Translations under genes and position numbers: made by a program
Notes under the pieces: generated by a model
The model's input: the letters and a program-made list of their open reading frames with translations, nothing else
What the model was told of the DNA's origin: nothing
Databases searched by the model: none
Assembly (NCBI RefSeq): GCF_015291665.1
Contig: NZ_CP030048.1
Location: 6,917,501-6,981,500 of the forward strand
Length of the DNA: 64,000 bases
Reading direction: 5' to 3'
Origin: Bradyrhizobium sp. CCBAU 53338
GTDB taxonomy: Bacteria > Pseudomonadota > Alphaproteobacteria > Rhizobiales > Xanthobacteraceae
Shown: positions 1 to 64,000 of the stretch, piece by piece
How the letters are laid out: every line of letters begins with the position of its first letter
Position numbering within the stretch: the stretch's first letter is position 1

Positions 1-100
1 ACCCGGCCAACGCGCTAGATTTGCTGGGAAAATGACAGCGGGCGAGGCCCGCGCCTTCGGAAGACGGGCGCTGCCGCGCCATGGGAGAAGCACGCTCGCC

Positions 101-3100
101 ATGATGCACGATTGGGGCGTGATCGCCGCCGCCTTCGGCTATATCGGCTTTCTGTTCCTGGTGGCGAGCCATGGCGACCGCCGCTCGCCGGCCCGACACG
201 GCCGCGCGGCCGGGCTGATCTATCCGCTGTCGCTGGCGATCTACTGCACGTCCTGGACCTTCTTCGGCTCGGTCGGCTTCGCCACCCGCACCTCGACCGA
301 CTTCCTCGCGATCTATGTCGGCCCGATCCTGATGATCGGGCTCGGCGCCGGCGTGCTCCGCCGCGTGATCCAGCTTGCCAAGGCGCACAACATCACCTCG
401 ATCGCCGATTTCATCGGCGCGCGCTACGGCAAGAGCCAGGCGGTGGCGGCAACGGTGGCGCTGATCGCGATCATCGGCTCGGTGCCCTACATCGCGCTCC
501 AGCTCAAGGCCGTCGCCTCCTCGCTCGAGGTCATCCTGAGCGAGGACCAGGCGTTCTCCCACATCCCGATCCTCGGCGACATTGCGCTGATGGTGACGCT
601 GGCGATGGCGGCCTTCGCGGTGCTGTTCGGCACGCGGCAGACCGATGCCACCGAGCACCAGCACGGCCTGATGCTCGCGGTCGCGACCGAGTCCATCATC
701 AAGCTGACGGCCTTCCTCACCGTCGGCATCTTCGTCACCTTCTGGATGTTCTCGCCGCACGAATTGATCGAGCGCGCGATGAAGACGCCGGAAGCGGTGC
801 GCGCCATCGACTATTCGCCGTCGATCGGCAACTTCCTGACCATGACGCTGCTGTCGCTGTGCGCGATCATGCTGTTGCCGCGGCAGTTTCACGTCAGCGT
901 CGTGGAGAATTCCTCGGACGCCGAGGTCAGCCGGGCACGCTGGATGTTCCCGCTGTATCTCGTCGCCATCAATTTGTTCGTGATCCCGATCTCGCTCGCC
1001 GGCCTCATCACGTTCCCGTTCGGCGCGGTCGATCCCGACATGTACGTGCTGGCCCTGCCGATGGAGGGCGGTGCCGGACTTCTCAGCGTCGCCGTCTTCG
1101 TCGGCGGCCTGTCGGCGGCGACCGCGATGGTGATCGTCGAATGCGTCGCGCTCTCCATCATGGTCTCGAACGATCTCGTGGTGCCGCTGGTGCTGCAGCG
1201 ACGGCCCGAGAGGCGCAGTGGAACCACCGACTTCGGCGACTTCCTGCTGCGCTCGCGGCGGCTTGCCATCTTCGCCATCATGGTGATGGCCTATTTCTAC
1301 TATCGCGCGCTCGGCAACACCCAGCTCGCGGCGATCGGCCTGTTGTCCTTTGCCGCCATCGCCCAGCTCGCGCCGAGCTTCTTCGGCGGACTGCTGTGGC
1401 GGCGCGCAACCGCGCGCGGCGCCATCGGCGGCATGCTGGTCGGCTTCGCGGTGTGGCTCTACACGCTGTTCATACCGAGCTTCATGGATTCCTCGACGGC
1501 AGGGATCCTGCTGCTCCAGCATGGCCCGTTCGGGATCGAGGCGCTGCGGCCGCAGGCGCTGTTCGGCGCCGACCTGCCGCCGCTGATGCACGGCGTCGTC
1601 TGGTCGCTCTCGCTCAACGTCCTCACTTACGTGCTGCTGTCGCTGGCGCGGCAGCCCTCGTCCATCGAGCTGGTGCAGGCCGATCTGTTCGTGCCCAACA
1701 CGCTCGCCCCGATCGCCCCGAACTTCCGCCGCTGGCGCACCACCATCACGGTGCACGACATCCAGACCACGGTCGCGCAATATCTCGGGCCCGATCGCGC
1801 CCGGCATTCGTTCGAGGCGTTCTCGGCCCGGCGCAACATGCGGCTGGAATCCGGAGCGCCGGCCGATTTCGAGCTGCTGCAGCACGCCGAGCACCTGATC
1901 GCCTCGTCGATCGGGGCGGCCTCCTCGCGCCTCGTGATGTCGCTGCTGCTGCGCAAGCGCACGGTCTCCGCGAAGGCCGCGCTGAAGCTGCTCGACGATT
2001 CCCATGCCGCGCTGCATTTCAACCGCGAGATTCTCCAGACCGCGCTCAACCATGTGCGCCAGGGCATCGCGGTATTCGACGCCGATCTGCAGCTGATCTG
2101 CTCCAACCGGCAGTTCGGCGACCTGCTCAACGTACCCCCGCATTTCATCCAGTTCGGCACGCCGCTGCGCGAGATCCTGGAATTCATGGGCGTGAGCGAT
2201 CCCGCCGGAAAGAGTGACCGCGAGGCGATGATCGAGCAGCGGCTCGTGGCCTACACCACCGACAGCGAGCCCTATCTCGAACGCCTGCCGGAGCGGCACA
2301 TGGTGATCGAGGTGCTCACCAACCGCATGCCCGGCGGCGGCTTCGTCATCACCTTCACCGACGTGACGCCGACCTTCGAGGCGGCGGAAGCGCTGGAGCG
2401 CGCCAACGCGACGCTGGAAAAGCGCGTGCGCGACCGCACCGAGGAACTGACCCGGCTGAACTCGGAGCTGGCGCTGGCCAAGAGCAGCGCGGAGGACGCC
2501 AGCATCTCCAAGACGCGCTTCCTTGCGGCCGCCAGCCACGACATTCTCCAGCCGCTCAACGCGGCGCGGCTCTACGTCACGAGTCTCGTCGAACGCCAGC
2601 ACAATGGCGAGGAGACGCGGCTGGTCGAGAACATCGACGAATCGCTGCAGGCGATCGAGGAAATCCTCGGTGCGCTGCTCGACATCTCCCGGCTCGATGC
2701 CGGCGCGATGGCAACCTCGATCTCGAGCTTCAAGATGGCCGATCTGATGCGCTCGCTGGAGATCGAGTTCGCGCCGATCGCGCGCGCCAAGGGCCTCGAT
2801 CTCACCTTCGTGCCCTGCTCGCTGCCGGTCGAGTCGGACCGGCTGCTGCTGCGACGGCTGCTGCAGAACCTGATCTCCAACGCGATCAAGTACACGCCGC
2901 GCGGGCGCGTGCTGGTCGGCTGCCGCCGGCACGGGGCGGCGCTCGGGATCTGCGTCTACGACACCGGCGTCGGCATCCCCGCGGTCAAGCGCGGCGAGAT
3001 CTTCAAGGAATTCCACCGCCTCGAACAGGGCGCGCGGATCGCGCGCGGGCTGGGTCTGGGGCTCTCGATCGTCGAGCGGCTGGCGCGGGTGCTCAAACAT

Positions 3101-3610
3101 GACATCGCCATCGACGCCAATGCCGGCGGCGGCTCGCTGTTCTCCGTGACGGTCCCGACCGCGAAGGCCGTGACGCTGACCGCGGCGGTGACCAGTGCAA
3201 CGCCGCTGGCGCGCACCTCGATCACCGGCGCGCTGATCGTCTGCATCGAGAACGACGCCGCGATCCTCGACGGCATGCGGACGCTGCTCAAGGCCTGGGA
3301 CGCCGAGGTGATCGCGGTCACCGACCCCGAAGGCGCGATATCGGCGATCGAAGCCGCCGGCCGTCGCGTGACCGGGCTGCTCGTCGACTATCACCTCGAT
3401 CGCGGCAACGGTATCGCTGCCATCCGCGAGATTCGCCGCCGCTTCGGCGACGATATCCCCGCGATCCTGATTACCGCCGATCGCAGCCCCGCCGTGCAAA
3501 CGGCTGCCCGCGACGAGAAGATCGCCGTGCTGAACAAGCCGGTGAAGCCGGCTTCGCTGCGCGCCCTGCTCGGACAATGGCGGACGCAGCAGATGGTGGC
3601 GGCGGAATAG
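101..3610 (+). CDS. SLC5-STAC-PAS hybrid sensor histidine kinase (CrbS/MxtR-like)
   Basis: Membrane sensor kinase of 1169 residues counted from the ATG at 101; an in-frame ATG at 32 would add 23 residues with no membrane character. Residues 1-520 are a sodium/solute-symporter-like (SLC5) domain with about 13 hydrophobic segments. Residues 545-615 match the STAC linker expected after such domains, a PAS domain lies near 640-755, and a coiled stretch follows. The phosphoacceptor His is about residue 813 in AAASHDILQPLNAA. HATPase motifs (NLISNAIKYTP, DTGVGIP, GLGLGLSIVERL) lie at 920-990, and a C-terminal receiver has its Asp near 1096 in LLVDYHLD. This order is that of CrbS/MxtR, which controls acetate use in gamma-proteobacteria; the acetate role here is inferred. 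The LuxR-type regulator at 7660-8331 is its likely partner. Domains are certain, ligand is not. Confidence 0.9.
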   Translation: MMHDWGVIAAAFGYIGFLFLVASHGDRRSPARHGRAAGLIYPLSLAIYCTSWTFFGSVGFATRTSTDFLAIYVGPILMIGLGAGVLRRVIQLAKAHNITSIADFIGARYGKSQAVAATVALIAIIGSVPYIALQLKAVASSLEVILSEDQAFSHIPILGDIALMVTLAMAAFAVLFGTRQTDATEHQHGLMLAVATESIIKLTAFLTVGIFVTFWMFSPHELIERAMKTPEAVRAIDYSPSIGNFLTMTLLSLCAIMLLPRQFHVSVVENSSDAEVSRARWMFPLYLVAINLFVIPISLAGLITFPFGAVDPDMYVLALPMEGGAGLLSVAVFVGGLSAATAMVIVECVALSIMVSNDLVVPLVLQRRPERRSGTTDFGDFLLRSRRLAIFAIMVMAYFYYRALGNTQLAAIGLLSFAAIAQLAPSFFGGLLWRRATARGAIGGMLVGFAVWLYTLFIPSFMDSSTAGILLLQHGPFGIEALRPQALFGADLPPLMHGVVWSLSLNVLTYVLLSLARQPSSIELVQADLFVPNTLAPIAPNFRRWRTTITVHDIQTTVAQYLGPDRARHSFEAFSARRNMRLESGAPADFELLQHAEHLIASSIGAASSRLVMSLLLRKRTVSAKAALKLLDDSHAALHFNREILQTALNHVRQGIAVFDADLQLICSNRQFGDLLNVPPHFIQFGTPLREILEFMGVSDPAGKSDREAMIEQRLVAYTTDSEPYLERLPERHMVIEVLTNRMPGGGFVITFTDVTPTFEAAEALERANATLEKRVRDRTEELTRLNSELALAKSSAEDASISKTRFLAAASHDILQPLNAARLYVTSLVERQHNGEETRLVENIDESLQAIEEILGALLDISRLDAGAMATSISSFKMADLMRSLEIEFAPIARAKGLDLTFVPCSLPVESDRLLLRRLLQNLISNAIKYTPRGRVLVGCRRHGAALGICVYDTGVGIPAVKRGEIFKEFHRLEQGARIARGLGLGLSIVERLARVLKHDIAIDANAGGGSLFSVTVPTAKAVTLTAAVTSATPLARTSITGALIVCIENDAAILDGMRTLLKAWDAEVIAVTDPEGAISAIEAAGRRVTGLLVDYHLDRGNGIAAIREIRRRFGDDIPAILITADRSPAVQTAARDEKIAVLNKPVKPASLRALLGQWRTQQMVAAE

Positions 3611-3630
3611 CAAGCCGCCGCCGGGAATTC

Positions 3631-4662
3631 TCAGGCGCCCCCGTCGGCATCGATGACGGCCTTGGCAAAGGCCTGCGGCGCCTCCTGCGGCAGGTTGTGA
3701 CCGATGCCGCCCGTGACCAGGCGATGGTCGTAGCGGCCGGAGAACTTCTTGGCGTAGGCGCCGGGATCGGGGTGCGGCGCGCCGTTGGCATCGCCTTCCA
3801 TCGTGATCGCTGGCACGCTGATGATCGGAGCAGCCGCGAGCTTGTTTTCGATGTCCTCGTACTTCGCCTCGCCCTTGGCGAGCCCGAGCCGCCAGCGGTA
3901 ATTGTGGATCGAGATCGCGACGTGATCCTTGTTCTCGAAGGCCTTCGCACTGCGATCGAAGGTGGCGTCGTCGAACTTCCACTGCGGCGAAGCCAGCTTC
4001 CAGATCAGCTTGGCGAAATCATGCGTGTACTTCTCGTAGCCGGCGCGGCCGCGCTCGGTCGCGAAGTAGAACTGATACCACCATTGCAGTTCGGCCGCCG
4101 GCGGCAGCGGCGCACTTCCCGCAGCCTGGCTGGAGATCAGATAGCCGCTGACCGACACCAGCGCGCGGCAGCGCTCCGGCCACAGCGCCGCGATGATATC
4201 GGCGGTGCGCGCGCCCCAGTCGAAACCGGCAACAACGGCCTTCTTGATCTCGAGCGCATCCATCAGCGCGACGATGTCGACGGCCAGCGCCGCCGGCTCC
4301 CCGTTGCGCAGCGTCTCGCCGGAGAGGAAGTTCGTCGAGCCGTAACCGCGCAAATAGGGGATGATGACGCGATAGCCGGACTGCGCCAGGATCGGCGCGA
4401 CGTCGACGAAGCTGTGAATGTCGTAGGGCCAGCCGTGGAGCAGGATCGCGACCGGGCCGGTCGCGGGGCCGGCTTCGGCGTAACCGACATCGAGCACGCC
4501 GGCCTTGATCTGCTTGATCGTGCCGAAGGAGGCCTTCGTCGCCGGGGATGCCGAGGCTGCGGCTTCGGCGTGCGCGAGGTCGATCGAACCAAGGCCGACG
4601 GTGGCGACCCCGGCGGCGATGCCGAGGAAGCGGCGGCGATGCTGGTCGATAATCTGTTTCAT
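3631..4662 (-). CDS. Tat-exported alpha/beta hydrolase, epoxide hydrolase-like
   Basis: A 343-residue hydrolase that probably acts in the periplasm. The N-terminus has a twin-arginine signal (RRRFLG at 9-14, a hydrophobic core, then an AHA-type cleavage region near 30-32). The mature part has the oxyanion motif HGWP (76-79), a nucleophile elbow GFDWG with Asp148 as nucleophile, and a late GIGHN segment that supplies the catalytic His. An Asp nucleophile is typical of soluble epoxide hydrolases and haloalkane dehalogenases rather than Ser esterases; the substrate cannot be read from sequence. The gene converges on the sensor kinase, with 20 bp between their ends. Confidence 0.85.
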   Translation of the reverse strand: MKQIIDQHRRRFLGIAAGVATVGLGSIDLAHAEAAASASPATKASFGTIKQIKAGVLDVGYAEAGPATGPVAILLHGWPYDIHSFVDVAPILAQSGYRVIIPYLRGYGSTNFLSGETLRNGEPAALAVDIVALMDALEIKKAVVAGFDWGARTADIIAALWPERCRALVSVSGYLISSQAAGSAPLPPAAELQWWYQFYFATERGRAGYEKYTHDFAKLIWKLASPQWKFDDATFDRSAKAFENKDHVAISIHNYRWRLGLAKGEAKYEDIENKLAAAPIISVPAITMEGDANGAPHPDPGAYAKKFSGRYDHRLVTGGIGHNLPQEAPQAFAKAVIDADGGA

Positions 4663-4799
4663 CTCTTGGTGCCTTGTTGATGATCGTCCGAGTCGTCAGG
4701 TCAGATCGACACAGGCGTGGCTCGGTTGGGCTCTTCGTGCCGTCACGCAGCTGACTATCAGCGCCTGCCCTGAAAGGCTCGTTTGGACTTGTGAGAAGT

Positions 4800-5598
4800 T
4801 GTGAGGCCGGCATGGCATCCGCTTGCGGGGATCTGCAAGCAGGGCTTGCTTAGGGCTTCTGGAACCCGGATCAACGCACTCTCCTGTGAGATTGACGGGC
4901 CATGGCCTTCAAGAACTCGTCATTGCGGGAGTATGAGGACGCAGCCTCGCTGTTTCAGTTCGCTACTTGCAGACATACCTTCGCCTTCCCGCGGCGCGTT
5001 TCGCCCGGGGTTTGCTGTTCGCGTCACGCCCTCAAAACAAAGGGCGCAGGGAAGGCCGGGTGCCGGCCGGCACCCACGGTCCGCTGTGCGCATGTAGCGC
5101 AAAAAGAACTGCACAGCGGCATACAGGTGTGGCCGAACACACGGCCTTCCCTGCGCGATGGTTGGACGGCTTATGCCGTGCTCTCCCGGGAGCCGAATTC
5201 CTTCTGGCCTCCCTCGCCCGACGGAAGTCACCGGCACCGCGCCGGTTGGCGCAATGCCGCATCCGCAAGGCTTGACCGTAGCGACGACGGCCGGGACCAC
5301 ACGGTTTTGCCGTACGCAAGCGACCCTGCTTCGCCAAGAGGCTTCGCAAGACATCGAGCGCCGTTCGTACAACGCGGCTTGCGAGACGCTCACGGGGTTC
5401 GGCTCAATCCATCGCCCCGCCCTGCGACCCGCATCCGCGACGGCGCTGCCCGCGTCCACCGCGACCCGATCCGCGGCTCGTGACGACGTACGACCGCCCC
5501 TTTTCGCCGGATCAGGATGGGCGACACATACGACAAAACCGAATTTCGGTAAAGTAGAATATTTTGGCGCAGGCCGATTGACCTACCCGCTGCTGTTT
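4800..5598. repeat. probable dispersed Bradyrhizobium-type repeat, non-coding
   Basis: This stretch next to the IS1182 element has overlapping open frames on both strands (for example 4902-5483 on plus and 4920-5459 on minus), none with a recognisable domain or a clear ribosome binding site. The plus-frame peptide contains pieces such as GAGKAGCRPAP and PSLRDGWTAYAVLS. I recall near-identical pieces in many short hypothetical proteins annotated across Bradyrhizobium genomes, which points to a dispersed repeat that is repeatedly mis-called as a gene. I see no inverted ends. The boundaries are approximate and the identification is from memory. Confidence 0.45.
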
Positions 5599-7303
5599 TG
5601 CCCGACGAGGCTGGGCAAGAACGGGATTTTTTGAGAGTTGATGTAGGATTCGTCTTATGGCGAATCGCACATTTAAGACCGGCGAGAGCCGGGAGCAACC
5701 CAGTCTTCTGCCAGCGCGGATTGAGGACTATGTCGGGCCGGACAATCCGGTGCGAGCGATCGATGGCTTCGTTTGCGCGCTCGATCTTGCAAAGCTTGGC
5801 TTCGGCCACGCGGATCGTGGCGCGGAAGAAGTCGGGCAGCCGCCGTACGATCCTGCCGATCTGCTGAAGCTCTATCTTTACGGCTACATCAACCAGGTCA
5901 GGTCGTCGCGCCGGCTAGAGCGGGAAGCTGGCCGCAATCTGGAGCTGATCTGGCTGCTGAAGGGACTGAAGCCGGGTTATCGGACGATTGCCAACTTCCG
6001 CAAGGAGAACTGGAAGGCGCTGAAGGCCACGAACCGGAGCTTCGTGCTGCTGGCTCGGGAGCTTGGGCTTGTCGGCGGCACGATCGTAGCGATTGATGGT
6101 TCCCTGTTCCAGGGCGACGCCAGCAAGGCTTCCATCTTCACGCGCAGGCGGCTTGGCGAGCAGATCGCAAGGCTGGACCAGGAGATCGAGGCTTACCGCA
6201 AGTCTCTTGAAGACAATGATGCAACAGAGGCCAAGAAGCCGGGGACGGATCGCGCGGGCGGTGATGGCCGAGGAGATGGCGGCGATATCGGTGCGAAGGT
6301 CGCGGCGTTGATGGCGAAGCGTTCGCGTGCCGAGGCCGATGTGGCTCGGCTGGAAGAGAGTGGCGAGACACAAATGTCGCTGACGGATCCGGATGCCCGG
6401 CTTCTGGTCAAGAACGGTCAGGGCATTGCAGGCTACAATGTGCAGACCGCGGTTGACGACAAGCACAAGCTCATTGTCGCGAGTGAGGTGGTCAACGACA
6501 GCAGTGATGTTCGACAGCTCTCTGCGATGGCCAAGGCGGCCAAAGAGGCCCTTGGAGCCGAGACACTGCAGGCGCTGGCCGATGAGGGCTATTACAGCAG
6601 TGTCGAACTGAAGGCCTGCGAGGACGAGGGCATCATCGCCTATGTGCCGCTGCCCGAAGCTAACGCGCGGCTCGAGAAGCAAGGCCGCTTCGCGCTCAAG
6701 GACTTCAACTATGACGGCGCAATCGACGCCTACCGCTGTCCCGCGGGCCAGCTGCTGCATCCGTTCAAGAGCAGGCAAAAGAACGTCAGTGGCCGCGTCG
6801 AGATCCGCTACGCGGCCCGCGGAGTGACCTGCAGGAGCTGCCCGCTCAAGGTCCGCTGTCTCTCACCAACCACCACCTACCGCACCATTGGTCGCTGGGA
6901 GCATGAAGATGTTCTCGAACGCCACCGCGCACGGATGCAGGGCGCGGGCGAGCTGATGCGCCGTCGTTCGGGGATTGTCGAGCATCCGTTTGGCACGCTC
7001 AAATGCCGTGCCGGCTATCGTCATTTTCTGGTCCGCGGCTTCGACAAGGTCCGCGGCGAATGGAGCCTGATGGCGCTCTGCTACAATTTCACCCGTGCGC
7101 TCAACATCCTTGGATTTGACGGGTTCCTGGCTGCGCTCGCAAAGACGCTTGTCATTTGCCGAGGTATCCTCGCAGCCCTCCTGCAGCACATCCAGGTCAC
7201 TCCAGAGGCACTTTGGACCAATATCCGGCCGCCGCTCCCAATTGGCCGCTTCGTTCCAGTCTGAAGCCGCCAACGCCCAATTCTTGCCCAGCCTCGACGA
7301 ACA
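5599..7303 (+). mobile_element. IS1182-family insertion sequence
   Basis: About 1.7 kb, carrying one complete transposase gene. The proposed terminal inverted repeats are 5599-5621 and 7281-7303, which match at 20 of 23 positions; the inner 16 bases (5606-5621 against 7281-7296) match perfectly with core CGAGGCTGGGCAAGAA. I could not define a target duplication, so the outer ends may be off by a few bases. It lies between the hybrid kinase/hydrolase pair and the response regulator. Confidence 0.7.
5657..7264 (+). CDS. IS1182-family transposase
   Basis: A 535-residue DDE transposase, intact from the ATG at 5657 to the stop at 7262. The N-terminal third has the DUF772-type region (PDNPVRAIDGF, YDPADLLKLYLYGYINQ, SSRRLEREAGRNLE, RTIANFRKEN). 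Catalytic candidates are the Asp in VAIDGSLFQ, the Asp in ALADEGYYSS and the Glu in GIVEHPFGTLKCRAGYRHF. A Cys-rich patch (TCRSCPLKVRC) lies before the last segment, as in this family. The length is near the upper end for IS1182 transposases. The gene sits inside the matching inverted repeats, so the element may be active. Confidence 0.9.
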   Translation: MANRTFKTGESREQPSLLPARIEDYVGPDNPVRAIDGFVCALDLAKLGFGHADRGAEEVGQPPYDPADLLKLYLYGYINQVRSSRRLEREAGRNLELIWLLKGLKPGYRTIANFRKENWKALKATNRSFVLLARELGLVGGTIVAIDGSLFQGDASKASIFTRRRLGEQIARLDQEIEAYRKSLEDNDATEAKKPGTDRAGGDGRGDGGDIGAKVAALMAKRSRAEADVARLEESGETQMSLTDPDARLLVKNGQGIAGYNVQTAVDDKHKLIVASEVVNDSSDVRQLSAMAKAAKEALGAETLQALADEGYYSSVELKACEDEGIIAYVPLPEANARLEKQGRFALKDFNYDGAIDAYRCPAGQLLHPFKSRQKNVSGRVEIRYAARGVTCRSCPLKVRCLSPTTTYRTIGRWEHEDVLERHRARMQGAGELMRRRSGIVEHPFGTLKCRAGYRHFLVRGFDKVRGEWSLMALCYNFTRALNILGFDGFLAALAKTLVICRGILAALLQHIQVTPEALWTNIRPPLPIGRFVPV

Positions 7304-7659
7304 GCCCAAGAGCTTGGGGTGAGCGTGCTCATGGAATCGATTCCTTGAAGACCGCGCAATTGATGTTCGGCGCGCTCGCCCAGCGCGCGCCAAGGCTTTT
7401 GCGCCCAGCCCGCCACAGAACCGGGGCGAAGCGTCGGGCGGAGTTCGCCCCCCGGACCGCTCAACCTGGAACTAGACGCCATAAGCGGGTGTTTTGCCGC
7501 TCATCGTCGCAACGAGTGCGGCCAGCGCCCCGGCGTCGAGCATGACAGGTCGTTTCCGCGATCGAGATCACGGGCGCGCGGTGTGCGTGTCGATGCCGAG
7601 AAAGATGCGGCGATAGCGGGCCGAACGGGTTGCGCTTCGCGCTCGCGCGCATCAGCGCC
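7304..7659. other. intergenic region, no gene recognised
   Basis: 356 bases between the IS1182 right end and the response regulator stop. Short open frames exist on both strands (for example minus 7461-7652), but none shows a domain, a ribosome binding site or a convincing start. No terminator hairpin was seen. It may contain debris from an older insertion, but I cannot support an identity. Confidence 0.4.
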
Positions 7660-8331
7660 TTACCCGGCCGGGGTGCCCTGCTTCCACTGGCTGCCGGCGA
7701 TCTTCGCGGCGGCGATCACGGCCTGGGTGCGGCTCTCGACGCCGAGCTTTTGCAGGATCGCCGAGACATGCGCCTTGATGGTCGCCTCGGAGACGCCGAG
7801 CTCGTAGGCGATCTGCTTGTTGAGCAGTCCCTCCGACAGCATCATCAGCACCCGCACCTGCTGCGGCGTCAGCGTGACCAGGCGGTCGCGCAGCTTGGTC
7901 ATGTCGGGGTCGGAAGCGGCCGTCAGGTCGGTGTCGGCAGGAACCCAGACATCCCCCTCCATCACCTTGAGGATGGCGTCGCGCAGCGTCTCGACCCCGA
8001 ACCGCTTCGGGATGAAGCCGGAGGCGCCGAAATCGAGCGAGCGGCGGATCGTGGCGCTGTCGTCGGAGGCCGAGACGATCACGACCGGGATCGCGGGATA
8101 TTGCGCGCGCAGATAGATCAGGCCGGAGAAGCCGGAGATGCCGGGCATCGAGAGGTCGAGCAGGACCAGATCGACGTCGGAGGTTTGTTCCAGGAGCCTT
8201 GTCAGGTCCTCGAACGATCCGGCCTCGTCGATCTTCGCCGTGCTGAGGACGCCCGCCACCGCTTGCCGCAGTGCATCGCGGAACAACGGGTGGTCATCGG
8301 CAATGACGAGATGGGTGGAAGGAGCGTTCAT
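7660..8331 (-). CDS. LuxR/NarL-type response regulator (CrbR/ErdR-like)
   Basis: A 223-residue cytoplasmic transcription regulator starting MNAPSTHLVIADD at 8331; a longer frame reaches 8424 but its extra residues precede the receiver and look non-coding. The receiver (1-125) has ADDHPLF acidic residues, phosphoacceptor Asp59 in LVLLDLSMPG, the switch Ser in IVSASDD and the Lys in FIPKRF. The LuxR-type helix-turn-helix is at 155-215 (LTPQQVRVLMMLSEG, NKQIAYELGVSEATIKAHVS). It most resembles the ErdR/CrbR regulators paired with SLC5-type kinases, and such a kinase lies 4 kb away, past a hydrolase and the IS1182 element. The pairing is inferred. The gene diverges from the symporter at 8636. Confidence 0.88.
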   Translation of the reverse strand: MNAPSTHLVIADDHPLFRDALRQAVAGVLSTAKIDEAGSFEDLTRLLEQTSDVDLVLLDLSMPGISGFSGLIYLRAQYPAIPVVIVSASDDSATIRRSLDFGASGFIPKRFGVETLRDAILKVMEGDVWVPADTDLTAASDPDMTKLRDRLVTLTPQQVRVLMMLSEGLLNKQIAYELGVSEATIKAHVSAILQKLGVESRTQAVIAAAKIAGSQWKQGTPAG

Positions 8332-8635
8332 CGATCTCTTGCTGTCGTTCACGTCAGCGCCAGTAATCCGGACCGGCGCAATGGTCAATTCTTTCCCGGC
8401 CGGCCGTGGCATGCAAGGGCACAATATTCCTTTGCCGGAAAGGGGTTAATCCGCAGCCCGTGTGCCGGGTGCTGCACTATACACCCACATCGTCAGTTGC
8501 GTGTCAGGGCGCCCGGCCGAAAGTCGTATTGGGGCGGGTTTCACGCCGATGTTACTTTGAGGCAAGACCTCGGTTGATCCGGCATGCCCGGACAGCCGGG
8601 ACGTGAGGAAACGAGCTTCGGGGAGCGCATTCACG
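8332..8635. other. divergent intergenic region, regulator/symporter
   Basis: 304 bases between the divergent response regulator and MFS genes, so it must hold both promoters. I could not pick out a convincing -35/-10 pair or a long palindrome. A GGGGAG purine run around 8617 is the probable ribosome binding site for the start at 8636. Confidence 0.4.
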
Positions 8636-10300
8636 ATGTCCACAATGGCTGCAACGTCGGCAAGATCGACCGGCATGACGAAGGATGAGCGGTTCGTCAT
8701 CCTCGCATCGTCACTCGGCACTGTCTTCGAATGGTACGACTTCTATCTCTACGGATCGCTGGCCCCGATTATCGGCGCGCAGTTCTTCTCGGCCTATCCG
8801 CCGGCGACCCGCGACATCTTCGCATTGCTGGCCTTTGCCGCAGGCTTCCTGGTTCGCCCCTTCGGCGCAATCGTCTTCGGCCGCATCGGCGACATCGTCG
8901 GCCGCAAATATACCTTCCTCGTGACCATCCTGATCATGGGTCTGTCGACCTTCATCGTCGGCCTGCTGCCCAGTGCGGCAACCATCGGCTTTGCCGCTCC
9001 GGTGATCCTGATCGCGTTGCGCCTGTTGCAGGGCCTGGCCCTCGGTGGGGAGTATGGCGGTGCTGCGACCTACGTCGCCGAGCATGCCCCGCACGGCAAG
9101 CGCGGCTACTACACCTCCTTCATCCAGACCACGGCGACCATGGGCCTGTTCCTGTCGCTGCTGGTGATCCTGTTCACCCGCACCGCGACCGGCGAGCCGG
9201 ACTTCGCGGCCTGGGGCTGGCGCATCCCGTTCCTGGTTTCGGTGCTGCTGCTCGGCGTGTCGGTGTGGATCCGGTTGCGCCTCAATGAATCGCCGATCTT
9301 CCAGAAGATGAAGGAAGAGGGCAAGAGCTCGAAGGCGCCGCTGACGGAAGCTTTCGCCAACTGGCAGAACGGCAAGCTCGTGCTGCTGGCGCTGCTCGGC
9401 GGCACCATGGGCCAGGGCGTGGTCTGGTACACCGGCCAGTTCTATGCACTGTTCTTCCTGCAATCGATCCTCAAGGTCGACGGCTATACCGCCAACCTGC
9501 TGATCGCGTGGTCACTGCTGTTCGGCACCGGCTTCTTCGTCGTGTTCGGCGTGCTGTCCGACAGGATAGGCCGCAAGCCGATCATCCTCGGCGGCTGCTT
9601 GATCGCGGCGCTGACCTTCTTCCCGATCTTCAAGATGATCTCCAGCAACGCCAACCCCGCGCTGGAAAAGGCGATCGAGGCCACGAAGGTCGAGGTGGTG
9701 GCCGATCCCGCGGGCTGCGGCGACCTGTTCAATCCGGTCGGCACCCGTGTCTTCACCGCGCCTTGCGACACTGCCCGCGCCTTCCTCGCCGCCTCGTCGG
9801 TCAAGTACTCGACGAGCGCCGGCGCGGCCGGCTCGGGCGTAAAGGTCATGATCAACGGCAAGGACATCGCCTATCCCGACGCGAAGGCGGGCAACCCGGC
9901 GATCACGGCTGCGATCGCGGCGGCGGGCTATCCCAAGGCGGGCGACCCCGGCATCGTGAAGATGTCCAACCCGTTCGACATCTTCCGTCCGCAGGTTGCC
10001 GCAATCATCGGCCTGCTCTTCGTCCTGGTGATCTTCGTCACCATGGTGTACGGCCCGATCGCGGCGATGCTGGTCGAACTGTTCCCGACCCGCATCCGCT
10101 ACACCTCGATGTCGCTGCCCTACCACATCGGCAACGGCTGGTTCGGCGGCCTGCTGCCGGCGACCGCGTTCGCGATCGTGGCCTCGACCGGCGATATCTA
10201 CGCCGGCCTTTGGTACCCGGTCGTGTTCGCCGTCATCACGGCGGTGGTCGGCTTCCTGTTCCTGCCGGAAACCAAGGACGTCGATATCCAGTCGACCTGA
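8636..10300 (+). CDS. MFS metabolite:proton symporter (MHS family) with large periplasmic insert
   Basis: A 554-residue inner-membrane transporter. The start at 8636 (MSTMAATSARS) is preferred over 8603 because a GGGGAG site precedes it. It has the MHS signature region VFEWYDFYLYG near the first helix, the loop 2-3 motif GRIGDIVGRKYT, the helix 5 region GLALGGEYGGAATYVAEH and the loop 8-9 repeat DRIGRKP. MHS members carry organic acids, betaine or proline; the substrate here is unknown. About 115 residues (335-450) separate helix 9 from helix 10, where family members have a short loop; by topology this insert is periplasmic, and it contains two Cys (AGCGD, TAPCDT). The divergent response regulator suggests control by it. 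Confidence 0.9.
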   Translation: MSTMAATSARSTGMTKDERFVILASSLGTVFEWYDFYLYGSLAPIIGAQFFSAYPPATRDIFALLAFAAGFLVRPFGAIVFGRIGDIVGRKYTFLVTILIMGLSTFIVGLLPSAATIGFAAPVILIALRLLQGLALGGEYGGAATYVAEHAPHGKRGYYTSFIQTTATMGLFLSLLVILFTRTATGEPDFAAWGWRIPFLVSVLLLGVSVWIRLRLNESPIFQKMKEEGKSSKAPLTEAFANWQNGKLVLLALLGGTMGQGVVWYTGQFYALFFLQSILKVDGYTANLLIAWSLLFGTGFFVVFGVLSDRIGRKPIILGGCLIAALTFFPIFKMISSNANPALEKAIEATKVEVVADPAGCGDLFNPVGTRVFTAPCDTARAFLAASSVKYSTSAGAAGSGVKVMINGKDIAYPDAKAGNPAITAAIAAAGYPKAGDPGIVKMSNPFDIFRPQVAAIIGLLFVLVIFVTMVYGPIAAMLVELFPTRIRYTSMSLPYHIGNGWFGGLLPATAFAIVASTGDIYAGLWYPVVFAVITAVVGFLFLPETKDVDIQST

Positions 10301-10339
10301 TTGCGCGCTGGCCGGCACGAGGCCGGCAGCATCCAAACG

Positions 10340-10372
10340 AACCGGCCGCGGCCTCCGCGGCCGGTTTTGTTT
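10340..10372 (+). terminator. rho-independent terminator after the symporter
   Basis: A perfect 12-bp stem (AACCGGCCGCGG at 10340-10351, complement at 10355-10366) with a 3-nt loop, followed by TTTTGTTTTG. It lies 40 bases after the symporter stop and ends just before the convergent yjbQ-like gene. Confidence 0.85.
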
Positions 10373-10378
10373 TGCCGT

Positions 10379-10852
10379 CTACTGATTGCTGCCGATGAAT
10401 TGCAGCACGACCTCGCGCCGGTGCGGACGCGCGCGGTGCTCGACCAGGTAGACCGCCTGCCAGGTGCCGAGCGCGAGCCTGCCGCCCAGCACCGGCACGT
10501 GCAGCGAGGTCTGCGTCAGCATCGTCTTGATGTGCGCGGGCATGTCGTCGGGCCCTTCGGTGTCGTGCGTCCACGGCACATTCTCCGGCGCCAGCCGCGA
10601 CAGCGCGGTGGCGAGATCGACCAGCACGGAAGGGTCGGCGTTTTCCTGGATGGTCAGCGACGCCGAGGTGTGGCGAATGAACAGCGTCAATGCGCCTTCG
10701 CCGGCGCGCGCCTCATTGATGAACTTCGCGACGTCGCCGGTGAGATCGGTGAATCCGCAACCGGGCGTCTGCACCGTCAAGAGCGACGAGACGATCTTGG
10801 TGGCTTGCACCGACGATGGCGCGGAGCGAGTGACGGACTTGGTCGACGTCAT
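10379..10852 (-). CDS. YjbQ family protein (secondary thiamine-phosphate synthase type)
   Basis: 157 residues from the ATG at 10852, which has GAGGGACC just upstream; the frame extends to 10897 without support. It is a UPF0047/YjbQ protein: HTSASLTIQENADPSV, the HDTEGPDDMPAH segment and LGTWQAVYLVEHR near the C-terminus hold the conserved His, Asn and Glu residues of the family. Some members have weak thiamine-phosphate synthase activity, but the physiological role is unsettled, so only the family call is firm. It lies immediately upstream of, and on the opposite strand to, the symporter terminator. Confidence 0.88.
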   Translation of the reverse strand: MTSTKSVTRSAPSSVQATKIVSSLLTVQTPGCGFTDLTGDVAKFINEARAGEGALTLFIRHTSASLTIQENADPSVLVDLATALSRLAPENVPWTHDTEGPDDMPAHIKTMLTQTSLHVPVLGGRLALGTWQAVYLVEHRARPHRREVVLQFIGSNQ

Positions 10853-10900
10853 GAAAGGTCCCTCGTCGAGTCGTCCTGCCGAAAGCCAGGGCGACAAAAT

Positions 10901-11434
10901 TCAAATCTTCCCCGACACGTCCTTCTGCACGCGATTGGCCATGTCGATGAGCCGGCGCCAGGCCTTTTCCAGGAACGACATCACGCGGTCCATGTCCTGG
11001 TCGCTCGGCAGCGGAATCTCGAACTTGCGCTCGCCCTCGGCGACCTTTGGTTCCTTTGCCTGCGGCTCGGACTTCTTCAGGGAATCGGACTTCGGCAGCG
11101 CCTCGTCGATCTTGCCCGAGACGGTCGGCCCGGCGGCGAGCTGCCCCTTCAATTTCTCGACCTCGGACTGGAGACGGCCGATCTCGGCATCGAGCGCCGA
11201 GCGCTCGTCGGGCACGGCGTAGCAGGCCCAGCCGGCGTCGTTCTTGGTGCAGGTCGAGACCGTGCCGGTGCGGGTGTCGAGCCGCAGCACGCCTTCGGGG
11301 ATCGGCGTCATGCTGTAGCGGCCGTTTTCGCCGTCGGGCGCCGATTGCGCGGCAACCAGGCCGCCGCCGACGGTCGTCACCACGACGATCGCGGCCGCAA
11401 GCCATGATGTTGTGGATGATTTCGCAGGTCTCAT
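10901..11434 (-). CDS. exported or membrane-anchored coiled-coil protein of unknown function
   Basis: 177 residues from MRPAKSS at 11434. An N-terminal hydrophobic segment (WLAAAIVVVTTVGGGLVAAQS) could be a signal peptide or an anchor. A small domain with two Cys (TVSTCTKNDAGWACYAVPDE) is followed by a short coiled coil (LDAEIGRLQSEVEKLKGQL), a Lys/Pro-rich linker, and a C-terminal amphipathic segment (FEIPLPSDQDMDRVMSFLEKA begins near residue 135). I recognise no named family. It lies 48 bases upstream of the yjbQ-like gene on the same strand, so the two may be cotranscribed. It diverges from the ATP synthase operon. Confidence 0.75.
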   Translation of the reverse strand: MRPAKSSTTSWLAAAIVVVTTVGGGLVAAQSAPDGENGRYSMTPIPEGVLRLDTRTGTVSTCTKNDAGWACYAVPDERSALDAEIGRLQSEVEKLKGQLAAGPTVSGKIDEALPKSDSLKKSEPQAKEPKVAEGERKFEIPLPSDQDMDRVMSFLEKAWRRLIDMANRVQKDVSGKI

Positions 11435-11818
11435 CGCGCTCTCCGCCACGCCGCGCAGGTGGCCCATCGAAGGATTCTACACCCCGGCGGGCCATGGCGC
11501 ATCGCCAACACCCGCGAATCCGCCGTCAAAAACCGCATCCGCGAAATCAACATTGGCGGCCATCGCTTTGATCCAACCAGAGCGGCGAAATATCGGCCAT
11601 ATCGGCAGATCGCGCGGAGAGCTGCTGCGGTGCGGCGTCACGCTGTGTGCAGCGCTGGCGCGCAAGGCAATATCATGAATAAAATCAAATATATAAACGA
11701 ACACGACGCGATCGTGACTTGGCTTGACTTGATTATGTGCGGTCAGTATGGTCCGCGCGGCTTTTGAGGGTGGCGGGCGTAATTTCCATTCAACCGCAGC
11801 GTTTCGGGTCTTCGTGGC
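11435..11818. other. divergent intergenic region with the atp promoter
   Basis: 384 bases upstream of atpI. The stretch 11676-11705 (around AATAAAATCAAATATATAA) is markedly AT-rich for this genome, and a promoter is annotated separately at 11724-11752. No open frame here has coding character. Confidence 0.5.
11724..11752 (+). promoter_or_regulatory. sigma-70-type promoter of the atpI operon
   Basis: TTGACT at 11724-11729, then 17 bases, then TATGGT at 11747-11752. The predicted start of transcription near 11759 would leave a leader of about 60 bases before atpI at 11819. An AT-rich tract lies just upstream. Read by eye only. Confidence 0.55.
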
Positions 11819-12193
11819 ATGGCTCAAGACACGGGACACGGCGAGAATGGAGATCGCGATAGATCGCCTGAGGAAGCTGCGCTTTCCGAACGGCTCGGAA
11901 GTCTTGATAAGCGGTTGTCCGAATTTCGCGATCGCCACATCAAGACCGAGCAACCCGCAGGTGACGGTGGAGACGGAGCGGCCAGAGCCTCGGCGATGGC
12001 GCTTGGTTTTCGGTTATCCTCCGAGTTGGTCGCCGGTGTCGCTGTCGGAGCGGGGATTGGCTGGGGTTTCGACCGCTTGCTGTCGACGTCGCCCTTCGGA
12101 TTCATCGTGTTCCTGCTGCTGGGCTTCGTGGCCGGCGTGGTGAACGTGGTGAGATCGGCGGGCGCGGGTCAGAACAGGCGCGGTGGTTCTTAA
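11819..12193 (+). CDS. atpI: ATP synthase accessory protein AtpI
   Basis: 124 residues. The N-terminal half is charged and cytoplasmic. The C-terminal half has two hydrophobic segments around [20 protein letters not shown] and [20 protein letters not shown], the layout of AtpI/Uncl proteins, which help assemble the c-ring. It heads the F0 operon, as in other alphaproteobacteria. The predicted promoter lies 67 bases upstream. Confidence 0.9.
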
Positions 12194-12307
12194 GGCCGAT
12201 CCGACACGAGGAGAGGAATGTCGCGCCGGCTTCGCCGGTGCGGGCCGGCCCGGCCGGCAGACCGAGACCCGCCGGCGTTGCCCGGCAGACCAAGAGATGC
12301 CGCGCCG

Positions 12308-13057
12308 ATGAAAATCGATCCGATCCACCAGTTCAACATCGAGCCTCTCTTCACGATCGGCCATATCGGCCATCAAACGATCGCCTTCACCAATTCGTCG
12401 CTCTACATGCTGGTGGCCGTCGCCATCATCTCGATCCTGATGCTGGCGAGCGGCACGCAGCTGGTTCCCGGGCGCCTCCAGTCGGTCGCCGAGATCTCCT
12501 ACGAATTCGTCGCCTCGACCATCCGTTCGACGGCCGGCTCGGAAGGCATGAAGTTCTTCCCGCTGATCTTCTCGCTGTTCATGTTCATCTGCGTCTCGAA
12601 CCTGGTCGGCGTCATTCCCTACACCTTCACGATCTCGAGCCATTTGATCGTCACCGTGGGGCTGGCGCTGCTGGTCTTCTTCACCGTGCTGATCTACGGC
12701 GTCGCCAAGAACGGCCTGAAATTCTTCTCGATTTTCGTTCCCCACGGCGTCCCCGGCTACATCCTGCCGCTGGTCATGTTCATCGAGATCCTGTCGTTCT
12801 TCCTGCGGCCGGTCTCGCACAGCATTCGTCTGTTCGCCAACATGCTGGCCGGCCACATCGCGCTGAAGGTGTTCGCGGGCTTCGTCGCCATGCTCGGCTT
12901 CTCGCTCGGCGCCATCGGCTGGGTCGGCGGCGTGCTGCCGCTGGCGCTCACCATCGCGCTGTACGCCCTCGAGATCCTGGTCGCGTTCCTGCAAGCCTAT
13001 GTGTTTGCGATCCTGACCTGCATCTACCTCAACGACGCCATTCATCCGGGACACTAA
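12308..13057 (+). CDS. atpB: F0F1 ATP synthase subunit a
   Basis: 249 residues from MKIDPIHQF at 12308; an in-frame ATG at 12218 would add a Pro/Arg-rich tail that looks non-coding. This membrane subunit forms the proton half-channels against the c-ring. The essential Arg is in [19 protein letters not shown], and the late helix carries the [27 protein letters not shown] region (start near 12930) that holds the conserved Glu and Gln. It has five to six hydrophobic helices. It follows atpI by 114 bases and precedes atpE by 53. Confidence 0.96.
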
Positions 13058-13110
13058 GCGGTCCGGGGAATTTCCACCCAAAACCCAATCTTTCTTCCAA
13101 GGAGTCTAAA

Positions 13111-13338
13111 ATGGATCCGACAGCAGCAAAACTTATCGGCGCGGGCATCGCATGCATCGGCATGGGCGGCGCGGGCGTCGGCGTCGGCGTGATCTTCGGC
13201 AACTACCTCGCCGCGGCCGTCCGCAACCCGTCGGCCGCTCAGGGCCAGTTCGGCAACCTGATCTTCGGCTTCGCCGTGACCGAAGCGCTCGGCATCTTCT
13301 CGCTGCTGATCGCGCTGCTTCTGCTGTTCGTTTTCTGA
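13111..13338 (+). CDS. atpE: F0F1 ATP synthase subunit c
   Basis: 75 residues, two helices in a hairpin, the normal size. Helix 1 has the glycine ladder [14 protein letters not shown]. The loop carries RNPSAAQGQ, and the proton-binding carboxylate is the Glu in [14 protein letters not shown] strong ribosome binding site (AAGGAG at 13099-13104) precedes the ATG at good spacing, fitting the need for many c copies per complex. It is the third gene of the F0 operon. Confidence 0.97.
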
Positions 13339-13400
13339 AGAACGACTTCTTATCGCGCCGCTTCATCCGAAGCGGCGCGTGACAGCAACAGGAGTACTCC

Positions 13401-13967
13401 ATGGCCGAGAGTCATGGCGGGGCGAAGGGTCCGGCGACCGACGCTCACACTGAAGCCGATGGCGGTCATCACAGCGGCGGTTTTCCGCCGTTCGAGAGCA
13501 GCACCTTCGCTTCGCAGCTGGTGTCGCTCGCGATCTTCTTCGTCTTGCTCTACGTGATCGTGTCCAAGCTCGCTCTGCCGAAGGTCGGCGGTGCGATCGA
13601 GGCGCGTCAGAACAAGATCGAGGGTGACCTCGCCGAGGCGCAGACGCTGAAGGACCAGTCCGACGCGGCGCTGAAGGCCTATGAGGGCGAGCTCGCTTCG
13701 GCGCGTTCGCGCGCACAGGCGATCGGCAACGAATCCCGCGACAAGGCGAATGCGCAGGCGGAAGCCGAGCGCAAGGCCCTGGAAGAGCAGCTGGCGGCCA
13801 AGCTCGCCGAGGCGGAGAAGACCATCGCCTCGACCCGCACGGCCGCCATGAGCAACGTCCGCGGCATCGCGGCCGATGCGGCAGGCACCATCGTGCAGCA
13901 GCTCACCGGCGTCGTTCCGGATGCGGCATCGGTCAATGCCGCCGTTGATGCGTCCTTGAAGGGTTAG
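13401..13967 (+). CDS. atpG: F0F1 ATP synthase subunit b'
   Basis: 188 residues. A soluble N-terminus of about 35 residues rich in His and Gly is followed by one membrane segment ([20 protein letters not shown]) and a long Ala/Glu-rich coiled stalk with no breaks. It is the divergent b' copy found with b in photosynthetic and many alphaproteobacterial enzymes; the pair forms a heterodimeric peripheral stalk. AGGAG lies upstream of the ATG, and five bases separate it from atpF. Symbols vary between atpG, atpF2 and atpX. Confidence 0.92.
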
Positions 13968-13972
13968 TCGAT

Positions 13973-14458
13973 ATGTTCTTCGATCCTGAAACCTGGGTCG
14001 CCGTCGCCTTCGTGATCCTGATGGTCGTGTTCGGCTATCTCGGGATCTTCAAGTCGGCGATGACGGCGCTCGACCACCGCGCCAACCGCATCAAGGCCGA
14101 GCTCGACGACGCGACACGCCTGAAGCAGGAGGCCGCCAAGGTGCTCGCCGACTACAAGGCGCGCAGCGCCTCCGCCGAACGCGAGGCCGCCGACATCATC
14201 GCCAACGCCAAGTCCGAAGCCGAGCGCATCGCGACCGAGGCCAAGGCGAAGATGGAAGACTTCGTCGCCCGCCGGACCAAGACCGCGGAGAGCAAGATCG
14301 CGCTCGCCGAGGCCCAGGCGCTGGCCGATGTCCGCGCCGCAGCCGCGGAAGCCGCCGTCCAGGCCGCTTCCACGATCCTGTCGCAGTCGGTCAAGGGCCA
14401 GGTCGCCGACGACCTGCTCGCCAAGGGCATCACCGAGGTTCGCCAGAAGCTGAACTGA
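13973..14458 (+). CDS. atpF: F0F1 ATP synthase subunit b
   Basis: 161 residues. The N-terminal membrane helix ([18 protein letters not shown]) is followed by a charged coiled coil ([19 protein letters not shown] onward) reaching the C-terminus, the peripheral stalk that holds F1. It lies five bases after the b' gene and is the last gene of the operon, with a strong terminator 23 bases downstream. No F1 genes follow, which is the usual split arrangement in this class. Confidence 0.94.
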
Positions 14459-14480
14459 GGGCAGACGCCTCCCCGATCAA

Positions 14481-14511
14481 AAAGCCGGCGCTGATAGCGC
14501 CGGCTTTTTTT
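14481..14511 (+). terminator. rho-independent terminator of the atp F0 operon
   Basis: A perfect 12-bp stem (AAAGCCGGCGCT at 14481-14492; complement 14496-14507), a GAT loop and a run of eight T. It lies 23 bases after the atpF stop. The A-run on the other side may let it also stop transcripts from the minus-strand gene at 14581. Confidence 0.93.
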
Positions 14512-14580
14512 GTTGGGGACGCTGGGCCGGCGAAGCTGCAGCGAAGACGGCAAGCCGGAGCATGACGACCGAGCTCGTTG

Positions 14581-15234
14581 CTACTTCCTCTTCCGCGCCT
14601 TCGGCTCGGGACCGAGCGCCTGCGGGTCGAAACCGACGTAGAAGATGTAGGAATCGGCGACTGCGGCCGACGGCACCGGATAGGACAGGTCCTCGGCGAC
14701 GAAGGTGAAGGGCACGCTGCCGTTGTCCGACATCGCAACCGTGGTCCGGTAGGCCTTTGAGGCGATCACCTTCTCGCCGACGCCGCCCTGCACAACGGCA
14801 ACGCGCAGCGGCACCTCGACCGTGGGAGGCGCGCCGGCGGGGCCTGCGATGACGCGGCCCTGGATGCCGATGCGCGCGGTGATCTCGCCGCCATTGCGGG
14901 CGCATTCCCGCGCCATTTTGGTGATCGAGGCCTGGAAACGCACGTCGTTGCCGACGGCCGGCTTGCCGGTCGCGCCGACCCCGTAGGTGGACGCACCGGC
15001 GCGCACCGTGACCTGCGGGCACTCGATATCGTCATCGGCGGCCGGCTGGCCTGGCGCAGGCGCCGGCTTGGGCTGGGCAGGCTGCTCGTCGGATTTGCCG
15101 CCGAACAGGCTCTTGAAGCGGTCGGTCAAGGACTGCGCCGCGACCGGCGAGATGGTCGCGAACGAGACCGACAGCGCCAGCGCGATCACCGGGCCCCGCC
15201 GCAGCGCATTCCGCAATGATCGAAGCTCATTCAT
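14581..15234 (-). CDS. secreted protein of unknown function
   Basis: 217 residues with a clear Sec signal (charged start, ALALSVSFATISPVAAQS core and AxA cleavage near residue 34). The mature protein has a short Pro/Ala/Gln-rich linker and then a beta-rich domain with two Cys (IECPQVTV, MARECARNGGE), ending in a basic tail PKARKRK. I recognise no enzyme motif. It is probably a periplasmic or cell-envelope protein common in Bradyrhizobiaceae. It is monocistronic and converges on atpF. Confidence 0.8.
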   Translation of the reverse strand: MNELRSLRNALRRGPVIALALSVSFATISPVAAQSLTDRFKSLFGGKSDEQPAQPKPAPAPGQPAADDDIECPQVTVRAGASTYGVGATGKPAVGNDVRFQASITKMARECARNGGEITARIGIQGRVIAGPAGAPPTVEVPLRVAVVQGGVGEKVIASKAYRTTVAMSDNGSVPFTFVAEDLSYPVPSAAVADSYIFYVGFDPQALGPEPKARKRK

Positions 15235-15366
15235 GAACGCCAGTACTCCATGACAACATTCCCGGCCGATCGCCGGCTCGTGCGGGTTATATCGCCAAAA
15301 TCGGCGATCCCAAGGCGATAAAACAAGACAGGAAAAGGGTGAACCCGGCGTACGCGCGAGCTCCGC

Positions 15367-15954
15367 TCAGCCGCGAAAATCCTCATGCAGCATGCCGAAC
15401 AGCAGATGGTCCTGCCAGACCCCGTTGATGCAGAGATAGCGGCGCGCCAGGCCCTCGCGGGAGAAGCCGCATTTCTCCAGCACCCGGATCGACGGCGCAT
15501 TGGTGGGGATGCAGGCGGCCTCGACCCGGTGCAGGTTGAGCTCGCCGAACAGCGTCGGCAGCAGCACCCGCAGCGCCGCCGTCATGTAGCCGCGATGGGC
15601 GTGGGGCTGTCCGACCCAATAGCCGATGGTGCCGGCCTGGACGATGCCGCGCCGGACATTGGCCAGGGTGATGCCGCCGACCATGGCGCCGTCGAGCTCG
15701 CGGAAGATCAGGAAGGGATAGGAACGGTCCGCGGCGATATCCTCGGAATAGCGGCGCAGGCGGCGGCGGAAGCCGGACCGGGTCAGATCGTCCGACGGCC
15801 AGATCGGCTCCCAGGGCGTCAAATAATCGCGGCTGCTCTCGCGCAGATGCGCCCACTGCAAGAAGTCCGACATCTGCGGCGCGCGCAGCAGCAGGCCGTT
15901 GCCGCGGGGGGCGAGAGCAGCAGGTCCACTGGATGGCAGTCGAAACAGGGCCAT
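15367..15954 (-). CDS. GNAT acetyltransferase, RimJ/RimL type
   Basis: 195 residues, cytoplasmic. It carries the fold of protein N-terminal acetyltransferases: an RAPQMSDF opening, DYLTPWEP, the acetyl-CoA binding loop QPHAHRGYMTAAL in place of Q/R-x-x-G-x-G/A, then HRVEAACIPTNAPSIRVLEKCGF, the signature of the RimJ/RimL/YdaF branch. The target could be a ribosomal protein or a small molecule. It follows the M16 peptidase on the same strand by 39 bases, so it is the likely last gene of the thrC-M16-GNAT operon. Confidence 0.88.
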   Translation of the reverse strand: MALFRLPSSGPAALAPRGNGLLLRAPQMSDFLQWAHLRESSRDYLTPWEPIWPSDDLTRSGFRRRLRRYSEDIAADRSYPFLIFRELDGAMVGGITLANVRRGIVQAGTIGYWVGQPHAHRGYMTAALRVLLPTLFGELNLHRVEAACIPTNAPSIRVLEKCGFSREGLARRYLCINGVWQDHLLFGMLHEDFRG

Positions 15955-15993
15955 GGTGATGCTTCCCGGGACGGGCGGTCCCTGGCGCGGCTC

Positions 15994-17283
15994 CTAGTGC
16001 AGCCGCGCCTTGGCGCGCGCCCGGGTCAATCCTTCCGCAAAAGACACCGCCGTGTCCAGACCCCTGCCGCTGCCCAATGCAACCACCGCAGGGCGGCTGC
16101 GCGAAAGCAGTGCACGCGCCGCATCGCGGGTCGATTCGACGCTGACCGCGTCGATCCGGGACACCAGCTCCTGCACCGTCTGCGGCCGGCCATAGGCCAG
16201 CACGTGCCGGGCGAGCTGCTCGGCGCGCGAGGAGCAGCTCTCCAGCGCCATCAGCAGGCCCGCCTTCATCTGCGCCTTGGCACGGGCGATCTCGGCCTCG
16301 GTCAGGGTTTCGACCGAATCATTCATGATGTCGACCACGACCTCCATCATCTCCGGCGCGTCGGCGGGATCGGTGCCGGTGTAGAGGCCGAAGAAACCGG
16401 TATCGGTATAGGGCGCGTGGAACGAATAGATGGAGTAGCAGAGGCCGCGCTTCTCGCGCACCTCCTGGAACAGCCGCGACGACATTCCGCCGCCGAGGAT
16501 GTTGGTGAAGACCTGGAGCGAGAACAGCGACAGATCGGTCTGCGGCACGCCTTCCAGCGCCAGCGTCAGATGCGCCTGTTCGAGCTCGCGATGCACGACC
16601 TTGGCGCCGCCCTTGCCGAACATGGCCGCTTGCGGCTTCGGTCCCGGCGTCGCCTCGAAGCTTGCAAAACGCTTCTCGACCTCGGCCACGACCTGCTGGT
16701 GGTCGACGGCACCGGCCGCCGCCACCACCATGTCGGGGCCGCGATAATGCGTCGCGAGGTAATCGCGCAGCGAATCGCGGTTGAAGGCGCGCAAGGTCTT
16801 GGCGGTACCGAGCAGCGAGCGCCCCATCGGCTGGTCGGGATAGCAGAGCTCGTTGAGATGCTCGAACACGACGTCGTCGGGCGTGTCCTGGGCTGCGCCG
16901 ATCTCCTGCACGATGACGTTCTTCTCGCGCTCCAGCTCGTCGGGCTCGAAGGCGGGATTGGCCAGGATGTCGGCGAGCACGTCGAGCGCCAGCGGCACGT
17001 CGGCCTTCATCACGCGGGCATAGTAGGACGTCGTCTCGGTCGAGGTGCCGGCATTGAGGTCGCCGCCGACCGCCTCGATCTCCTCCACGATCTCGCGCGA
17101 GGAACGCCCGGTCGTGCCCTTGAACGCCATGTGCTCGAGCAGATGCGAGATGCCATGCTCGTTCGGCTTCTCGTCGCGACCGCCGACGCCTGCCCAGACG
17201 CCGAGCGCTGCGGTCTCGAGGTGAGGCATGTTGTCGGTGACGACGGTCAGGCCGGAGGCAAGCTTGGAAATCTCGACGCTCAT
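15994..17283 (-). CDS. M16-family zinc peptidase (processing peptidase-like)
   Basis: 429 residues with no signal peptide. The inverted zinc motif HLLEH is at residues 47-51 and the third ligand Glu127 lies 76 residues after the second His, as required. A glycine-rich loop (TNILGGGMSSRLFQEVREKRGL) in the second half is the conserved substrate-binding region. It resembles the beta subunit of the mitochondrial processing peptidase and the bacterial peptidases next to thrC in alphaproteobacteria. The start overlaps the thrC stop by 4 bases (ATGA), so the two are translationally coupled. Confidence 0.93.
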   Translation of the reverse strand: MSVEISKLASGLTVVTDNMPHLETAALGVWAGVGGRDEKPNEHGISHLLEHMAFKGTTGRSSREIVEEIEAVGGDLNAGTSTETTSYYARVMKADVPLALDVLADILANPAFEPDELEREKNVIVQEIGAAQDTPDDVVFEHLNELCYPDQPMGRSLLGTAKTLRAFNRDSLRDYLATHYRGPDMVVAAAGAVDHQQVVAEVEKRFASFEATPGPKPQAAMFGKGGAKVVHRELEQAHLTLALEGVPQTDLSLFSLQVFTNILGGGMSSRLFQEVREKRGLCYSIYSFHAPYTDTGFFGLYTGTDPADAPEMMEVVVDIMNDSVETLTEAEIARAKAQMKAGLLMALESCSSRAEQLARHVLAYGRPQTVQELVSRIDAVSVESTRDAARALLSRSRPAVVALGSGRGLDTAVSFAEGLTRARAKARLH

Positions 17284-18710
17284 CCGGCAACTCCCTGTTT
17301 AGCGGCGCGGCTGACCGACAGCACGAACCGCTCCACCTCGGCCTGATCGTTCTTCATCACCTTCATGTGTTCGGATTTGGTCATGAGACCGTCGAGCCAG
17401 GCCGGCAGTTGCGGCCGCTGGCCGCAGGCCGCTTCCACCGCATCAGGGAATTTGGCGGGATGCGCGGTCGAGAGCACGATGCTGGGCACGGTCGTGTCGG
17501 TGGTGTCGCGATCGGCGACCGCGAGCGCCACGGCCGTGTGCGGATCGACCAGTTCGCCGGCCTCGCGCCAGGCGGCGCGGATCGCAGCGGCGGTCTCGGT
17601 CTCGTCGGCGCGGCCGGCGTCGAATTCCGCGCGGATCGCGGCCAGCGTCGCATCCGGCAGCACGAAGCGGCCCGACTGCTTCAGCGAATCCATCAGCCGG
17701 CGCACGCTGGTCGCATCGCGATTGCTCGCTTCGAACAGCAGCCGCTCGAAGTTCGAGGAGATCTGGATGTCCATCGACGGCGAGGCGGTGGCGTGCACCT
17801 CGCGCACCTCGTAGATGCCGGTCTTGAGCGTGCGGGCGAGGATGTCGTTGACGTTGGCGGCGATGCGCAGCGTGCGAACCGGAAGTCCCATGCGCTTGGC
17901 GACGTAGCCTGCGAAAATGTCGCCGAAATTGCCGGTCGGCACGATGAAGTCTACCGCGCGCGCCGGCGCGCCGGCAGCGACCGCCGAGGTGAAGTAGTAG
18001 ACCACCTGGGCAACGATGCGCGCCCAATTGATGGAGTTGACGCCGGACAGCGAAGTCGCATCGCGGAAGCGATGGTTGTTGAACATCCCCTTCACGAGCG
18101 CCTGGCAGTCGTCGAAATTACCCTCGATCGCGAGCGCGTGGACGTTGGCGGCGCCTGTCGTCGTCATCATGCGCTGCTGCACCTCGGAGATGCGCTTGTG
18201 CGGGAACAGCACGATGAGGTCGACATTATCGAGCCCTGCGAAGGCCTCGACCGCCGCGCCGCCGGTGTCGCCCGACGTCGCGACCACGATGGTGGTGCGC
18301 TGGCCGCGCTTGGCCAGCACATGATCCATCAGCCGCGAGATCAGCTGCATCGCCACGTCCTTGAAGGCGAGCGTCGGACCGTGAAACAGCTCCAGCACGA
18401 ATTGATGCGGCGACATCTGGCGCAGCGGCACCACGGCCGGATGGCGGAAGGTGGCGTAGGCCTCGTTCGCCATGCGGCCGAGCTCGGCGTCGGACATCTC
18501 ACCGCCGACGAACGGACGGATGACGTCAACCGCGACCTCCCAATAGGGACGACCGAAGAAGCCGGCGATGGTCTCGGTCGAAAGCTGCGGCCAGGTTACC
18601 GGCACGTACAGGCCACCGTCGCGGGCGAGCCCGGTCAGCATCACGTCACAGAAGCCGAGCTCAGGGGCCTCGCCCCGGGTCGAGATATAACGAGTCAAAC
18701 TGCCCTCCAA
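17280..18710 (-). CDS. thrC: threonine synthase
   Basis: 476 residues, the usual size of the long (type 1) bacterial enzyme. It converts O-phosphohomoserine to threonine with PLP. The start YISTRGEAPELGF is characteristic of the family. The PLP lysine is Lys117 in HGPTLAFKDVAMQ. A phosphate loop is seen as SGDTGGAA and the region PTGNFGDIFAGYVAKRMG follows. It is the first gene of the thrC-M16-GNAT operon and has a long 500-base upstream gap. Confidence 0.96.
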   Translation of the reverse strand: MEGSLTRYISTRGEAPELGFCDVMLTGLARDGGLYVPVTWPQLSTETIAGFFGRPYWEVAVDVIRPFVGGEMSDAELGRMANEAYATFRHPAVVPLRQMSPHQFVLELFHGPTLAFKDVAMQLISRLMDHVLAKRGQRTTIVVATSGDTGGAAVEAFAGLDNVDLIVLFPHKRISEVQQRMMTTTGAANVHALAIEGNFDDCQALVKGMFNNHRFRDATSLSGVNSINWARIVAQVVYYFTSAVAAGAPARAVDFIVPTGNFGDIFAGYVAKRMGLPVRTLRIAANVNDILARTLKTGIYEVREVHATASPSMDIQISSNFERLLFEASNRDATSVRRLMDSLKQSGRFVLPDATLAAIRAEFDAGRADETETAAAIRAAWREAGELVDPHTAVALAVADRDTTDTTVPSIVLSTAHPAKFPDAVEAACGQRPQLPAWLDGLMTKSEHMKVMKNDQAEVERFVLSVSRAAKQGVAG

Positions 18711-18817
18711 AGGCCGGCCCGGCTTGAATTCGGGCCTTAAGCCTTTGATTTCACGATGTTCCTAGTTCTTGAGCCAGAGGCTTGCGGCACCATAGAGGGT
18801 TTTGCCGGGCCGCACCA

Positions 18818-18929
18818 TGCCCCAACGAAAAGGGGCTGCGGCGATGCCGCAGCCCCTCTCTTGGAAGGTCTGTCGTTGATGTGTGCAGACCCGGTTTTCC
18901 GTGGTGGGGCACCTGCCCCGAAATCGTCG
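18818..18929 (-). ncRNA. candidate small RNA, about 110 nt
   Basis: On the minus strand, TTGACG (18964-18959), 17 bases, then GATAGC (18941-18936) could be a promoter giving a start near 18929. The transcript would contain a compact hairpin (GGGGCA-GG-TGCCCC near 18908-18921) and end at the perfect terminator at 18831-18857 with its TTTTCGTT tail. No reading frame of note lies inside. The -10 match is poor, and the family is not recognised, so this is a candidate only. Confidence 0.35.
18820..18857 (-). terminator. rho-independent terminator, minus strand
   Basis: A perfect 12-bp stem (AGGGGCTGCGGC at 18831-18842; complement 18846-18857) with a 3-nt loop. Read on the minus strand it is followed by TTTTCGTTGG. 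It does not follow a gene directly: the nearest upstream minus-strand stop is the regulator at 19229, about 370 bases away, so it must end either a long 3' UTR or a separate RNA. Confidence 0.8.
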
Positions 18930-19228
18930 GTTCGAGCTATCGTCGCCCGTCATGGGATCGTCAAGGAGAAAAACGGCGCGCAGCGCCGAACGTTCCTGTT
19001 TTTCCTGACGCGCCTCGGTTGCATCCGATACCAGCGCACGGCTTGGGCGGCCTTCGATACCTGTTTTTCCCGAAGTGCCGCGCCGGGAAAGGAACGAACG
19101 GCGCGTCGGCCCATTGTGTCCGCGGATGGTATCAGCCGTCGTCCACGCATTGCCCGGACGCGCGGCGACGCCGATCCGTCGACTGAGCCGGCTGCATCCT
19201 GGAGCAGCCGGTTCGGTCCCTGACGGTG

Positions 19229-19873
19229 TCAGCCAATCCCGATTTCCACCGCGATCCGGATCAGGTCGGAATGGTTCTTGGCCCCTAGCTTCTGCTTGAG
19301 CAGGGACGTGGTGTTGGCCACGGTCTTGTAGGAGATGCCGAGGGCCTCGGCGACCTCGACGATCTTGTCGCCGCGCCCGAGCAGGCGGAGAATCTCGAGC
19401 TCCCGCGGCGTCATCTGCGAGGCCGGATTGGCCTTGATCGCAGCACCCGAGAACGTCACCGCCTCCGCAAGCTGGGGCGAGATGAAATTGTCGCCTGCGA
19501 CCACCTTGCGCACCGCCTTGAGCAGGATCCGGGGATCGTCGCCCTTGGAGACATAGCCCTGCGCCCCAAGCTCCACCGCACGGACCACGAAGGCCGGATC
19601 GTCGTTCATGCTGAACATGATGATCTTGGCGTCAGGGTCGTCCTTGCGGATCCGGCGCATCAGCTCGAAACCGGAGACATCGGGCAGGCTGATGTCGATC
19701 ACCGTCACGTCGGGGCGCTTGCTGATATAGGCACGATGGCCTGATTTGGCGTCGGTTGCCTCCTCGATCCGGATCGAATGGTCCGATGCGAACAGGGTCC
19801 GGCAACCGGACAGCACCACGGGATGGTCGTCGACAATCAGGACTCGGGTCGCCGGCTTGGCGGTATCTTGCAT
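19229..19873 (-). CDS. NarL/FixJ-type response regulator
   Basis: 214 residues. The receiver has VDDH at 14-17, phosphoacceptor Asp60 in VTVIDISLPDVSG, the Ser in MFSMNDD and the Lys in YVSKGDD. The LuxR-type helix-turn-helix is at 145-205 (MTPRELEILRLLGRG, IVEVAEALGISYKTVANTTS). It is divergent from the histidine kinase at 19961 with 87 bases between them, and both belong to the NarL/HisKA_3 class, so they are almost certainly partners. The target genes are unknown. Confidence 0.92.
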   Translation of the reverse strand: MQDTAKPATRVLIVDDHPVVLSGCRTLFASDHSIRIEEATDAKSGHRAYISKRPDVTVIDISLPDVSGFELMRRIRKDDPDAKIIMFSMNDDPAFVVRAVELGAQGYVSKGDDPRILLKAVRKVVAGDNFISPQLAEAVTFSGAAIKANPASQMTPRELEILRLLGRGDKIVEVAEALGISYKTVANTTSLLKQKLGAKNHSDLIRIAVEIGIG

Positions 19874-19960
19874 CGCGCGCTCTCTTGCTGACTGGACTCA
19901 TAGACTGGCAGGAACAAATGGAAAGAGAAAATCCCGCGGGAGGGCGTTAGAATTGCCCAA

Positions 19961-21301
19961 ATGTGGCAACGACTTTCGTTTAAAACCCAGCTGGTTCTCC
20001 CGCTCCTGGTGAGTTTTCTCGCCGCCCTGGCGCTGGGTGGCGTACTGCTGCAGATTTTTGCAGCCGGCCAACTGGCTGACGAGAACGAGCCCGGTCGACG
20101 CTCGACCCGGACCGTCGCTGACGCGCTCAACAGCAGCCTGGGCGCGTCGGACAACCCCCAAAAAATGCTCGACGCCTTTGTCGGCTCCTTGGGCAGCTCC
20201 TCCGATATCCAATTCCGGCCGCTGGAAGCGGGTCCTCCGCCACCCGCGAGGGAGCGCTTGCAGGATTTGCATGGCGTACCGCAATGGTTCGTGGACCTGA
20301 TCGCCGTCCCCGAGATAGACGCGGCCACTCCGGTCATCATCGGCGGCCGGCGTGTCGGCGATATCGTGTTCGTGCCGGACCTGTCGGCCGAGCTGTTCGA
20401 GAAATGGATCGGCTTTCTGGCGCTGACGGGCCTGATTGCGGTGTTGATGGTGCTGACCGGAACGATCGCCTATCTGTTCGCGGGATCCGCGCTGCGCCCG
20501 CTGCGAGATCTCGGCACAGGCCTCACCCGCATCAGGCGCGGCGATTACACGACGCCGATCCCGGTCGCGGGCCCGCCGGAAATCCGGCAGAGCTGCGAGG
20601 AGGCCAATGCGCTGGTGACAACGCTCGCGCAATTGAGCGAGGACAATCGCGATCTGCTGCACCGGCTGGTGTCGCTCCAGGACAATGAGCGGCGCGATCT
20701 CGCCCGCGAACTGCATGACGAACTCGGCCCGCTGCTGTTCAGCATCCGTGCCGGCACGATCGCGCTGAGCGAAGCTTCACCGCAGACGGGGCATCTCGGC
20801 AATTCCGTGCAGGAGGTGATGCGGTCGGTCGAGGCGCTTCAGCAGACCAACCGTCGCATCCTCGACCGGCTGCGTCCGCTCTACATCGAGGAACTGGGAC
20901 TCGAGACCAGCCTGCAAACGCTGCTCCAGAACTTTCGGAAACAGGCGCCGCATATCGGCCTGACGACCGCGCTCGACCCTGATCTGAACGGGATCGACGG
21001 TCCGCTGGCCCAGACGGTCTATCGGCTGATCCAGGAGGCGCTGACCAACGTGCTGCGCCATGCTGCGGCACGCAACGCCCATGTACAGGCGAGCATCGCC
21101 GGCAAGGCACTCGCCATCGAGATCTCCGACGACGGCGCCGGCTTTCCCGCCGACAACGTCTTCGGCCGGGGCCTGACCGGGATGCAGGAGCGGGTACGTG
21201 CGCTCAGCGGATCGCTGACGCTGCTGCGGGCGGATGAGCGAACCTATGTGCGCTGCCGGCTGCCGTTGGAAACGGCACGAGACGGGTCTGCCTCGATCTA
21301 G
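19961..21301 (+). CDS. sensor histidine kinase, HisKA_3 class
   Basis: 446 residues. Helix 1 (LVLPLLVSFLAALALGGVLLQ) and helix 2 near 145-170 (WIGFLALTGLIAVLMVLTG) enclose a periplasmic sensor of about 110 residues. A HAMP segment (RPLRDLGTGLTRIRRGDYT) follows, then the HisKA_3 phosphoacceptor His252 in RDLARELHDELGPLLF. The ATPase domain shows LIQEALTNVLRHA, SDDGAGFP and GRGLTGMQERV. The N-terminal sensor matches no family I know. It is divergent from its probable partner regulator at 19229-19873. Confidence 0.93.
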   Translation: MWQRLSFKTQLVLPLLVSFLAALALGGVLLQIFAAGQLADENEPGRRSTRTVADALNSSLGASDNPQKMLDAFVGSLGSSSDIQFRPLEAGPPPPARERLQDLHGVPQWFVDLIAVPEIDAATPVIIGGRRVGDIVFVPDLSAELFEKWIGFLALTGLIAVLMVLTGTIAYLFAGSALRPLRDLGTGLTRIRRGDYTTPIPVAGPPEIRQSCEEANALVTTLAQLSEDNRDLLHRLVSLQDNERRDLARELHDELGPLLFSIRAGTIALSEASPQTGHLGNSVQEVMRSVEALQQTNRRILDRLRPLYIEELGLETSLQTLLQNFRKQAPHIGLTTALDPDLNGIDGPLAQTVYRLIQEALTNVLRHAAARNAHVQASIAGKALAIEISDDGAGFPADNVFGRGLTGMQERVRALSGSLTLLRADERTYVRCRLPLETARDGSASI

Positions 21302-21332
21302 CTAGTGCCGCGTTGCTTCGCTCGAAAACGCT

Positions 21333-21707
21333 TTAGCAGACGCAGCCCTCGTACGCATCCTGATGAGCCGGTTCGCACAGCGTGCTGTGGATCTTGCCTT
21401 CCGCACTGAACCGAAACGAGGCGCGAATCCGCAGCGCGCCTGCAACGGAATATTCGAGATCGACGCCATTCTGCGCGGGATGGATTTCCTCCAGACCAAA
21501 ACCCGCTGACGGGAAAGCGTTGAGCTTCGGTCCCCAATAGGTCTCGAGCTCGCGCCGGCCGCGATAGAGACGCGTGCCGTTGCAGGTGCATTCCACTTCG
21601 GCATCGTCGGCATAAAGGTCGAGCAGCGTCGCGAGATCGCCCCTCCGACACGCATCCACCCAATCGACAACGAGTCCCATCTGATCGAAATCGCGCACGC
21701 CAGCCAT
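21333..21707 (-). CDS. SnoaL/NTF2-like protein
   Basis: 124 residues with an NTF2-like cone fold: VDWVDACRRGDLATLLDLYADDAEVEC and YRGRRELETYWGPKL are typical of SnoaL-like ketosteroid isomerase relatives. Such proteins bind small hydrophobic ligands or act as subunits; no reaction can be assigned. Cys residues cluster at both the middle (ECTCNG) and the end (GCVC). It converges on the histidine kinase with 31 bases between stops. Confidence 0.75.
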   Translation of the reverse strand: MAGVRDFDQMGLVVDWVDACRRGDLATLLDLYADDAEVECTCNGTRLYRGRRELETYWGPKLNAFPSAGFGLEEIHPAQNGVDLEYSVAGALRIRASFRFSAEGKIHSTLCEPAHQDAYEGCVC

Positions 21708-21805
21708 CCTGTTTGCCGCGAAAAAATCAGACGCGGCTTAAAATCACCCTCGTGAATATGGGCTGAATAATAAAGCCCGGATGATTCCGGGTTCCTACCG
21801 GGAAC

Positions 21806-22570
21806 CTACGGATGTCCACCACTCTGTCCACGTCCCCTCAGCCAGACACCGAATGCGATCAGCACCGCGCCGGCAAGCGTGAACCACGTGATGGCGTATT
21901 GCAGATGATCGTCCTTCAGATGCACGTCGAGCGGCCCCGGACGCGGAATGCCGTTCTCGGGCGCCGGCTGTTCGAGATCGATGTAGAACGGCGCGACCGT
22001 GCCCCAGCTCAAAGCGCTTGCGATCGCAAGATGGTCACGCACGAACCACAGCCGCTTGTCCCGATTCTCCGCCGGCGTGAGCCAGCCTGCCTGTTCCGGG
22101 AAGCGCAGATAGCCCGTGAGCACGACGGGCGCCCCGGTGACGAGCTTCTTCACCGCGCGATCCTCGACACTGCGCTCCTGCATCGTGTTCTCGACGAAGC
22201 CCGCATCGATCACCACGATCTCACCGCTCGGCAGCCGCGCCGGCAGGAAGGCCCAGGTGCCGGGACCGGAGGCATCCTTGCGCACCGCGGAGCCGGAGGA
22301 ATAGACCATCGCATCCGGCGCAGCCACATAGGTCGCGGTGAAGCTGACGCGGCGAAACTCGTCGCGCGCAGGCGTCAGCGCGGCCCATTGCGCGGGCGGC
22401 AGCAGCGCGATGGGTGCGGCTGCGAGGCGCTCGGTGAGCGCAGCGATCAATTCGTGCTTGGCGGTGCGGCGCTGCAATTGCCAGACACCGAGCGCGACGA
22501 AGGCCGCGGTCAGCAGCAGCGTGAACAGCATGAAGCCGGCCACGCCGGGCTTGCGGGCAGTCTCGTTCAT
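21806..22570 (-). CDS. SURF1 family cytochrome oxidase assembly protein
   Basis: 254 residues from MNETARKPG at 22570. Two membrane helices, one at each end (FMLFTLLLTAAFVALGVWQL near 13-33 and YAITWFTLAGAVLIAFGVWL near the C-terminus), flank a large periplasmic domain: the SURF1 topology. The first helix ends in WQLQRR, a family mark. SURF1 helps insert heme a3 into subunit I of aa3 oxidases. Its start overlaps the DUF983 stop by 4 bases, so it is the last gene of the cox cluster. Confidence 0.93.
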   Translation of the reverse strand: MNETARKPGVAGFMLFTLLLTAAFVALGVWQLQRRTAKHELIAALTERLAAAPIALLPPAQWAALTPARDEFRRVSFTATYVAAPDAMVYSSGSAVRKDASGPGTWAFLPARLPSGEIVVIDAGFVENTMQERSVEDRAVKKLVTGAPVVLTGYLRFPEQAGWLTPAENRDKRLWFVRDHLAIASALSWGTVAPFYIDLEQPAPENGIPRPGPLDVHLKDDHLQYAITWFTLAGAVLIAFGVWLRGRGQSGGHP

Positions 22571-22968
22571 TTCGCGCGGTCGACCAGTCGGCCAGGTGCC
22601 GCCTTGTGATGGAATTGCAGCGCGATCAGAAGCGACTTCATCGAGCGGAGCGGCAGAAGCGTGGTGGCCAGGATCAGCGGCAGCCACAGCACCGCATGAA
22701 CCCAGAACGGCGGCTGATACTTGACCTCGACGACGAGCGCGCAGCCGACCACGATCGCGCCGGCCAGCATGATGATGAAGATCGCCGGGCCGTCGCCGGC
22801 ATCGATGAAAGCGTAGTCGAGGCCACAGCGGTTGCAGGCGGGCGCCAAGGTGAGGAAGCCCGCATAGAGCTTGCCCTCACCGCAGCGCGGGCATTTGCAG
22901 GCGAGCCCGCGCAGCGCGCTTTGCAGGACGGTGGGTTGGGACTGAGGTGTGTCGGCGGTATCGTTCAT
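22567..22968 (-). CDS. DUF983 family membrane protein
   Basis: 133 residues from MNDTADTP at 22968. A zinc-ribbon-like part (KCPRCGEGKLYAGFL and ACNRCGLDY: two CxxC pairs) is followed by two hydrophobic helices (AIFIIMLAGAIVVGCALVVE and FWVHAVLWLPLILATTLLPL). DUF983 proteins commonly sit between cox subunit III and SURF1 genes in alphaproteobacteria and probably help oxidase assembly. It overlaps SURF1 by 4 bases and lies 97 bases after ctaE, with a hairpin in the gap. Confidence 0.9.
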   Translation of the reverse strand: MNDTADTPQSQPTVLQSALRGLACKCPRCGEGKLYAGFLTLAPACNRCGLDYAFIDAGDGPAIFIIMLAGAIVVGCALVVEVKYQPPFWVHAVLWLPLILATTLLPLRSMKSLLIALQFHHKAAPGRLVDRAK

Positions 22969-23011
22969 CGCAAGCAAGCCTATCACAGTTTCGGACGAGA
23001 CTCCGGGCTCT

Positions 23012-23042
23012 GGAAAGCGAAAGGGCGGCCCTGCGGCCGCCC
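23012..23042 (-). terminator. hairpin after ctaE, partial terminator candidate
   Basis: An 8-bp stem (GGGCGGCC at 23023-23030, complement 23035-23042) with a CTGC loop. Read on the minus strand, the stem is followed by TTTCGCTTTCC, an imperfect T-tract. It may partly stop or protect the cox transcript before DUF983-SURF1. Confidence 0.55.
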
Positions 23043-23065
23043 CTTGCAGATTGATCCGTCGCGGC

Positions 23066-23962
23066 TCAGTGCGCGCCGTGGGCCATGGTCTCGGCACCGT
23101 GTCCCCAGACGTAGATGCACAGGAACAGGAACAGCCAGACCACGTCGACGAAGTGCCAGTACCAGGCAGCGAACTCGAAGCCGAGATGCTGGGTCGGCGT
23201 GAAGTGGCCGGCATAGGCGCGCGCCAAACACACGATCAGGAAGATGGTACCGACCAGCACGTGGAAACCGTGGAATCCGGTCGCCATGAAGAAGGTCGCG
23301 CCGTAGACGTTGCCGGCGAACGAGAACGCCGCGTGGCTGTACTCATAGGCCTGTACGCAGGTGAAGGTCGCGCCCAGCAGCACCGTGAGGATCAGGCCGT
23401 ACTTCAGGCCCTGGCGATCGTTCTCGAGCAGCGCGTGGTGCGCCCAGGTGACCGTGGTGCCCGAGGTGAGCAGGATCAGCGTGTTGAGCAGCGGCAGATG
23501 CCAGGGATCGAAGGTCTCGATGCCGTGGGGCGGCCAGGTGCCCGGGACCGCGCAAGCGCCGGCAGCCGTGCCGAGACCGCAGCCGAACACGGCGTCGCGG
23601 GTGGCGTGGACGGCATCGGCCGGGAACAGCGCGGCATTGAAATAGGCCCAGAACCAGGCGACGAAGAACATCACCTCGGAGGCGATGAACAGGATCATTC
23701 CGTAACGGTGATGCAACTGCACGACGCGGGTGTGGTCACCCTTGTACTGGGCTTCCTTGATCACGTCGCCCCACCAACTCGCCATGGTGTAGAGCACGCC
23801 GATGGTGCCGACACCGAACACGATCGGCGCGGCCGAGAACATGTGGTGCATCCAGGAGATCGCGCCGACCGCCATGATGAAGGCCGAGACGGAGCCGACC
23901 GCCGGCCACGGAGAGGGATCGACCAGATGGTAGTCGTGATGCTTGCCTTGCGCGGTAGCCAT
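23066..23962 (-). CDS. ctaE: cytochrome c oxidase subunit III
   Basis: 298 residues from MATAQGKHHDYH at 23962. This is the seven-helix subunit that stabilises the proton pathways of aa3 oxidase. Family marks include YHLVDPSPWP at the N-terminus, FIASEVMFFVAWFWAYFNAALFP, WHLPLLNTLILLTSGTTVTW and the FHGFHVLVGTIFLIVC segment; the C-terminus carries WHFVDVVWLFLFLCIYVWG. A short insert around CGLGTAAGACAVPGTWPPHG is normal in alphaproteobacteria. It follows ctaG by 64 bases. Confidence 0.96.
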   Translation of the reverse strand: MATAQGKHHDYHLVDPSPWPAVGSVSAFIMAVGAISWMHHMFSAAPIVFGVGTIGVLYTMASWWGDVIKEAQYKGDHTRVVQLHHRYGMILFIASEVMFFVAWFWAYFNAALFPADAVHATRDAVFGCGLGTAAGACAVPGTWPPHGIETFDPWHLPLLNTLILLTSGTTVTWAHHALLENDRQGLKYGLILTVLLGATFTCVQAYEYSHAAFSFAGNVYGATFFMATGFHGFHVLVGTIFLIVCLARAYAGHFTPTQHLGFEFAAWYWHFVDVVWLFLFLCIYVWGHGAETMAHGAH

Positions 23963-24026
23963 TGCGGTCTGTCTCCTCAATCCCGTGCCTGTCGGGCACT
24001 TATCCCCTTGTTCCAACCCCTGAGCA

Positions 24027-24692
24027 TCAACCCGGCGGCTGGAGATTTCCCTTGCGCTTGTCGTCGTCGCCGGATGCGAGCGGCTTCACCACCGGATCCT
24101 TCACGGGATAGAACGTGTAGGACAGCGTGATGGTGTTGAGCCCGTCATTGTCGTGATCCTTGACGATCGACGGATCGACATAGAACACCACCGGCATCTC
24201 GCGCTTCTCACCGGGCGCCATGGTCTGCTCGGTGAAGCAGAAGCAGTTGATCTTCTGGAAATAGGACCCGACCGTCAGCGGCGCGACGTTGTAGGCGGCC
24301 TGGCCCGAGGTGGTGCGCGCGGCCTGGTTGGTCACGTTGTAATAGATCGTCGTGACCTGGCCGATATTGACCTCGATTTCGGTCTGCTCCGGCTCGAATT
24401 TCCAGGGCAGGCCGGGCGCGACGTTGGAATCGAAACGCACCGCGATCTTGCGGGCGATTGGGCCGCTGGCGGGCGCCGAGGTCGCGACCTGGGTCGTGCC
24501 GTTGAAGCCGGTGGCGCGGCAGAACCAGTTGTAGAACGGCACGGCTGCGTAGGACGCGCCGACCATCAGCGCGACAACGCCGCCGCAGATCGAAGCGACC
24601 AGCACATCACGACCCAAGGCCCCTGAACGGCCCTTGCTGGCCGTTCGGCTCTGATCCTGCGGTATGGTCGGCTTCTGATCCATCTCTGTCAC
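24027..24692 (-). CDS. ctaG: cytochrome c oxidase assembly protein CtaG (Cox11)
   Basis: 221 residues. One N-terminal helix ([20 protein letters not shown]) anchors a periplasmic Ig-like domain that delivers copper to CuB of subunit I. The copper ligands lie in [12 protein letters not shown], and PVVFYVDP and the [10 protein letters not shown] end are family marks. The start overlaps the coxF stop by 4 bases (ATGA); the second Met at 24683 is an alternative start. Confidence 0.95.
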
Positions 24693-24853
24693 ATTGGGCG
24701 AACTAGAACCGCCGGTCCCTTGACCATGGTGACGGCGAAGAAAAGGATGACGAGCACACCGAGCGCGAGCGCGATTGCGATCGAGCGCTGACGACGGCTC
24801 TTCTTCTGCGCCTCGGTGAGGACGATTCCATCTGGCTCGGGTTTGTCAGCCAT
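24689..24853 (-). CDS. coxF: small membrane protein CoxF
   Basis: 54 residues from MADKPEPDG at 24853. A charged N-terminus with [11 protein letters not shown] is followed by one hydrophobic helix ([21 protein letters not shown]) and a short tail. Position and layout match the small CoxF protein between ctaB and ctaG in alphaproteobacteria. Its function is not well defined. The stop overlaps ctaG by 4 bases; the start is 7 bases after the ctaB stop. Confidence 0.88.
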
Positions 24854-24860
24854 TCCTGCC

Positions 24861-25805
24861 TCATGCGCCCCCGACCATCGGAGCAAGCGCCCGGACCACG
24901 ACCTCGGCCAGCAAGGTCGCGAACAGCGCGAACAGATACAGGATCGAGAAGGCAAACAGTTTTCGCGTTGCGCGCAGCGACTGGCTGCGTTCGCGGCGCA
25001 TGTAGACGTTGATCGCGAGCACCAGCATGCCGGCCCCGAGCACCAGCGAGGTCACGCCGTAGATGGCATCGAAATAGCCGAGCGCCCAGGGTGCCGCGGC
25101 GACCGCGATCAGCACGATGGTGTAGAGCAGGATCTGGAGGCGGGTCGCGTCCGGACCGGCGACGTTGGGCAGCATCGGAATGCCGGCGCGGGCATAGTCG
25201 TCGGAGCGGAACAGCGCCAACGCCCAGAAATGCGGCGGCGTCCAGAAGAAGATGATGGCGAACAGCAGCAGCGGCTCGACGTCGACCGTGCCCGTGACGG
25301 ACGCCCACGCCACCACCGGCGGCAGCGCGCCCGCGGCGCCGCCGATCACGATGTTTTGCGCGGTCCAGCGCTTCAGGCCCATCGTGTAGATCACGACGTA
25401 GAAGAAGATGGTGAAGGCGAGCAGCGCGCCCGCGATCCAGTTGACGAGAATGCCGAGTGTCATCACCGAGAAGAAGGCGAGCGTCATGCCGAACGCCATC
25501 GCCTCGGGCCGGGTGATGCGGCCGCGCGGGATCGGACGGTTTGCAGTGCGCGACATCTTGGAATCGATGTCGCCCTCGAGCGCCATGTTGAGCGCGCCGG
25601 AAGCGCCGGCGCCGACGGCGATGCAGAGCATCGAGGTGATCGCCAGCACCCAGTGGAAGCGTCCGGGCGCCATCGCCATCCCGACCAGCGCAGTGAAGAT
25701 CACGAGCGACATCACCCGCGGCTTGAGCAGCGCGAGGTAGTCACCAACCTCCGCTTCAGAGATGCGAGGATTGATGTCGATGGCGTTCTGATCGAGGACG
25801 GACAC
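24861..25805 (-). CDS. ctaB: protoheme IX farnesyltransferase (heme O synthase)
   Basis: 314 residues with about nine helices of the UbiA prenyltransferase superfamily. The prenyl diphosphate site is in [19 protein letters not shown], and [17 protein letters not shown] holds the second conserved cluster. It makes heme O, the precursor of heme A for this oxidase. It lies 65 bases after ctaD and upstream of coxF in the same operon. Confidence 0.96.
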
Positions 25806-25870
25806 TTAAACCTGCTCGTTTCGTTGCCGAGCCGCGGCGCCCGTCACGGGCGCCGCGGGAGTTTCATCGC

Positions 25871-27559
<1,689 letters not shown>

Positions 27560-27586
27560 TCAGTCCCTCAAGCCGTCGCCCGGCGC

Positions 27587-28441
27587 TTACTGCGTCGGGC
27601 CGGCTGCGGAGGCGAAGGTGCTGGTGTCGCCGCTCGCAAACTTCTTCTTCGCCGATTCAACCCAGGAGGCGAAATCCTGGTCGTTCACCACGCGGATCGC
27701 GATCGGCATGAAGGCGTGGTCCTTGCCGCAAAGCTCCGAGCACTGGCCGTAGAACATGCCGGTCTTGGTGGCCTTGAACCAGGTCTCGTTCAGCCGGCCC
27801 GGAATGGCATCGATCTTGACGCCGAACGCCGGCAGCGCAAACGCGTGGATGACGTCGGCGCCGGTGACCTGAACGCGAATCACCTTGTTGACCGGCACCA
27901 CCATCTCGTTGTCGACGCCGAGCAGGCGGGGCTGCTTGTCCTGGGCCATCAGCGAGTCGAACTCGAACTTGCCGTTGTCGGGATAGGCGTAGGACCAGTA
28001 CCACTGCTTGCCGGTCGCCTTGATCGTCAGGTCCGCCTTCGGCACGTCGAGCTCGAGGAACAGCAGGCGGAACGACGGCACCGCGATGCCGACCAGAATC
28101 AGCACCGGCACCAGGGTCCACACCACCTCGATCAGCGTGTTGTGGGTGGTCCGCGACGGCACCGGATTGGCCTTCGCGTTGAACTTCACCACCACGATGA
28201 CGAGCAGCGCCAGAACGAACAGCGTGATCAGGATGATCAGCACCGACAGGAAATTATGGAACCAGACGATGTTGTCCATCACCGGGGAACCGGAGCCCTG
28301 CAGGTGCCACTCCCACGGCTCAGGCTGACCGAGCTCGGCAAATGCCGCGCCGCCCGTCGCCAGCATGATGCCAGCCGCCACTACGGCGATGGTGGCCATT
28401 CCCAGCAAATGCCGGCCCACCCGACCCATCGACATCCTCAT
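27587..28441 (-). CDS. ctaC: cytochrome c oxidase subunit II
   Basis: 284 residues. A signal-type N-terminus (LLGMATIAVVAAGIMLATGGAAFA) is followed by two helices around IVWFHNFLSVLIILITLFVLA and LIEVVWTLVPVLILVGIAVP. The periplasmic cupredoxin domain has the aromatic entry WYWSYAYPD, DVIHAF, and the CuA motif MFYGQCSELCGKDHAFMPI. It is the first gene of the cox operon; GGGGAG lies about 10 bases upstream of the ATG. Confidence 0.97.
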   Translation of the reverse strand: MRMSMGRVGRHLLGMATIAVVAAGIMLATGGAAFAELGQPEPWEWHLQGSGSPVMDNIVWFHNFLSVLIILITLFVLALLVIVVVKFNAKANPVPSRTTHNTLIEVVWTLVPVLILVGIAVPSFRLLFLELDVPKADLTIKATGKQWYWSYAYPDNGKFEFDSLMAQDKQPRLLGVDNEMVVPVNKVIRVQVTGADVIHAFALPAFGVKIDAIPGRLNETWFKATKTGMFYGQCSELCGKDHAFMPIAIRVVNDQDFASWVESAKKKFASGDTSTFASAAGPTQ

Positions 28442-28889
28442 GCCGTTCGCGCTCCCCTTACGAAATCACCCCAAGTGCATCCCCCCATTTTGTGGGGAAC
28501 GCTTATTCGATCCGCCCGTCTGACAAACCGCCGCTCAAGAATACCTCTAAGAGGAATTGGGGCCAGATCGCTAGAACGCCGAAATCAAGCCTCTCAAACC
28601 ATAATTCTTGATCTATCGCAATGCAGTCTTGAGCCCCCTCTGTCAGCGATCACCCGCAAGATATTTCCCAGTAACATCAGACAAAAATACCGCTTGCCGG
28701 GATGCCGCGGCTTGACAGCCGGATTGCCCGCTGTAGGCACAGGCGCAGGGCCCCGCAGGAACCTGATTCGTGGCGGCAATGGCGGCCAAGGCGGCGCGGA
28801 ATTTGCTTGCGATTTGCCTTCAAGACGCCGTCATTCCCGTATCAGTCCACCAGCGCGAGCGACCCGAGCGAGCAGAGGGACCGACCCTG
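28442..28889. other. divergent intergenic region, cox promoter side
   Basis: 448 bases between ctaC and the IalB-like gene. Two small palindromes are visible: CCTCTAAGAGG near 28551 and a CCCC-N8-GGGG arrangement near 28488-28497. I could not assign a confident promoter. Short frames here lack ribosome binding sites and domains. Confidence 0.4.
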
Positions 28890-29435
28890 ATGGGGCTTTC
28901 GAGACGGATGGCACGATCGGCTCTATGGCCGAATGACGGTCTCACGACGCTGATCGGCCTCCTGGCTGTCGTCCTTTTCCTTGCCGTGCCCGGCCTTGCC
29001 CATGCGCAGGGCGCGGTGCGCTCCCTCCATGGCGACTGGCAGATCCGCTGCGACACGCCTCCGGGCGCCCAGGCCGAGCAATGCGCCCTGATCCAGAGCG
29101 TGGTGGCGGAAGACCGCTCCAATGCCGGCCTCACCGTGATCGTACTCAAGACCGCCGACCAGAAGAGCCGCCTGATGCGCGTGGTCGCCCCCTTGGGCGT
29201 GCTGCTGCCCTCCGGCCTCGGGCTGAAGCTCGACAACCAGGACGTCGGTCGCGCCGGTTTCGTTCGCTGCCTGCCCAACGGCTGCGTCGCCGAGGTCGTC
29301 ATGGACGACAAGCTGCTCAGCCAGCTCCGCAGCGCCAAGACCGCGACCTTCATCATCTTCGAGACACCCGAGGAAGGCATCGGCTTCCCGCTCAGCCTCA
29401 ACGGCCTCGGCGAGGGCTACGACAAGCTGCCGTAG
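28890..29435 (+). CDS. invasion-associated locus B (IalB) family protein
   Basis: 181 residues from MGLSRRMARS at 28890. A signal peptide (LIGLLAVVLFLAVPGLAHAQ) leads to a periplasmic domain with the family marks GDWQIRCDTPPG, MRVVAPLGVLLPSGLGLK and GFVRCLPNGCVAEVVMDD; three conserved Cys are present, plus one in AEQCALIQ. IalB-type proteins are widespread in alphaproteobacteria; the Bartonella member is tied to red-cell invasion, but free-living members have unknown roles. It is monocistronic. Confidence 0.88.
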   Translation: MGLSRRMARSALWPNDGLTTLIGLLAVVLFLAVPGLAHAQGAVRSLHGDWQIRCDTPPGAQAEQCALIQSVVAEDRSNAGLTVIVLKTADQKSRLMRVVAPLGVLLPSGLGLKLDNQDVGRAGFVRCLPNGCVAEVVMDDKLLSQLRSAKTATFIIFETPEEGIGFPLSLNGLGEGYDKLP

Positions 29436-29544
29436 GACCTGGTCGCGGCGAACCTATTGTTTCCGTAATGTGACGCCTCGCGCTCTCGCGGAACCGTTCC
29501 GAAACCATTATCTTGCCTCACATCCCCCGATAATGGACGGACGC

Positions 29545-30972
29545 ATGACCAACCCTGCCACAACCTCCCTGCTCGACCGCGCCAATCTCGACCGCGACCA
29601 GGTTCGCAACGAGGTCGCACGCGGCCTTGCCGGAGCCGACGACGGCGAATTGTTCCTGGAATACAGCCAGACCGAAGCGCTGATGTTCGACAATGGGCGG
29701 CTGAAGCAGGCGACCTACGACACCTCGCAAGGTTTTGGCCTGCGCGCCGTCAAGGACGACGCGGTCGGCTATGCGCATTCCTCCGACGTGTCGCTGCCGG
29801 CGCTGATTCGCGCGGCCGATGCGGTCGCGGCCGTGCGCGGCGGCTATTCCGGCAGCTTCGCGGCCCCGCCTCCGCACACCAATGTGCGGCTCTATGGCGA
29901 TGAGAATCCGCTCGACGCTCCGGGCTTCGAGACCAAGGTCAAGCTGCTTGCCGAAATCGACGCGTACCTGCGCGACAAGGATCCTCGGGTGCGGCAGGTC
30001 AGCGTCAGCCTGGGTGCGACCTGGCAGGTGGTCGAGATCCTGCGGCCCGACGGCGAGAGCTACCGCGACATCCGCCCGCTGGTGCGCGTCAATGTCTCCG
30101 TCGTCGCTGGACAAGGCGACCGCCAGGAGAGCGGCAGCAAGGGCTATGGCGGTCGCGCCGGCTATGCCGAATTCATCGAGACCAGGTCCTGGCGCGATGC
30201 CGCCGACGGCGCGCTGCGCGAGGCGCTGGTGAATCTGGAATCGATTCCCGCCCCCGCCGGCGAGATGGACGTCGTGCTCGGCGCCGGCTGGCCCGGCGTG
30301 ATGCTGCATGAAGCGGTCGGTCACGGCCTCGAAGGCGACTTCAACCGCAAGAAGACGTCGGCGTTCGCCGGCCTGATGGGCCAGCAGGTCGCCGCCAAGG
30401 GCGTCACCGTGATCGACGACGGCACCATTGCCTCGCGCCGCGGCTCGCTGTCGATCGACGACGAGGGCACGCCGACCAATCGCACCGTTCTGATCGAGGA
30501 CGGCATTCTCGTCGGCTACATGCAGGACCGCCAGAACGCGCGGCTGATGAACATGAAGCCGACCGGCAACGGCCGTCGCCAGGGCTACGCCCATGTACCG
30601 ATGCCGCGCATGACCAACACCTACATGCTCGCAGGCGATCGCGACCCGGCCGAGATTTTGGCGTCGGTGAAGAACGGCGTGTTCGCCGCGAATTTCGGCG
30701 GCGGACAGGTCGACATCACATCGGGCAAATACGTGTTCCAGTGCACCGAGGCCTACAAGATCGAGAACGGCAAGATCGGCGCGCCGCTGAAGGGCGCCAT
30801 GCTGATCGGCAACGGGCCGACCGACCTGCATCGCATCCGCATGATCGGCAACGATCTGGCGCTCGATACCGGCATCGGCACCTGCGGCAAGAACGGTCAG
30901 GGCGTGCCTGTCGGCGTCGGCCAGCCGTCGCTTCTGATGGAACGCATTACGGTGGGTGGAACGGGCGCATGA
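29545..30972 (+). CDS. tldD: metalloprotease TldD
   Basis: 475 residues from MTNPATTSL at 29545; a Met at 29533 is possible. It is one half of the TldD/TldE zinc protease that trims unfolded peptides and some RiPP precursors. The catalytic HEAVGHGLEGDF starts with His255, and the downstream Cys needed for zinc binding appears to be in GTCGKNGQGVPVG near the C-terminus. No pmbA/tldE copy is in this window. The stop overlaps the lepB start by 4 bases. Confidence 0.95.
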   Translation: MTNPATTSLLDRANLDRDQVRNEVARGLAGADDGELFLEYSQTEALMFDNGRLKQATYDTSQGFGLRAVKDDAVGYAHSSDVSLPALIRAADAVAAVRGGYSGSFAAPPPHTNVRLYGDENPLDAPGFETKVKLLAEIDAYLRDKDPRVRQVSVSLGATWQVVEILRPDGESYRDIRPLVRVNVSVVAGQGDRQESGSKGYGGRAGYAEFIETRSWRDAADGALREALVNLESIPAPAGEMDVVLGAGWPGVMLHEAVGHGLEGDFNRKKTSAFAGLMGQQVAAKGVTVIDDGTIASRRGSLSIDDEGTPTNRTVLIEDGILVGYMQDRQNARLMNMKPTGNGRRQGYAHVPMPRMTNTYMLAGDRDPAEILASVKNGVFAANFGGGQVDITSGKYVFQCTEAYKIENGKIGAPLKGAMLIGNGPTDLHRIRMIGNDLALDTGIGTCGKNGQGVPVGVGQPSLLMERITVGGTGA

Positions 30973-31748
30973 GCGTTGAGGACAAAGTGACTGTCAGCAC
31001 CAAGCGAAAGAGCAGCGGCTGGGGCAGCCAGCTGGTGCAGCTCGCCGGCATCGTCGCCGCCGTCTTCATCGCCAAGGGCGCGCTGGCGGAGCCGTTCTAC
31101 GTGCCGTCGGGCTCGATGGAGCCGACGCTGTTGATCGGCGACGCCTTGCTCGCCTCGAAATTTCCCTATGGCTACGGCACCTCGTCGCTGCCGATCCAGA
31201 TCAACCTGCCCGAAACCGGCCGCGTGTTCGCGGAGACGCCGAAGGCAGGCGACGTGGTCGTGTTCCGCTGGCCCGGCGATCGCTCGCAGGCCTGGGTCAA
31301 GCGCGTCGTGGGCCTTCCCGGCGACCGCATCCAGATGCGGCAGGGCCAACTGTTCATCAACGACCGTCCGGCCGAACTGAAGCCGGATGGCGTCGGCGCC
31401 GCCGAGGACGACAATGGCGGCAGCGAGCCCGCCTACCGCTACGTCGAGACGCTTCCGAATGGCGTCAAGCACCTGATCTTCAAGATGCGCGACAACGGTC
31501 CGCTCGACAACACGCCCGAAGTCACGGTGCCCGCGGGGCACCTGTTCGTGCTCGGCGACAACAGAGACAACTCGGCCGACAGCCGCGTGCCGCTGCGCTC
31601 CGGCGGCGTCGGCCTGCTGCCGATCGACAATCTGGTCGGCCGTGCGGACGCCGTGCTCGGTTCCTGGGATCTCGGCATGCGCGGTCAGCCGGTCTGGACC
31701 TGGCTCTCCGGCTTCCGCCTCGCGCGGTTCTTCACCGCCGTGCACTGA
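30969..31748 (+). CDS. lepB: signal peptidase I
   Basis: 259 residues from the ATG at 30969. A single N-terminal membrane segment (LVQLAGIVAAVFIAKGALAE) precedes the catalytic Ser49 in VPSGSMEPTL. The general base Lys111 is in WVKRVVGLPGDRI, and box E is seen as LGDNRDNSADSR. It is a type I bacterial signal peptidase facing the periplasm. The ATGA overlap with tldD suggests coupled translation. The membrane anchor count (one) fits alphaproteobacterial members. Confidence 0.96.
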   Translation: MSVEDKVTVSTKRKSSGWGSQLVQLAGIVAAVFIAKGALAEPFYVPSGSMEPTLLIGDALLASKFPYGYGTSSLPIQINLPETGRVFAETPKAGDVVVFRWPGDRSQAWVKRVVGLPGDRIQMRQGQLFINDRPAELKPDGVGAAEDDNGGSEPAYRYVETLPNGVKHLIFKMRDNGPLDNTPEVTVPAGHLFVLGDNRDNSADSRVPLRSGGVGLLPIDNLVGRADAVLGSWDLGMRGQPVWTWLSGFRLARFFTAVH

Positions 31749-31757
31749 GCTGAGCTC

Positions 31758-32105
31758 GTGACCTTCGACGACGTCAGGAAATTCGTGCTGACGTGGCCGG
31801 AGGTCGAGGACGGCACCTCCTACGGCACACCGGCGCTGAAAGTGCGCAAGAAGATGCTGGCGCGCCTGAAAGAGGACGGCGACAGCCTGGTGATGCCTGA
31901 TGTTCCGATCGACGAGCGTGCGATGCTGGTCGAGAGCCAGCCGGAAATCTTCCACTTCACCGACCACTACGCCGATTATCCGATCGTGCTGATCCGCTTG
32001 TCCAAGGCGAAGCGCGCGATCCTGGAGCCGCTGCTGCGGCGGCGTTGGCGCACGCTGGCCTCGAAGGCGGCGCGGGCGGATTATGATGCGCGCGAGAGCG
32101 CGTGA
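31758..32105 (+). CDS. MmcQ/YjbR family protein
   Basis: 115 residues from a GTG at 31758. The family fold is evident from TFDDVRKFVLTWPEVEDGTSYGTPALKVRKKMLARL at the N-terminus (first 36 residues) and the late LRRRWRTLASKAARAD. MmcQ/YjbR proteins have a DNA-binding-like double-wing fold but no proven function. The stop overlaps the next gene's GTG by 4 bases and it lies 9 bases after lepB. Confidence 0.85.
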   Translation: MTFDDVRKFVLTWPEVEDGTSYGTPALKVRKKMLARLKEDGDSLVMPDVPIDERAMLVESQPEIFHFTDHYADYPIVLIRLSKAKRAILEPLLRRRWRTLASKAARADYDARESA

Positions 32106-32680
32106 CGCTCGCGATGGATGAAGCCCGCTTCCTCGCGCTGGCACTGAAGAATCCGGTCAACGTTGCAATCCTCGACGAGCTCCACCACCTCGCGCTGCCG
32201 GATGCGTGGCTGGTCTCTGGATGCCTGGTGCAATCGGTGTGGAACGTGCTGACCGGCCGCGCCATCGATCACGGCATTGCCGATTACGACGTCTTCTACT
32301 TCGACCCTGATACCTCCTGGGACGCGGAGGACGCCGTGATCCGCCGACTGCAAGCGCGGCTCGATCATCTCGGCGCCAGGATCGAGATCCGTAATCAGGC
32401 ACGCGTGCATCTGTGGTACCCGGCCAAGCATGGCCTGCCGTATCCGCCACTGCGGTGCTCGGCCGACGGTATGGACCGTTTCCTCACGCAGAACACGCAA
32501 GTGGGCGTGAGGCGCGTGGACGGCGGGTTCGACGTCTATGCGCCACACGGCTTCGACGATGTCGCAGGTCTGGTTGCGCGGCCAAATCCGGGCGCCAATT
32601 TCTCCGCGGCGAATTACGCGGTGAAAGCCGAGAGATGGAAGGCCTTGTGGCCAGAGCTTACGGTGATTGCGGCAGAATGA
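32102..32680 (+). CDS. nucleotidyltransferase-family protein (DUF925 type)
   Basis: 192 residues with a GTG start at 32102 (GTGA overlap), or 188 from an ATG at 32114. The nucleotidyltransferase core is seen as WLVSGCLVQSVWNVLTG followed by the acidic pair in HGIADYDVFYFD. WYPAKHGLPYPPLRCSADGM and YAPHGFDDVAGLVARPN complete the family. Members are predicted nucleotidyltransferases with unknown substrate. It is the last gene of the tldD-lepB-mmcQ run, and 7 bases separate its stop from a convergent gene. Confidence 0.85.
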   Translation: MTLAMDEARFLALALKNPVNVAILDELHHLALPDAWLVSGCLVQSVWNVLTGRAIDHGIADYDVFYFDPDTSWDAEDAVIRRLQARLDHLGARIEIRNQARVHLWYPAKHGLPYPPLRCSADGMDRFLTQNTQVGVRRVDGGFDVYAPHGFDDVAGLVARPNPGANFSAANYAVKAERWKALWPELTVIAAE

Positions 32681-32687
32681 TCCTTGC

Positions 32688-33254
32688 CTATCTCACCACG
32701 CCCGATATGAACCCGGCCTTGCGCCGTGGCGGCTTGATGTCCTTTTTCAGGAAGCAGCGCGCTTCGCGGCCGGTATAGCCGGGACGCGCATAGGTGAAGG
32801 CGCGGCATTTGTTGTCGGCGGTGCAGGCGGCCTTGCAGACCTCCTCGCCCTCGCCTTCCTTGAGGTCGAAATTGCGCAGATCGCCGCCGGGGCGGTCGAT
32901 CGAAGTCTCCACGCCCTCGACGCGAGGCTCGATCACGCCGGCACCGCGCACCCCGGAGATGCAGCAATTGGCGGGCTGTCGCGGCGGCACGGTATTCTTG
33001 AGCCAGCACACCGCCGCAGCGCCGTCGATATCAGGATAGCTGAAGCTCCAGGCGCGGCACTTTCGATCGCGCTCACAGAGCAGCGCACAATCCTCGGGAT
33101 CGCCTGATGTGACCGGCGTGTTGAAATAGTCGCCACCCGGCCGGTCGAACGCCGTCTGCGCACGCGCGGGCACGCTCGCAAAGGCGAGCGCAAGCAGCGT
33201 GACACAGGCCACGACGCAGGCCATGACGGCCCCAGGCAGGCGGCCCTTCCCCAT
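32688..33254 (-). CDS. secreted tandem PAN/Apple-domain protein
   Basis: 188 residues from MGKGRLPGAV at 33254. A signal peptide (VMACVVACVTLLALAFASVPARA) leads to two repeats starting DRPGGDYFN (near 39) and DRPGGDLRN (near 122). Each repeat has the Cys pattern of PAN domains (DCALLCERDRKCRAWSFSYP; VCKAACTADNKCRAFTYARP), so the protein arose by internal duplication. PAN domains bind proteins or glycans; the partner is unknown. It is probably periplasmic. Confidence 0.85.
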   Translation of the reverse strand: MGKGRLPGAVMACVVACVTLLALAFASVPARAQTAFDRPGGDYFNTPVTSGDPEDCALLCERDRKCRAWSFSYPDIDGAAAVCWLKNTVPPRQPANCCISGVRGAGVIEPRVEGVETSIDRPGGDLRNFDLKEGEGEEVCKAACTADNKCRAFTYARPGYTGREARCFLKKDIKPPRRKAGFISGVVR

Positions 33255-33406
33255 CGGAACAGCTTTCGAGTTATTGACGGCGCTCAGGTTTTTCGGCCGG
33301 TCATTTGATCGCCGCAAACCTGTACGGGCGATGAACGGCCTAAAACCTGGTCGTTGGCCTATTTGCCTAGAGGCTTCTCGACAAGAACACGCGTCAGGGC
33401 CGGAAT

Positions 33407-34777
33407 CTAGAACGCGTATTCCGCGTAGGCCGGTTCCACCGAGCCCTGCCAGGCACCGTTGAACTTCTCGAGCATCTCCTCGGCCGGGGTCCGGCCGGAA
33501 TCGATGATGCGGTCGAGCGGCTCCAGATGCCGCGTTTCGTCGCGGCCGATTGCATCGATGCGGCCGCGGCGACGCAGGCCCGCATGTGCCAGAACGAGGC
33601 ATTCCTTGGCGATCTCGAACAGATAGCGGTCCTTGATCCGCGCCTTGAAGCCGAAGCGCGGCACGTCGTCGCGCAGCGCCTGGCGCTCGAGCGCGGTCCA
33701 GTGCTTCACCAGATCCCAGGCCGCATCGAGCGACACGTCGTCATAGAGCAGCCCGGCCCAGAACGCCGACAGCGCCGGCAGGCGGCCCCACGGGCCACCA
33801 TCGGAGCCGCGCATCTCGAGGTAACGCTTCAGCCGCACCTCCGGGAAGATCGTTGAGAGATGATTGGCCCAGTCCGACAGCGTCGGACGTTCGCCGGGCA
33901 GATTGTTGTTGCGGCCGTCGAAGAAGGCGCGGAACGAGGAGCCCGATACGTCGATGTAATCGTCGCCACGCTTGACGAAATACATGGGCACGTCGAGCGC
34001 ATAGTCGACATAGCGCTCGAAGCCCATGCCGTCCTCGAAGGCCCACGGCATCATGCCGGCGCGCGCATTGTCGGTGTCGCGCCAGATCTCGGAACGGAAG
34101 GAGAGGAAGCCGTTCGGCTTGCCTTCGGTGAACGGCGAGTTCGCGAACAGGGCGGTTGCGACCGGCTGGAGCGCCAGCGAGACGCGCAGCTTCTTGACCA
34201 TGTCGGTTTCGGAGGAGAAGTCGAGATTGGTCTGCACCGTGCAGGTCCGGTACATCATGTCGAGGCCGTATTGACCGACCTTCGGCATGTAATTGGTCAT
34301 GATCTTGTAGCGACCCTTGGGCATCACCGGGATGTCGGCGCGCGACCAGGACGGCGTCATGCCGAGGCCGAGGAAGCCGATGCCGAGCGGGGTCGCGATC
34401 TCGCGCACTTGCGCCAGATGCGCCATCAGCTCGCTCTGGGTTTGGTGCACGTTCTCGACCGGTGCACCCGAAAGCTCGAACTGTCCGCCGGGCTCCAGCG
34501 AGATCGCGCCGCCGCCGGTGACGTCGTAGAGGCCGATGATGTTGCCCTTCTCCATGATCGGCTCCCAGCCGAGCAGGAGCTTCATGCCTTCGAGCAGCGC
34601 GCCGATGCCGCGTGCGCCTTCGTAGGGCACGGGGCGGTGGCCCTCGAGCGTGAACGGCGTCTTCTCGTGCTCGGTACCCATGCGGAATTCGGACGGGTCC
34701 TTGCAGCCGGCCTCGAACCACGCAACGAGCTCGTCGCGCGATTGCAGCGGCGTCATATCGATCTGGTCTCGCGCCAT
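33407..34777 (-). CDS. gshA: glutamate-cysteine ligase
   Basis: 456 residues, the plant/alphaproteobacterial class of the enzyme that makes gamma-glutamylcysteine for glutathione. Marks include FRMGTEHEKTPFTLEG near the N-terminus, EPGGQFELSGAP (substrate and metal binding), MMYRTCTVQTNLDFSSE and LRKLRDAR-type EMRGSDGGPWGRLPALSAFW. The two Cys that form the redox switch in plant enzymes cannot be confirmed. A glutathione S-transferase lies 700 bases away. Upstream, the MarR gene is on the same strand, 101 bases apart. Confidence 0.95.
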   Translation of the reverse strand: MARDQIDMTPLQSRDELVAWFEAGCKDPSEFRMGTEHEKTPFTLEGHRPVPYEGARGIGALLEGMKLLLGWEPIMEKGNIIGLYDVTGGGAISLEPGGQFELSGAPVENVHQTQSELMAHLAQVREIATPLGIGFLGLGMTPSWSRADIPVMPKGRYKIMTNYMPKVGQYGLDMMYRTCTVQTNLDFSSETDMVKKLRVSLALQPVATALFANSPFTEGKPNGFLSFRSEIWRDTDNARAGMMPWAFEDGMGFERYVDYALDVPMYFVKRGDDYIDVSGSSFRAFFDGRNNNLPGERPTLSDWANHLSTIFPEVRLKRYLEMRGSDGGPWGRLPALSAFWAGLLYDDVSLDAAWDLVKHWTALERQALRDDVPRFGFKARIKDRYLFEIAKECLVLAHAGLRRRGRIDAIGRDETRHLEPLDRIIDSGRTPAEEMLEKFNGAWQGSVEPAYAEYAF

Positions 34778-34878
34778 ATCAAACTCTAATCAAAAGGGCG
34801 CTTCGACCGAAGGCGCGCGGGTGACGGGGATGGTCCGCGAACCCACCGGGCGCGCGGACGAGCTTGTGAGCCGCGCGG

Positions 34879-35376
34879 TCATCGCGACGGCGAGGTTTCG
34901 TTGACGTTGGCGACGGGCGGCAGCTTCATCTCGCCGCACGAGCAACCCAGCCGGTCGAGCAGACCGCTGAGCTTGAGGGCATCGGCATCGGACAGTTTCG
35001 AGCCGACATATTTCTCGATCGCGGCCGAGTAGGCGCCCCACATCCGCTTCTGCAGCTCGCGGCCGGCCTCCGTGATCTCGACGAACTGGCCGCGCTTGTC
35101 GATCTTGCATTCGCGCCGCGAGGCGAGGCCTTCGTCGACGAGGCGATCAATCAATCGCGAGGTGGAGTATTGCGGGATCAGCATCTGCCGCTCGAGTTCC
35201 ACCGGCCGCAGCTCCCCGCTCGGGGCGCGCGACAATTCGAGGAGCGCGTCGTACCAGGCGAGCGGCGGGAACCCGGCCTTCTTCAGATCCTGCTCGACAC
35301 AGTCGAGCACGCGGCTCTGTACCCGCATCAGGCGGATCCAGGCGCTGGTTGCCTCGGTCGATGGTTTACGTTTCAT
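34879..35376 (-). CDS. MarR family transcriptional regulator
   Basis: 165 residues from MKRKPSTEA at 35376. The winged helix is seen as LPRALWYDALLELSRAP-type PLAWYDALLELSRAPSGELR, then QMLIPQYSTSRLIDRLVDEG as the recognition segment and the wing CKIDKRGQFVEITEAG. A C-terminal GCSCGEMK Cys cluster could sense oxidants or metals. It is divergent from a glutathione S-transferase, the classic layout for a MarR repressor controlling its neighbour and itself; two identical palindromes lie between them. Confidence 0.9.
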   Translation of the reverse strand: MKRKPSTEATSAWIRLMRVQSRVLDCVEQDLKKAGFPPLAWYDALLELSRAPSGELRPVELERQMLIPQYSTSRLIDRLVDEGLASRRECKIDKRGQFVEITEAGRELQKRMWGAYSAAIEKYVGSKLSDADALKLSGLLDRLGCSCGEMKLPPVANVNETSPSR

Positions 35377-35416
35377 GGTCCCGCTCAAACTCGTCGTCCG
35401 CTTCTTACCCCACTCG

Positions 35417-35456
35417 ATGCACCTGCATCAATCTTGACTATTGCATGCAGATGCAT
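35417..35456. promoter_or_regulatory. paired MarR-type operators between marR and gst
   Basis: Two identical palindromes ATGCA-N2-TGCAT at 35417-35428 and 35445-35456 lie 28 bases apart centre to centre. TTGACT (35434-35439) sits between them on the plus strand as a candidate -35 for the GST gene. Spacing by nearly three turns places both on a similar DNA face. Binding by the adjacent MarR protein is inferred. Confidence 0.6.
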
Positions 35457-35502
35457 GTAGGCGTTCCTTCGCCCCAACCAAGCGTCAAGAGGAGGAAATT
35501 CC

Positions 35503-36117
35503 ATGAAACTGTATTACTCGCCCGGCGCCTGCTCGCTGTCCCCCCATATCGCACTCCTCGAGGCCGACCTGCCTTATGAGTTGGTCAAGGTCGATATCCG
35601 GGCCAAGAAGCTCGAGAACGGTGAAGACTATCTGAAGGTCAATCCGAAGGGTCAGGTCCCCGCGCTGGGCCTCGACAGCGGGGAGATCGTGACCGAAGGC
35701 CCGGTCATTGTCCAGATGATCGCCGACAAGGCCCCGGCCAAAGCACTGGCGCCCGCGCGCGACAGTTCCGAGCGCTACAAGCTGCTCGAATGGCTGAACT
35801 TCCTCACCTCCGAGGTGCACAAGAGTTTTGGCCCGATGTTCGCGCCGGCGCTGAACGACGACGCCAAGGCGTTCTTCAGGGATCGCGTCATGGGCAAGCT
35901 GAAGCATATCGACAGCGAGCTCGCCGGCAAAGACTACCTCATGGGCAAGCAGTTCTCGGTCGCCGACGGCTATCTCTTCACGATGCTGACCTGGGGCGAC
36001 CGGATGAAGTTCGACCTCTCCGCCATGCCTCACCTCACCGCCTACAAGGCCCGCGTCGCGGCACGGCCGAAGGTGCAGGAGGCGTTGAAGAAGGAAGGGC
36101 TGGCGCAGGCCGCCTAA
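35503..36117 (+). CDS. glutathione S-transferase
   Basis: 204 residues with a thioredoxin-fold N-terminus (MKLYYSPGACSLSPHIALLE) of the beta class. The Cys in GACS is the usual catalytic thiol of bacterial beta-class enzymes, and GQVPALGLD and TEGPVIVQMIAD form the glutathione site. The helical C-terminus carries the N-capping-type FSVADGYLFTMLTW. It conjugates glutathione to electrophiles. A strong AGAGGAGG ribosome site precedes the ATG. The divergent MarR protein is its probable repressor. Confidence 0.94.
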   Translation: MKLYYSPGACSLSPHIALLEADLPYELVKVDIRAKKLENGEDYLKVNPKGQVPALGLDSGEIVTEGPVIVQMIADKAPAKALAPARDSSERYKLLEWLNFLTSEVHKSFGPMFAPALNDDAKAFFRDRVMGKLKHIDSELAGKDYLMGKQFSVADGYLFTMLTWGDRMKFDLSAMPHLTAYKARVAARPKVQEALKKEGLAQAA

Positions 36118-36141
36118 GGCGCGCAAAAACCATCAGTCATC

Positions 36142-36171
36142 AAGGGCCGGGTCGATGATCCGGCCCTTTTT
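36142..36171 (+). terminator. rho-independent terminator after gst
   Basis: AAGGGCCGG (36142-36150) pairs with CCGGCCCTT (36160-36168) around a 9-nt loop and is followed by a short T run. It lies 25 bases after the GST stop. Confidence 0.75.
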
Positions 36172-36340
36172 ACCGCCGACGCGCTGAAACCGAGCCCGCT
36201 TCGTCGGATCATCGTACCTTAATTAGACTTATGAACTACTGTTCGCCAAACGTAAGTGGTGCTGTCTTGTCTCTGCCCGTGAAGCGGGCGAGCGTGGTCG
36301 AATTCATTGAAGAATTTTTGGACTCTCATCGGAGTTGAAC

Positions 36341-36649
36341 TTGACGATTGCCATCGTCCTGATCGTTGCAAGCGCATTGGTGGGAATAGCGACAGGTTAC
36401 GTATTCAGGATCTGGGCGCTGGTCGTGTTCTCGCCACTCATCGCGGTCTTCTCGGCAGTAATTCTGCACGCCTATCAGTTCGGAATGCTGGCGGGCGTGA
36501 TCATCATTGCGGTCTGCCTTGCCGTTTCTCAGCTCGCCTACTTTGCAGCTGCGTATCTGTTGCAGGCGCGCGAGGCCTCACCCCATGAGGAAGTCGACGG
36601 CCAGCCACGCAAGATAAGCGAGCAGAAAATCCCCCGCCAGCACGAGTAA
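36341..36649 (+). CDS. small membrane protein of unknown function
   Basis: About 102 residues. The start is most likely the TTG at 36341, because GGAG at 36331-36334 is well spaced for it and too close for the TTG at 36335. Three hydrophobic segments are seen (LTIAIVLIVASALVGIATGY, IWALVVFSPLIAVFSAVIL, AGVIIIAVCLAVSQLAYFAA), then a charged tail (KISEQKIPRQHE). I do not recognise a family. Its 3' end overlaps a small gene on the other strand by 72 bases. Confidence 0.6.
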   Translation: MTIAIVLIVASALVGIATGYVFRIWALVVFSPLIAVFSAVILHAYQFGMLAGVIIIAVCLAVSQLAYFAAAYLLQAREASPHEEVDGQPRKISEQKIPRQHE

Positions 36650-36805
36650 TGCCAACGCGGCCCAAAGCAGCGGTCCCTTGCGGCGCAGCCGCGCCGGCTT
36701 CTGCATAGGCGAGAGACGGCCAAACGTGGGCGCAACGGCGTATTTCGCGGTGAGATCGCGACAGAGCGCGGTCTTCCGCAGCACCAAAGAATTCATCAAG
36801 GACAC
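36578..36805 (-). CDS. small one-helix membrane protein, hypothetical
   Basis: 75 residues from a GTG at 36805, or 72 from the ATG at 36796. A basic N-terminus (KPARLRRKGP) precedes one long hydrophobic segment (LLWAALALLVLAGDFLLAYLAWL) that ends at the C-terminus. No family recognised. It overlaps the end of the plus-strand small membrane gene, so one of the two could be spurious. A weak purine run lies upstream. Confidence 0.45.
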   Translation of the reverse strand: MSLMNSLVLRKTALCRDLTAKYAVAPTFGRLSPMQKPARLRRKGPLLWAALALLVLAGDFLLAYLAWLAVDFLMG

Positions 36806-37036
36806 TTTCTTATTTCTTCAACTTGCCGATGGCCCGGCAAGCGTCCCAACGCGATTCGTGACCCTGACCCTCAGCAAGACTAGTGCCAGGGCCGAGCAAA
36901 AGAACGGCGCCGCTTTGTCGCGTCCATGACAATTGTGCGACGCGCGGCAGCGGGACTGTTGCACGGCTCCTACGCGATTTCTGTGACGGGTTCCACAACC
37001 GGGGAGATCCTGACGCAACCGTGAGGACATTGCGCC

Positions 37037-37068
37037 AAAAGAAAAAGGCCGGATCGACGATCCGGCCT
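37037..37068 (-). terminator. rho-independent terminator of the fad operon
   Basis: Inverted repeat AGGCCGGATC/GATCCGGCCT with a 3-nt loop (37046-37068). Read on the minus strand it is followed by TTTTCTTTTGG. It lies 25 bases after the end of the FadB-type gene. Confidence 0.9.
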
Positions 37069-37092
37069 GTTGTCTCGAACGACTCCAATTGA

Positions 37093-39309
37093 TCAGGCGG
37101 CCGCGGCCTTCTTCGGCGCGAAGCGGCCGTAGAATGTCTCGCCCTTCGCCGCCATGTCTTCGAGCAGCTTCGGCGGCGTGAAGCGCGAGCCGTACTTCGC
37201 TTCCAGCCTGTGGCAGAGCTCGACGAACTTCTTCGTGCCCATGAAGTCGATGTAGGACAGCGTGCCGCCGGTGAACGGCGCGAAGCCGAAGCCGAGGATC
37301 GAACCGACATCCGCCTCGCGGGGATCGGTGATGACGTGATCCTCGACGGTGCGCGCCGCTTCCACAGCCTGCACGACCAGGAAGCGCTGCTTCAGCTCCT
37401 CGACGTCGAGCGTGTCAGGATCGAGCTGCTTCGGCTGCAGCGCCGAGAGCCCCGGCCACAGACTCTTCTGGCCCTTGCCCTTCTCGGGATAGTCGTAGAA
37501 GCCCTTGCTGTTCTTGCGACCAAGACGCCCTTGCGTCTCGACCATCTCCACCATCAGCTTCTTCTGATCGGGATTGATGGCGTTCGGGCCTAGATCGGCT
37601 TCGGTCGCCTTCATGATCTTCAGGCCGAGGTCGAGCGCGACTTCGTCCGACAGCGAGAGCGGGCCGACCGGCATGCCGGCCATCTTGGCGCAGTTCTCGA
37701 TCATCGCCGGCGGCACGCCTTCGAGGAACATCTCGTTGCCCTCGGCGACGTAACGGCCGACGCAGCGGTTGGCGAAGAAGCCTCTGGAGTCGTTGACCAC
37801 GATCGGTGTCTTGCCGATCTGCCGGACGTAATCCAGCGCAGTCGCGAGCGCGACGTCGCCGGTGTTCTTGCCGAGAATGATCTCGACCAGCATCATCTTC
37901 TCGACCGGCGAGAAGAAGTGGATACCGACGAACTTGCCCTGGTCCTTGAAGCTCTCGGCCAGCGAGGTGATCGGCAGCGTCGAGGTGTTCGACGCGAAGA
38001 TCACGTCGGGCTTCAAATATTCCTGCGCCTTGGCAAAGGTGTCAGCCTTGACCTTGCGGTCCTCGAACACGGCCTCGATGACGAGGTCGACGTCCTTCAG
38101 CGCGGCATAGTCCGCGGTCGGCGTGATGCGCGCGAGCAGCTTCTCGGCATCCTCAGGCTTGGCGCGACCCTTCTTGATCTGGTCCTCGATCACCTTCTGC
38201 GCGTGCGCCTTGCCCTTGTCGGCGCTCTCCTGGTCGCGATCGATCAGAACGACGTCGAGGCCGGCGCGGGCCGAGACGTAGCCGACGCTTGCGCCCATGA
38301 AGCCGGCGCCGATCACGGCGATCTTCTTGACCTTGGTCGGCGGCACGTCCTTCGGCCGTCGCGCTCCCTTGTTGAGCTCCTGCATCGACAGGAACAGGCT
38401 GCGGATCATCGCCGCTGCCTCCTTCGAGCGCAGCACCGAGGTGAAGTAGCGCGACTCGACACGCAGCGCCGCGTCGATCGGCAACTGCAGGCCCTCATAG
38501 ACGCAGCTCATGATGGCGCGCGCGGCCGGATAGTTGTCGTAGGTCTCGCGGCGATAGATCGCGTTGCCGGCCGGGAACATCATCATGCCGGCCTTGGAGA
38601 AAACCGGGCCGCCGGGCAGCTTGAAGCCCTTCTCGTCCCAGGGCGCGACAGCCTTGCCGCCGCCCTTGATCCAGTCCTTAGCCGCCTTGATCAGGTCAGC
38701 GGCCGGAACGATGGCGTGGATCAAATTGAGCTGCTTCGCCTTGTCGATCGTAACAGGGTCGCCCTTGAGCAGGATCGTCATGGCGTCCTGCGGCGGCACC
38801 AGGCGCGGCACGCGCTGCGTGCCGCCGGCCCCCGGGAACAGGCCGACCTTGACCTCGGGCAGGCCCAGACGGGTCTTGGGATTCTCCGCCGCCACGCGAT
38901 AATGGCAGCACAGCGTGATCTCGAAACCGCCGCCGAGCGCGAGGCCGTTGATCGCGGCCGCCCACGGCTTGCCCGACGTTTCGATCGAGCGCAGCACCTG
39001 CGAGAAGCGCCGGCTCTGCTCGAACAGCATCTGGTTCGCGGCGGTCTCGCCCTGCTCCTTGAGAACCTTGGCGTAGGCCTGGTTCATGCCTTCGAGCATG
39101 GAGAGATCAGCGCCGGCGCAGAACGCGTCCTTCGCGGAGGTGATGACGACGCCCTTCACCGCGCCATCGGCAGTCGTCTCCTTGACGATCGCGTCGAGCT
39201 CGCTGGTCGAGGTCTCGTCGAGCACGTTCATCGAACGGCCCGGGATGTCCCAGGTGACGAGCGCGATACCGTCGGAATCGGTCTCAACCTTGAAATTCTT
39301 GTAAGCCAT
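37093..39309 (-). CDS. bifunctional enoyl-CoA hydratase / 3-hydroxyacyl-CoA dehydrogenase
   Basis: 738 residues from [10 protein letters not shown] at 39309. The first 190 residues are a crotonase domain ([14 protein letters not shown] oxyanion region, [40 protein letters not shown] with the catalytic Glu). From about 330 an NAD-binding domain begins with [19 protein letters not shown], followed by NTSTLPIT and [14 protein letters not shown] and the C-terminal dehydrogenase domains. It performs two steps of beta-oxidation and, with the thiolase upstream, forms the FadB/FadA or FadJ/FadI type complex. The stop codon is 25 bases before the operon terminator. Confidence 0.95.
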
Positions 39310-39329
39310 GTTGGTTGCTCCCCTACCCC

Positions 39330-40538
39330 TTAGACGCGCTCGATGATGGTCGCGGTGCCCATGCCGCCGCCGATGCACAGCGTGACCAGGGCGGTGGACT
39401 TGTTGGTGCGCTCGAGCTCGTCGAGCACTGTGCCGAGGATCATCGCACCGGTGGCGCCGAGCGGATGGCCGAGCGCGATGGCGCCGCCATTGACGTTGAT
39501 CTTGGCGTTGTCGATGTCGAAGGCCTGGATGTAGCGCAGCACCACCGAGGCGAAGGCCTCGTTGAGCTCGAACAGGTCGATGTCAGACTTCTTCATGCCG
39601 GAGCGCGCGAACAGCTTTTCGGTGACGTCGACCGGACCGGTCAGCATCATCGCCGGCTCCGAGCCGATATTCGCAAAGGCGCGGATCTTTGCACGCGGCT
39701 TGAGGCCATACTTCGCACCTGCCTCCTTGCTGCCGAGCAGCACGGCGCCGGCGCCGTCGACGATGCCCGAGGAGTTGCCGGCGTGATGCACGTAATTGAC
39801 GCGCTCGATCTCCGGATGCGACTGCACCGCGACGCCGTCGAAGCCGCCCATCTGCGCCATCATCGTGAACGACGGCTGCAGCTGCGCCAGCGACTGCATC
39901 GTGGTCGAGGGACGCATGTGCTCGTCCTTGGCGAGGATCGTGAGGCCGTTGATGTCCTTCACCGGCACCACCGACTTGTTGAAGCGGCCCTCGTCCCAGG
40001 CCTTGCCGGCACGCTGCTGGCTCTGCACGGCGTAGGCGTCGACGTCGTCGCGGGAGAAGCCGTATTTGGTCGCGATCAGGTCGGCCGAGACGCCCTGCGG
40101 CATGAAATAGGCGGGGACCGCCATCGACGGGTCCATCGGCCAGGCGCCGCCGGAGGCGCCGATGCCGACGCGGCTCATCGATTCGGCGCCGCCGCCGATC
40201 ACCAGCTCATGCTGCCCGCTCATCACCTGGGCTGCGGCAAAATTCACGGCATCGAGGCCCGAGGCGCAGAAGCGGCTGATCTGCACGCCGGGCACGGCTT
40301 CGCCGAGTCCGGCCTTCAACGCCGCAAAGCGCGCGATGTCGGAGCCGGCCTCGCCGACCGGATCGACCACGCCGAGCACGACGTCGTCGACGGAATCCTC
40401 GGGAAGGTTGTTGCGGTCCTTCAGCGCCTTCAGCGGCACGGTGGCAAGCGCGAGCGCGGTGACTTCGTGCAGCGAACCGTCCGCCTTGCCGCGGCCACGG
40501 GGGGTGCGAACGTGATCGTAGATGAATGCCTCAGGCAT
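39330..40538 (-). CDS. acetyl-CoA C-acyltransferase (thiolase)
   Basis: 402 residues. The nucleophile is Cys91 in [13 protein letters not shown]; His about 358 is in [16 protein letters not shown] and the second Cys about 388 in [13 protein letters not shown], the thiolase triad. It cleaves 3-ketoacyl-CoA to acetyl-CoA in the last step of beta-oxidation. Its partner is the FadB-type protein 20 bases downstream, so the two probably form the multienzyme complex. Confidence 0.95.
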
Positions 40539-40586
40539 GACGCCCTCCTGATCTGGTGTTCTGATGTCGATGTCGCGGAAGCAGGC

Positions 40587-42377
40587 TCAGAACGCTTCCG
40601 CCGGCAATTCCATGATGGTGGCGCAACCGGACTGGATGCGCGTAAGGTTGGCCGCGGTCTCCGGCAGCATCCGCTCCATGAAGAAGCGGCCGGTGACGAG
40701 CTTGGTCGAGAGATAGGGGGTCGCCCCGCCGGCGGCAATCTTGGCCTGGGTGACCTTGGCCATCTTCGCCCACATGTAACCGAGCGCGACGAAACCGAAG
40801 AGATGCAGATAGTCGGTCGCCGCAGCGCCGGCATTGTCAGGCTTCATCATCGCGTTCTGCATCAGCCAGGTCGTCGCCTGCTGGAGATGGCCGAGCGAGG
40901 TCGAGAGCGGGGAGATGAAGGGCTTGAGCGCCTCGTCGCCGCCGTTCTCCTTGGCGAAGGCCATGACCTCGCCGAAGAAGGCCATGATGGCGCGGCCGCC
41001 GTCGCGCGGCAGCTTGCGGCCGACGAGGTCGAGCGCCTGGATTCCGTTGGCGCCTTCATAGATCATGGCGATGCGCGCATCGCGCACGAACTGCTCCATG
41101 CCCTGCTCGGCGATGTAGCCGTGACCGCCATACATCTGCTGCGCCTGCACCGCATTGGCGAAGCCGTAGTCGGTGAGGAAACCCTTCAGCACCGGCGTCA
41201 TCAGGCCCATGTGATCGTCGGCGGCCTGGCGGTCCTTCGGGTCCTCGGAGCGATGGGCGACGTCGCTCTTCAGCGCGGTCCACATCACGAAGGCGCGCGC
41301 GGCCTCGTTGAAGGCGCGGATCGAGAGCAGCGTCCGGCGGACGTCGGGATGCACGATGATCGGATCGGCCGGCTTGTCTGGCGCCTTCACGCCGGTGAGC
41401 GAGCGGCCCTGGATGCGCTCTCGCGCATAGGCGACCGCGTTCTGATAGGCGACCTCGGATTGCGCGAGCCCCTGAACGGCGACGCCGAGGCGGGCCTCGT
41501 TCATCATCACGAACATGCCCTGCATGCCCTTGTTCTCTTCGCCGATCAGCCAGCCGGTGGCGTTGTCGTAGTTCATCACGCAGGTCGAATTGCCGTGGAT
41601 GCCCATCTTGTGCTCGATCGAGCCGCAGACGACGCCGTTGCGGCTACCCACCGAACCATCGGCATTGACGAGGAACTTCGGCACCACGAACAGCGACACG
41701 CCCTTGATGCCTGCGGGCGCGCCCTCGATGCGGGCGAGCACGAGGTGGATGATGTTGTCGGCGAGGTCATGCTCGCCGGCCGAGATGAAGATCTTGGTGC
41801 CCGTGATCTTGAAGCTGCCATCGGCCTGGCGCACCGCCTTGGTGCGGAGCATGCCCAGGTCGGTACCGCAATGCGGCTCGGTCAGGTTCATGGTGCCGGT
41901 CCATTCGCCGGCAACCATCTTCGGGACGTAGGTCTGCTTCTGCTCCGGCGAGCCGTGAACGATCAGCGCGGCGGTCGCGCCCATGGTGAGACCGCCATAC
42001 ATCGAGAACGCCATGTTGGCGGAGATCTGGAATTCGTTGACCGCCTGGGAGAGCGTCACCGGCAGGCCCTGGCCGCCGAACTCGGTCGGCGCGGAGAGAC
42101 CGAGCCAGCCGCCCTCGGCGACCTGCTTGAAGGCGTCCTTGAAACCCTTCGGCGTGGTGACGCTGCCGTCGTCGGCACGCTTGCAGCCTTCGAGATCGCC
42201 GACGCGATTGAGCGGCTGCAGCACCTCTTCAGCGAGCTTGGCGGCTTCCCCCAGGATCGCCTCGCGCACGTCGCTCGACGCATCGGAGAAGCCGGCGAGG
42301 TTGTCGTAGCGGTCGATCCGGAAGACGTCGTTGAGCAGGAAGTTCACGTCTTCGACGGGGGCTTTATAGATCGGCAT
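40587..42377 (-). CDS. acyl-CoA dehydrogenase, FadE-like (long form)
   Basis: 596 residues, the long acyl-CoA dehydrogenase form with an extra C-terminal domain. Substrate and FAD marks include GTMNLTEPHCGTDLGMLRTKA, ITGTKIFISAGEHDLADNI and GHGYIAEQGMEQFVRDARIAMIYEGANGIQALDL (residues ~425-458), where the Glu in YEGANGIQ region is the base expected. It starts beta-oxidation by making trans-2-enoyl-CoA. It follows the SnoaL-like gene by 37 bases and precedes the thiolase by 48, as one operon. Confidence 0.94.
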   Translation of the reverse strand: MPIYKAPVEDVNFLLNDVFRIDRYDNLAGFSDASSDVREAILGEAAKLAEEVLQPLNRVGDLEGCKRADDGSVTTPKGFKDAFKQVAEGGWLGLSAPTEFGGQGLPVTLSQAVNEFQISANMAFSMYGGLTMGATAALIVHGSPEQKQTYVPKMVAGEWTGTMNLTEPHCGTDLGMLRTKAVRQADGSFKITGTKIFISAGEHDLADNIIHLVLARIEGAPAGIKGVSLFVVPKFLVNADGSVGSRNGVVCGSIEHKMGIHGNSTCVMNYDNATGWLIGEENKGMQGMFVMMNEARLGVAVQGLAQSEVAYQNAVAYARERIQGRSLTGVKAPDKPADPIIVHPDVRRTLLSIRAFNEAARAFVMWTALKSDVAHRSEDPKDRQAADDHMGLMTPVLKGFLTDYGFANAVQAQQMYGGHGYIAEQGMEQFVRDARIAMIYEGANGIQALDLVGRKLPRDGGRAIMAFFGEVMAFAKENGGDEALKPFISPLSTSLGHLQQATTWLMQNAMMKPDNAGAAATDYLHLFGFVALGYMWAKMAKVTQAKIAAGGATPYLSTKLVTGRFFMERMLPETAANLTRIQSGCATIMELPAEAF

Positions 42378-42414
42378 TGCGGTCTCCCGGCATGGGCTGA
42401 AGCGATGGAAATTT

Positions 42415-42798
42415 TCAGGAATGGGCGGCGAGCTGCTCCGCCATCAGTCGGTGCAGCATGTTGATGGCCTTGAGCGGACGCACCATCACCTTGAAACCGG
42501 TGATGCGCCCCTCGGCGTCGAAGGTGATGATGTCGACGCCATTGATCTCGATGCCGTCGAGGATGGTCTTGAATTCGAGCACGGCGCCGTCGGCACTGCG
42601 CCATTCGCCCACATAGGTGAAACCGGGACCACCGAGCACCTTCTCGGCGCTGGCGAGATATTTGAAGGTGATGTCGCGCCCGCGCTGCGGGGTGTGCACG
42701 ACGGGACTTTCGAACACGGCGTCGGGGTGGAGCAGGTCCCACAGCGCCTTGCTGTCGTGGGACTTCATGTAGGCGTACCAGGAGTCGAGGCCGGTCAT
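42415..42798 (-). CDS. SnoaL/NTF2-like protein, first gene of fad operon
   Basis: 127 residues from MTGLDSWYAYM at 42798; the open frame extends to 42906 but the extra part overlaps the regulatory region. The NTF2-like fold is seen in SKALWDLLHPDAVFESPVVHTPQRG and TILDGIEINGVDIITFDAEGRI. Such proteins often hydrate or isomerise acyl or aromatic substrates, so it may handle a branched or unsaturated acyl-CoA, but no catalytic residue can be fixed. It is the promoter-proximal gene next to the PadR operator region. Confidence 0.8.
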   Translation of the reverse strand: MTGLDSWYAYMKSHDSKALWDLLHPDAVFESPVVHTPQRGRDITFKYLASAEKVLGGPGFTYVGEWRSADGAVLEFKTILDGIEINGVDIITFDAEGRITGFKVMVRPLKAINMLHRLMAEQLAAHS

Positions 42799-42907
42799 TG
42801 TCAGGTGCCTCCCAAAGGGCTTTGGCAAAAACGCGAAAACAACCCCATGCACAGTAGCGCCAGGGGGATGCTCTTCCGGGGGTCTGAAGCCCCACCTCAT
42901 ATGCACA

Positions 42908-42936
42908 TTGACGCATATGCGCCGATGCGCATAAAG
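42908..42936 (+). promoter_or_regulatory. padR promoter with overlapping operator
   Basis: TTGACG at 42908-42913, 17 bases, then ATAAAG at 42931-42936 form a candidate promoter for padR at 42975. A perfect inverted repeat TATGCGC-N4-GCGCATA (42916-42933) fills the spacer and touches the -10. A related TCATATGCA half lies just upstream at 42898-42906. PadR proteins bind ATGC-rich palindromes of this kind, so autorepression and control of the divergent fad operon are likely. Confidence 0.6.
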
Positions 42937-42974
42937 TCAAGCTGGTTGGTTAAGCTTACGGGGAGGCAGGTCAC

Positions 42975-43562
42975 ATGGCACTGGGCGACGCGATCCTCGC
43001 ATGCCTCACGGAACGTCCGATGACGGGCTACGAGCTCGCCAAGACGTTCGACTCCTCGGTCGGCTTCTTCTGGAAGGCCGACCACCAGCAGATCTACCGC
43101 GAACTCTCCAAATTGCGCGACCGTGGATACATCCAGGGCCGCGAGGTCGTGCAGACGGGCAAGCCTAATAAGCTCATCTATACGCTGACTCCGGAAGGCC
43201 GAACAGCGCTGCGGCACTGGGCCGCGCGGCCGAGCACCCCGCCCTCGATCAAGGACGATTTGCTGGTCCGGCTGCATGCGCTCGACAGCATCGACATCGA
43301 GCCGATCCGCACCGACCTGATGGACCGGCTGGAGCATCATCGCGACCGGCACGAGAACTACGAGCGGATTCTGAAAAAGCGATTCCCGGAAGGAACGGCA
43401 TCAGGCGTGCTCGACCTCGGCAATCTGCTGCTGCTGCGCCTCGGCGCGCGGCACGAGCAGATGGTGGCCGATTTCTGCGAAGAGGCCCTCGAGGCGCTGT
43501 CGGCCATGTCAGGCAAGGGCACGGTGGTACCGCTGGACGACAGCAAGCGCGAGAAGGGTTGA
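42975..43562 (+). CDS. PadR family transcriptional regulator
   Basis: 195 residues, the long PadR subfamily (with a Vir-like C-terminal helical domain). The winged helix opens MALGDAILACLTERPMTGYELAK, contains FFWKADHQQIYRELSKLRDRGY as recognition region and VQTGKPNKLIYTLTPEGRTAL as wing. The C-terminal domain (LHALDSIDIEPIRTDLMDRLEHHR) mediates dimerisation. It is divergent from the SnoaL-fadE-fadA-fadB operon with 176 bases between starts, so it probably represses that operon; the effector is unknown. Confidence 0.92.
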   Translation: MALGDAILACLTERPMTGYELAKTFDSSVGFFWKADHQQIYRELSKLRDRGYIQGREVVQTGKPNKLIYTLTPEGRTALRHWAARPSTPPSIKDDLLVRLHALDSIDIEPIRTDLMDRLEHHRDRHENYERILKKRFPEGTASGVLDLGNLLLLRLGARHEQMVADFCEEALEALSAMSGKGTVVPLDDSKREKG

Positions 43563-43755
43563 GGCTACCCCCGGTTCCCGCCGCCCAACTTTAAGACACC
43601 GGGACTGCGTTCCTTAACCCGTTATTTACCCTAACGGACAAAAGTCTGACTTCGAGGCAGACGACCCGCGCCAAATCCGATTGTCTTTGCAACCGGCACG
43701 CGTGGGGAGACTGGAGGCGCCGGGTGGGGCGCCGGAGTCGGAACCGGACAGAGTC

Positions 43756-46700
43756 ATGAATTCGCGCGTATCGTGGAGTGTTGACGGCATCGATCCATCC
43801 GTCCGGGAGCGGGCCGAAGCTGCTGCGCGCCGTGCCGGCATGTCGCTCAACGATTGGCTGAACTCCACGCTCGGCGAGACGGCTCCGCCGAACTTTCGCG
43901 GGCCTTCCGACCAGCGCCAAGATCAGCGTCAGGAGCAGCGTCCCGATCCGCGCGCGATGCCGATGCCGAACCAGGGCGCCAGCCAGGAGAGCCGCGAGGT
44001 CGCCGACATCCATCAGCGGCTCGACGCGATCACCCAGCAGATCGAACGGATTTCAAAGCCCGCCGCGCCGCGCCAGGAAATGTCGCGCGAGCAGGGCGTC
44101 GCCCGCCAGCTCAACGACGCGATCTCGCGGTTGGATGCCCGCCTCTCGCAGATCTCGCGGCCCCAGCAACCGCAGCCGCAAGCACAGCAGCCTCAGCCGC
44201 CGCGACCGGCACCTGCGCCGGCACCGGCCCCGGTTGAACCGCGCCAGCGCCAGGCCGATGCGGTCGAGCGCGCGGCCGCGCAAGTCTATCGCAGCTCACC
44301 TCCCCTGAGCCCTGCATCGTTCGACGTCGCGGTCGCCGAGATCACCGCGCGCCAGAGCGAGCTTGACGGCTTTGCGCCGCGGCAACTGCCGCCGCGCGCT
44401 GCCCCGCCGATCGCGCCGTCTCCCGCTCCTTACGCGCCTCCGATGGCGCCAATGGCGGCGCCGCCCGCGCCGGTCTATGCCCCTCCGCCACCGCAAGCAG
44501 GGCCGGATTTCTCGTCGCTCGAACGCCATCTGCTCAAGATCACCAGCCAGATCGAGTCGCTGCAGCGTCCTGATCATACCGAGCAGGCGATCAACGGCTT
44601 CCGCGCCGAGCTCGCCGAGATCCGCAACGCCATCACCGAGGCGATGCCGCGCCGCGCGATCGAATCGATCGAGAACGAGATCCGCTCGCTGCACCGTCGC
44701 ATCGACGAGACCCGCTCCAACGGCACCGACGGCCAGGTGCTCTCGGGCATCGAACACGCCCTCTCCGACATCAAGCAGGTGCTGCGCACGCTGACGCCGG
44801 CCGAGCAGCTCGCCGGCTATGACGAGGCGATCCGCAATCTCGGCGCCAAGCTCGACATGATCCTGCGCGCCAATGACGACCCCTCGACGGTGCGCCAGCT
44901 CGAAGGCGCTATCTCCGCCCTGCGTGGCATCGTCTCGAACGTCGCCTCCAACGAAGCGCTGGCACGGCTTTCCGAGGACGTACAGCTGCTGTCGTCCAAG
45001 GTCGACCAGGTCAATCGCACCTCGGACCGCGGCGACAGCTTTGCCGCCCTGGAGCAGCGCATCGCCGCGCTCACCGCCGCGCTGGAAACGCGCGAGCGGC
45101 CGCAGGCGGCCGAGAGCTCCGAACATCTGGAAGCCGCGATCCGCGCGCTGTCCGATCGTTTCGACCGCATGCAGGTCGGCAACGATTCGGCCTCGACCTT
45201 CGCGCATCTCGAGCAGCGCGTCTCCTATCTGCTGGAGCGTTTGGAGGCCACCTCCGATTCCCGCGGCGGCGATTTCAGCCGTGTCGAGGACGGGCTGCAC
45301 GACATCCTGCGACACCTGGAGCGGCAACAGGCGACTTATGCCGCGCTCGCCGAGAGCCGCAATTCGGCGCCCCCTCCCGATTCCGGCATGGTCGATCTCG
45401 TCAAGCGCGAGCTCTCCGACATCCGCTTCAGCCAGGCCGAGACCAACCGCAGCACCCAGGATTCGCTGGAGGCCGTGCACAACACGCTCGGCCATGTCGT
45501 CGATCGCCTCGCCATGATCGAGGGCGACCTGCGCGCGGTGCGATCGGCGCCGCCGGCTCCTGCACCACAGCCAATGCCGATGGCTGCGCCCATGCCGATG
45601 GCCGCGCCGGTCGAGCCGGCGCCGATGGCGCGCGAGCAATGGCAGCCGCAGCCGCCGGCGCAATACGATCCGAAGCCCGAGCTGCCGAATCCGGCCAGCG
45701 CGCAGCAGCCGGCGCATTCGGCGTTCGTCGCCGCGCCGCGTGAATTTCATGCCGCCGCGCCCGCAGCGCCGCCGCCGGTACCGGCGGCTGCGCCGGTGCC
45801 ACCGCGCGCGATCAGCGAGATTCTCGAGCCGCACACGGCACCCGCGCGCGCCGCGATCGCGCCCGAGCTGCCGCCGGATCATCCGCTCGAGCCCGGCACG
45901 CGTCCGGGCGGCCGCCCCGCCACGCCGTCCGAGCGCATTGCCGCCTCCGAAAGCGCGATCAGCGAAATCCCCGCCGCGCCGAAGGAGCCGGTGTCGTCGT
46001 CGAGCTTCATCGCGGCCGCACGCCGCGCCGCGCAAGCTGCCGCCGCGCAGCCGCCGGAAAAGCCCGCTCGCGGCGTCAAGGCTGCGCTCGCGGCCCGCAC
46101 CAAGGACAAGGGCCAGGCAAAAGCACCGGCCGCAGGTCAGGAAGGCGGCTCGACCATCACGTCGAAGATCCGCTCGCTGCTGGTCGGCGCGAGCGTGGTC
46201 GTGATCGTGCTCGGCACCTTCAAGATGGCGATGAACCTGCTCGACGGCGGCGGCCCGCCGCCGACGCCGCAGGCGATGGAGGATACCAGCCAGCCGGCGC
46301 CGCAGGCGCCGCCCCCGGTCGAGAGCAAGCCTGCCGCGCCCGAACAGATCACGCCGTCGATGACTTCGCCGACGCCGATCGGCAAGCAGTCCCTGAACAA
46401 TGCCGCACCGGCGCCCGCGCCGGCGAGCTCCAGCAGCACGGCTTCGGTCGAAATTCCGCCTGCGCCTGCGGCAGTAGTGCCGCCGCAGCCCGCGGCGAAC
46501 AGCGACGTCACCGGCGCGCTGTCCGGCACGAGCCGCGCACGGCTCGGCGTCGTCCAGGTGCCACCGAGCGAGAAGCTGCCTGATGGCATCGGCGGCCCCG
46601 CCCTGCGCACCGCCGCGATGAAGGGCGATGCGACGGCGGCCTACGAGATCGGCGTGCGCTTTGCCGAAGGCAAGGGCGTGGCTGCGAACTACGACGAAGC

Positions 46701-47283
46701 CGCGAAATGGTACGACCGCGCGTCGCAGGCCGGCGTGGTGCCTGCGACCTTCCGCCTCGGCACGCTCTATGAAAAGGGCCTCGGCGTGAAGAAGGATGCC
46801 GACATCGCCCGCCGCTATTACGCGCAGGCCGCCGAGCGCGGCAACGCCAAGGCGATGCACAATCTCGCGGTGCTCGACGCCGACGGCGGCGGACGCGGCG
46901 CCAACTACAAGAGCGCCGCACAGTGGTTCCGCAAGGCCGCCGACCGCGGCGTCGCCGACAGCCAGTTCAACCTCGGCATCCTCTATGCCCGCGGCATCGG
47001 CGTCGAACAGAACCTCGCCGAGTCCTACAAATGGTTCAGCCTGGCTGCTGCCCAGGGCGACGCGGATTCGTCGAGCAAGCGCGACGATGTCGCCAAGCGC
47101 CTCGACCCGCAATCGCTCGCCGCCGCCAAGCTCGCGATCCAGACCTTCAGCGCCGAGCCGCAGCCCGACGACGCCGTCAACGTTCCGGCGCCCACCGGCG
47201 GCTGGGACAGCGCACCGCAAGCGGCCAAAAAGCCGGCGCCGAAGCCGGTCGCGACGAAGAAGACGGCTTCGGCGGCGCATTGA
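43756..47283 (+). CDS. long coiled-coil, single-helix, Sel1-repeat protein (PodJ-like)
   Basis: 1175 residues from MNSRVSWSVDGID at 43756; upstream codons lack coding character. Order: a small N-terminal motif (PSVRERAEAAARRAGMSLNDW), a Gln/Pro-rich stretch near 60-180, about 300 residues of predicted coiled coil (260-590), a Pro/Ala-rich linker, one membrane helix near 810-830 (LLVGASVVVIVLGTFKMAM), another Pro-rich linker, then four to five Sel1 repeats (TAAYEIGVRFAEGKGVAANY, TFRLGTLYEKGLGVKKDADI, NLAVLDADGGG, FNLGILYARGIGVEQ). This is the layout of the polar localisation factor PodJ, with the Sel1 part in the periplasm. The polarity role is inferred. Confidence 0.85.
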   Translation: MNSRVSWSVDGIDPSVRERAEAAARRAGMSLNDWLNSTLGETAPPNFRGPSDQRQDQRQEQRPDPRAMPMPNQGASQESREVADIHQRLDAITQQIERISKPAAPRQEMSREQGVARQLNDAISRLDARLSQISRPQQPQPQAQQPQPPRPAPAPAPAPVEPRQRQADAVERAAAQVYRSSPPLSPASFDVAVAEITARQSELDGFAPRQLPPRAAPPIAPSPAPYAPPMAPMAAPPAPVYAPPPPQAGPDFSSLERHLLKITSQIESLQRPDHTEQAINGFRAELAEIRNAITEAMPRRAIESIENEIRSLHRRIDETRSNGTDGQVLSGIEHALSDIKQVLRTLTPAEQLAGYDEAIRNLGAKLDMILRANDDPSTVRQLEGAISALRGIVSNVASNEALARLSEDVQLLSSKVDQVNRTSDRGDSFAALEQRIAALTAALETRERPQAAESSEHLEAAIRALSDRFDRMQVGNDSASTFAHLEQRVSYLLERLEATSDSRGGDFSRVEDGLHDILRHLERQQATYAALAESRNSAPPPDSGMVDLVKRELSDIRFSQAETNRSTQDSLEAVHNTLGHVVDRLAMIEGDLRAVRSAPPAPAPQPMPMAAPMPMAAPVEPAPMAREQWQPQPPAQYDPKPELPNPASAQQPAHSAFVAAPREFHAAAPAAPPPVPAAAPVPPRAISEILEPHTAPARAAIAPELPPDHPLEPGTRPGGRPATPSERIAASESAISEIPAAPKEPVSSSSFIAAARRAAQAAAAQPPEKPARGVKAALAARTKDKGQAKAPAAGQEGGSTITSKIRSLLVGASVVVIVLGTFKMAMNLLDGGGPPPTPQAMEDTSQPAPQAPPPVESKPAAPEQITPSMTSPTPIGKQSLNNAAPAPAPASSSSTASVEIPPAPAAVVPPQPAANSDVTGALSGTSRARLGVVQVPPSEKLPDGIGGPALRTAAMKGDATAAYEIGVRFAEGKGVAANYDEAAKWYDRASQAGVVPATFRLGTLYEKGLGVKKDADIARRYYAQAAERGNAKAMHNLAVLDADGGGRGANYKSAAQWFRKAADRGVADSQFNLGILYARGIGVEQNLAESYKWFSLAAAQGDADSSSKRDDVAKRLDPQSLAAAKLAIQTFSAEPQPDDAVNVPAPTGGWDSAPQAAKKPAPKPVATKKTASAAH

Positions 47284-47305
47284 AATTCGACGAGATCGGA
47301 CGCGG

Positions 47306-47334
47306 TGCCACCTCTCCCCGACGGGGAGCGGTGA
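47306..47334. repeat. short palindromic repeat
   Basis: CACCTCTCCCC-GA-CGGGGAGCGGTG type inverted repeat between the Sel1 protein and the MBL hydrolase. It belongs to the family of palindromic intergenic elements seen also at 50056, 53170, 53621, 59850 and 62393. It may act as a bidirectional terminator. Confidence 0.5.
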
Positions 47335-47379
47335 TCCGAGTTCGCCGGCTCGCACCGGTTCAAGCAACCGACATTGCAG

Positions 47380-48153
47380 CTACGGCGCCTCGATCACCGT
47401 GGGCACGCCCGGCTCCAGCAGGCGCAGCCGCGTGCCGAAGCCGAGCACGTCGAACGTCTTGCGCAGATCCTCGCTGCTCTGGCGGAAATGCGCCCAACCC
47501 TCGGTGTGCACGGGCACGATCATCGCATCGGGAAAGGCGCGCGCGGTCTCGATGGTGTCGTTGGTGTCCATGGTGAGATGGAACGGTCCGCGGGTTTGCG
47601 CGGCACCGGCGAACGGCAGCACCACGCCGCATTTGAAGCGGCGCGCGACCTCGGCGACGCCGTCGAACCAGGTGGTGTCGCCACTGATGTAGACCGGCCG
47701 CGTGTCCTTGCGGCTCGACTGCACCACGAAGCCGATGACGTCGCCCGACAGCGGCTCGATGCCGGCCGGACCGTGCCGCGCCGGCGTCGCGGTGATGGTC
47801 AGCGTGTTGCCGTCATCGTCCTTCAGATGCGCGGTCGCCCAGGGCGCGAGGCCCTCGACATGGCCGCCGAGGCGCCTGGCGCCCGCCTCCGTGGTCAGCG
47901 CGCGCGGCGCCTTCAGCAGATAGTCGCGCCCGGACTTGTCGAGGTTGTCCGAGTGCTGGTCATGACTGAGCAGCACGGCGTCGATCGGGCCGATAGCGTC
48001 GGCCTTCACCGCGGGGCCGATGGTCTTCTCCAGCTTCACATGTGGCAATTGGTAGGCGCCGGGCGCATCGAAGGTGGGATCGGTGAGCAGGCGAAAGCCG
48101 TCGATCTCGATCAGCGCGGTGGGGCCGCCGATCAGGGTGATGGAAACGGGCAT
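47380..48153 (-). CDS. MBL-fold metal-dependent hydrolase
   Basis: 257 residues from MPVSITLIGGPTALIEI at 48153. The metal motif is LLSHDQHSDNLD (H-x-H-x-D with Gln in place of a typical residue), followed by GPAGIEPLSGDVIGFVV, the family DTTWFDGV acidic site and VPVHTEGWAHF. It resembles the UlaG/YtnP-like branch of the beta-lactamase fold. The substrate is unknown. It is 14 bases after the DMT transporter stop, on the same strand, so the two form an operon. Confidence 0.85.
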   Translation of the reverse strand: MPVSITLIGGPTALIEIDGFRLLTDPTFDAPGAYQLPHVKLEKTIGPAVKADAIGPIDAVLLSHDQHSDNLDKSGRDYLLKAPRALTTEAGARRLGGHVEGLAPWATAHLKDDDGNTLTITATPARHGPAGIEPLSGDVIGFVVQSSRKDTRPVYISGDTTWFDGVAEVARRFKCGVVLPFAGAAQTRGPFHLTMDTNDTIETARAFPDAMIVPVHTEGWAHFRQSSEDLRKTFDVLGFGTRLRLLEPGVPTVIEAP

Positions 48154-48167
48154 GAGGGGAACTCCTC

Positions 48168-49076
48168 TTACACGACGGGCTTTGCGGGGCGCGTCACCAG
48201 GTAAATGCCGAGCGCCACCGGAATGATCCCCAGGAGGTCGCGCATCTCGACATGCTCGCCGAGCACGAGGAAGGCGAACAGCATGCCGAGCGGCGGCATC
48301 AGGAAATGATAGGCGCTGGCCGCGGTCGCGCCACACACTTTCAGGAGATGAAACCAGAGCCAGTAGGCGAGGATCGAGCCGCCGAGCACGAGGAACGCAA
48401 AGGCGCCGATCAGGCTCGGCGTGAGGTCGATGGCATGAACGTCCGCAAAGGTCAGCGCGACCGGCGTCAGCACGATGCCGGCCGCGAGATTCTGCACGCC
48501 GTTGCCGATCCACAGGGAACCCCTGGGCGCGAACAGCTTGAACAGGATGGTGCCTGATACGATGGAGGCGAGCGAGGCCAGCGTGAAGATGATGCCGTGC
48601 AGGGAATCAGTACCGACCGAGAGGCGATGCCAGACGATCAGGGTCACGCCGATGATGCCGAGCGAGAGGCCGCTCGCCTTGCGCCACGTCATGCCCTCGC
48701 CGAGCAAGAGCGCTGCGAGCGCGGCGGTGAACACGGGGTTGGCCGAGACGATCAAGCCGCCGAGGCCGGCGGAGACCGATTGCAGGCCGGTGTAGCCGAG
48801 CCCGAGATAGAGCGCATTGTTGGCGATGCCGAGAACGGCGAAGATCAGCGCATCGCGCCACGACAACGACCAGTCGCCACGGACCAAGGTGGTGCCGAGG
48901 ATCAGTATGCCCGCGAGCGAGAAGCGCGCAGCGAGCAGGATCAGCGGCGGGCAATGGGTGACGCCGATCTTGCCGGCGACGAAAGCGTAGCTCCAGAGCA
49001 GGCAAAACAGGCCGATGGCAAGCGGCAGCGCATTGAAGCGGCTGGTGGGAGCGGACATCGAGGGGGCGAGGGACAT
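48168..49076 (-). CDS. DMT-family (EamA) transporter
   Basis: 302 residues from MSLAPSMSAP at 49076. Ten hydrophobic segments in two repeats of the EamA fold, with the usual FCLLWSYAFVAGKIGV and LAALLLGEGMTWRKASGLSLGIIGV in the first half and FLVLGEHVEMRDLLGIIPVALGIYLV at the end. It exports or imports small metabolites; the substrate is unknown. The LysR gene at 49172 is divergent 95 bases away, the classic LysR/target layout. Confidence 0.9.
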   Translation of the reverse strand: MSLAPSMSAPTSRFNALPLAIGLFCLLWSYAFVAGKIGVTHCPPLILLAARFSLAGILILGTTLVRGDWSLSWRDALIFAVLGIANNALYLGLGYTGLQSVSAGLGGLIVSANPVFTAALAALLLGEGMTWRKASGLSLGIIGVTLIVWHRLSVGTDSLHGIIFTLASLASIVSGTILFKLFAPRGSLWIGNGVQNLAAGIVLTPVALTFADVHAIDLTPSLIGAFAFLVLGGSILAYWLWFHLLKVCGATAASAYHFLMPPLGMLFAFLVLGEHVEMRDLLGIIPVALGIYLVTRPAKPVV

Positions 49077-49171
49077 GGCATTCTCCTGAGCCCTCGATCT
49101 AGGGAGCTGGCTTGCCATTTGGAAATTAAATGATTAACTCGTAACCAGTGGATTTTCGAATGGAGGCTTCC

Positions 49172-50035
49172 ATGCTCGATCTGGAGCTCCTGCGCAGCTT
49201 CGTCTCGGTGGTCGAGGCCGGCGGCTTCACTCGCGCCGGCGAGCGCGTCCATCGCACCCAATCGACCGTCAGCCAGCAGATCAAGCGGCTGGAAGAGGAC
49301 GTCGGCCAGGTGCTGCTGCACCGTGACGGCAAGGACGTGCGCCCGACCGAGGCCGGCGAGCGGCTGCTGTCCTATGCGCGCCGGCTGCTGACGCTCGCCG
49401 AAGAGGCGCGCGACGTGCTGCGCGAGCCCGACGGCGAAGGCGCGATCCGCCTCGGCATCCCCGAGGATTTTGCCGCCTATCGCCTGGCCAAGCTGCTGGG
49501 CGCGTTCTCGCGCTCGCATCCGAGCCTGCGGCTCGACGTGCGCGCCGACCAGAGCAAGAACCTCGCCCGCGATCTCGAACGCGGCGAACTCGATCTGGCG
49601 CTCTACAAGCGCGAGGCTGGCGGCAAGGACGCGATCGCGGTGTGGCCGGAAGAGGTGCACTGGGTCACCAGCAAGAGCCATCCGGTCGATGTCAACGCGC
49701 CGTCGGTGCCGCTGATCGGCTTTCCGCTCGGCTGCCTCTACCGCGCCGGCGCCATCCACGCGCTGGAAAGCGCCGGCCGCGCCTGGCACATGTCGTATTC
49801 GTCATCGAGCCTCGCCGGCATCCAGGCCGCGGTTGCCGCCGGCATGGGGCTAAGCATCCTGTCGGAGATGTCGATCCAGTCAGACCATCGCGTACTGACG
49901 GCCAAGGACGGCTTTGCGCCGATCAACCGCACCGAGGTGGCGCTGATGGCCGCCCCGAACGCGAGCTCCGCGACGCTGCGGCTGGCCGATCGGCTCGCGG
50001 AGTTTTGCGAGGACGTGCAGGCGAAGGCGGCGTAG
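49172..50035 (+). CDS. LysR family transcriptional regulator
   Basis: 287 residues from the ATG at 49172, chosen because GGAGG lies 5 bases upstream; starts at 49148 or 49160 are poorer. The helix-turn-helix is typical (LLRSFVSVVEAGGFTRAGER, THRTQSTVSQQIKRLEEDVG) and the C-terminal effector domain runs from about 90 (IRLGIPEDFAAYRLAKLL to VALMAAPNASS). It is divergent from the EamA transporter, its likely target. The effector is unknown. Confidence 0.92.
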   Translation: MLDLELLRSFVSVVEAGGFTRAGERVHRTQSTVSQQIKRLEEDVGQVLLHRDGKDVRPTEAGERLLSYARRLLTLAEEARDVLREPDGEGAIRLGIPEDFAAYRLAKLLGAFSRSHPSLRLDVRADQSKNLARDLERGELDLALYKREAGGKDAIAVWPEEVHWVTSKSHPVDVNAPSVPLIGFPLGCLYRAGAIHALESAGRAWHMSYSSSSLAGIQAAVAAGMGLSILSEMSIQSDHRVLTAKDGFAPINRTEVALMAAPNASSATLRLADRLAEFCEDVQAKAA

Positions 50036-50055
50036 TCGCCGCGGGGGCGGTGCGT

Positions 50056-50081
50056 TCCCTCCCCCCTTGTGGGGGAGGGAG
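50056..50081. repeat. short palindromic repeat
   Basis: TCCCTCCCCCC-TTG-TGGGGGAGGGA type inverted repeat just after the LysR stop. The arm is the same as that of the element inside the Lhr helicase gene at 53170-53281. It may serve as a terminator for both convergent genes. Confidence 0.6.
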
Positions 50082-50111
50082 CGCAGTTGTGCGCGTGGCC
50101 CGCAGCGCGGC

Positions 50112-50783
50112 TTAGTAACACCTTGACGCGGCAATCGCATGCACGCGGCGGTCGCCGAGCAGATGCGCGACAAAGCCGTTCTTCGGAAAAATCCTTGCAA
50201 ACGCAGCGTCGCGGATGCTGAGGCCGCCGGCATAGGCACCGAAGGCCGGCATCACGGCGCGCAGGCCGTCGCTGGCAAAACAGCGCCGCTCCATCGAACG
50301 ACCGCGCGCGGAGACGCGGGCCTTCGGATGAAGATGGCCGGCGATCTCGCCCTGCGCGCCTGATGGCTCGTGGCGGAAGGTGATCGGGCCGATCGAGACC
50401 TCGTCCGCAATGGTGCCGCCAAGATCGCGCGGCAGCATGGGATCATGATTGCCCGAGATCCAGATCCAGTCGCGGCCGGTCTGCAGCGCGGCGACGGCAT
50501 CGCGGTCGTCCGCCGAGAGGCGCTCATGCGCGGTGCGATCGTGGAAACTGTCGCCGAGTGCGATGACGGTGCGCGGATCATGGCGGGAGGTGACAGCAGC
50601 GAGCCGGCTCAGCGTCGCCAGCGTGTCATAGGGCGGCAGCAGCACCCCGCGCGTGGCGAAGCTGGAACCCTTTTCGAGATGCAGGTCGGAAACGACGAGC
50701 AGACGCTGCTCTTCCCAGAACAGCGCGCCGGAGAGATCGGCCGCGAAGGTCACATCGCTGATCGTGACCCTGGAAACGCGCAT
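50112..50783 (-). CDS. pdeM: ligase-associated DNA damage response phosphoesterase PdeM
   Basis: 223 residues from MRVSRVTISD at 50783; a Met at 50822 is possible but lies only 10 bases after the helicase stop. It is a calcineurin-like metallophosphoesterase: VVSDLHLEKGSSFA (Asp33, His35), TVIALGDSFHD, WIWISGNHDP and GEIAGHLHPKARV are the metal motifs. The family (TIGR04123 type) is the endonuclease member of the ligase-associated repair set; the Pseudomonas putida homologue was shown to be a DNA endonuclease. It follows the helicase on the same strand by 48 bases. Confidence 0.93.
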   Translation of the reverse strand: MRVSRVTISDVTFAADLSGALFWEEQRLLVVSDLHLEKGSSFATRGVLLPPYDTLATLSRLAAVTSRHDPRTVIALGDSFHDRTAHERLSADDRDAVAALQTGRDWIWISGNHDPMLPRDLGGTIADEVSIGPITFRHEPSGAQGEIAGHLHPKARVSARGRSMERRCFASDGLRAVMPAFGAYAGGLSIRDAAFARIFPKNGFVAHLLGDRRVHAIAASRCY

Positions 50784-50831
50784 GTCTTCAACATCCTCCG
50801 AAACCAGCGCGCCCAACGTCAAGACCTGCTC

Positions 50832-53501
50832 TTATCCCATCGCTTCCTTGACCAGCTCGTCGGCAGCTTCCGCCAACAGCTCGTCTGCAGCTTCGCCATA
50901 AACTGACTCGCGGCCGATTTCCAGCATCACGGGGACGGCGAGCGGGGAGACGTGGTCGAGTTCCCGATGGGTGATGCGGCCCTGGATGCGCCCTAGCATG
51001 CCGCCGAGGCGGCGCAGATCGAGCAGGCCGGTGGCGGCATCGGCGCGCGCCGCGCGCAACAGCACGTGATCGGCCTGGTGTTTTCGCAAGACGTCATAGA
51101 CGAGATCGGTCGAGAACAGCACCTGGCGACGGCTCTTGTCCTCGCTGGTGAAGCGGCGCTCGATCAGGCCTGAGATCAACGCGCAATTGCGGAAGGTGCG
51201 CTTCATCAACGCTGACTCGGCGAGCCAGGCTTCGAGATCGTCGCCCAGCATGTCCGGGTTGAACAGCGCATCGAGGTCGAGTTGTCCGTTACGGATCATG
51301 AAGGAGGCATCGCCGAGCCCCCAGATCGCCACCGCATATTCATTGGCAACGAAGCCGAGCGGCCGGGCGCGGGCGCGCTCGAGCCGCCGCGTCAGCAGCA
51401 TGCCGAGCGTCTGATGCGCGAGCCGGCCTTCGAAGGGATAGCAGATCAGGTAATGCTTGTTGCCGCGCGGAAAAGTCTCGACCAGCAGTTCGCGAACGCC
51501 GGGCACGCGGCTGACGTCCTTCTGCAATGACAGCCAGTCGCGAACCTGTTCGGGCAGGCCATTCCAGGCGCGCCTGTCATCAAGGATACGGCGCACGCGC
51601 TCGGCGAGATAAGTCGAGAGCGGAAACTTGCCGCCCATATAGGACGGCACCTTCGGGTCCTTGTCGTTGGCGCGGGATACGTAGACCTGGTCTTCTGCCA
51701 AAGCCTCGTAGCGCACGACCTCGCCACCAAAGACAAAAGTATCGCCGGCGGTCAGGCCCTCAATAAAGTATTCCTCGATCTCGCCGAGCACGCGGCCGCC
51801 GCGCGCGATGGCGCCGGTCGAGCCGGTGCCCGTAGAGCGTCCCCGCACCAGCCGCACCTTCAGCATCGGCTCCTCGACGATGGTGCCGACGTTGAGGCGA
51901 TAGCTCTGCCGCACCTTCGGATTGGCGACGCGCCAGCGGCCCTGCTTGTCCTGCTTGATGCGGGCGAAGCGCTCGTAGGTTTTCAGCGCGTAGCCGCCGG
52001 TGGCGACGAAATCGACGACGTCGTCGAAATCTCCGCGCGCAAGTCCGGCGTAAGGCGCGGCCGTGCGGACCTCTTCAAAGAGATCGTCGCTCAAAAACGG
52101 TTCGCCGCAGGCGCAGCCGAGCACGTGCTGGGCCAGCACGTCGAGCGCGCCGGTACGCAAGGGCGGCGTGTCCTGCGCATTCTCGGCGATGGCATCGATC
52201 GCGGCGCGACATTCCAGCACCTCGAAGCGGTTGGCGGGCACCAGCACGGCGCGCGAGGCTTCGTCGAGGCGATGATTGGCGCGGCCGATGCGCTGCATCA
52301 GGCGCGATGAGCCCTTGGGTGCGCCGATATTGACGACGAGATCGACGTCGCCCCAGTCGATGCCGAGGTCGAGCGAGGAGGTGCAGACCACACCGCGCAG
52401 TCTGCCCGCCGACATCGCTTCCTCGACCTTGCGCCGTTGCGCCACGTCGAGCGAGCCGTGATGCAGCGCAATCGCAAGGCCGTCGTCGTTGATGCGCCAG
52501 AGATCCTGGAACAGCATCTCGGCCTGGCTGCGGGTGTTGACGAAAACGAGCGTGGTCTTGTTCTGCTTGATCAGCTCATAGACTTCAGCGAGCGCGTGGC
52601 GCGCGCCGTGGCCGGCCCAGGGCAGCCGCTCGCGCGTATCCAGCATCTCGACCAAAGGCGGCGCAGCGCCCCCGGCGACGACGATGTCGGCCGCGGATTC
52701 CTTTCCGCCGGGCTGCGGCACCAGGAAACGCGCGAGCTGATCCGGCTCGGCGACGGTCGCCGACAGGCCGATCGCGCGCATCTGCGGCGCCAACCGCCAC
52801 AGCCGCGCGAGGCCGAGCGAGAGCAGATCGCCGCGCTTGGACGTCACCAGCGCATGCAGCTCGTCGAGCACGATGCGCTCGAGCGAGGAGAACAGAAACG
52901 GCGCGTCATCGGAGGAGAGCAGCAGCGCGAGCTGCTCCGGCGTGGTCAGCAGGATATCGGGCGGATAGCGCCGCTGGCGCTGGCGCCGCGACACCGGCGT
53001 GTCGCCGGTGCGGGTCTCGACCTTGATCGGCAGGCTCATCTCGGCGATCGGCCGTTCCAGATTGCGCGCGATGTCGACGGCGAGCGCCTTCAGCGGCGAG
53101 ATGTAGAGCGTGTGCAGGCCGGCGCTGCGCTGAACGCTGCGGCCGGTGGAGACGAGCTTGCTGCTGTTACCTCCCCCCTTGTGGGGGAGGTCGGCAGCCG
53201 CAGGCTGCCGGGAGGCGGGTAGCCCCACGAGCGGTGTCTGCGGCCACCCCCCTCCCCGCCCCTCCCCCACAAGGGGGGAGGGAGAAGAAGACAGCTCCAC
53301 CAATGTCGGCAGAAACCCCGCCAGCGTCTTGCCGGCGCCGGTCGGCGCGATCAGCAACGCCGACCGATCCTCGCGCGCCTTCTGCAGCAGCGCGAGCTGA
53401 TGCTCGCGCGGCGACCAGCCGCGCCCCGCGAACCATTGCTGGAAGCGGTCGGACAGCAGTGCGGCCGGCTCGGCCGGGATTTTGAGGATGCGGGGCGGCA
53501 C
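50832..53501 (-). CDS. ligase-associated DEXH-box DNA helicase (Lhr-type), with in-frame repeat insert
   Basis: 889 residues of the Lhr-core class. Walker A is APTGAGKT (52-59); motif II DELH lies in IVLDELHALVTSKRGDL; motif VI is MQRIGRANHR. The Lhr winged-helix and C-terminal domains follow. Residues 71-114 (SSSPSPLVGEG... to ...PHKGGGNSS) are encoded by a palindromic repeat at about 53162-53290, placed between Walker A and motif Ia (YISPLKALAVD); family members lack it. The reading frame is preserved and there is no stop. The protein unwinds DNA with ATP in the ligase-associated repair set. Whether the extra 42 residues harm activity cannot be judged. Confidence 0.93.
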   Translation of the reverse strand: MPPRILKIPAEPAALLSDRFQQWFAGRGWSPREHQLALLQKAREDRSALLIAPTGAGKTLAGFLPTLVELSSSPSPLVGEGRGGGWPQTPLVGLPASRQPAAADLPHKGGGNSSKLVSTGRSVQRSAGLHTLYISPLKALAVDIARNLERPIAEMSLPIKVETRTGDTPVSRRQRQRRYPPDILLTTPEQLALLLSSDDAPFLFSSLERIVLDELHALVTSKRGDLLSLGLARLWRLAPQMRAIGLSATVAEPDQLARFLVPQPGGKESAADIVVAGGAAPPLVEMLDTRERLPWAGHGARHALAEVYELIKQNKTTLVFVNTRSQAEMLFQDLWRINDDGLAIALHHGSLDVAQRRKVEEAMSAGRLRGVVCTSSLDLGIDWGDVDLVVNIGAPKGSSRLMQRIGRANHRLDEASRAVLVPANRFEVLECRAAIDAIAENAQDTPPLRTGALDVLAQHVLGCACGEPFLSDDLFEEVRTAAPYAGLARGDFDDVVDFVATGGYALKTYERFARIKQDKQGRWRVANPKVRQSYRLNVGTIVEEPMLKVRLVRGRSTGTGSTGAIARGGRVLGEIEEYFIEGLTAGDTFVFGGEVVRYEALAEDQVYVSRANDKDPKVPSYMGGKFPLSTYLAERVRRILDDRRAWNGLPEQVRDWLSLQKDVSRVPGVRELLVETFPRGNKHYLICYPFEGRLAHQTLGMLLTRRLERARARPLGFVANEYAVAIWGLGDASFMIRNGQLDLDALFNPDMLGDDLEAWLAESALMKRTFRNCALISGLIERRFTSEDKSRRQVLFSTDLVYDVLRKHQADHVLLRAARADAATGLLDLRRLGGMLGRIQGRITHRELDHVSPLAVPVMLEIGRESVYGEAADELLAEAADELVKEAMG
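53162..53290. repeat. palindromic element inserted in-frame in the helicase gene
   Basis: Two 21-base perfect inverted arms, CCTCCCCCC-TTG-TGGGGGAGG at 53170-53190 and its reverse complement at 53261-53281, enclose a third hairpin (CGGCAG...CTGCCG near 53192-53210) and GC-rich filler. The total is about 126 bases, a multiple of three. The same arm occurs at 50057-50080. The outer limits are estimated from where helicase homology should resume. Confidence 0.8.
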
Positions 53502-53599
53502 GGCGCAACAGGTAAGCCGTGGGACAGGGTTCGTCGAGGGGTGTGGGCGCCCCCCTCCTCTCCGCGAACTATTCTCTCCCGGGCACGCCGAGAGAACCC

Positions 53600-53637
53600 C
53601 TCATCCGGCGCTTCGCGCCACCTTCTCCCACAAGGGG
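53600..53637. repeat. palindromic intergenic repeat, left half split by IS5
   Basis: CTCATCCGGCGCTTCGCGCC followed by ACCTTCTCCCACAAGGGG is the left part of a second palindromic repeat type. The right part (ACAAGGGGAGAAGG) resumes at 54758 after the IS5-family element, so the repeat was the insertion target. Confidence 0.75.
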
Positions 53638-54760
53638 CCTGTTGCGCTACTGCCTTTTGATGCGGGAGACGTAAGGAGAGAGGGCGTTGTCGGCCCCGAT
53701 TGTCGGGCCGAAGCTGTATTTTGCGCCCTTGATGGGCGTCAGGCGGCGATCGTGGCCCACCGCCTCATATTGAACGCGATGGAGGCAAGCAGGACTTGTC
53801 CGCGTGCCTTGGCGAGACCGACGTATCGGATGCAGGTGAGCCGCATCCGACGTTTGAGGGTGGCAAAGGTTGTCTCCACCGTTGCCCGTCGTCGTGCGAT
53901 GAGACGGTTGTAGCGTTTGAGCCTCGGCGGCAGTTCCGGGTGATGCCTGTTGGGACGGCGGGCGATGCGGGGCTTCTTGCCTTCCGCTTTCAGCCGCGCC
54001 CGCCGGGCGTGGGTGTCGTAGGCCGCATCGGCCCATACCACGGCTTCGTCGCCGCGGATCAGTTCGTCGGCTGGCGTTGTATCGTTGATATTGGCGGGCG
54101 TGGTCAGGACTGAGCGGATCAGACCGGATCCCTCGTCGACACCCATGTGAGCCTTGTAGCCGAAGGTCGAACCACCCTTGCCCTGTCGCTTGGTGAACCG
54201 GGCGTCTGGGTCGTTTGATGGACGATCCTCCTTGGGAGGAGCTGAGACGGCCTGGATCAGGGTCGCGTCGAGCATCGTGCCGCGCTTGAGGATGACACCA
54301 GCATTCTCAAGCTGGCGGTCCAGCTCGCCAAACAACTTCTCCAGCAGGCCTTGTTCGATGAGTTGATTCCGGAAACGGTTCAGAACCGTATGGTCGGGCG
54401 TCGCATCCTCGAGGCTCAGACCAACGAAGCGCTTGAACGACAGCCGGTCGCTCAGCGCTTCCTCAAGCTCGCGGTCCGAAAGACCATAGAGCGACTGCAA
54501 CAGCAGCGCCCGAAACAGCACCAACACCGCGTACCCCGGCTGACCGGGTCCCTTCTCGTCCCGCAAATGGCCGATCAGCTTCTCGAACCGGTACCACTTG
54601 ACCAGGCCGGCCAGCCGATCCAGCGACGCATTGGCGCCGGCTCCCTTCGGCATCAGCGCATCTACAAAGCTCGGCTGTCCCGTCTGCTTCACCGCCATCG
54701 TCATTCCCCCAAAAGGCTCAACCGCAGGGAATCACAACTGGCGAATTACGCAACAGGCCC
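53635..54760 (-). mobile_element. IS5-family insertion sequence
   Basis: About 1.13 kb with one intact transposase. The terminal inverted repeats are GGGCCTGTTGCG (53635-53646) and its complement (54749-54760). The flanks share the direct repeat CCCACAAGGGG (53627-53637 and 54758-54768). Because the IS tips begin with the same bases as the flank, the true duplication is between 5 and 11 bases. The element cuts a palindromic repeat between the Lhr helicase and the solute-binding protein gene. Confidence 0.85.
53739..54704 (-). CDS. IS5-family transposase
   Basis: 321 residues, DDE type. The N-terminal region contains the helix-turn-helix-like YRFEKLIGHLRDEK and the DUF772 block (LYGLSDRELEEALSDRLSFKRFVGL). 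Catalytic residues are the Asp in LDATLIQAV, the Asp in VVWADAAYDT and the Glu in RATVETTFATLKRRM. The gene is complete and lies between matching ends, so the element may be mobile. Confidence 0.92.
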   Translation of the reverse strand: MTMAVKQTGQPSFVDALMPKGAGANASLDRLAGLVKWYRFEKLIGHLRDEKGPGQPGYAVLVLFRALLLQSLYGLSDRELEEALSDRLSFKRFVGLSLEDATPDHTVLNRFRNQLIEQGLLEKLFGELDRQLENAGVILKRGTMLDATLIQAVSAPPKEDRPSNDPDARFTKRQGKGGSTFGYKAHMGVDEGSGLIRSVLTTPANINDTTPADELIRGDEAVVWADAAYDTHARRARLKAEGKKPRIARRPNRHHPELPPRLKRYNRLIARRRATVETTFATLKRRMRLTCIRYVGLAKARGQVLLASIAFNMRRWATIAA

Positions 54761-54784
54761 ACAAGGGGAGAAGGAAGAAAACAC

Positions 54785-56014
54785 CTACTCGACCACCGGC
54801 TTGTCCGAGACCTCCCAGTCCTTGCCGTTGAAGATCTGCGTGAACAGCGTCTTCATCGGGGTGTAGTCGTCGGGGGTGTAGCTGTAAGTGACGCCGTCGA
54901 GGAAGAACGGCGAGTGGAAGCCGTTGAGGGTTGATGCCTGCTTCAGCACGTTGGCCCGCGTCAGATCATCGCCGCAGCGGCGCAGGATCTCGCCCATGGT
55001 GACGGCCTGGCCGTAGCCGGCATAGGCGATCGTGTTGTCGGGAGCGATGTTCGGCAGATATTTCTTGCGCAACTCTTCGAACGCCGTGGGACCCGGATCC
55101 TTTTCCCAGCGGCCGGGCCCGGCATCCTTCGCATAGCTGATCGAGACGATATCCTTCGCATTCTCGAAGCCTGCGGCGCTGAGAATGGACTTGCCGGTCG
55201 AGCCCGCCGAGAGCAGCTGCAGCGGCTTCCAGCCGAGTTCGGCGACCTTGCGGATCGACTGCGACGACGCCTTGCCGGTGGAGATGTTGTAGAAAACGTC
55301 CGCGCCCGACTTGGAGAGATTGATGAGCTGGGAATCGACCGTGGGATCGGTGAGATCGTAAGTCTGCTCCATGATGACGGATGCGGTGCCGCCGGCATCG
55401 GCCAGCACCTTCTTGAACGGACCCAGGAAGTCGCGGCCGAAATCGTCGTTCTGATAGAGGATACCGATCTTGGCGTTCGGCCTCACGGCGAGGACGTGCC
55501 GCGCCAGGATGCGCGCTTCGGTCGGATAGAGCGGGAGACCCGCCATCGTCCACTTGAACTCCTTGGGGTTATTCCACTTCGAGGCCCCGGTGTTGAGCAG
55601 CAGCTGCGGCACGCCCTTGGAGTTCAGGTATTTGTGCACGGCGGTCTGCGGCGCGGTGCCGAGCGAGCCGTAGAGCGCCAGCACCTCCTCCTGCTCGACC
55701 AGCCTCCGCGTCGCCTCGACGCATTTCGGCGCGCTGTACGCGTCGTCGAGCGTGAGGAAGTTGATCTTGCGCCCGTTGATGCCGCCTCCTTCATTGAGCA
55801 TCTGGAAATAGGCCTCGCCGACGCGGCCGAGCACGCCATAGAGCGAGCCGGGACCGGAATGAGGCACGGTCTGGCCGATCTTGATTTCGGTGTCGCTGGC
55901 ACCGGCGTCGTATTTCTTCTCGGCGGCCCAGACATAAGGCGCGGGCAAAACGGATGCGGCGATGGTGGCAAGCGCGGCGGCGCTGACATCGCGACGCGAA
56001 GGATTCTTCGTCAT
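54785..56014 (-). CDS. ABC transporter substrate-binding protein, branched-chain amino-acid type
   Basis: 409 residues from MTKNPSRRDV at 56014. A twin-arginine-like/Sec leader with RRDVSAAALATIAASVLPAPYVWA precedes the mature protein. The periplasmic-binding fold of the LivJ type is seen in TEIKIGQTVPHSGPGSLYGVLGRVGEAYF and INFLTLDDAYSAPKCVEATRRLVEQEEVLALYGSLGT (residues ~77-113). No permease or ATPase genes of the system are nearby, so this is an orphan. Such extra solute-binding proteins are common in Bradyrhizobium. Ligand unknown. Confidence 0.88.
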   Translation of the reverse strand: MTKNPSRRDVSAAALATIAASVLPAPYVWAAEKKYDAGASDTEIKIGQTVPHSGPGSLYGVLGRVGEAYFQMLNEGGGINGRKINFLTLDDAYSAPKCVEATRRLVEQEEVLALYGSLGTAPQTAVHKYLNSKGVPQLLLNTGASKWNNPKEFKWTMAGLPLYPTEARILARHVLAVRPNAKIGILYQNDDFGRDFLGPFKKVLADAGGTASVIMEQTYDLTDPTVDSQLINLSKSGADVFYNISTGKASSQSIRKVAELGWKPLQLLSAGSTGKSILSAAGFENAKDIVSISYAKDAGPGRWEKDPGPTAFEELRKKYLPNIAPDNTIAYAGYGQAVTMGEILRRCGDDLTRANVLKQASTLNGFHSPFFLDGVTYSYTPDDYTPMKTLFTQIFNGKDWEVSDKPVVE

Positions 56015-56129
56015 TGTTGTTTCTCTCCCTAATGCGCGCATTGTGCTGGCATCCGCACAGCTCGCAAGTAGGAAGTCGTCGATTTGCGACGCAATGGCGC
56101 TTAAATTACAGCGAATCTAGCGCCTAGAC

Positions 56130-57056
56130 TCAAGTTTTCTCGGCAACGACGACGAGGCCGCGCACCGGCTCGTTGTTCTCGTTGCGTGGCGAGGCGGGCT
56201 CCAGCGTGAGAAGCTTCAGTCCGGCGTGCGCGATCGCGCCGCGCACATATTCCGCGGAATGGGCATAGCGCAGGCCTTCGCCGAGCACGATGCCATCGCC
56301 CGCATGCGTCTCAAGCGTGAAGGCGAGCGTGCCGCCAGTCGCAAGCACGCGCTTCGTCTCAGTGAGCACCGGCGCGAGATCGGAGAGATAGACGAAAGCA
56401 TCCGCGGCGACGACGAGGTTTGCGCTGGCGTCCACCTTGCCGCGCAGGCCCTCGATCATGTCGGCGACTTCGAGCTCGGCGTAAAGCCCGGTCGCGCGCG
56501 CCTCCTTGATCATGCCTGACGACAGGTCGATGCCGATGAAATGATCGACCTGCTTGGCGAAGGCGGCGGCGGCAAGCCCCGTGCCGCAGCCGAGATCGAT
56601 GGTGCGCTTGAAGAAGGCCGGCTTCTTGGCGGCGACGCGCGCGGCCAGCACGGCCTTGAAGATCAGCGCGGGGGCGCGATAGCCGAGGTCGTTGATCAGC
56701 GCGTGCTCGAAGCGCGGCGCATATTGGTCGAACAGCGCCTGCACATAGGCCTTGGGCATCTCCGCCATCTGCGCGTCGCCAAGCCGCATCAGATGCAGGC
56801 CGGCGCCGTGCTGATCCTCAGGGTCGGAGTCGCGCGCCTTGCGGAATGCCGCGATGGCCTTGTCGCGCTCGCCGAGCTGCTGGCGGATTTCGCCGAGCGT
56901 GAACCAGGCCGAGGTGAAGTTCGGCGCCAGCTCGATCGCCTGCTCGATCAGGTCGGCGGCGGCGGGCAGGTCGCCCTTGAGCTGGAGGTCGCGCGCGAAC
57001 TCGAAACGGCGGTCGGCCATGAGATCGCCGGAGGTCAGGAACAGGCGGAGCGGCAT
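56130..57056 (-). CDS. TPR-containing SAM-dependent methyltransferase
   Basis: 308 residues. The first 80 hold about two TPR-like helical repeats (DLPAAADLIEQAIELAPNF, AWFTLGEIRQQLGERDKA), and the rest is a class I methyltransferase with the SAM loop IDLGCGTGLAAAAF and FIGIDLSSGMIKEA. The substrate is unknown; similar fusions act on proteins. The start MPLRLFLTSGDL at 57056 is kept because SGDL-ADRR is shared within the family; MADRRFEF at 57020 is the alternative. It is divergent from the exonuclease, 64 bases apart. Confidence 0.82.
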   Translation of the reverse strand: MPLRLFLTSGDLMADRRFEFARDLQLKGDLPAAADLIEQAIELAPNFTSAWFTLGEIRQQLGERDKAIAAFRKARDSDPEDQHGAGLHLMRLGDAQMAEMPKAYVQALFDQYAPRFEHALINDLGYRAPALIFKAVLAARVAAKKPAFFKRTIDLGCGTGLAAAAFAKQVDHFIGIDLSSGMIKEARATGLYAELEVADMIEGLRGKVDASANLVVAADAFVYLSDLAPVLTETKRVLATGGTLAFTLETHAGDGIVLGEGLRYAHSAEYVRGAIAHAGLKLLTLEPASPRNENNEPVRGLVVVAEKT

Positions 57057-57120
57057 TGGGAACCAGGAAGCGCAGCGGGTGATGACTCGAAGACGCGGTG
57101 GAGCGACCTATATACCAATC

Positions 57121-58158
57121 ATGCGCCCGCAAGACATCCTGCTGCCAACTGCTGACGGCCTGTGCTGCAAGCCCGGCGGCTTCCATATCGACCCCGTCCG
57201 CCCGGTGGAGCGAGCCCTGATCACCCACGGCCATTCCGACCACGCCCGCGCCGGCCATGGCGCGGTGCTGGCGACGCAGGAAACGCTCGACATGATGCGG
57301 CTGCGCTATGGCGAGAATTTTGCCGGATCGACGCAGGCGATCAGCTACGGCGAGGACATCAGGCTCGGCGACGTCCGCGTCAAATTCCACCCGGCCGGCC
57401 ATGTGCTGGGCTCGGCACAGATCGCGGTGACCTGCAAGGACACCTGCATCGTCGCCTCCGGCGACTACAAGGATGCGCCCGACCCGACCTGCGCACCGTT
57501 CGAGCTCGTCCCCTGCGACGTCTTCATCACCGAGGCCACGTTCGGCCTGCCGGTGTTTCGCCATGGCGATGCGGCCGACGAGGTGAAGAAGCTGCTCGCC
57601 TCGGTCGCATTGTTTCCCGAGCGCGCGCATCTCGTCGGCGCCTATTCGCTCGGCAAGGCGCAGCGCGTGATCGCGCTGCTGCGCAAGGCCGGCTATGACG
57701 CGCCGATCCATCTGCATGGCGCGATGGAATCGATCACGCATTACTACCAGAGCCGCGGCATCGACCTCGGCGAGCTCAGGCCGGCGACGGGCGTGAAGAA
57801 GGCTGCGCTCGCCGGCACCATCACGCTGGCGCCGCCCTCGGCGACATCAGACGTCTGGACGCGTCGGTTTCCCGATCCCGTCACCGCATTCGCGTCAGGG
57901 TGGATGCGCGTGCGCGCCCGCGCGCGGCAGCGCGGGATCGAACTGCCGCTGGTGATCTCCGACCACGCCGATTGGGACGGCCTCACCGCGACGATCGCCG
58001 CGACCGGCGCCGGCGAGATCTGGGTCACCCACGGCCAGGAAGACGCGCTGGTGCATTGGTGCAGGTCGCGCGGCCTGCGGGCGCAGCCGCTCGATCTCGT
58101 CGGCTATGGCGAGGAAGAGGAAGGCGAGCCGCCGCGCGCCAGAGAGGCCGAGGCATGA
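57121..58158 (+). CDS. ligase-associated DNA exonuclease (MBL fold)
   Basis: 345 residues from MRPQDILLPT at 57121. It is a beta-CASP/MBL nuclease: ALITHGHSDHARAGH (metal motif at 35-41), FHPAGHVLGSAQIAV, ASGDYKDAPDP, and the late HADWDGL metal residue. The family (TIGR04122 type) is the exonuclease of the ligase-associated repair set. The stop overlaps the ligase start by 4 bases, so the two proteins are made together. Confidence 0.94.
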   Translation: MRPQDILLPTADGLCCKPGGFHIDPVRPVERALITHGHSDHARAGHGAVLATQETLDMMRLRYGENFAGSTQAISYGEDIRLGDVRVKFHPAGHVLGSAQIAVTCKDTCIVASGDYKDAPDPTCAPFELVPCDVFITEATFGLPVFRHGDAADEVKKLLASVALFPERAHLVGAYSLGKAQRVIALLRKAGYDAPIHLHGAMESITHYYQSRGIDLGELRPATGVKKAALAGTITLAPPSATSDVWTRRFPDPVTAFASGWMRVRARARQRGIELPLVISDHADWDGLTATIAATGAGEIWVTHGQEDALVHWCRSRGLRAQPLDLVGYGEEEEGEPPRAREAEA

Positions 58159-59816
58159 ACCGCTTCGCCGAACTGCTCGACCGTCTCGCCTACGAGCCCG
58201 GCCGCAACAACAAGCTGCGCCTGCTCACCGGCTATTTCCGCGAAGTCGGCGATCCCGACCGCGGCTATGCGCTGGCCGCGCTCACCGGCGCGCTCAGCTT
58301 CAAGCACGCCAAGCCCGCGCTGATCCGCGACCTCATTGCCTCGCGCACGGACGAGGTGCTGTTCGGGTTGTCCTACGACTATGTCGGAGATCTCTCGGAG
58401 ACGGTCGCGCTGATGTGGCCGAAGGCGGAGCTGGCGGCCCACAACAACCCGCCTCCGCCGTCCCTGACCGAGGTCGTCACCACGCTGCGCACCCTTGGCA
58501 AGAGCGAGCTGCCGAAGCAGCTCGAGCGCTGGCTCGACGAGCTGGATGAGACCGGCCGCTGGGCGCTGCTGAAGCTTGTCACCGGCGCCATGCGTATCGG
58601 CATTTCCGCGCGGCTGGCGAAGACGGCCGCTGCCGCGCTTGGCGACAAGGACCCGCATGAGGTCGAGCTGATCTGGCCGGGTCTCAGCGCCCCCTATCTC
58701 GACCTGTTCGCCTGGCTGGAGGGCCGCGCCGAGAAACCCGTCAATCGCGATCCCACGCCGTTCCGGCCCGTGATGCTGGCGCATGCGATCGAGGACAGCG
58801 ATTTCGAAAACCTCGATCCCGCCGACTACGTCGCCGAATGGAAATGGGACGGCATCCGCGTGCAGGCGGTCGCCGGCCGCGACGACCAGGGGCAGATCAC
58901 CGCGCGGCTCTATTCGCGCACCGGCGAGGACATCACCGGCAGCTTTCCGGACCTCGTGCCGTCGCTGCGCCTGCCGGGCGCGATCGACGGCGAGCTCTTG
59001 ATCCTGCGCGAAGGGCGCGTACAGAGCTTCAACGTCCTGCAGCAGCGGCTCAACCGCAAGGCCGTCTCGCCGAAGCTGATCAGGGAGTTTCCGATTCACT
59101 TACGCGCCTACGATCTACTCGGTGACGACGAGAACGATCTGCGCGAGCTGCCGTTCGCGGAACGGCGCGAGCGGCTGGAGAGCTTCATCAACAAGCTCGG
59201 CGATCCCCGCATCGATCTCTCACCCACCGTTCCCTTCGCAAGCTGGGACGCGCTGACCGCGGCGCGCGCCGATCCGGCCTGCGCCGGCGCGGGCGAGGAT
59301 GCCGACGCCGTCGAAGGGGTCATGCTGAAGCGGCGCGATGCGGCCTATCTGCCGGGACGGCCGAAGGGGCAGTGGTGGAAGTGGAAGCGCGATCCGCACA
59401 TCATCGACGCCGTGCTGATGTATGCGCAACGCGGTCACGGCAAGCGCTCGTCCTATTATTCCGACTACACCTTTGGCGTCTGGACCGAGACCGAGAGCGG
59501 CGAGGAGTTGGTGCCGGTCGGCAAGGCCTATTTCGGCTTCACCGACGAGGAGTTGCTGCAGATCGACCGCTTCGTCCGTCGCAACACCACGGAAAAGTTC
59601 GGCCCCGTCCGCCATGTCGTGCACGAGGGCGACAAGGGGCTGGTGCTGGAGGTGGCCTTCGAGGGGCTGCAGCGCTCGCCGCGGCACAAATCCGGTGTCG
59701 CCATGCGTTTTCCCCGCATCAGCCGCCTGCGCTGGGACAAACCGCCGCGGGAGGCAGACCGACTGGAAACGCTGGAAAAAATGCTGAAGGCGGAGGCGGC
59801 GGAGATCGAGGCGTGA
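58155..59816 (+). CDS. ATP-dependent DNA ligase (LigB/cluster type)
   Basis: 553 residues. The adenylation lysine is Lys230 in YVAEWKWDGIRVQ; motif III is RLYSRTGEDIT, motif IV DGELL and motif V WWKWKRDP with the preceding EGVMLKR. An N-terminal helical DNA-binding domain of about 200 residues and a C-terminal OB domain (YTFGVWTETESGEELVPVGK) flank it. It is the ligase member (TIGR04120 type) of the Lhr-Exo-PdeM set. It is co-translated with the exonuclease upstream. Confidence 0.95.
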   Translation: MNRFAELLDRLAYEPGRNNKLRLLTGYFREVGDPDRGYALAALTGALSFKHAKPALIRDLIASRTDEVLFGLSYDYVGDLSETVALMWPKAELAAHNNPPPPSLTEVVTTLRTLGKSELPKQLERWLDELDETGRWALLKLVTGAMRIGISARLAKTAAAALGDKDPHEVELIWPGLSAPYLDLFAWLEGRAEKPVNRDPTPFRPVMLAHAIEDSDFENLDPADYVAEWKWDGIRVQAVAGRDDQGQITARLYSRTGEDITGSFPDLVPSLRLPGAIDGELLILREGRVQSFNVLQQRLNRKAVSPKLIREFPIHLRAYDLLGDDENDLRELPFAERRERLESFINKLGDPRIDLSPTVPFASWDALTAARADPACAGAGEDADAVEGVMLKRRDAAYLPGRPKGQWWKWKRDPHIIDAVLMYAQRGHGKRSSYYSDYTFGVWTETESGEELVPVGKAYFGFTDEELLQIDRFVRRNTTEKFGPVRHVVHEGDKGLVLEVAFEGLQRSPRHKSGVAMRFPRISRLRWDKPPREADRLETLEKMLKAEAAEIEA

Positions 59817-59839
59817 GGCATTCTATCTCGCCGCGACGG

Positions 59840-59880
59840 CAGCGCGCGCCCTCTCCCGCTTGCCGGGAGAGGTTGCAGCC
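59840..59880. repeat. short palindromic repeat
   Basis: CCCTCTCCCG-CTTG-CCGGGAGAGG type inverted repeat (near 59849-59872) between the ligase gene and a small gene. It is part of the palindromic family listed at 47306, 50056, 53162 and 62393. Confidence 0.5.
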
Positions 59881-60004
59881 AGCCCGCGGCGCCCGCACTG
59901 CCCGAATTAAAATGCGGTAAGCTGATTGACGCTCAGGTCAGGGTTCCCCATGTCCCCCGCCGTGACCTATAATCGGGGCGAATCCCCGCGAGGAGTTTTG
60001 TGAG

Positions 60005-60307
60005 ATGGCCCACGACGTCAGAGATTTGCCGGCCGGCCACAGCGATGGCCTGCACCGCTTTCTCGGCGGCTCACCGCTGGCGGTCGCGTTCCGCCTGGTG
60101 CTGCTCTCGATCCTGGTCGGCGTCGTGCTGGCCGCGATCGGCTTCGATCCGTGGAATATCCTCATCAGCATTCGCCTGCTGTTCCAGCGCATCTGGGATC
60201 TCGGCTTCGATGCCGTGAATTGGCTGTGGCGCTACTTCCTGCTCGGCGCCGTCATCGTGATCCCGATCTGGCTGCTGTCGCGCGTCTTCGGGTCGCCGCG
60301 ACGCTAG
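60005..60307 (+). CDS. DUF6460-like small membrane protein
   Basis: 100 residues from MAHDVRDLP at 60005. Two hydrophobic segments (AVAFRLVLLSILVGVVLAAIG and LWRYFLLGAVIVIPIWLLSRV) enclose an amphipathic helix with WDLGFDAVNWLW. From memory this is the DUF6460 family of Bradyrhizobiaceae, of unknown function. GCGAGGAG lies just upstream of the ATG. Confidence 0.75.
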   Translation: MAHDVRDLPAGHSDGLHRFLGGSPLAVAFRLVLLSILVGVVLAAIGFDPWNILISIRLLFQRIWDLGFDAVNWLWRYFLLGAVIVIPIWLLSRVFGSPRR

Positions 60308-60337
60308 AGTGAATCCGACACAGGGAGCCCGCAGCCG

Positions 60338-61072
60338 ATGCAACTACGCTTTGTCGGCTGCGGCGACGCCTTCGGCTCCGGTGGCAGGCTCAACACCTGC
60401 TTCCATATCTCGGGGCGTGAAGCCAACTTCCTGATCGATTGCGGCGCGTCGGCCCTGCCGGCACTGAAGCGGCTCGAGATCGAGCGCAGCGAGATCGATC
60501 TCATCCTCATCACGCATTTCCACGGCGATCATTTCGCCGGGCTGCCGTTCTTCCTGCTCGACGCGCAATTCTCGCGGCGGACACGGCCGCTGACGGTCGC
60601 GGGCCCGCGAGGCATCGAGACACGGCTCGCCTGCGCGATGGAGGTGCTGTTCGAGCATTCCTCCAAGACCAGGCAGCGCTTCGAGCTGAACGTGGTCGAA
60701 CTCGCGCCTGGGCAAGTCCAAGGCTTCGGCGCGGTGACTGTGACGCCCTACCCGGTCGTGCACGGCGACTCCGGCGGGCCGTTCCTGGCCTACCGCGTCG
60801 AGACCGAGGGCCGCACGCTCGCCTACAGCGCCGACACCGAATGGACTGATACACTCATTCCGCTGGCGCATGGCGCGGACCTTTTCATTGCCGAGGCCTA
60901 TATGTACGAGAAGGTGGTCAAGAACCATCTCAGCCTGAAGACCTTGGAACAGCATCTGCCAGCGATCGGCGCCAGACGCCTCGTGCTCACCCATATGAGC
61001 GACGACGTGCTGTCGCGTCTTGACGAGATCGCGCATCTCGCGGCCGAGGACGGCATGGTGCTGGTGTTCTGA
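60338..61072 (+). CDS. RNase Z-like MBL-fold hydrolase
   Basis: 244 residues. MQLRFVGCGDAFGSGGRLNT opens the family; the metal motif HFHGDHFAGLPFFL begins at His60. YPVVHGDSGGPFLAYRVE, YSADTEWTDTL and a late LVLTHMSDDV provide the other metal residues. It belongs to the RNase Z/AHL lactonase-like branch without the long exosite of RNase Z, so the substrate is open. It is 2 bases upstream of the MATE gene and probably shares its transcript. Confidence 0.85.
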   Translation: MQLRFVGCGDAFGSGGRLNTCFHISGREANFLIDCGASALPALKRLEIERSEIDLILITHFHGDHFAGLPFFLLDAQFSRRTRPLTVAGPRGIETRLACAMEVLFEHSSKTRQRFELNVVELAPGQVQGFGAVTVTPYPVVHGDSGGPFLAYRVETEGRTLAYSADTEWTDTLIPLAHGADLFIAEAYMYEKVVKNHLSLKTLEQHLPAIGARRLVLTHMSDDVLSRLDEIAHLAAEDGMVLVF

Positions 61073-61073
61073 C

Positions 61074-62441
61074 ATGCACGCCCCTGCTCATCCCAAGGTC
61101 GGCTCCCGCCAGGTCTTCGCCATCGCGGGCCCCGCGATGGTTGCGAACCTCACCACGCCGCTGATCGGCGTGGTCTCGACCACCGCGATCGGACGGCTCG
61201 ACGATGCCGCGCTGCTCGGCGGCGTCGCGATGGCCTCCGTCATCTTCGACTGCCTGTTCTGGCTGTTCGGCTTCCTGCGCATGAGCACGCTCGCCTTCAC
61301 CGCGCAGGCGCTCGGCGCCGGCGAGACGCGCGAAGAGACCGTGATCCTGGTGCGCGGATTCATCGTCGCAGGCCTGATCGGCGGCGCGCTGATCGTGCTG
61401 CAGTTGCCGCTGGCCGGCATCCTGTTCGACCTGATGGGCGGCAGCGCGGGCGTGACGCACGCCGCCAAAACCTATTTCATGATCCGGATCTGGTCGTCGC
61501 CCTTCGCGTTCGCCAACTACGTCATCCTCGGCTGGCTGGTCGGGCAGGCCCGCGCCAATCCGGCGCTCGCGCTCCAGGTCGCCATCAACCTCATCAACAT
61601 GGCGGCGACGATCTTGCTGGTGCTGGTCTACGACACCGGCATCGCGGGCGCCGCCATCGCCGCGCTGTTGTCCGAGGGCATCGGCTTCGTGCTCGGCGTC
61701 GTCGTCTGCCGGCGCCATGCGCATGGCGGCTTTGCCGTTCCCCGCGCAATTCTGTTCGACCGCGCCAAGCTGATGCGGCTGCTGTCGGTGAATTCCGACA
61801 TCATGATTCGCACCGCGGCGCTGACCACCGTATTTCTGTTCTTCACCGCCAAGGGCGCGCGCGCCGGCGACGTGACGCTGGCCGCAAATTCCGTGCTCAA
61901 CAATTTCCTGCTGGTCAGCGCCTTCTTCCTCGACGGCCTCGCCAACGCCGCCCAGCAGCTCTGCGGCCGCACCTTTGGCGCGCGCGATGCCAGGGGATTT
62001 GCGGATTCGACAAGGCTGGTGCTGCTGTGGGGCCTCGGCTTCGCGCTGGTCGTCGCGGTGCTGTTTGCGACGTTCGGGCCCGATATCATCAATTTCATGA
62101 CCACAAGCGAGGACGTTCGTCGCGCCGCGCACGAGTTCCTGCCGTTCATCGTGCTGGCGCCGATCCCCGGCGTGTTCGCGTTCGGCTTCGACGGCATCTA
62201 TGTCGGCGCCACCTGGGCGCGCGAGATGCGCAACCTGATGCTGGCCTCGCTCGCGATCTTCTTCGGCATCTGGCTGGCGCTGCAATCGCTGGGCAATGCC
62301 GGACTGTGGTGCGCGCTGCTCGCGTTCTATGTCGCACGCGGGGGATTGCAGGGCGCGAGGTATCCAGCGCTGTACCGGGCGACGTTTCTTTCTTCTCCTT
62401 CTCCCCGCTTGCGGGGGCGCGACGAGCAAAGCTCGCTCTGA
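61074..62441 (+). CDS. MATE-family efflux transporter
   Basis: 455 residues from MHAPAHPKVG at 61074. About twelve helices in two halves, with the family marks IAGPAMVANLTTPLIGVVSTT, LFWLFGFLRMSTLAFTAQALG and, in the second half, NNFLLVSAFFLDGLANAAQQLCG (near 285-305). Substrate is unknown. The last 15 or so residues (SSPSPRLRGRDEQSSL) are encoded by a palindromic repeat at about 62393-62450, which also supplies the stop codon; a normal C-terminus would lie near ALYRATFL. Confidence 0.9.
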   Translation: MHAPAHPKVGSRQVFAIAGPAMVANLTTPLIGVVSTTAIGRLDDAALLGGVAMASVIFDCLFWLFGFLRMSTLAFTAQALGAGETREETVILVRGFIVAGLIGGALIVLQLPLAGILFDLMGGSAGVTHAAKTYFMIRIWSSPFAFANYVILGWLVGQARANPALALQVAINLINMAATILLVLVYDTGIAGAAIAALLSEGIGFVLGVVVCRRHAHGGFAVPRAILFDRAKLMRLLSVNSDIMIRTAALTTVFLFFTAKGARAGDVTLAANSVLNNFLLVSAFFLDGLANAAQQLCGRTFGARDARGFADSTRLVLLWGLGFALVVAVLFATFGPDIINFMTTSEDVRRAAHEFLPFIVLAPIPGVFAFGFDGIYVGATWAREMRNLMLASLAIFFGIWLALQSLGNAGLWCALLAFYVARGGLQGARYPALYRATFLSSPSPRLRGRDEQSSL

Positions 62442-62465
62442 GAAGGTCGGGATTGAGGGGGAGTC
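62393..62465. repeat. palindromic repeat forming the end of the MATE gene
   Basis: CTTCTCCCCGCTTGCGGGG then a GAGCAAAGCTC hairpin, then GAGAAGGTCGGGATTGAGGGG. It follows the same scheme as other CTTCTCCC-type elements. The MATE stop codon (62439-62441) lies inside it. Confidence 0.6.
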
Positions 62466-62551
62466 TCCGCAAGGGCGGTGAGAGTGGGATTCCCGGAGAG
62501 TTCCCTCACTCCTCTCCCCACACGCGGACCAACGCAGGAGAGACGAAGAGC

Positions 62552-63649
62552 CTACATCCCCGGCCAGTCTTCCGCCGTCAGCGTCGCAGCATCGGCGCCG
62601 ACAATCTCCGACAGCGAATCCCGTCCCGTGCGCAGCAGTGTCGAGGTGAGGTCGCGCTTGATCTCGTCGACGAGGCCGAGGCCCTTGTAGACCAGCGACG
62701 AATAGAGCTGGATCAGGCTGGCACCGGCGCGGATTTTCGTCAGCGCGGCGCCGCCGGAGTCCACGCCACCGACGCCGATCAGCGGGAATGCGCCTTCGAC
62801 GCGCACATAGGTCTCCGCGACCATGCGCGTCGACAGGCGGAACAGTGGCCGGCCGGACAGGCCGCCCTGCTCCTTCGCGCGCATCTCCTCGCGCAGCGTG
62901 CTCGGCCGTGCGATCGTCGTGTTCGACACGATCATGCCGTCGACCCGGCGCGAGCGCGCGACCTGCACGACGTCGTCGAGCTGGGCAAGGCTGAGATCGG
63001 GCGCGATCTTGAGCAGCACCGGCGTGTCACCGGCCTTCTGCCTGACACGCTCGCGCGCATCGATCACCCGTCCGAGCAAATCGTCGAGCAGCGCGCCTTC
63101 CTGCAGATTGCGCAGACCGGGCGTGTTGGGCGAGGAGACGTTGACGGTGAAATAGCTCGCGACCGGCGCGAAGGTCTCGATCAGCTTGACGTAATCGGCG
63201 ACGCGATCGGGCGAATCCTTGTTGGCGCCGACATTGACGCCGACGATGCCGCCGTTCGCCGCGCGCGCGGCAAGCCGGCGCAGCACCGCTTCAGCGCCGT
63301 CGTTGTTGAAGCCCATGCGGTTGATGACGGCCTCATCCCGCTCGAGGCGAAACAGCCGCGGCCTCGGATTGCCTCCTTGCGGCTTCGGCGTCACCGAGCC
63401 GATCTCGACGAAGCCGAAGCCGAGCCGCAGCAGCGCATCGGGCACCTCAGCGCTCTTGTCGAAGCCCGCAGCCATGCCGATCGGGTTGGGAAAGTTGAGC
63501 CCGAAGGCGCGCACGGCGAGCTTGGGATCATCGGTGCGCGGCTTCACCGGCGGCAGGAAGCGCAGGCCCTGGATCGCGAGCCGGTGTGCGTCTTCCGGAT
63601 CGAGCCAGCGCAGCACCGGCAGCGAGAAAGCATCGAAAGCGCGGATCAC
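62552..63649 (-). CDS. pyrD: dihydroorotate dehydrogenase (quinone), class 2
   Basis: 365 residues. The N-terminal amphipathic helices (FDAFSLPVLRWLDPEDAHRLA) anchor the enzyme to the membrane for quinone reduction. The FMN barrel carries NPIGMAAGFDKSAEVPDAL, FTVNVSSPNTPGLRNLQ (the class 2 catalytic Ser), VLLKIAPDL and LIGVGGVDSGG. It makes orotate in pyrimidine synthesis. Its start overlaps the DUF952 stop by 4 bases. Confidence 0.95.
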   Translation of the reverse strand: MIRAFDAFSLPVLRWLDPEDAHRLAIQGLRFLPPVKPRTDDPKLAVRAFGLNFPNPIGMAAGFDKSAEVPDALLRLGFGFVEIGSVTPKPQGGNPRPRLFRLERDEAVINRMGFNNDGAEAVLRRLAARAANGGIVGVNVGANKDSPDRVADYVKLIETFAPVASYFTVNVSSPNTPGLRNLQEGALLDDLLGRVIDARERVRQKAGDTPVLLKIAPDLSLAQLDDVVQVARSRRVDGMIVSNTTIARPSTLREEMRAKEQGGLSGRPLFRLSTRMVAETYVRVEGAFPLIGVGGVDSGGAALTKIRAGASLIQLYSSLVYKGLGLVDEIKRDLTSTLLRTGRDSLSEIVGADAATLTAEDWPGM

Positions 63650-63990
63650 GGGGCAAGCTCCGGGGTATCGTGGCCGCCATCGGAGCGCATGTTCAGGTTC
63701 ATCACCGAGAGCACGGCGCCGAGATCGAGCTCGCCATAGAGATGCGGAAACAGTTCGTCATTGCGCGAGCGCTCCCAGCGCAGTTCGGCGCCACACGCAT
63801 CGCCGTCAACCTCGACCAGGAACAGCGCGCGCTGGCCGGAATAATGCTTGCGCAGCGTCTCAGGAACCTGGGTGGCGGTCGAAAAATGGATGAATCCGTC
63901 GCGCGCGTCGTCCGCGCTGCCCCGGTACACGCCCTGCCGTTCCGCCTCGCGCCAGGCCGAGGCCGGACAGATTTTGTAGATCTTGACCAC
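63646..63990 (-). CDS. DUF952 family protein
   Basis: 114 residues. MVKIYKICPASAWREAERQG, YRGSADDARDGFIHFSTATQV and FPHLYGELDLGAVLSV are the family marks. DUF952 proteins resemble glutathione S-transferase-linked or ADP-ribosyltransferase-like folds, but no function is established. The 4-base overlap with pyrD (ATGA) suggests it is the upstream partner in a pyrD operon, an arrangement common in this class. Confidence 0.9.
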   Translation of the reverse strand: MVKIYKICPASAWREAERQGVYRGSADDARDGFIHFSTATQVPETLRKHYSGQRALFLVEVDGDACGAELRWERSRNDELFPHLYGELDLGAVLSVMNLNMRSDGGHDTPELAP

Positions 63991-64000
63991 CGCTTACCGG

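Follow-up and report, generated by a model that had tools for sequence, protein, structure and literature searches.

The locus described here raises the question of how a palindromic DNA element came to lie in frame within a DNA helicase gene, and which enzyme could have brought it there. The gene belongs to Bradyrhizobium sp. CCBAU 53338 and occupies positions 50832..53501 (minus strand) of the window, which is the whole stretch of 64,000 nucleotides that was analysed (contig NZ_CP030048.1, 6,917,501 to 6,981,500). It encodes a ligase-associated DNA damage response DEXH (Lhr-type) helicase of 889 amino acids (TIGR04121, 1104.9 bits against a cut-off of 850) with the Pfam domains DEAD, Helicase_C, WH_Lhr and DEAD_assoc, and its closest relative among the named ones, at 99%, is a protein named for Bradyrhizobium arachidis. 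A PdeM-type phosphoesterase gene adjoins it (50112..50822, minus strand; TIGR04123, 227.1 bits against a cut-off of 150), and a ligase-associated exonuclease forms residues 101-426 of a nearby open reading frame at 56839-58158. A first-pass annotation of the window had described the helicase frame as uninterrupted despite the palindrome, and the open reading frame indeed holds no internal stop.

Anatomy and copies of the palindromic insert

The entire element spans 53166..53283, in frame, and corresponds to residues ~73-112 of the helicase. The perfect inverted arms of 21 nucleotides noted in the first-pass annotation are present at 53170-53190 and 53261-53281, while the bounds it gave, residues 71-114, are slightly too wide. 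Read from the sequence, the outer hairpin HP1 has its left arm at 53169..53191 and its inverted copy, the right arm, at 53260..53282, with a small hairpin, HP2, at 53192..53210. In the predicted RNA fold, the left half of an inner stem (53210..53224) pairs with the right half (53242..53256), and the folds predicted for the two strands of the element reach -91.7 and -101 kcal/mol. As had been noted, the place of the insert is between Walker A and motif Ia; the accompanying description of an essential-motif region is apt only for this position, with neither motif itself touched. The ends of the element are GTTACCTCC and GGAGGGA, and its sole GTAG falls in the inner stem, at 53219-53222. An identity with the GTAG/CGTC REPs was rejected, as the tag is absent from the element ends. 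Within the 64-kb window, only two other inverted 16-mers occur within 200 nucleotides of each other, both of them self-overlapping palindromes. Given this scarcity and the recurring copies in the genome, the palindrome in the helicase is confirmed as going beyond chance.

Two further copies lie in the window. The arm noted earlier at 50057 is a solitary, intergenic HP1 (50057..50079), with 24 nucleotides complementary to 53260-53283 without mismatch. The other copy, missed by the first-pass annotation, is one-armed and split by an insertion sequence, with the small hairpin and half of HP1 at 53600..53635 and the remaining half of HP1 at 54760..54775. The intruder is an IS5-family element of 1124 bp (53636..54759, minus strand) in the HP1 loop, flanked by a 7-bp duplication, CACAAGG; its transposase is encoded at 53739-54704 (NF033581, 278 bits against 140). 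All eight genome matches to the end of this IS element (53636-54759 and L490-L497) lie in HP1-type hairpin loops with a 7-bp duplication. In its insertion into hairpin loops, the element resembles the type-1 REP-targeting insertion sequences, as far as these are described in the accessible part of the source (PMC1525189).

Across the genome, 37 matches to the palindromic element at E<=0.01 were found among 40 scored of 59 candidates. The HP1 core recurs 60 times in the 8.28-Mb genome (18 exact and 42 one-mismatch matches), in comparison to 27 matches for a reversed control pattern. All 18 exact cores are confined to the outer ~1.1 Mb at either end of contig C1, with none in the middle 5.4 Mb, unlike the one-mismatch cores, which are spread throughout the contig. 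The reading-frame context of the copies was assessed in 54 rows, made up of 34 rows (in which one place is listed twice and some rows are both arms of one element) and 20 further loci. Fourteen frames at 11 places were read out (L004, L005, L055, L280, L283, L500, L504, L505, L513, L514 and L515), and the remaining rows were judged by the ends of their open reading frames alone. Among the frames read out, one conserved gene beyond the Lhr-type helicase carries a copy, the UvrD/PcrA-type helicase at L505; the search for further copies within coding genes that the first-pass annotation had suggested thus yielded a second in-frame case. To the eye, the other apparent in-gene copies looked like antisense frames, joined spacer frames, an extended N-terminus (L055) or insertion-sequence DNA (L283). 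The family-library test was applied to L505 only, and its best NCBIfam match is PcrA, below the cut-off of that model. The palindromic insert of L505 lies in frame at 1500-1649 of the locus (C1:1670040). By eye, the UvrD/PcrA linker measures 38-77 amino acids and holds at least three kinds of repeat-like peptide in 119 of the 120 close relatives listed, a survey in which no listed relative was clearly short and DNA was viewed for L505 alone.

Recurrent inserts in one helicase loop

The first-pass annotation took the palindrome to be an insertion analogous to the Rickettsia palindromic elements (RPEs), and it named the same residues in orthologues of many genera as the sign of ancestral sequence. 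The linker between Walker A and motif Ia was read in 139 of 141 genus loci; L069 and L117, in which the motifs were not found, were left out. Rows dropped from the analysis also include the duplicates L250 and L254 and a row lacking a recognizable motif (P0244). Because 48 of the 80 genus loci taken by place were chosen for matches starting near residue 1, a bias to long linkers, the linker shares given here are not population frequencies. Short linkers, defined as those with no more than 51 residues from one motif to the other, occur in 63/139 genus, 20/28 family and 15/15 order-level loci. When inserts are classed by peptide patterns, the helicase-insert element (class I) is found in nine of the 139 genus loci, including that of the window and a partly deleted copy assigned by hand (L099), and its residues are present in none of the 28 family and 15 order-level loci read. 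Since short linkers are common and the residues of the element occur in only these nine genus loci, the helicase element is an insertion and not ancestral sequence. The orthologue gaps therefore uphold the earlier proposal of an in-frame palindromic insertion, analogous to the Rickettsia elements, in an alphaproteobacterium.

Four other palindrome-type classes fill the same loop in 46 of the 139 genus loci (class II, 19; class IV, 13; class III, 11; class V, 3), bringing the five peptide classes together to 55, and a further 21 linkers are long and unclassified, some of them resembling deletion relics. An inverted repeat at z>=3 relative to shuffled sequence is present in the DNA of 43/55 classed, 2/21 unclassified and 1/63 short genus linkers; a strong inverted repeat is missing in 12/55 classed linkers. 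In the wider family, 8/28 loci are not short, and z>=3 is reached in five of these eight and in one of the 20 short ones, as well as in 0/15 order-level linkers. On a FastTree tree of 181 helicase proteins, built from motif Ia onward after L139 had been dropped for an internal stop, at least 19 changes between short and long linkers are required, as well as at least 31 changes of insert class in the same loop with unclassified rows left out; gain and loss are indistinguishable in these counts, and interspecies allele exchange may inflate them. Different inserts thus recur in one helicase loop. No clear target-site duplication was seen at the helicase insert, where the closest short alleles are strongly diverged, and no DUF559 gene was seen within the helicase linkers read.

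The interrupted helicase shows the marks of a maintained protein. In 12 pairs chosen by hand and compared from motif Ia onward, dN/dS ranges over 0.06-0.14 for the eight insert-bearing pairs and over 0.03-0.07 for the four short-linker pairs, so that the helicase is under purifying selection in both sets, a little weaker in the insert-bearing one. Among the match rows listed, the stops are one TAG (G235) and one TGA (G027). An AlphaFold2 model, of modest quality (49 alignment rows, mean pLDDT 64.6, pTM 0.54), places residues 74-125, with a pLDDT below 50, in between a helix (54-70) and a strand (130-133) that are both modelled with confidence. The first-pass annotation had left two outcomes side by side, a tolerated loop or a damaged protein. 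Open frames, the dN/dS of 0.06-0.14 and the low-confidence loop favour tolerance, and a pseudogene is disfavoured by the open frames and low dN/dS.

DUF559 nuclease genes within arms of the same type

DUF559 nuclease genes are framed by arms of the helicase-insert type. In the Bradyrhizobium genome studied, three of four DUF559 genes lie inside inverted arms built in the same way. The spacers concerned are pheS-pheT, dnaN-recF and trpA-trpB, with the neighbours named by Pfam families. The fourth gene is part of an open frame of 403 codons, with no arms visible in its unscored flanks by eye. The helicase element and the left-arm region of the DUF559 element at 148138 (L002/L061) match at 88% over 56 nucleotides, and HP1 is likewise followed by a hairpin placed like HP2 in the arms of several DUF559 loci, among them L063, L418, L420 and L435. 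Gene-less copies in the genome have the same arms as the DUF559 element, and like MITEs they share terminal inverted repeats with a gene-bearing element. By eye, the DUF559 frame of L061 (1501-1821, plus strand, onward; 156 open codons) seemingly continues into the right arm, a run-on that would yield an LPHKGGG tail resembling the helicase insert.

Arms were scored as the best inverted match between 300-nucleotide flanks, with a threshold of 20 that was set after an earlier version (46 random blocks, 95th percentile 12.4, maximum 36). Scores of at least 20 surround 27/32 genus DUF559 loci and 15/30 phylum loci (the 30 top-scoring, one of them from the same genus), in comparison to none of 30 ParE control loci (maximum 14.5), a control that is not matched for intergenic position because ParE genes sit in operons. 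In named records, arms were found at 49/80 DUF559 loci, or 48/79 without L422, which holds a masked run; 149 in-locus control blocks in these records reached at most 16.5. These 80 loci are not a random sample, as they are the best 80 of at least 542 relatives, and the passing rows include Candidatus Binatia, Chloroflexi and Desulfobacterales titles, all of them metagenome bins. The loci below the arm score number 5/32 in the genus, 15/30 in the phylum and 31/79 in the named records, and by a motif test a hairpin of the CCCTCTCCC type stands on both sides at only 38/80 named loci. DUF559 itself is present in 59/60 genus and 80/299 phylum genomes.

The pheS-pheT spacer offers a series of states at a single site. 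It was examined at 50 loci in 50 genomes, of which 36 could be delimited and 14 were left out. A DUF559-like motif, recognized by pattern, lies inside arms in 21/36 spacers, and the arms belong to two lineages, represented for example by L360, L365 and L374 and by L361, L367 and L368. The remaining spacers comprise one gene-less palindrome (L399), four one-arm relics (L393, L405, L407 and L408), two empty spacers (L394 and L397; 55 and 76 bp) and eight with other sequence. Comparison with the two empty spacers gave no clear target-site duplication. At L386, the start of the DUF559 gene stands inverted next to its arm, either through inversion between the arms or through an assembly fold-back, the latter being possible because the locus lies at a contig end.

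The DUF559 profile matches the 'Endonuclease-Like Protein' chain 3hrl at 7.7e-36 and, weakly, chain 3r3p, a 'Mobile intron protein' that is presumably I-Bth0305I, at 0.0014. The PADLOC homing endonuclease model matches L063 at E 0.00045, beside similarly weak matches to other models, and does not match L061. Six residues (E17, D46, E57, D59, H63 and D72) are invariant in 18/18 aligned DUF559 domains, and such conserved E, D, H and D residues are compatible with an active nuclease.

I-Bth0305I is described as an EDxHD homing endonuclease (PMC3943268). The DUF559 genes resemble it by the weak, distant sequence match and as putatively selfish nuclease genes; they differ in lying outside introns, between hairpin arms, and in having gene-less arm copies, and the extended DNA-binding region of I-Bth0305I lies outside the ~105-residue DUF559 domain compared, as far as the accessible part of that report describes it (PMC3943268). 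The Vsr-like VsrA of Caulobacter shares the DUF559 domain and belongs likewise to the PD-(D/E)XK superfamily, but it is interpreted, in the part of the report available, as an enzyme of mismatch repair linked to a methyltransferase, unlike the arm-framed DUF559 genes here, and the string 'palindrom' is absent from the main text of that paper (PMC12907096).

Possible origins of the inserts

In-frame palindromes are known from several systems. According to the accessible part of a published account, RPEs are ~150-bp palindromes found in frame in protein genes, with the host proteins kept open, and no nuclease partner or moving enzyme is named there (PMC10969869). The helicase insert shares with them an in-frame palindrome within a protein gene and an open host protein. 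RPEs enter many unrelated genes, 44 in R. conorii (PMC10969869); here there are two in-gene copies among 54 rows, both in helicases, with one loop hit across species. GTAG/CGTC REPs are described as inverted pairs around a RAYT/TIRYT tyrosine transposase gene, and also occur inside genes, many of them of DNA repair; in recB, X. campestris and X. oryzae carry different REPs 'about at the same site' (PMC3733652). They are thus alike in setting inverted palindromes around a gene and in having intragenic copies in repair genes, but the elements described here have no GTAG/CGTC end tag and frame a DUF559 nuclease gene rather than a tyrosine transposase gene. QMITE1 and QMITE2 of Coxiella are likewise MITE-like palindromes, some of them in frame, whose REP part is a target of insertion sequences, and Bradyrhizobium relatives of one Coxiella MITE have been reported; by its description in the part consulted, QMITE2 differs in having a GTAG REP and no DUF559 gene mentioned (PMC5896051). 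As in-frame palindromes have been reported in Xanthomonas (PMC3733652) and Coxiella (PMC5896051), their occurrence outside Rickettsiales is not new. What is new here is the enclosure of DUF559 nuclease genes by arms of the same type. In the parts of the open-access literature that were searched, neither the pairing of DUF559 with palindromes nor recurrence to such an extent in one loop was found.

On the strength of the invariant DUF559 residues and the weak EDxHD likeness, we propose a spread that is initiated by the nuclease and mediated by repair, with gene-less copies as MITE-like followers. The helicase insert is probably such a gene-less copy, belonging to a palindromic superfamily that in its complete form includes a DUF559 (Vsr/EDxHD-like) nuclease, and recurrently tolerated in a disordered loop. 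The complete members would consist of the nuclease gene between inverted, hairpin-bearing arms. The nuclease may nick or cut DNA, and repair of the break would copy into the site either the arms alone or the arms together with the gene, in a homing-like or transposition-like manner. Most copies would persist between genes, while in-frame arrivals may persist in the helicase because a Pro/Gly-rich peptide can be accommodated in the loop that joins Walker A to motif Ia; these inserts would then decay by in-frame deletion and diverge clade by clade. Both movement caused by DUF559 and this order of events are inferred. That repair helicases are hit may have to do with low expression and long loops. 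A wider statement, for which the chances appear even, is that the CCCTCTCCC...GGGAGAGGG type of palindrome, as present in Pseudomonadota and in some records bearing the names of other phyla, represents one mobile superfamily of hairpin arms and an EDxHD/Vsr-like DUF559 nuclease, with the gene-less copies as its MITEs and repair-helicase loops as recurrent landing sites.

Three other explanations were weighed. The palindromes could be ordinary REP or MITE repeats whose mobility depends on some unrelated enzyme, such as a RAYT-type tyrosine transposase, or on an insertion sequence, with DUF559 genes as passengers that gather at the same places between genes. Intergenic regions do accumulate palindromes and IS copies, one IS5-family element sits in HP1-type loops in 8/8 copies, and GTAG/CGTC REPs of Bradyrhizobium are known, as are tyrosine transposases in REP-bearing genomes, in the accessible part of the report (PMC3733652). 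This explanation is nevertheless rather unlikely, given the two-sided arms at 27/32 genus DUF559 loci and in distant groups versus 0/30 for ParE, the carriage of DUF559 by two distinct element lineages at pheS-pheT, and the position of the only GTAG at 53219-53222, away from ends that lack the tag. Alternatively, a single ancient basal insertion could have been re-coloured by gene conversion and often lost, with few independent arrivals in the helicase. The classes do track clades to a degree, L099, L119, L147 and L156 appear to be in-frame deletion relics, and the change counts do not tell gain from loss; on the other hand, the inserts vary in length, class and linker offset, other genera of the family have their own types (L258, L268 and L279) beside insert-free relatives, and the sequence common to the arms is probably short for conversion. 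A single insertion is thus unlikely, with some weight left to it.

Finally, the insert might be selected, its hairpins or peptide regulating mRNA or protein in repair-helicase genes. Both in-gene copies found in the genome are indeed in repair helicases (Lhr-type and UvrD/PcrA), and many repair genes are among the REP-carrying reading frames (PMC3733652). Against such a role, which is very unlikely, the content, length and presence of the insert vary freely, 63/139 relatives were read without a long insert, short-linker pairs are likewise under purifying selection, and the loop is of low model confidence.

If the superfamily reading is true, it would put a name to a candidate enzyme behind the invasion of protein genes by palindromes. 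With palindromes recurrently paired with a single nuclease family, the question of the moving enzyme becomes testable in harmless soil bacteria. Furthermore, the pairing may account for some small DUF559 genes, as well as for some of the Pro/Gly-rich stretches that alphaproteobacterial proteins contain. The helicase loop, colonised again and again, amounts to a natural experiment on how a protein accepts new sequence.
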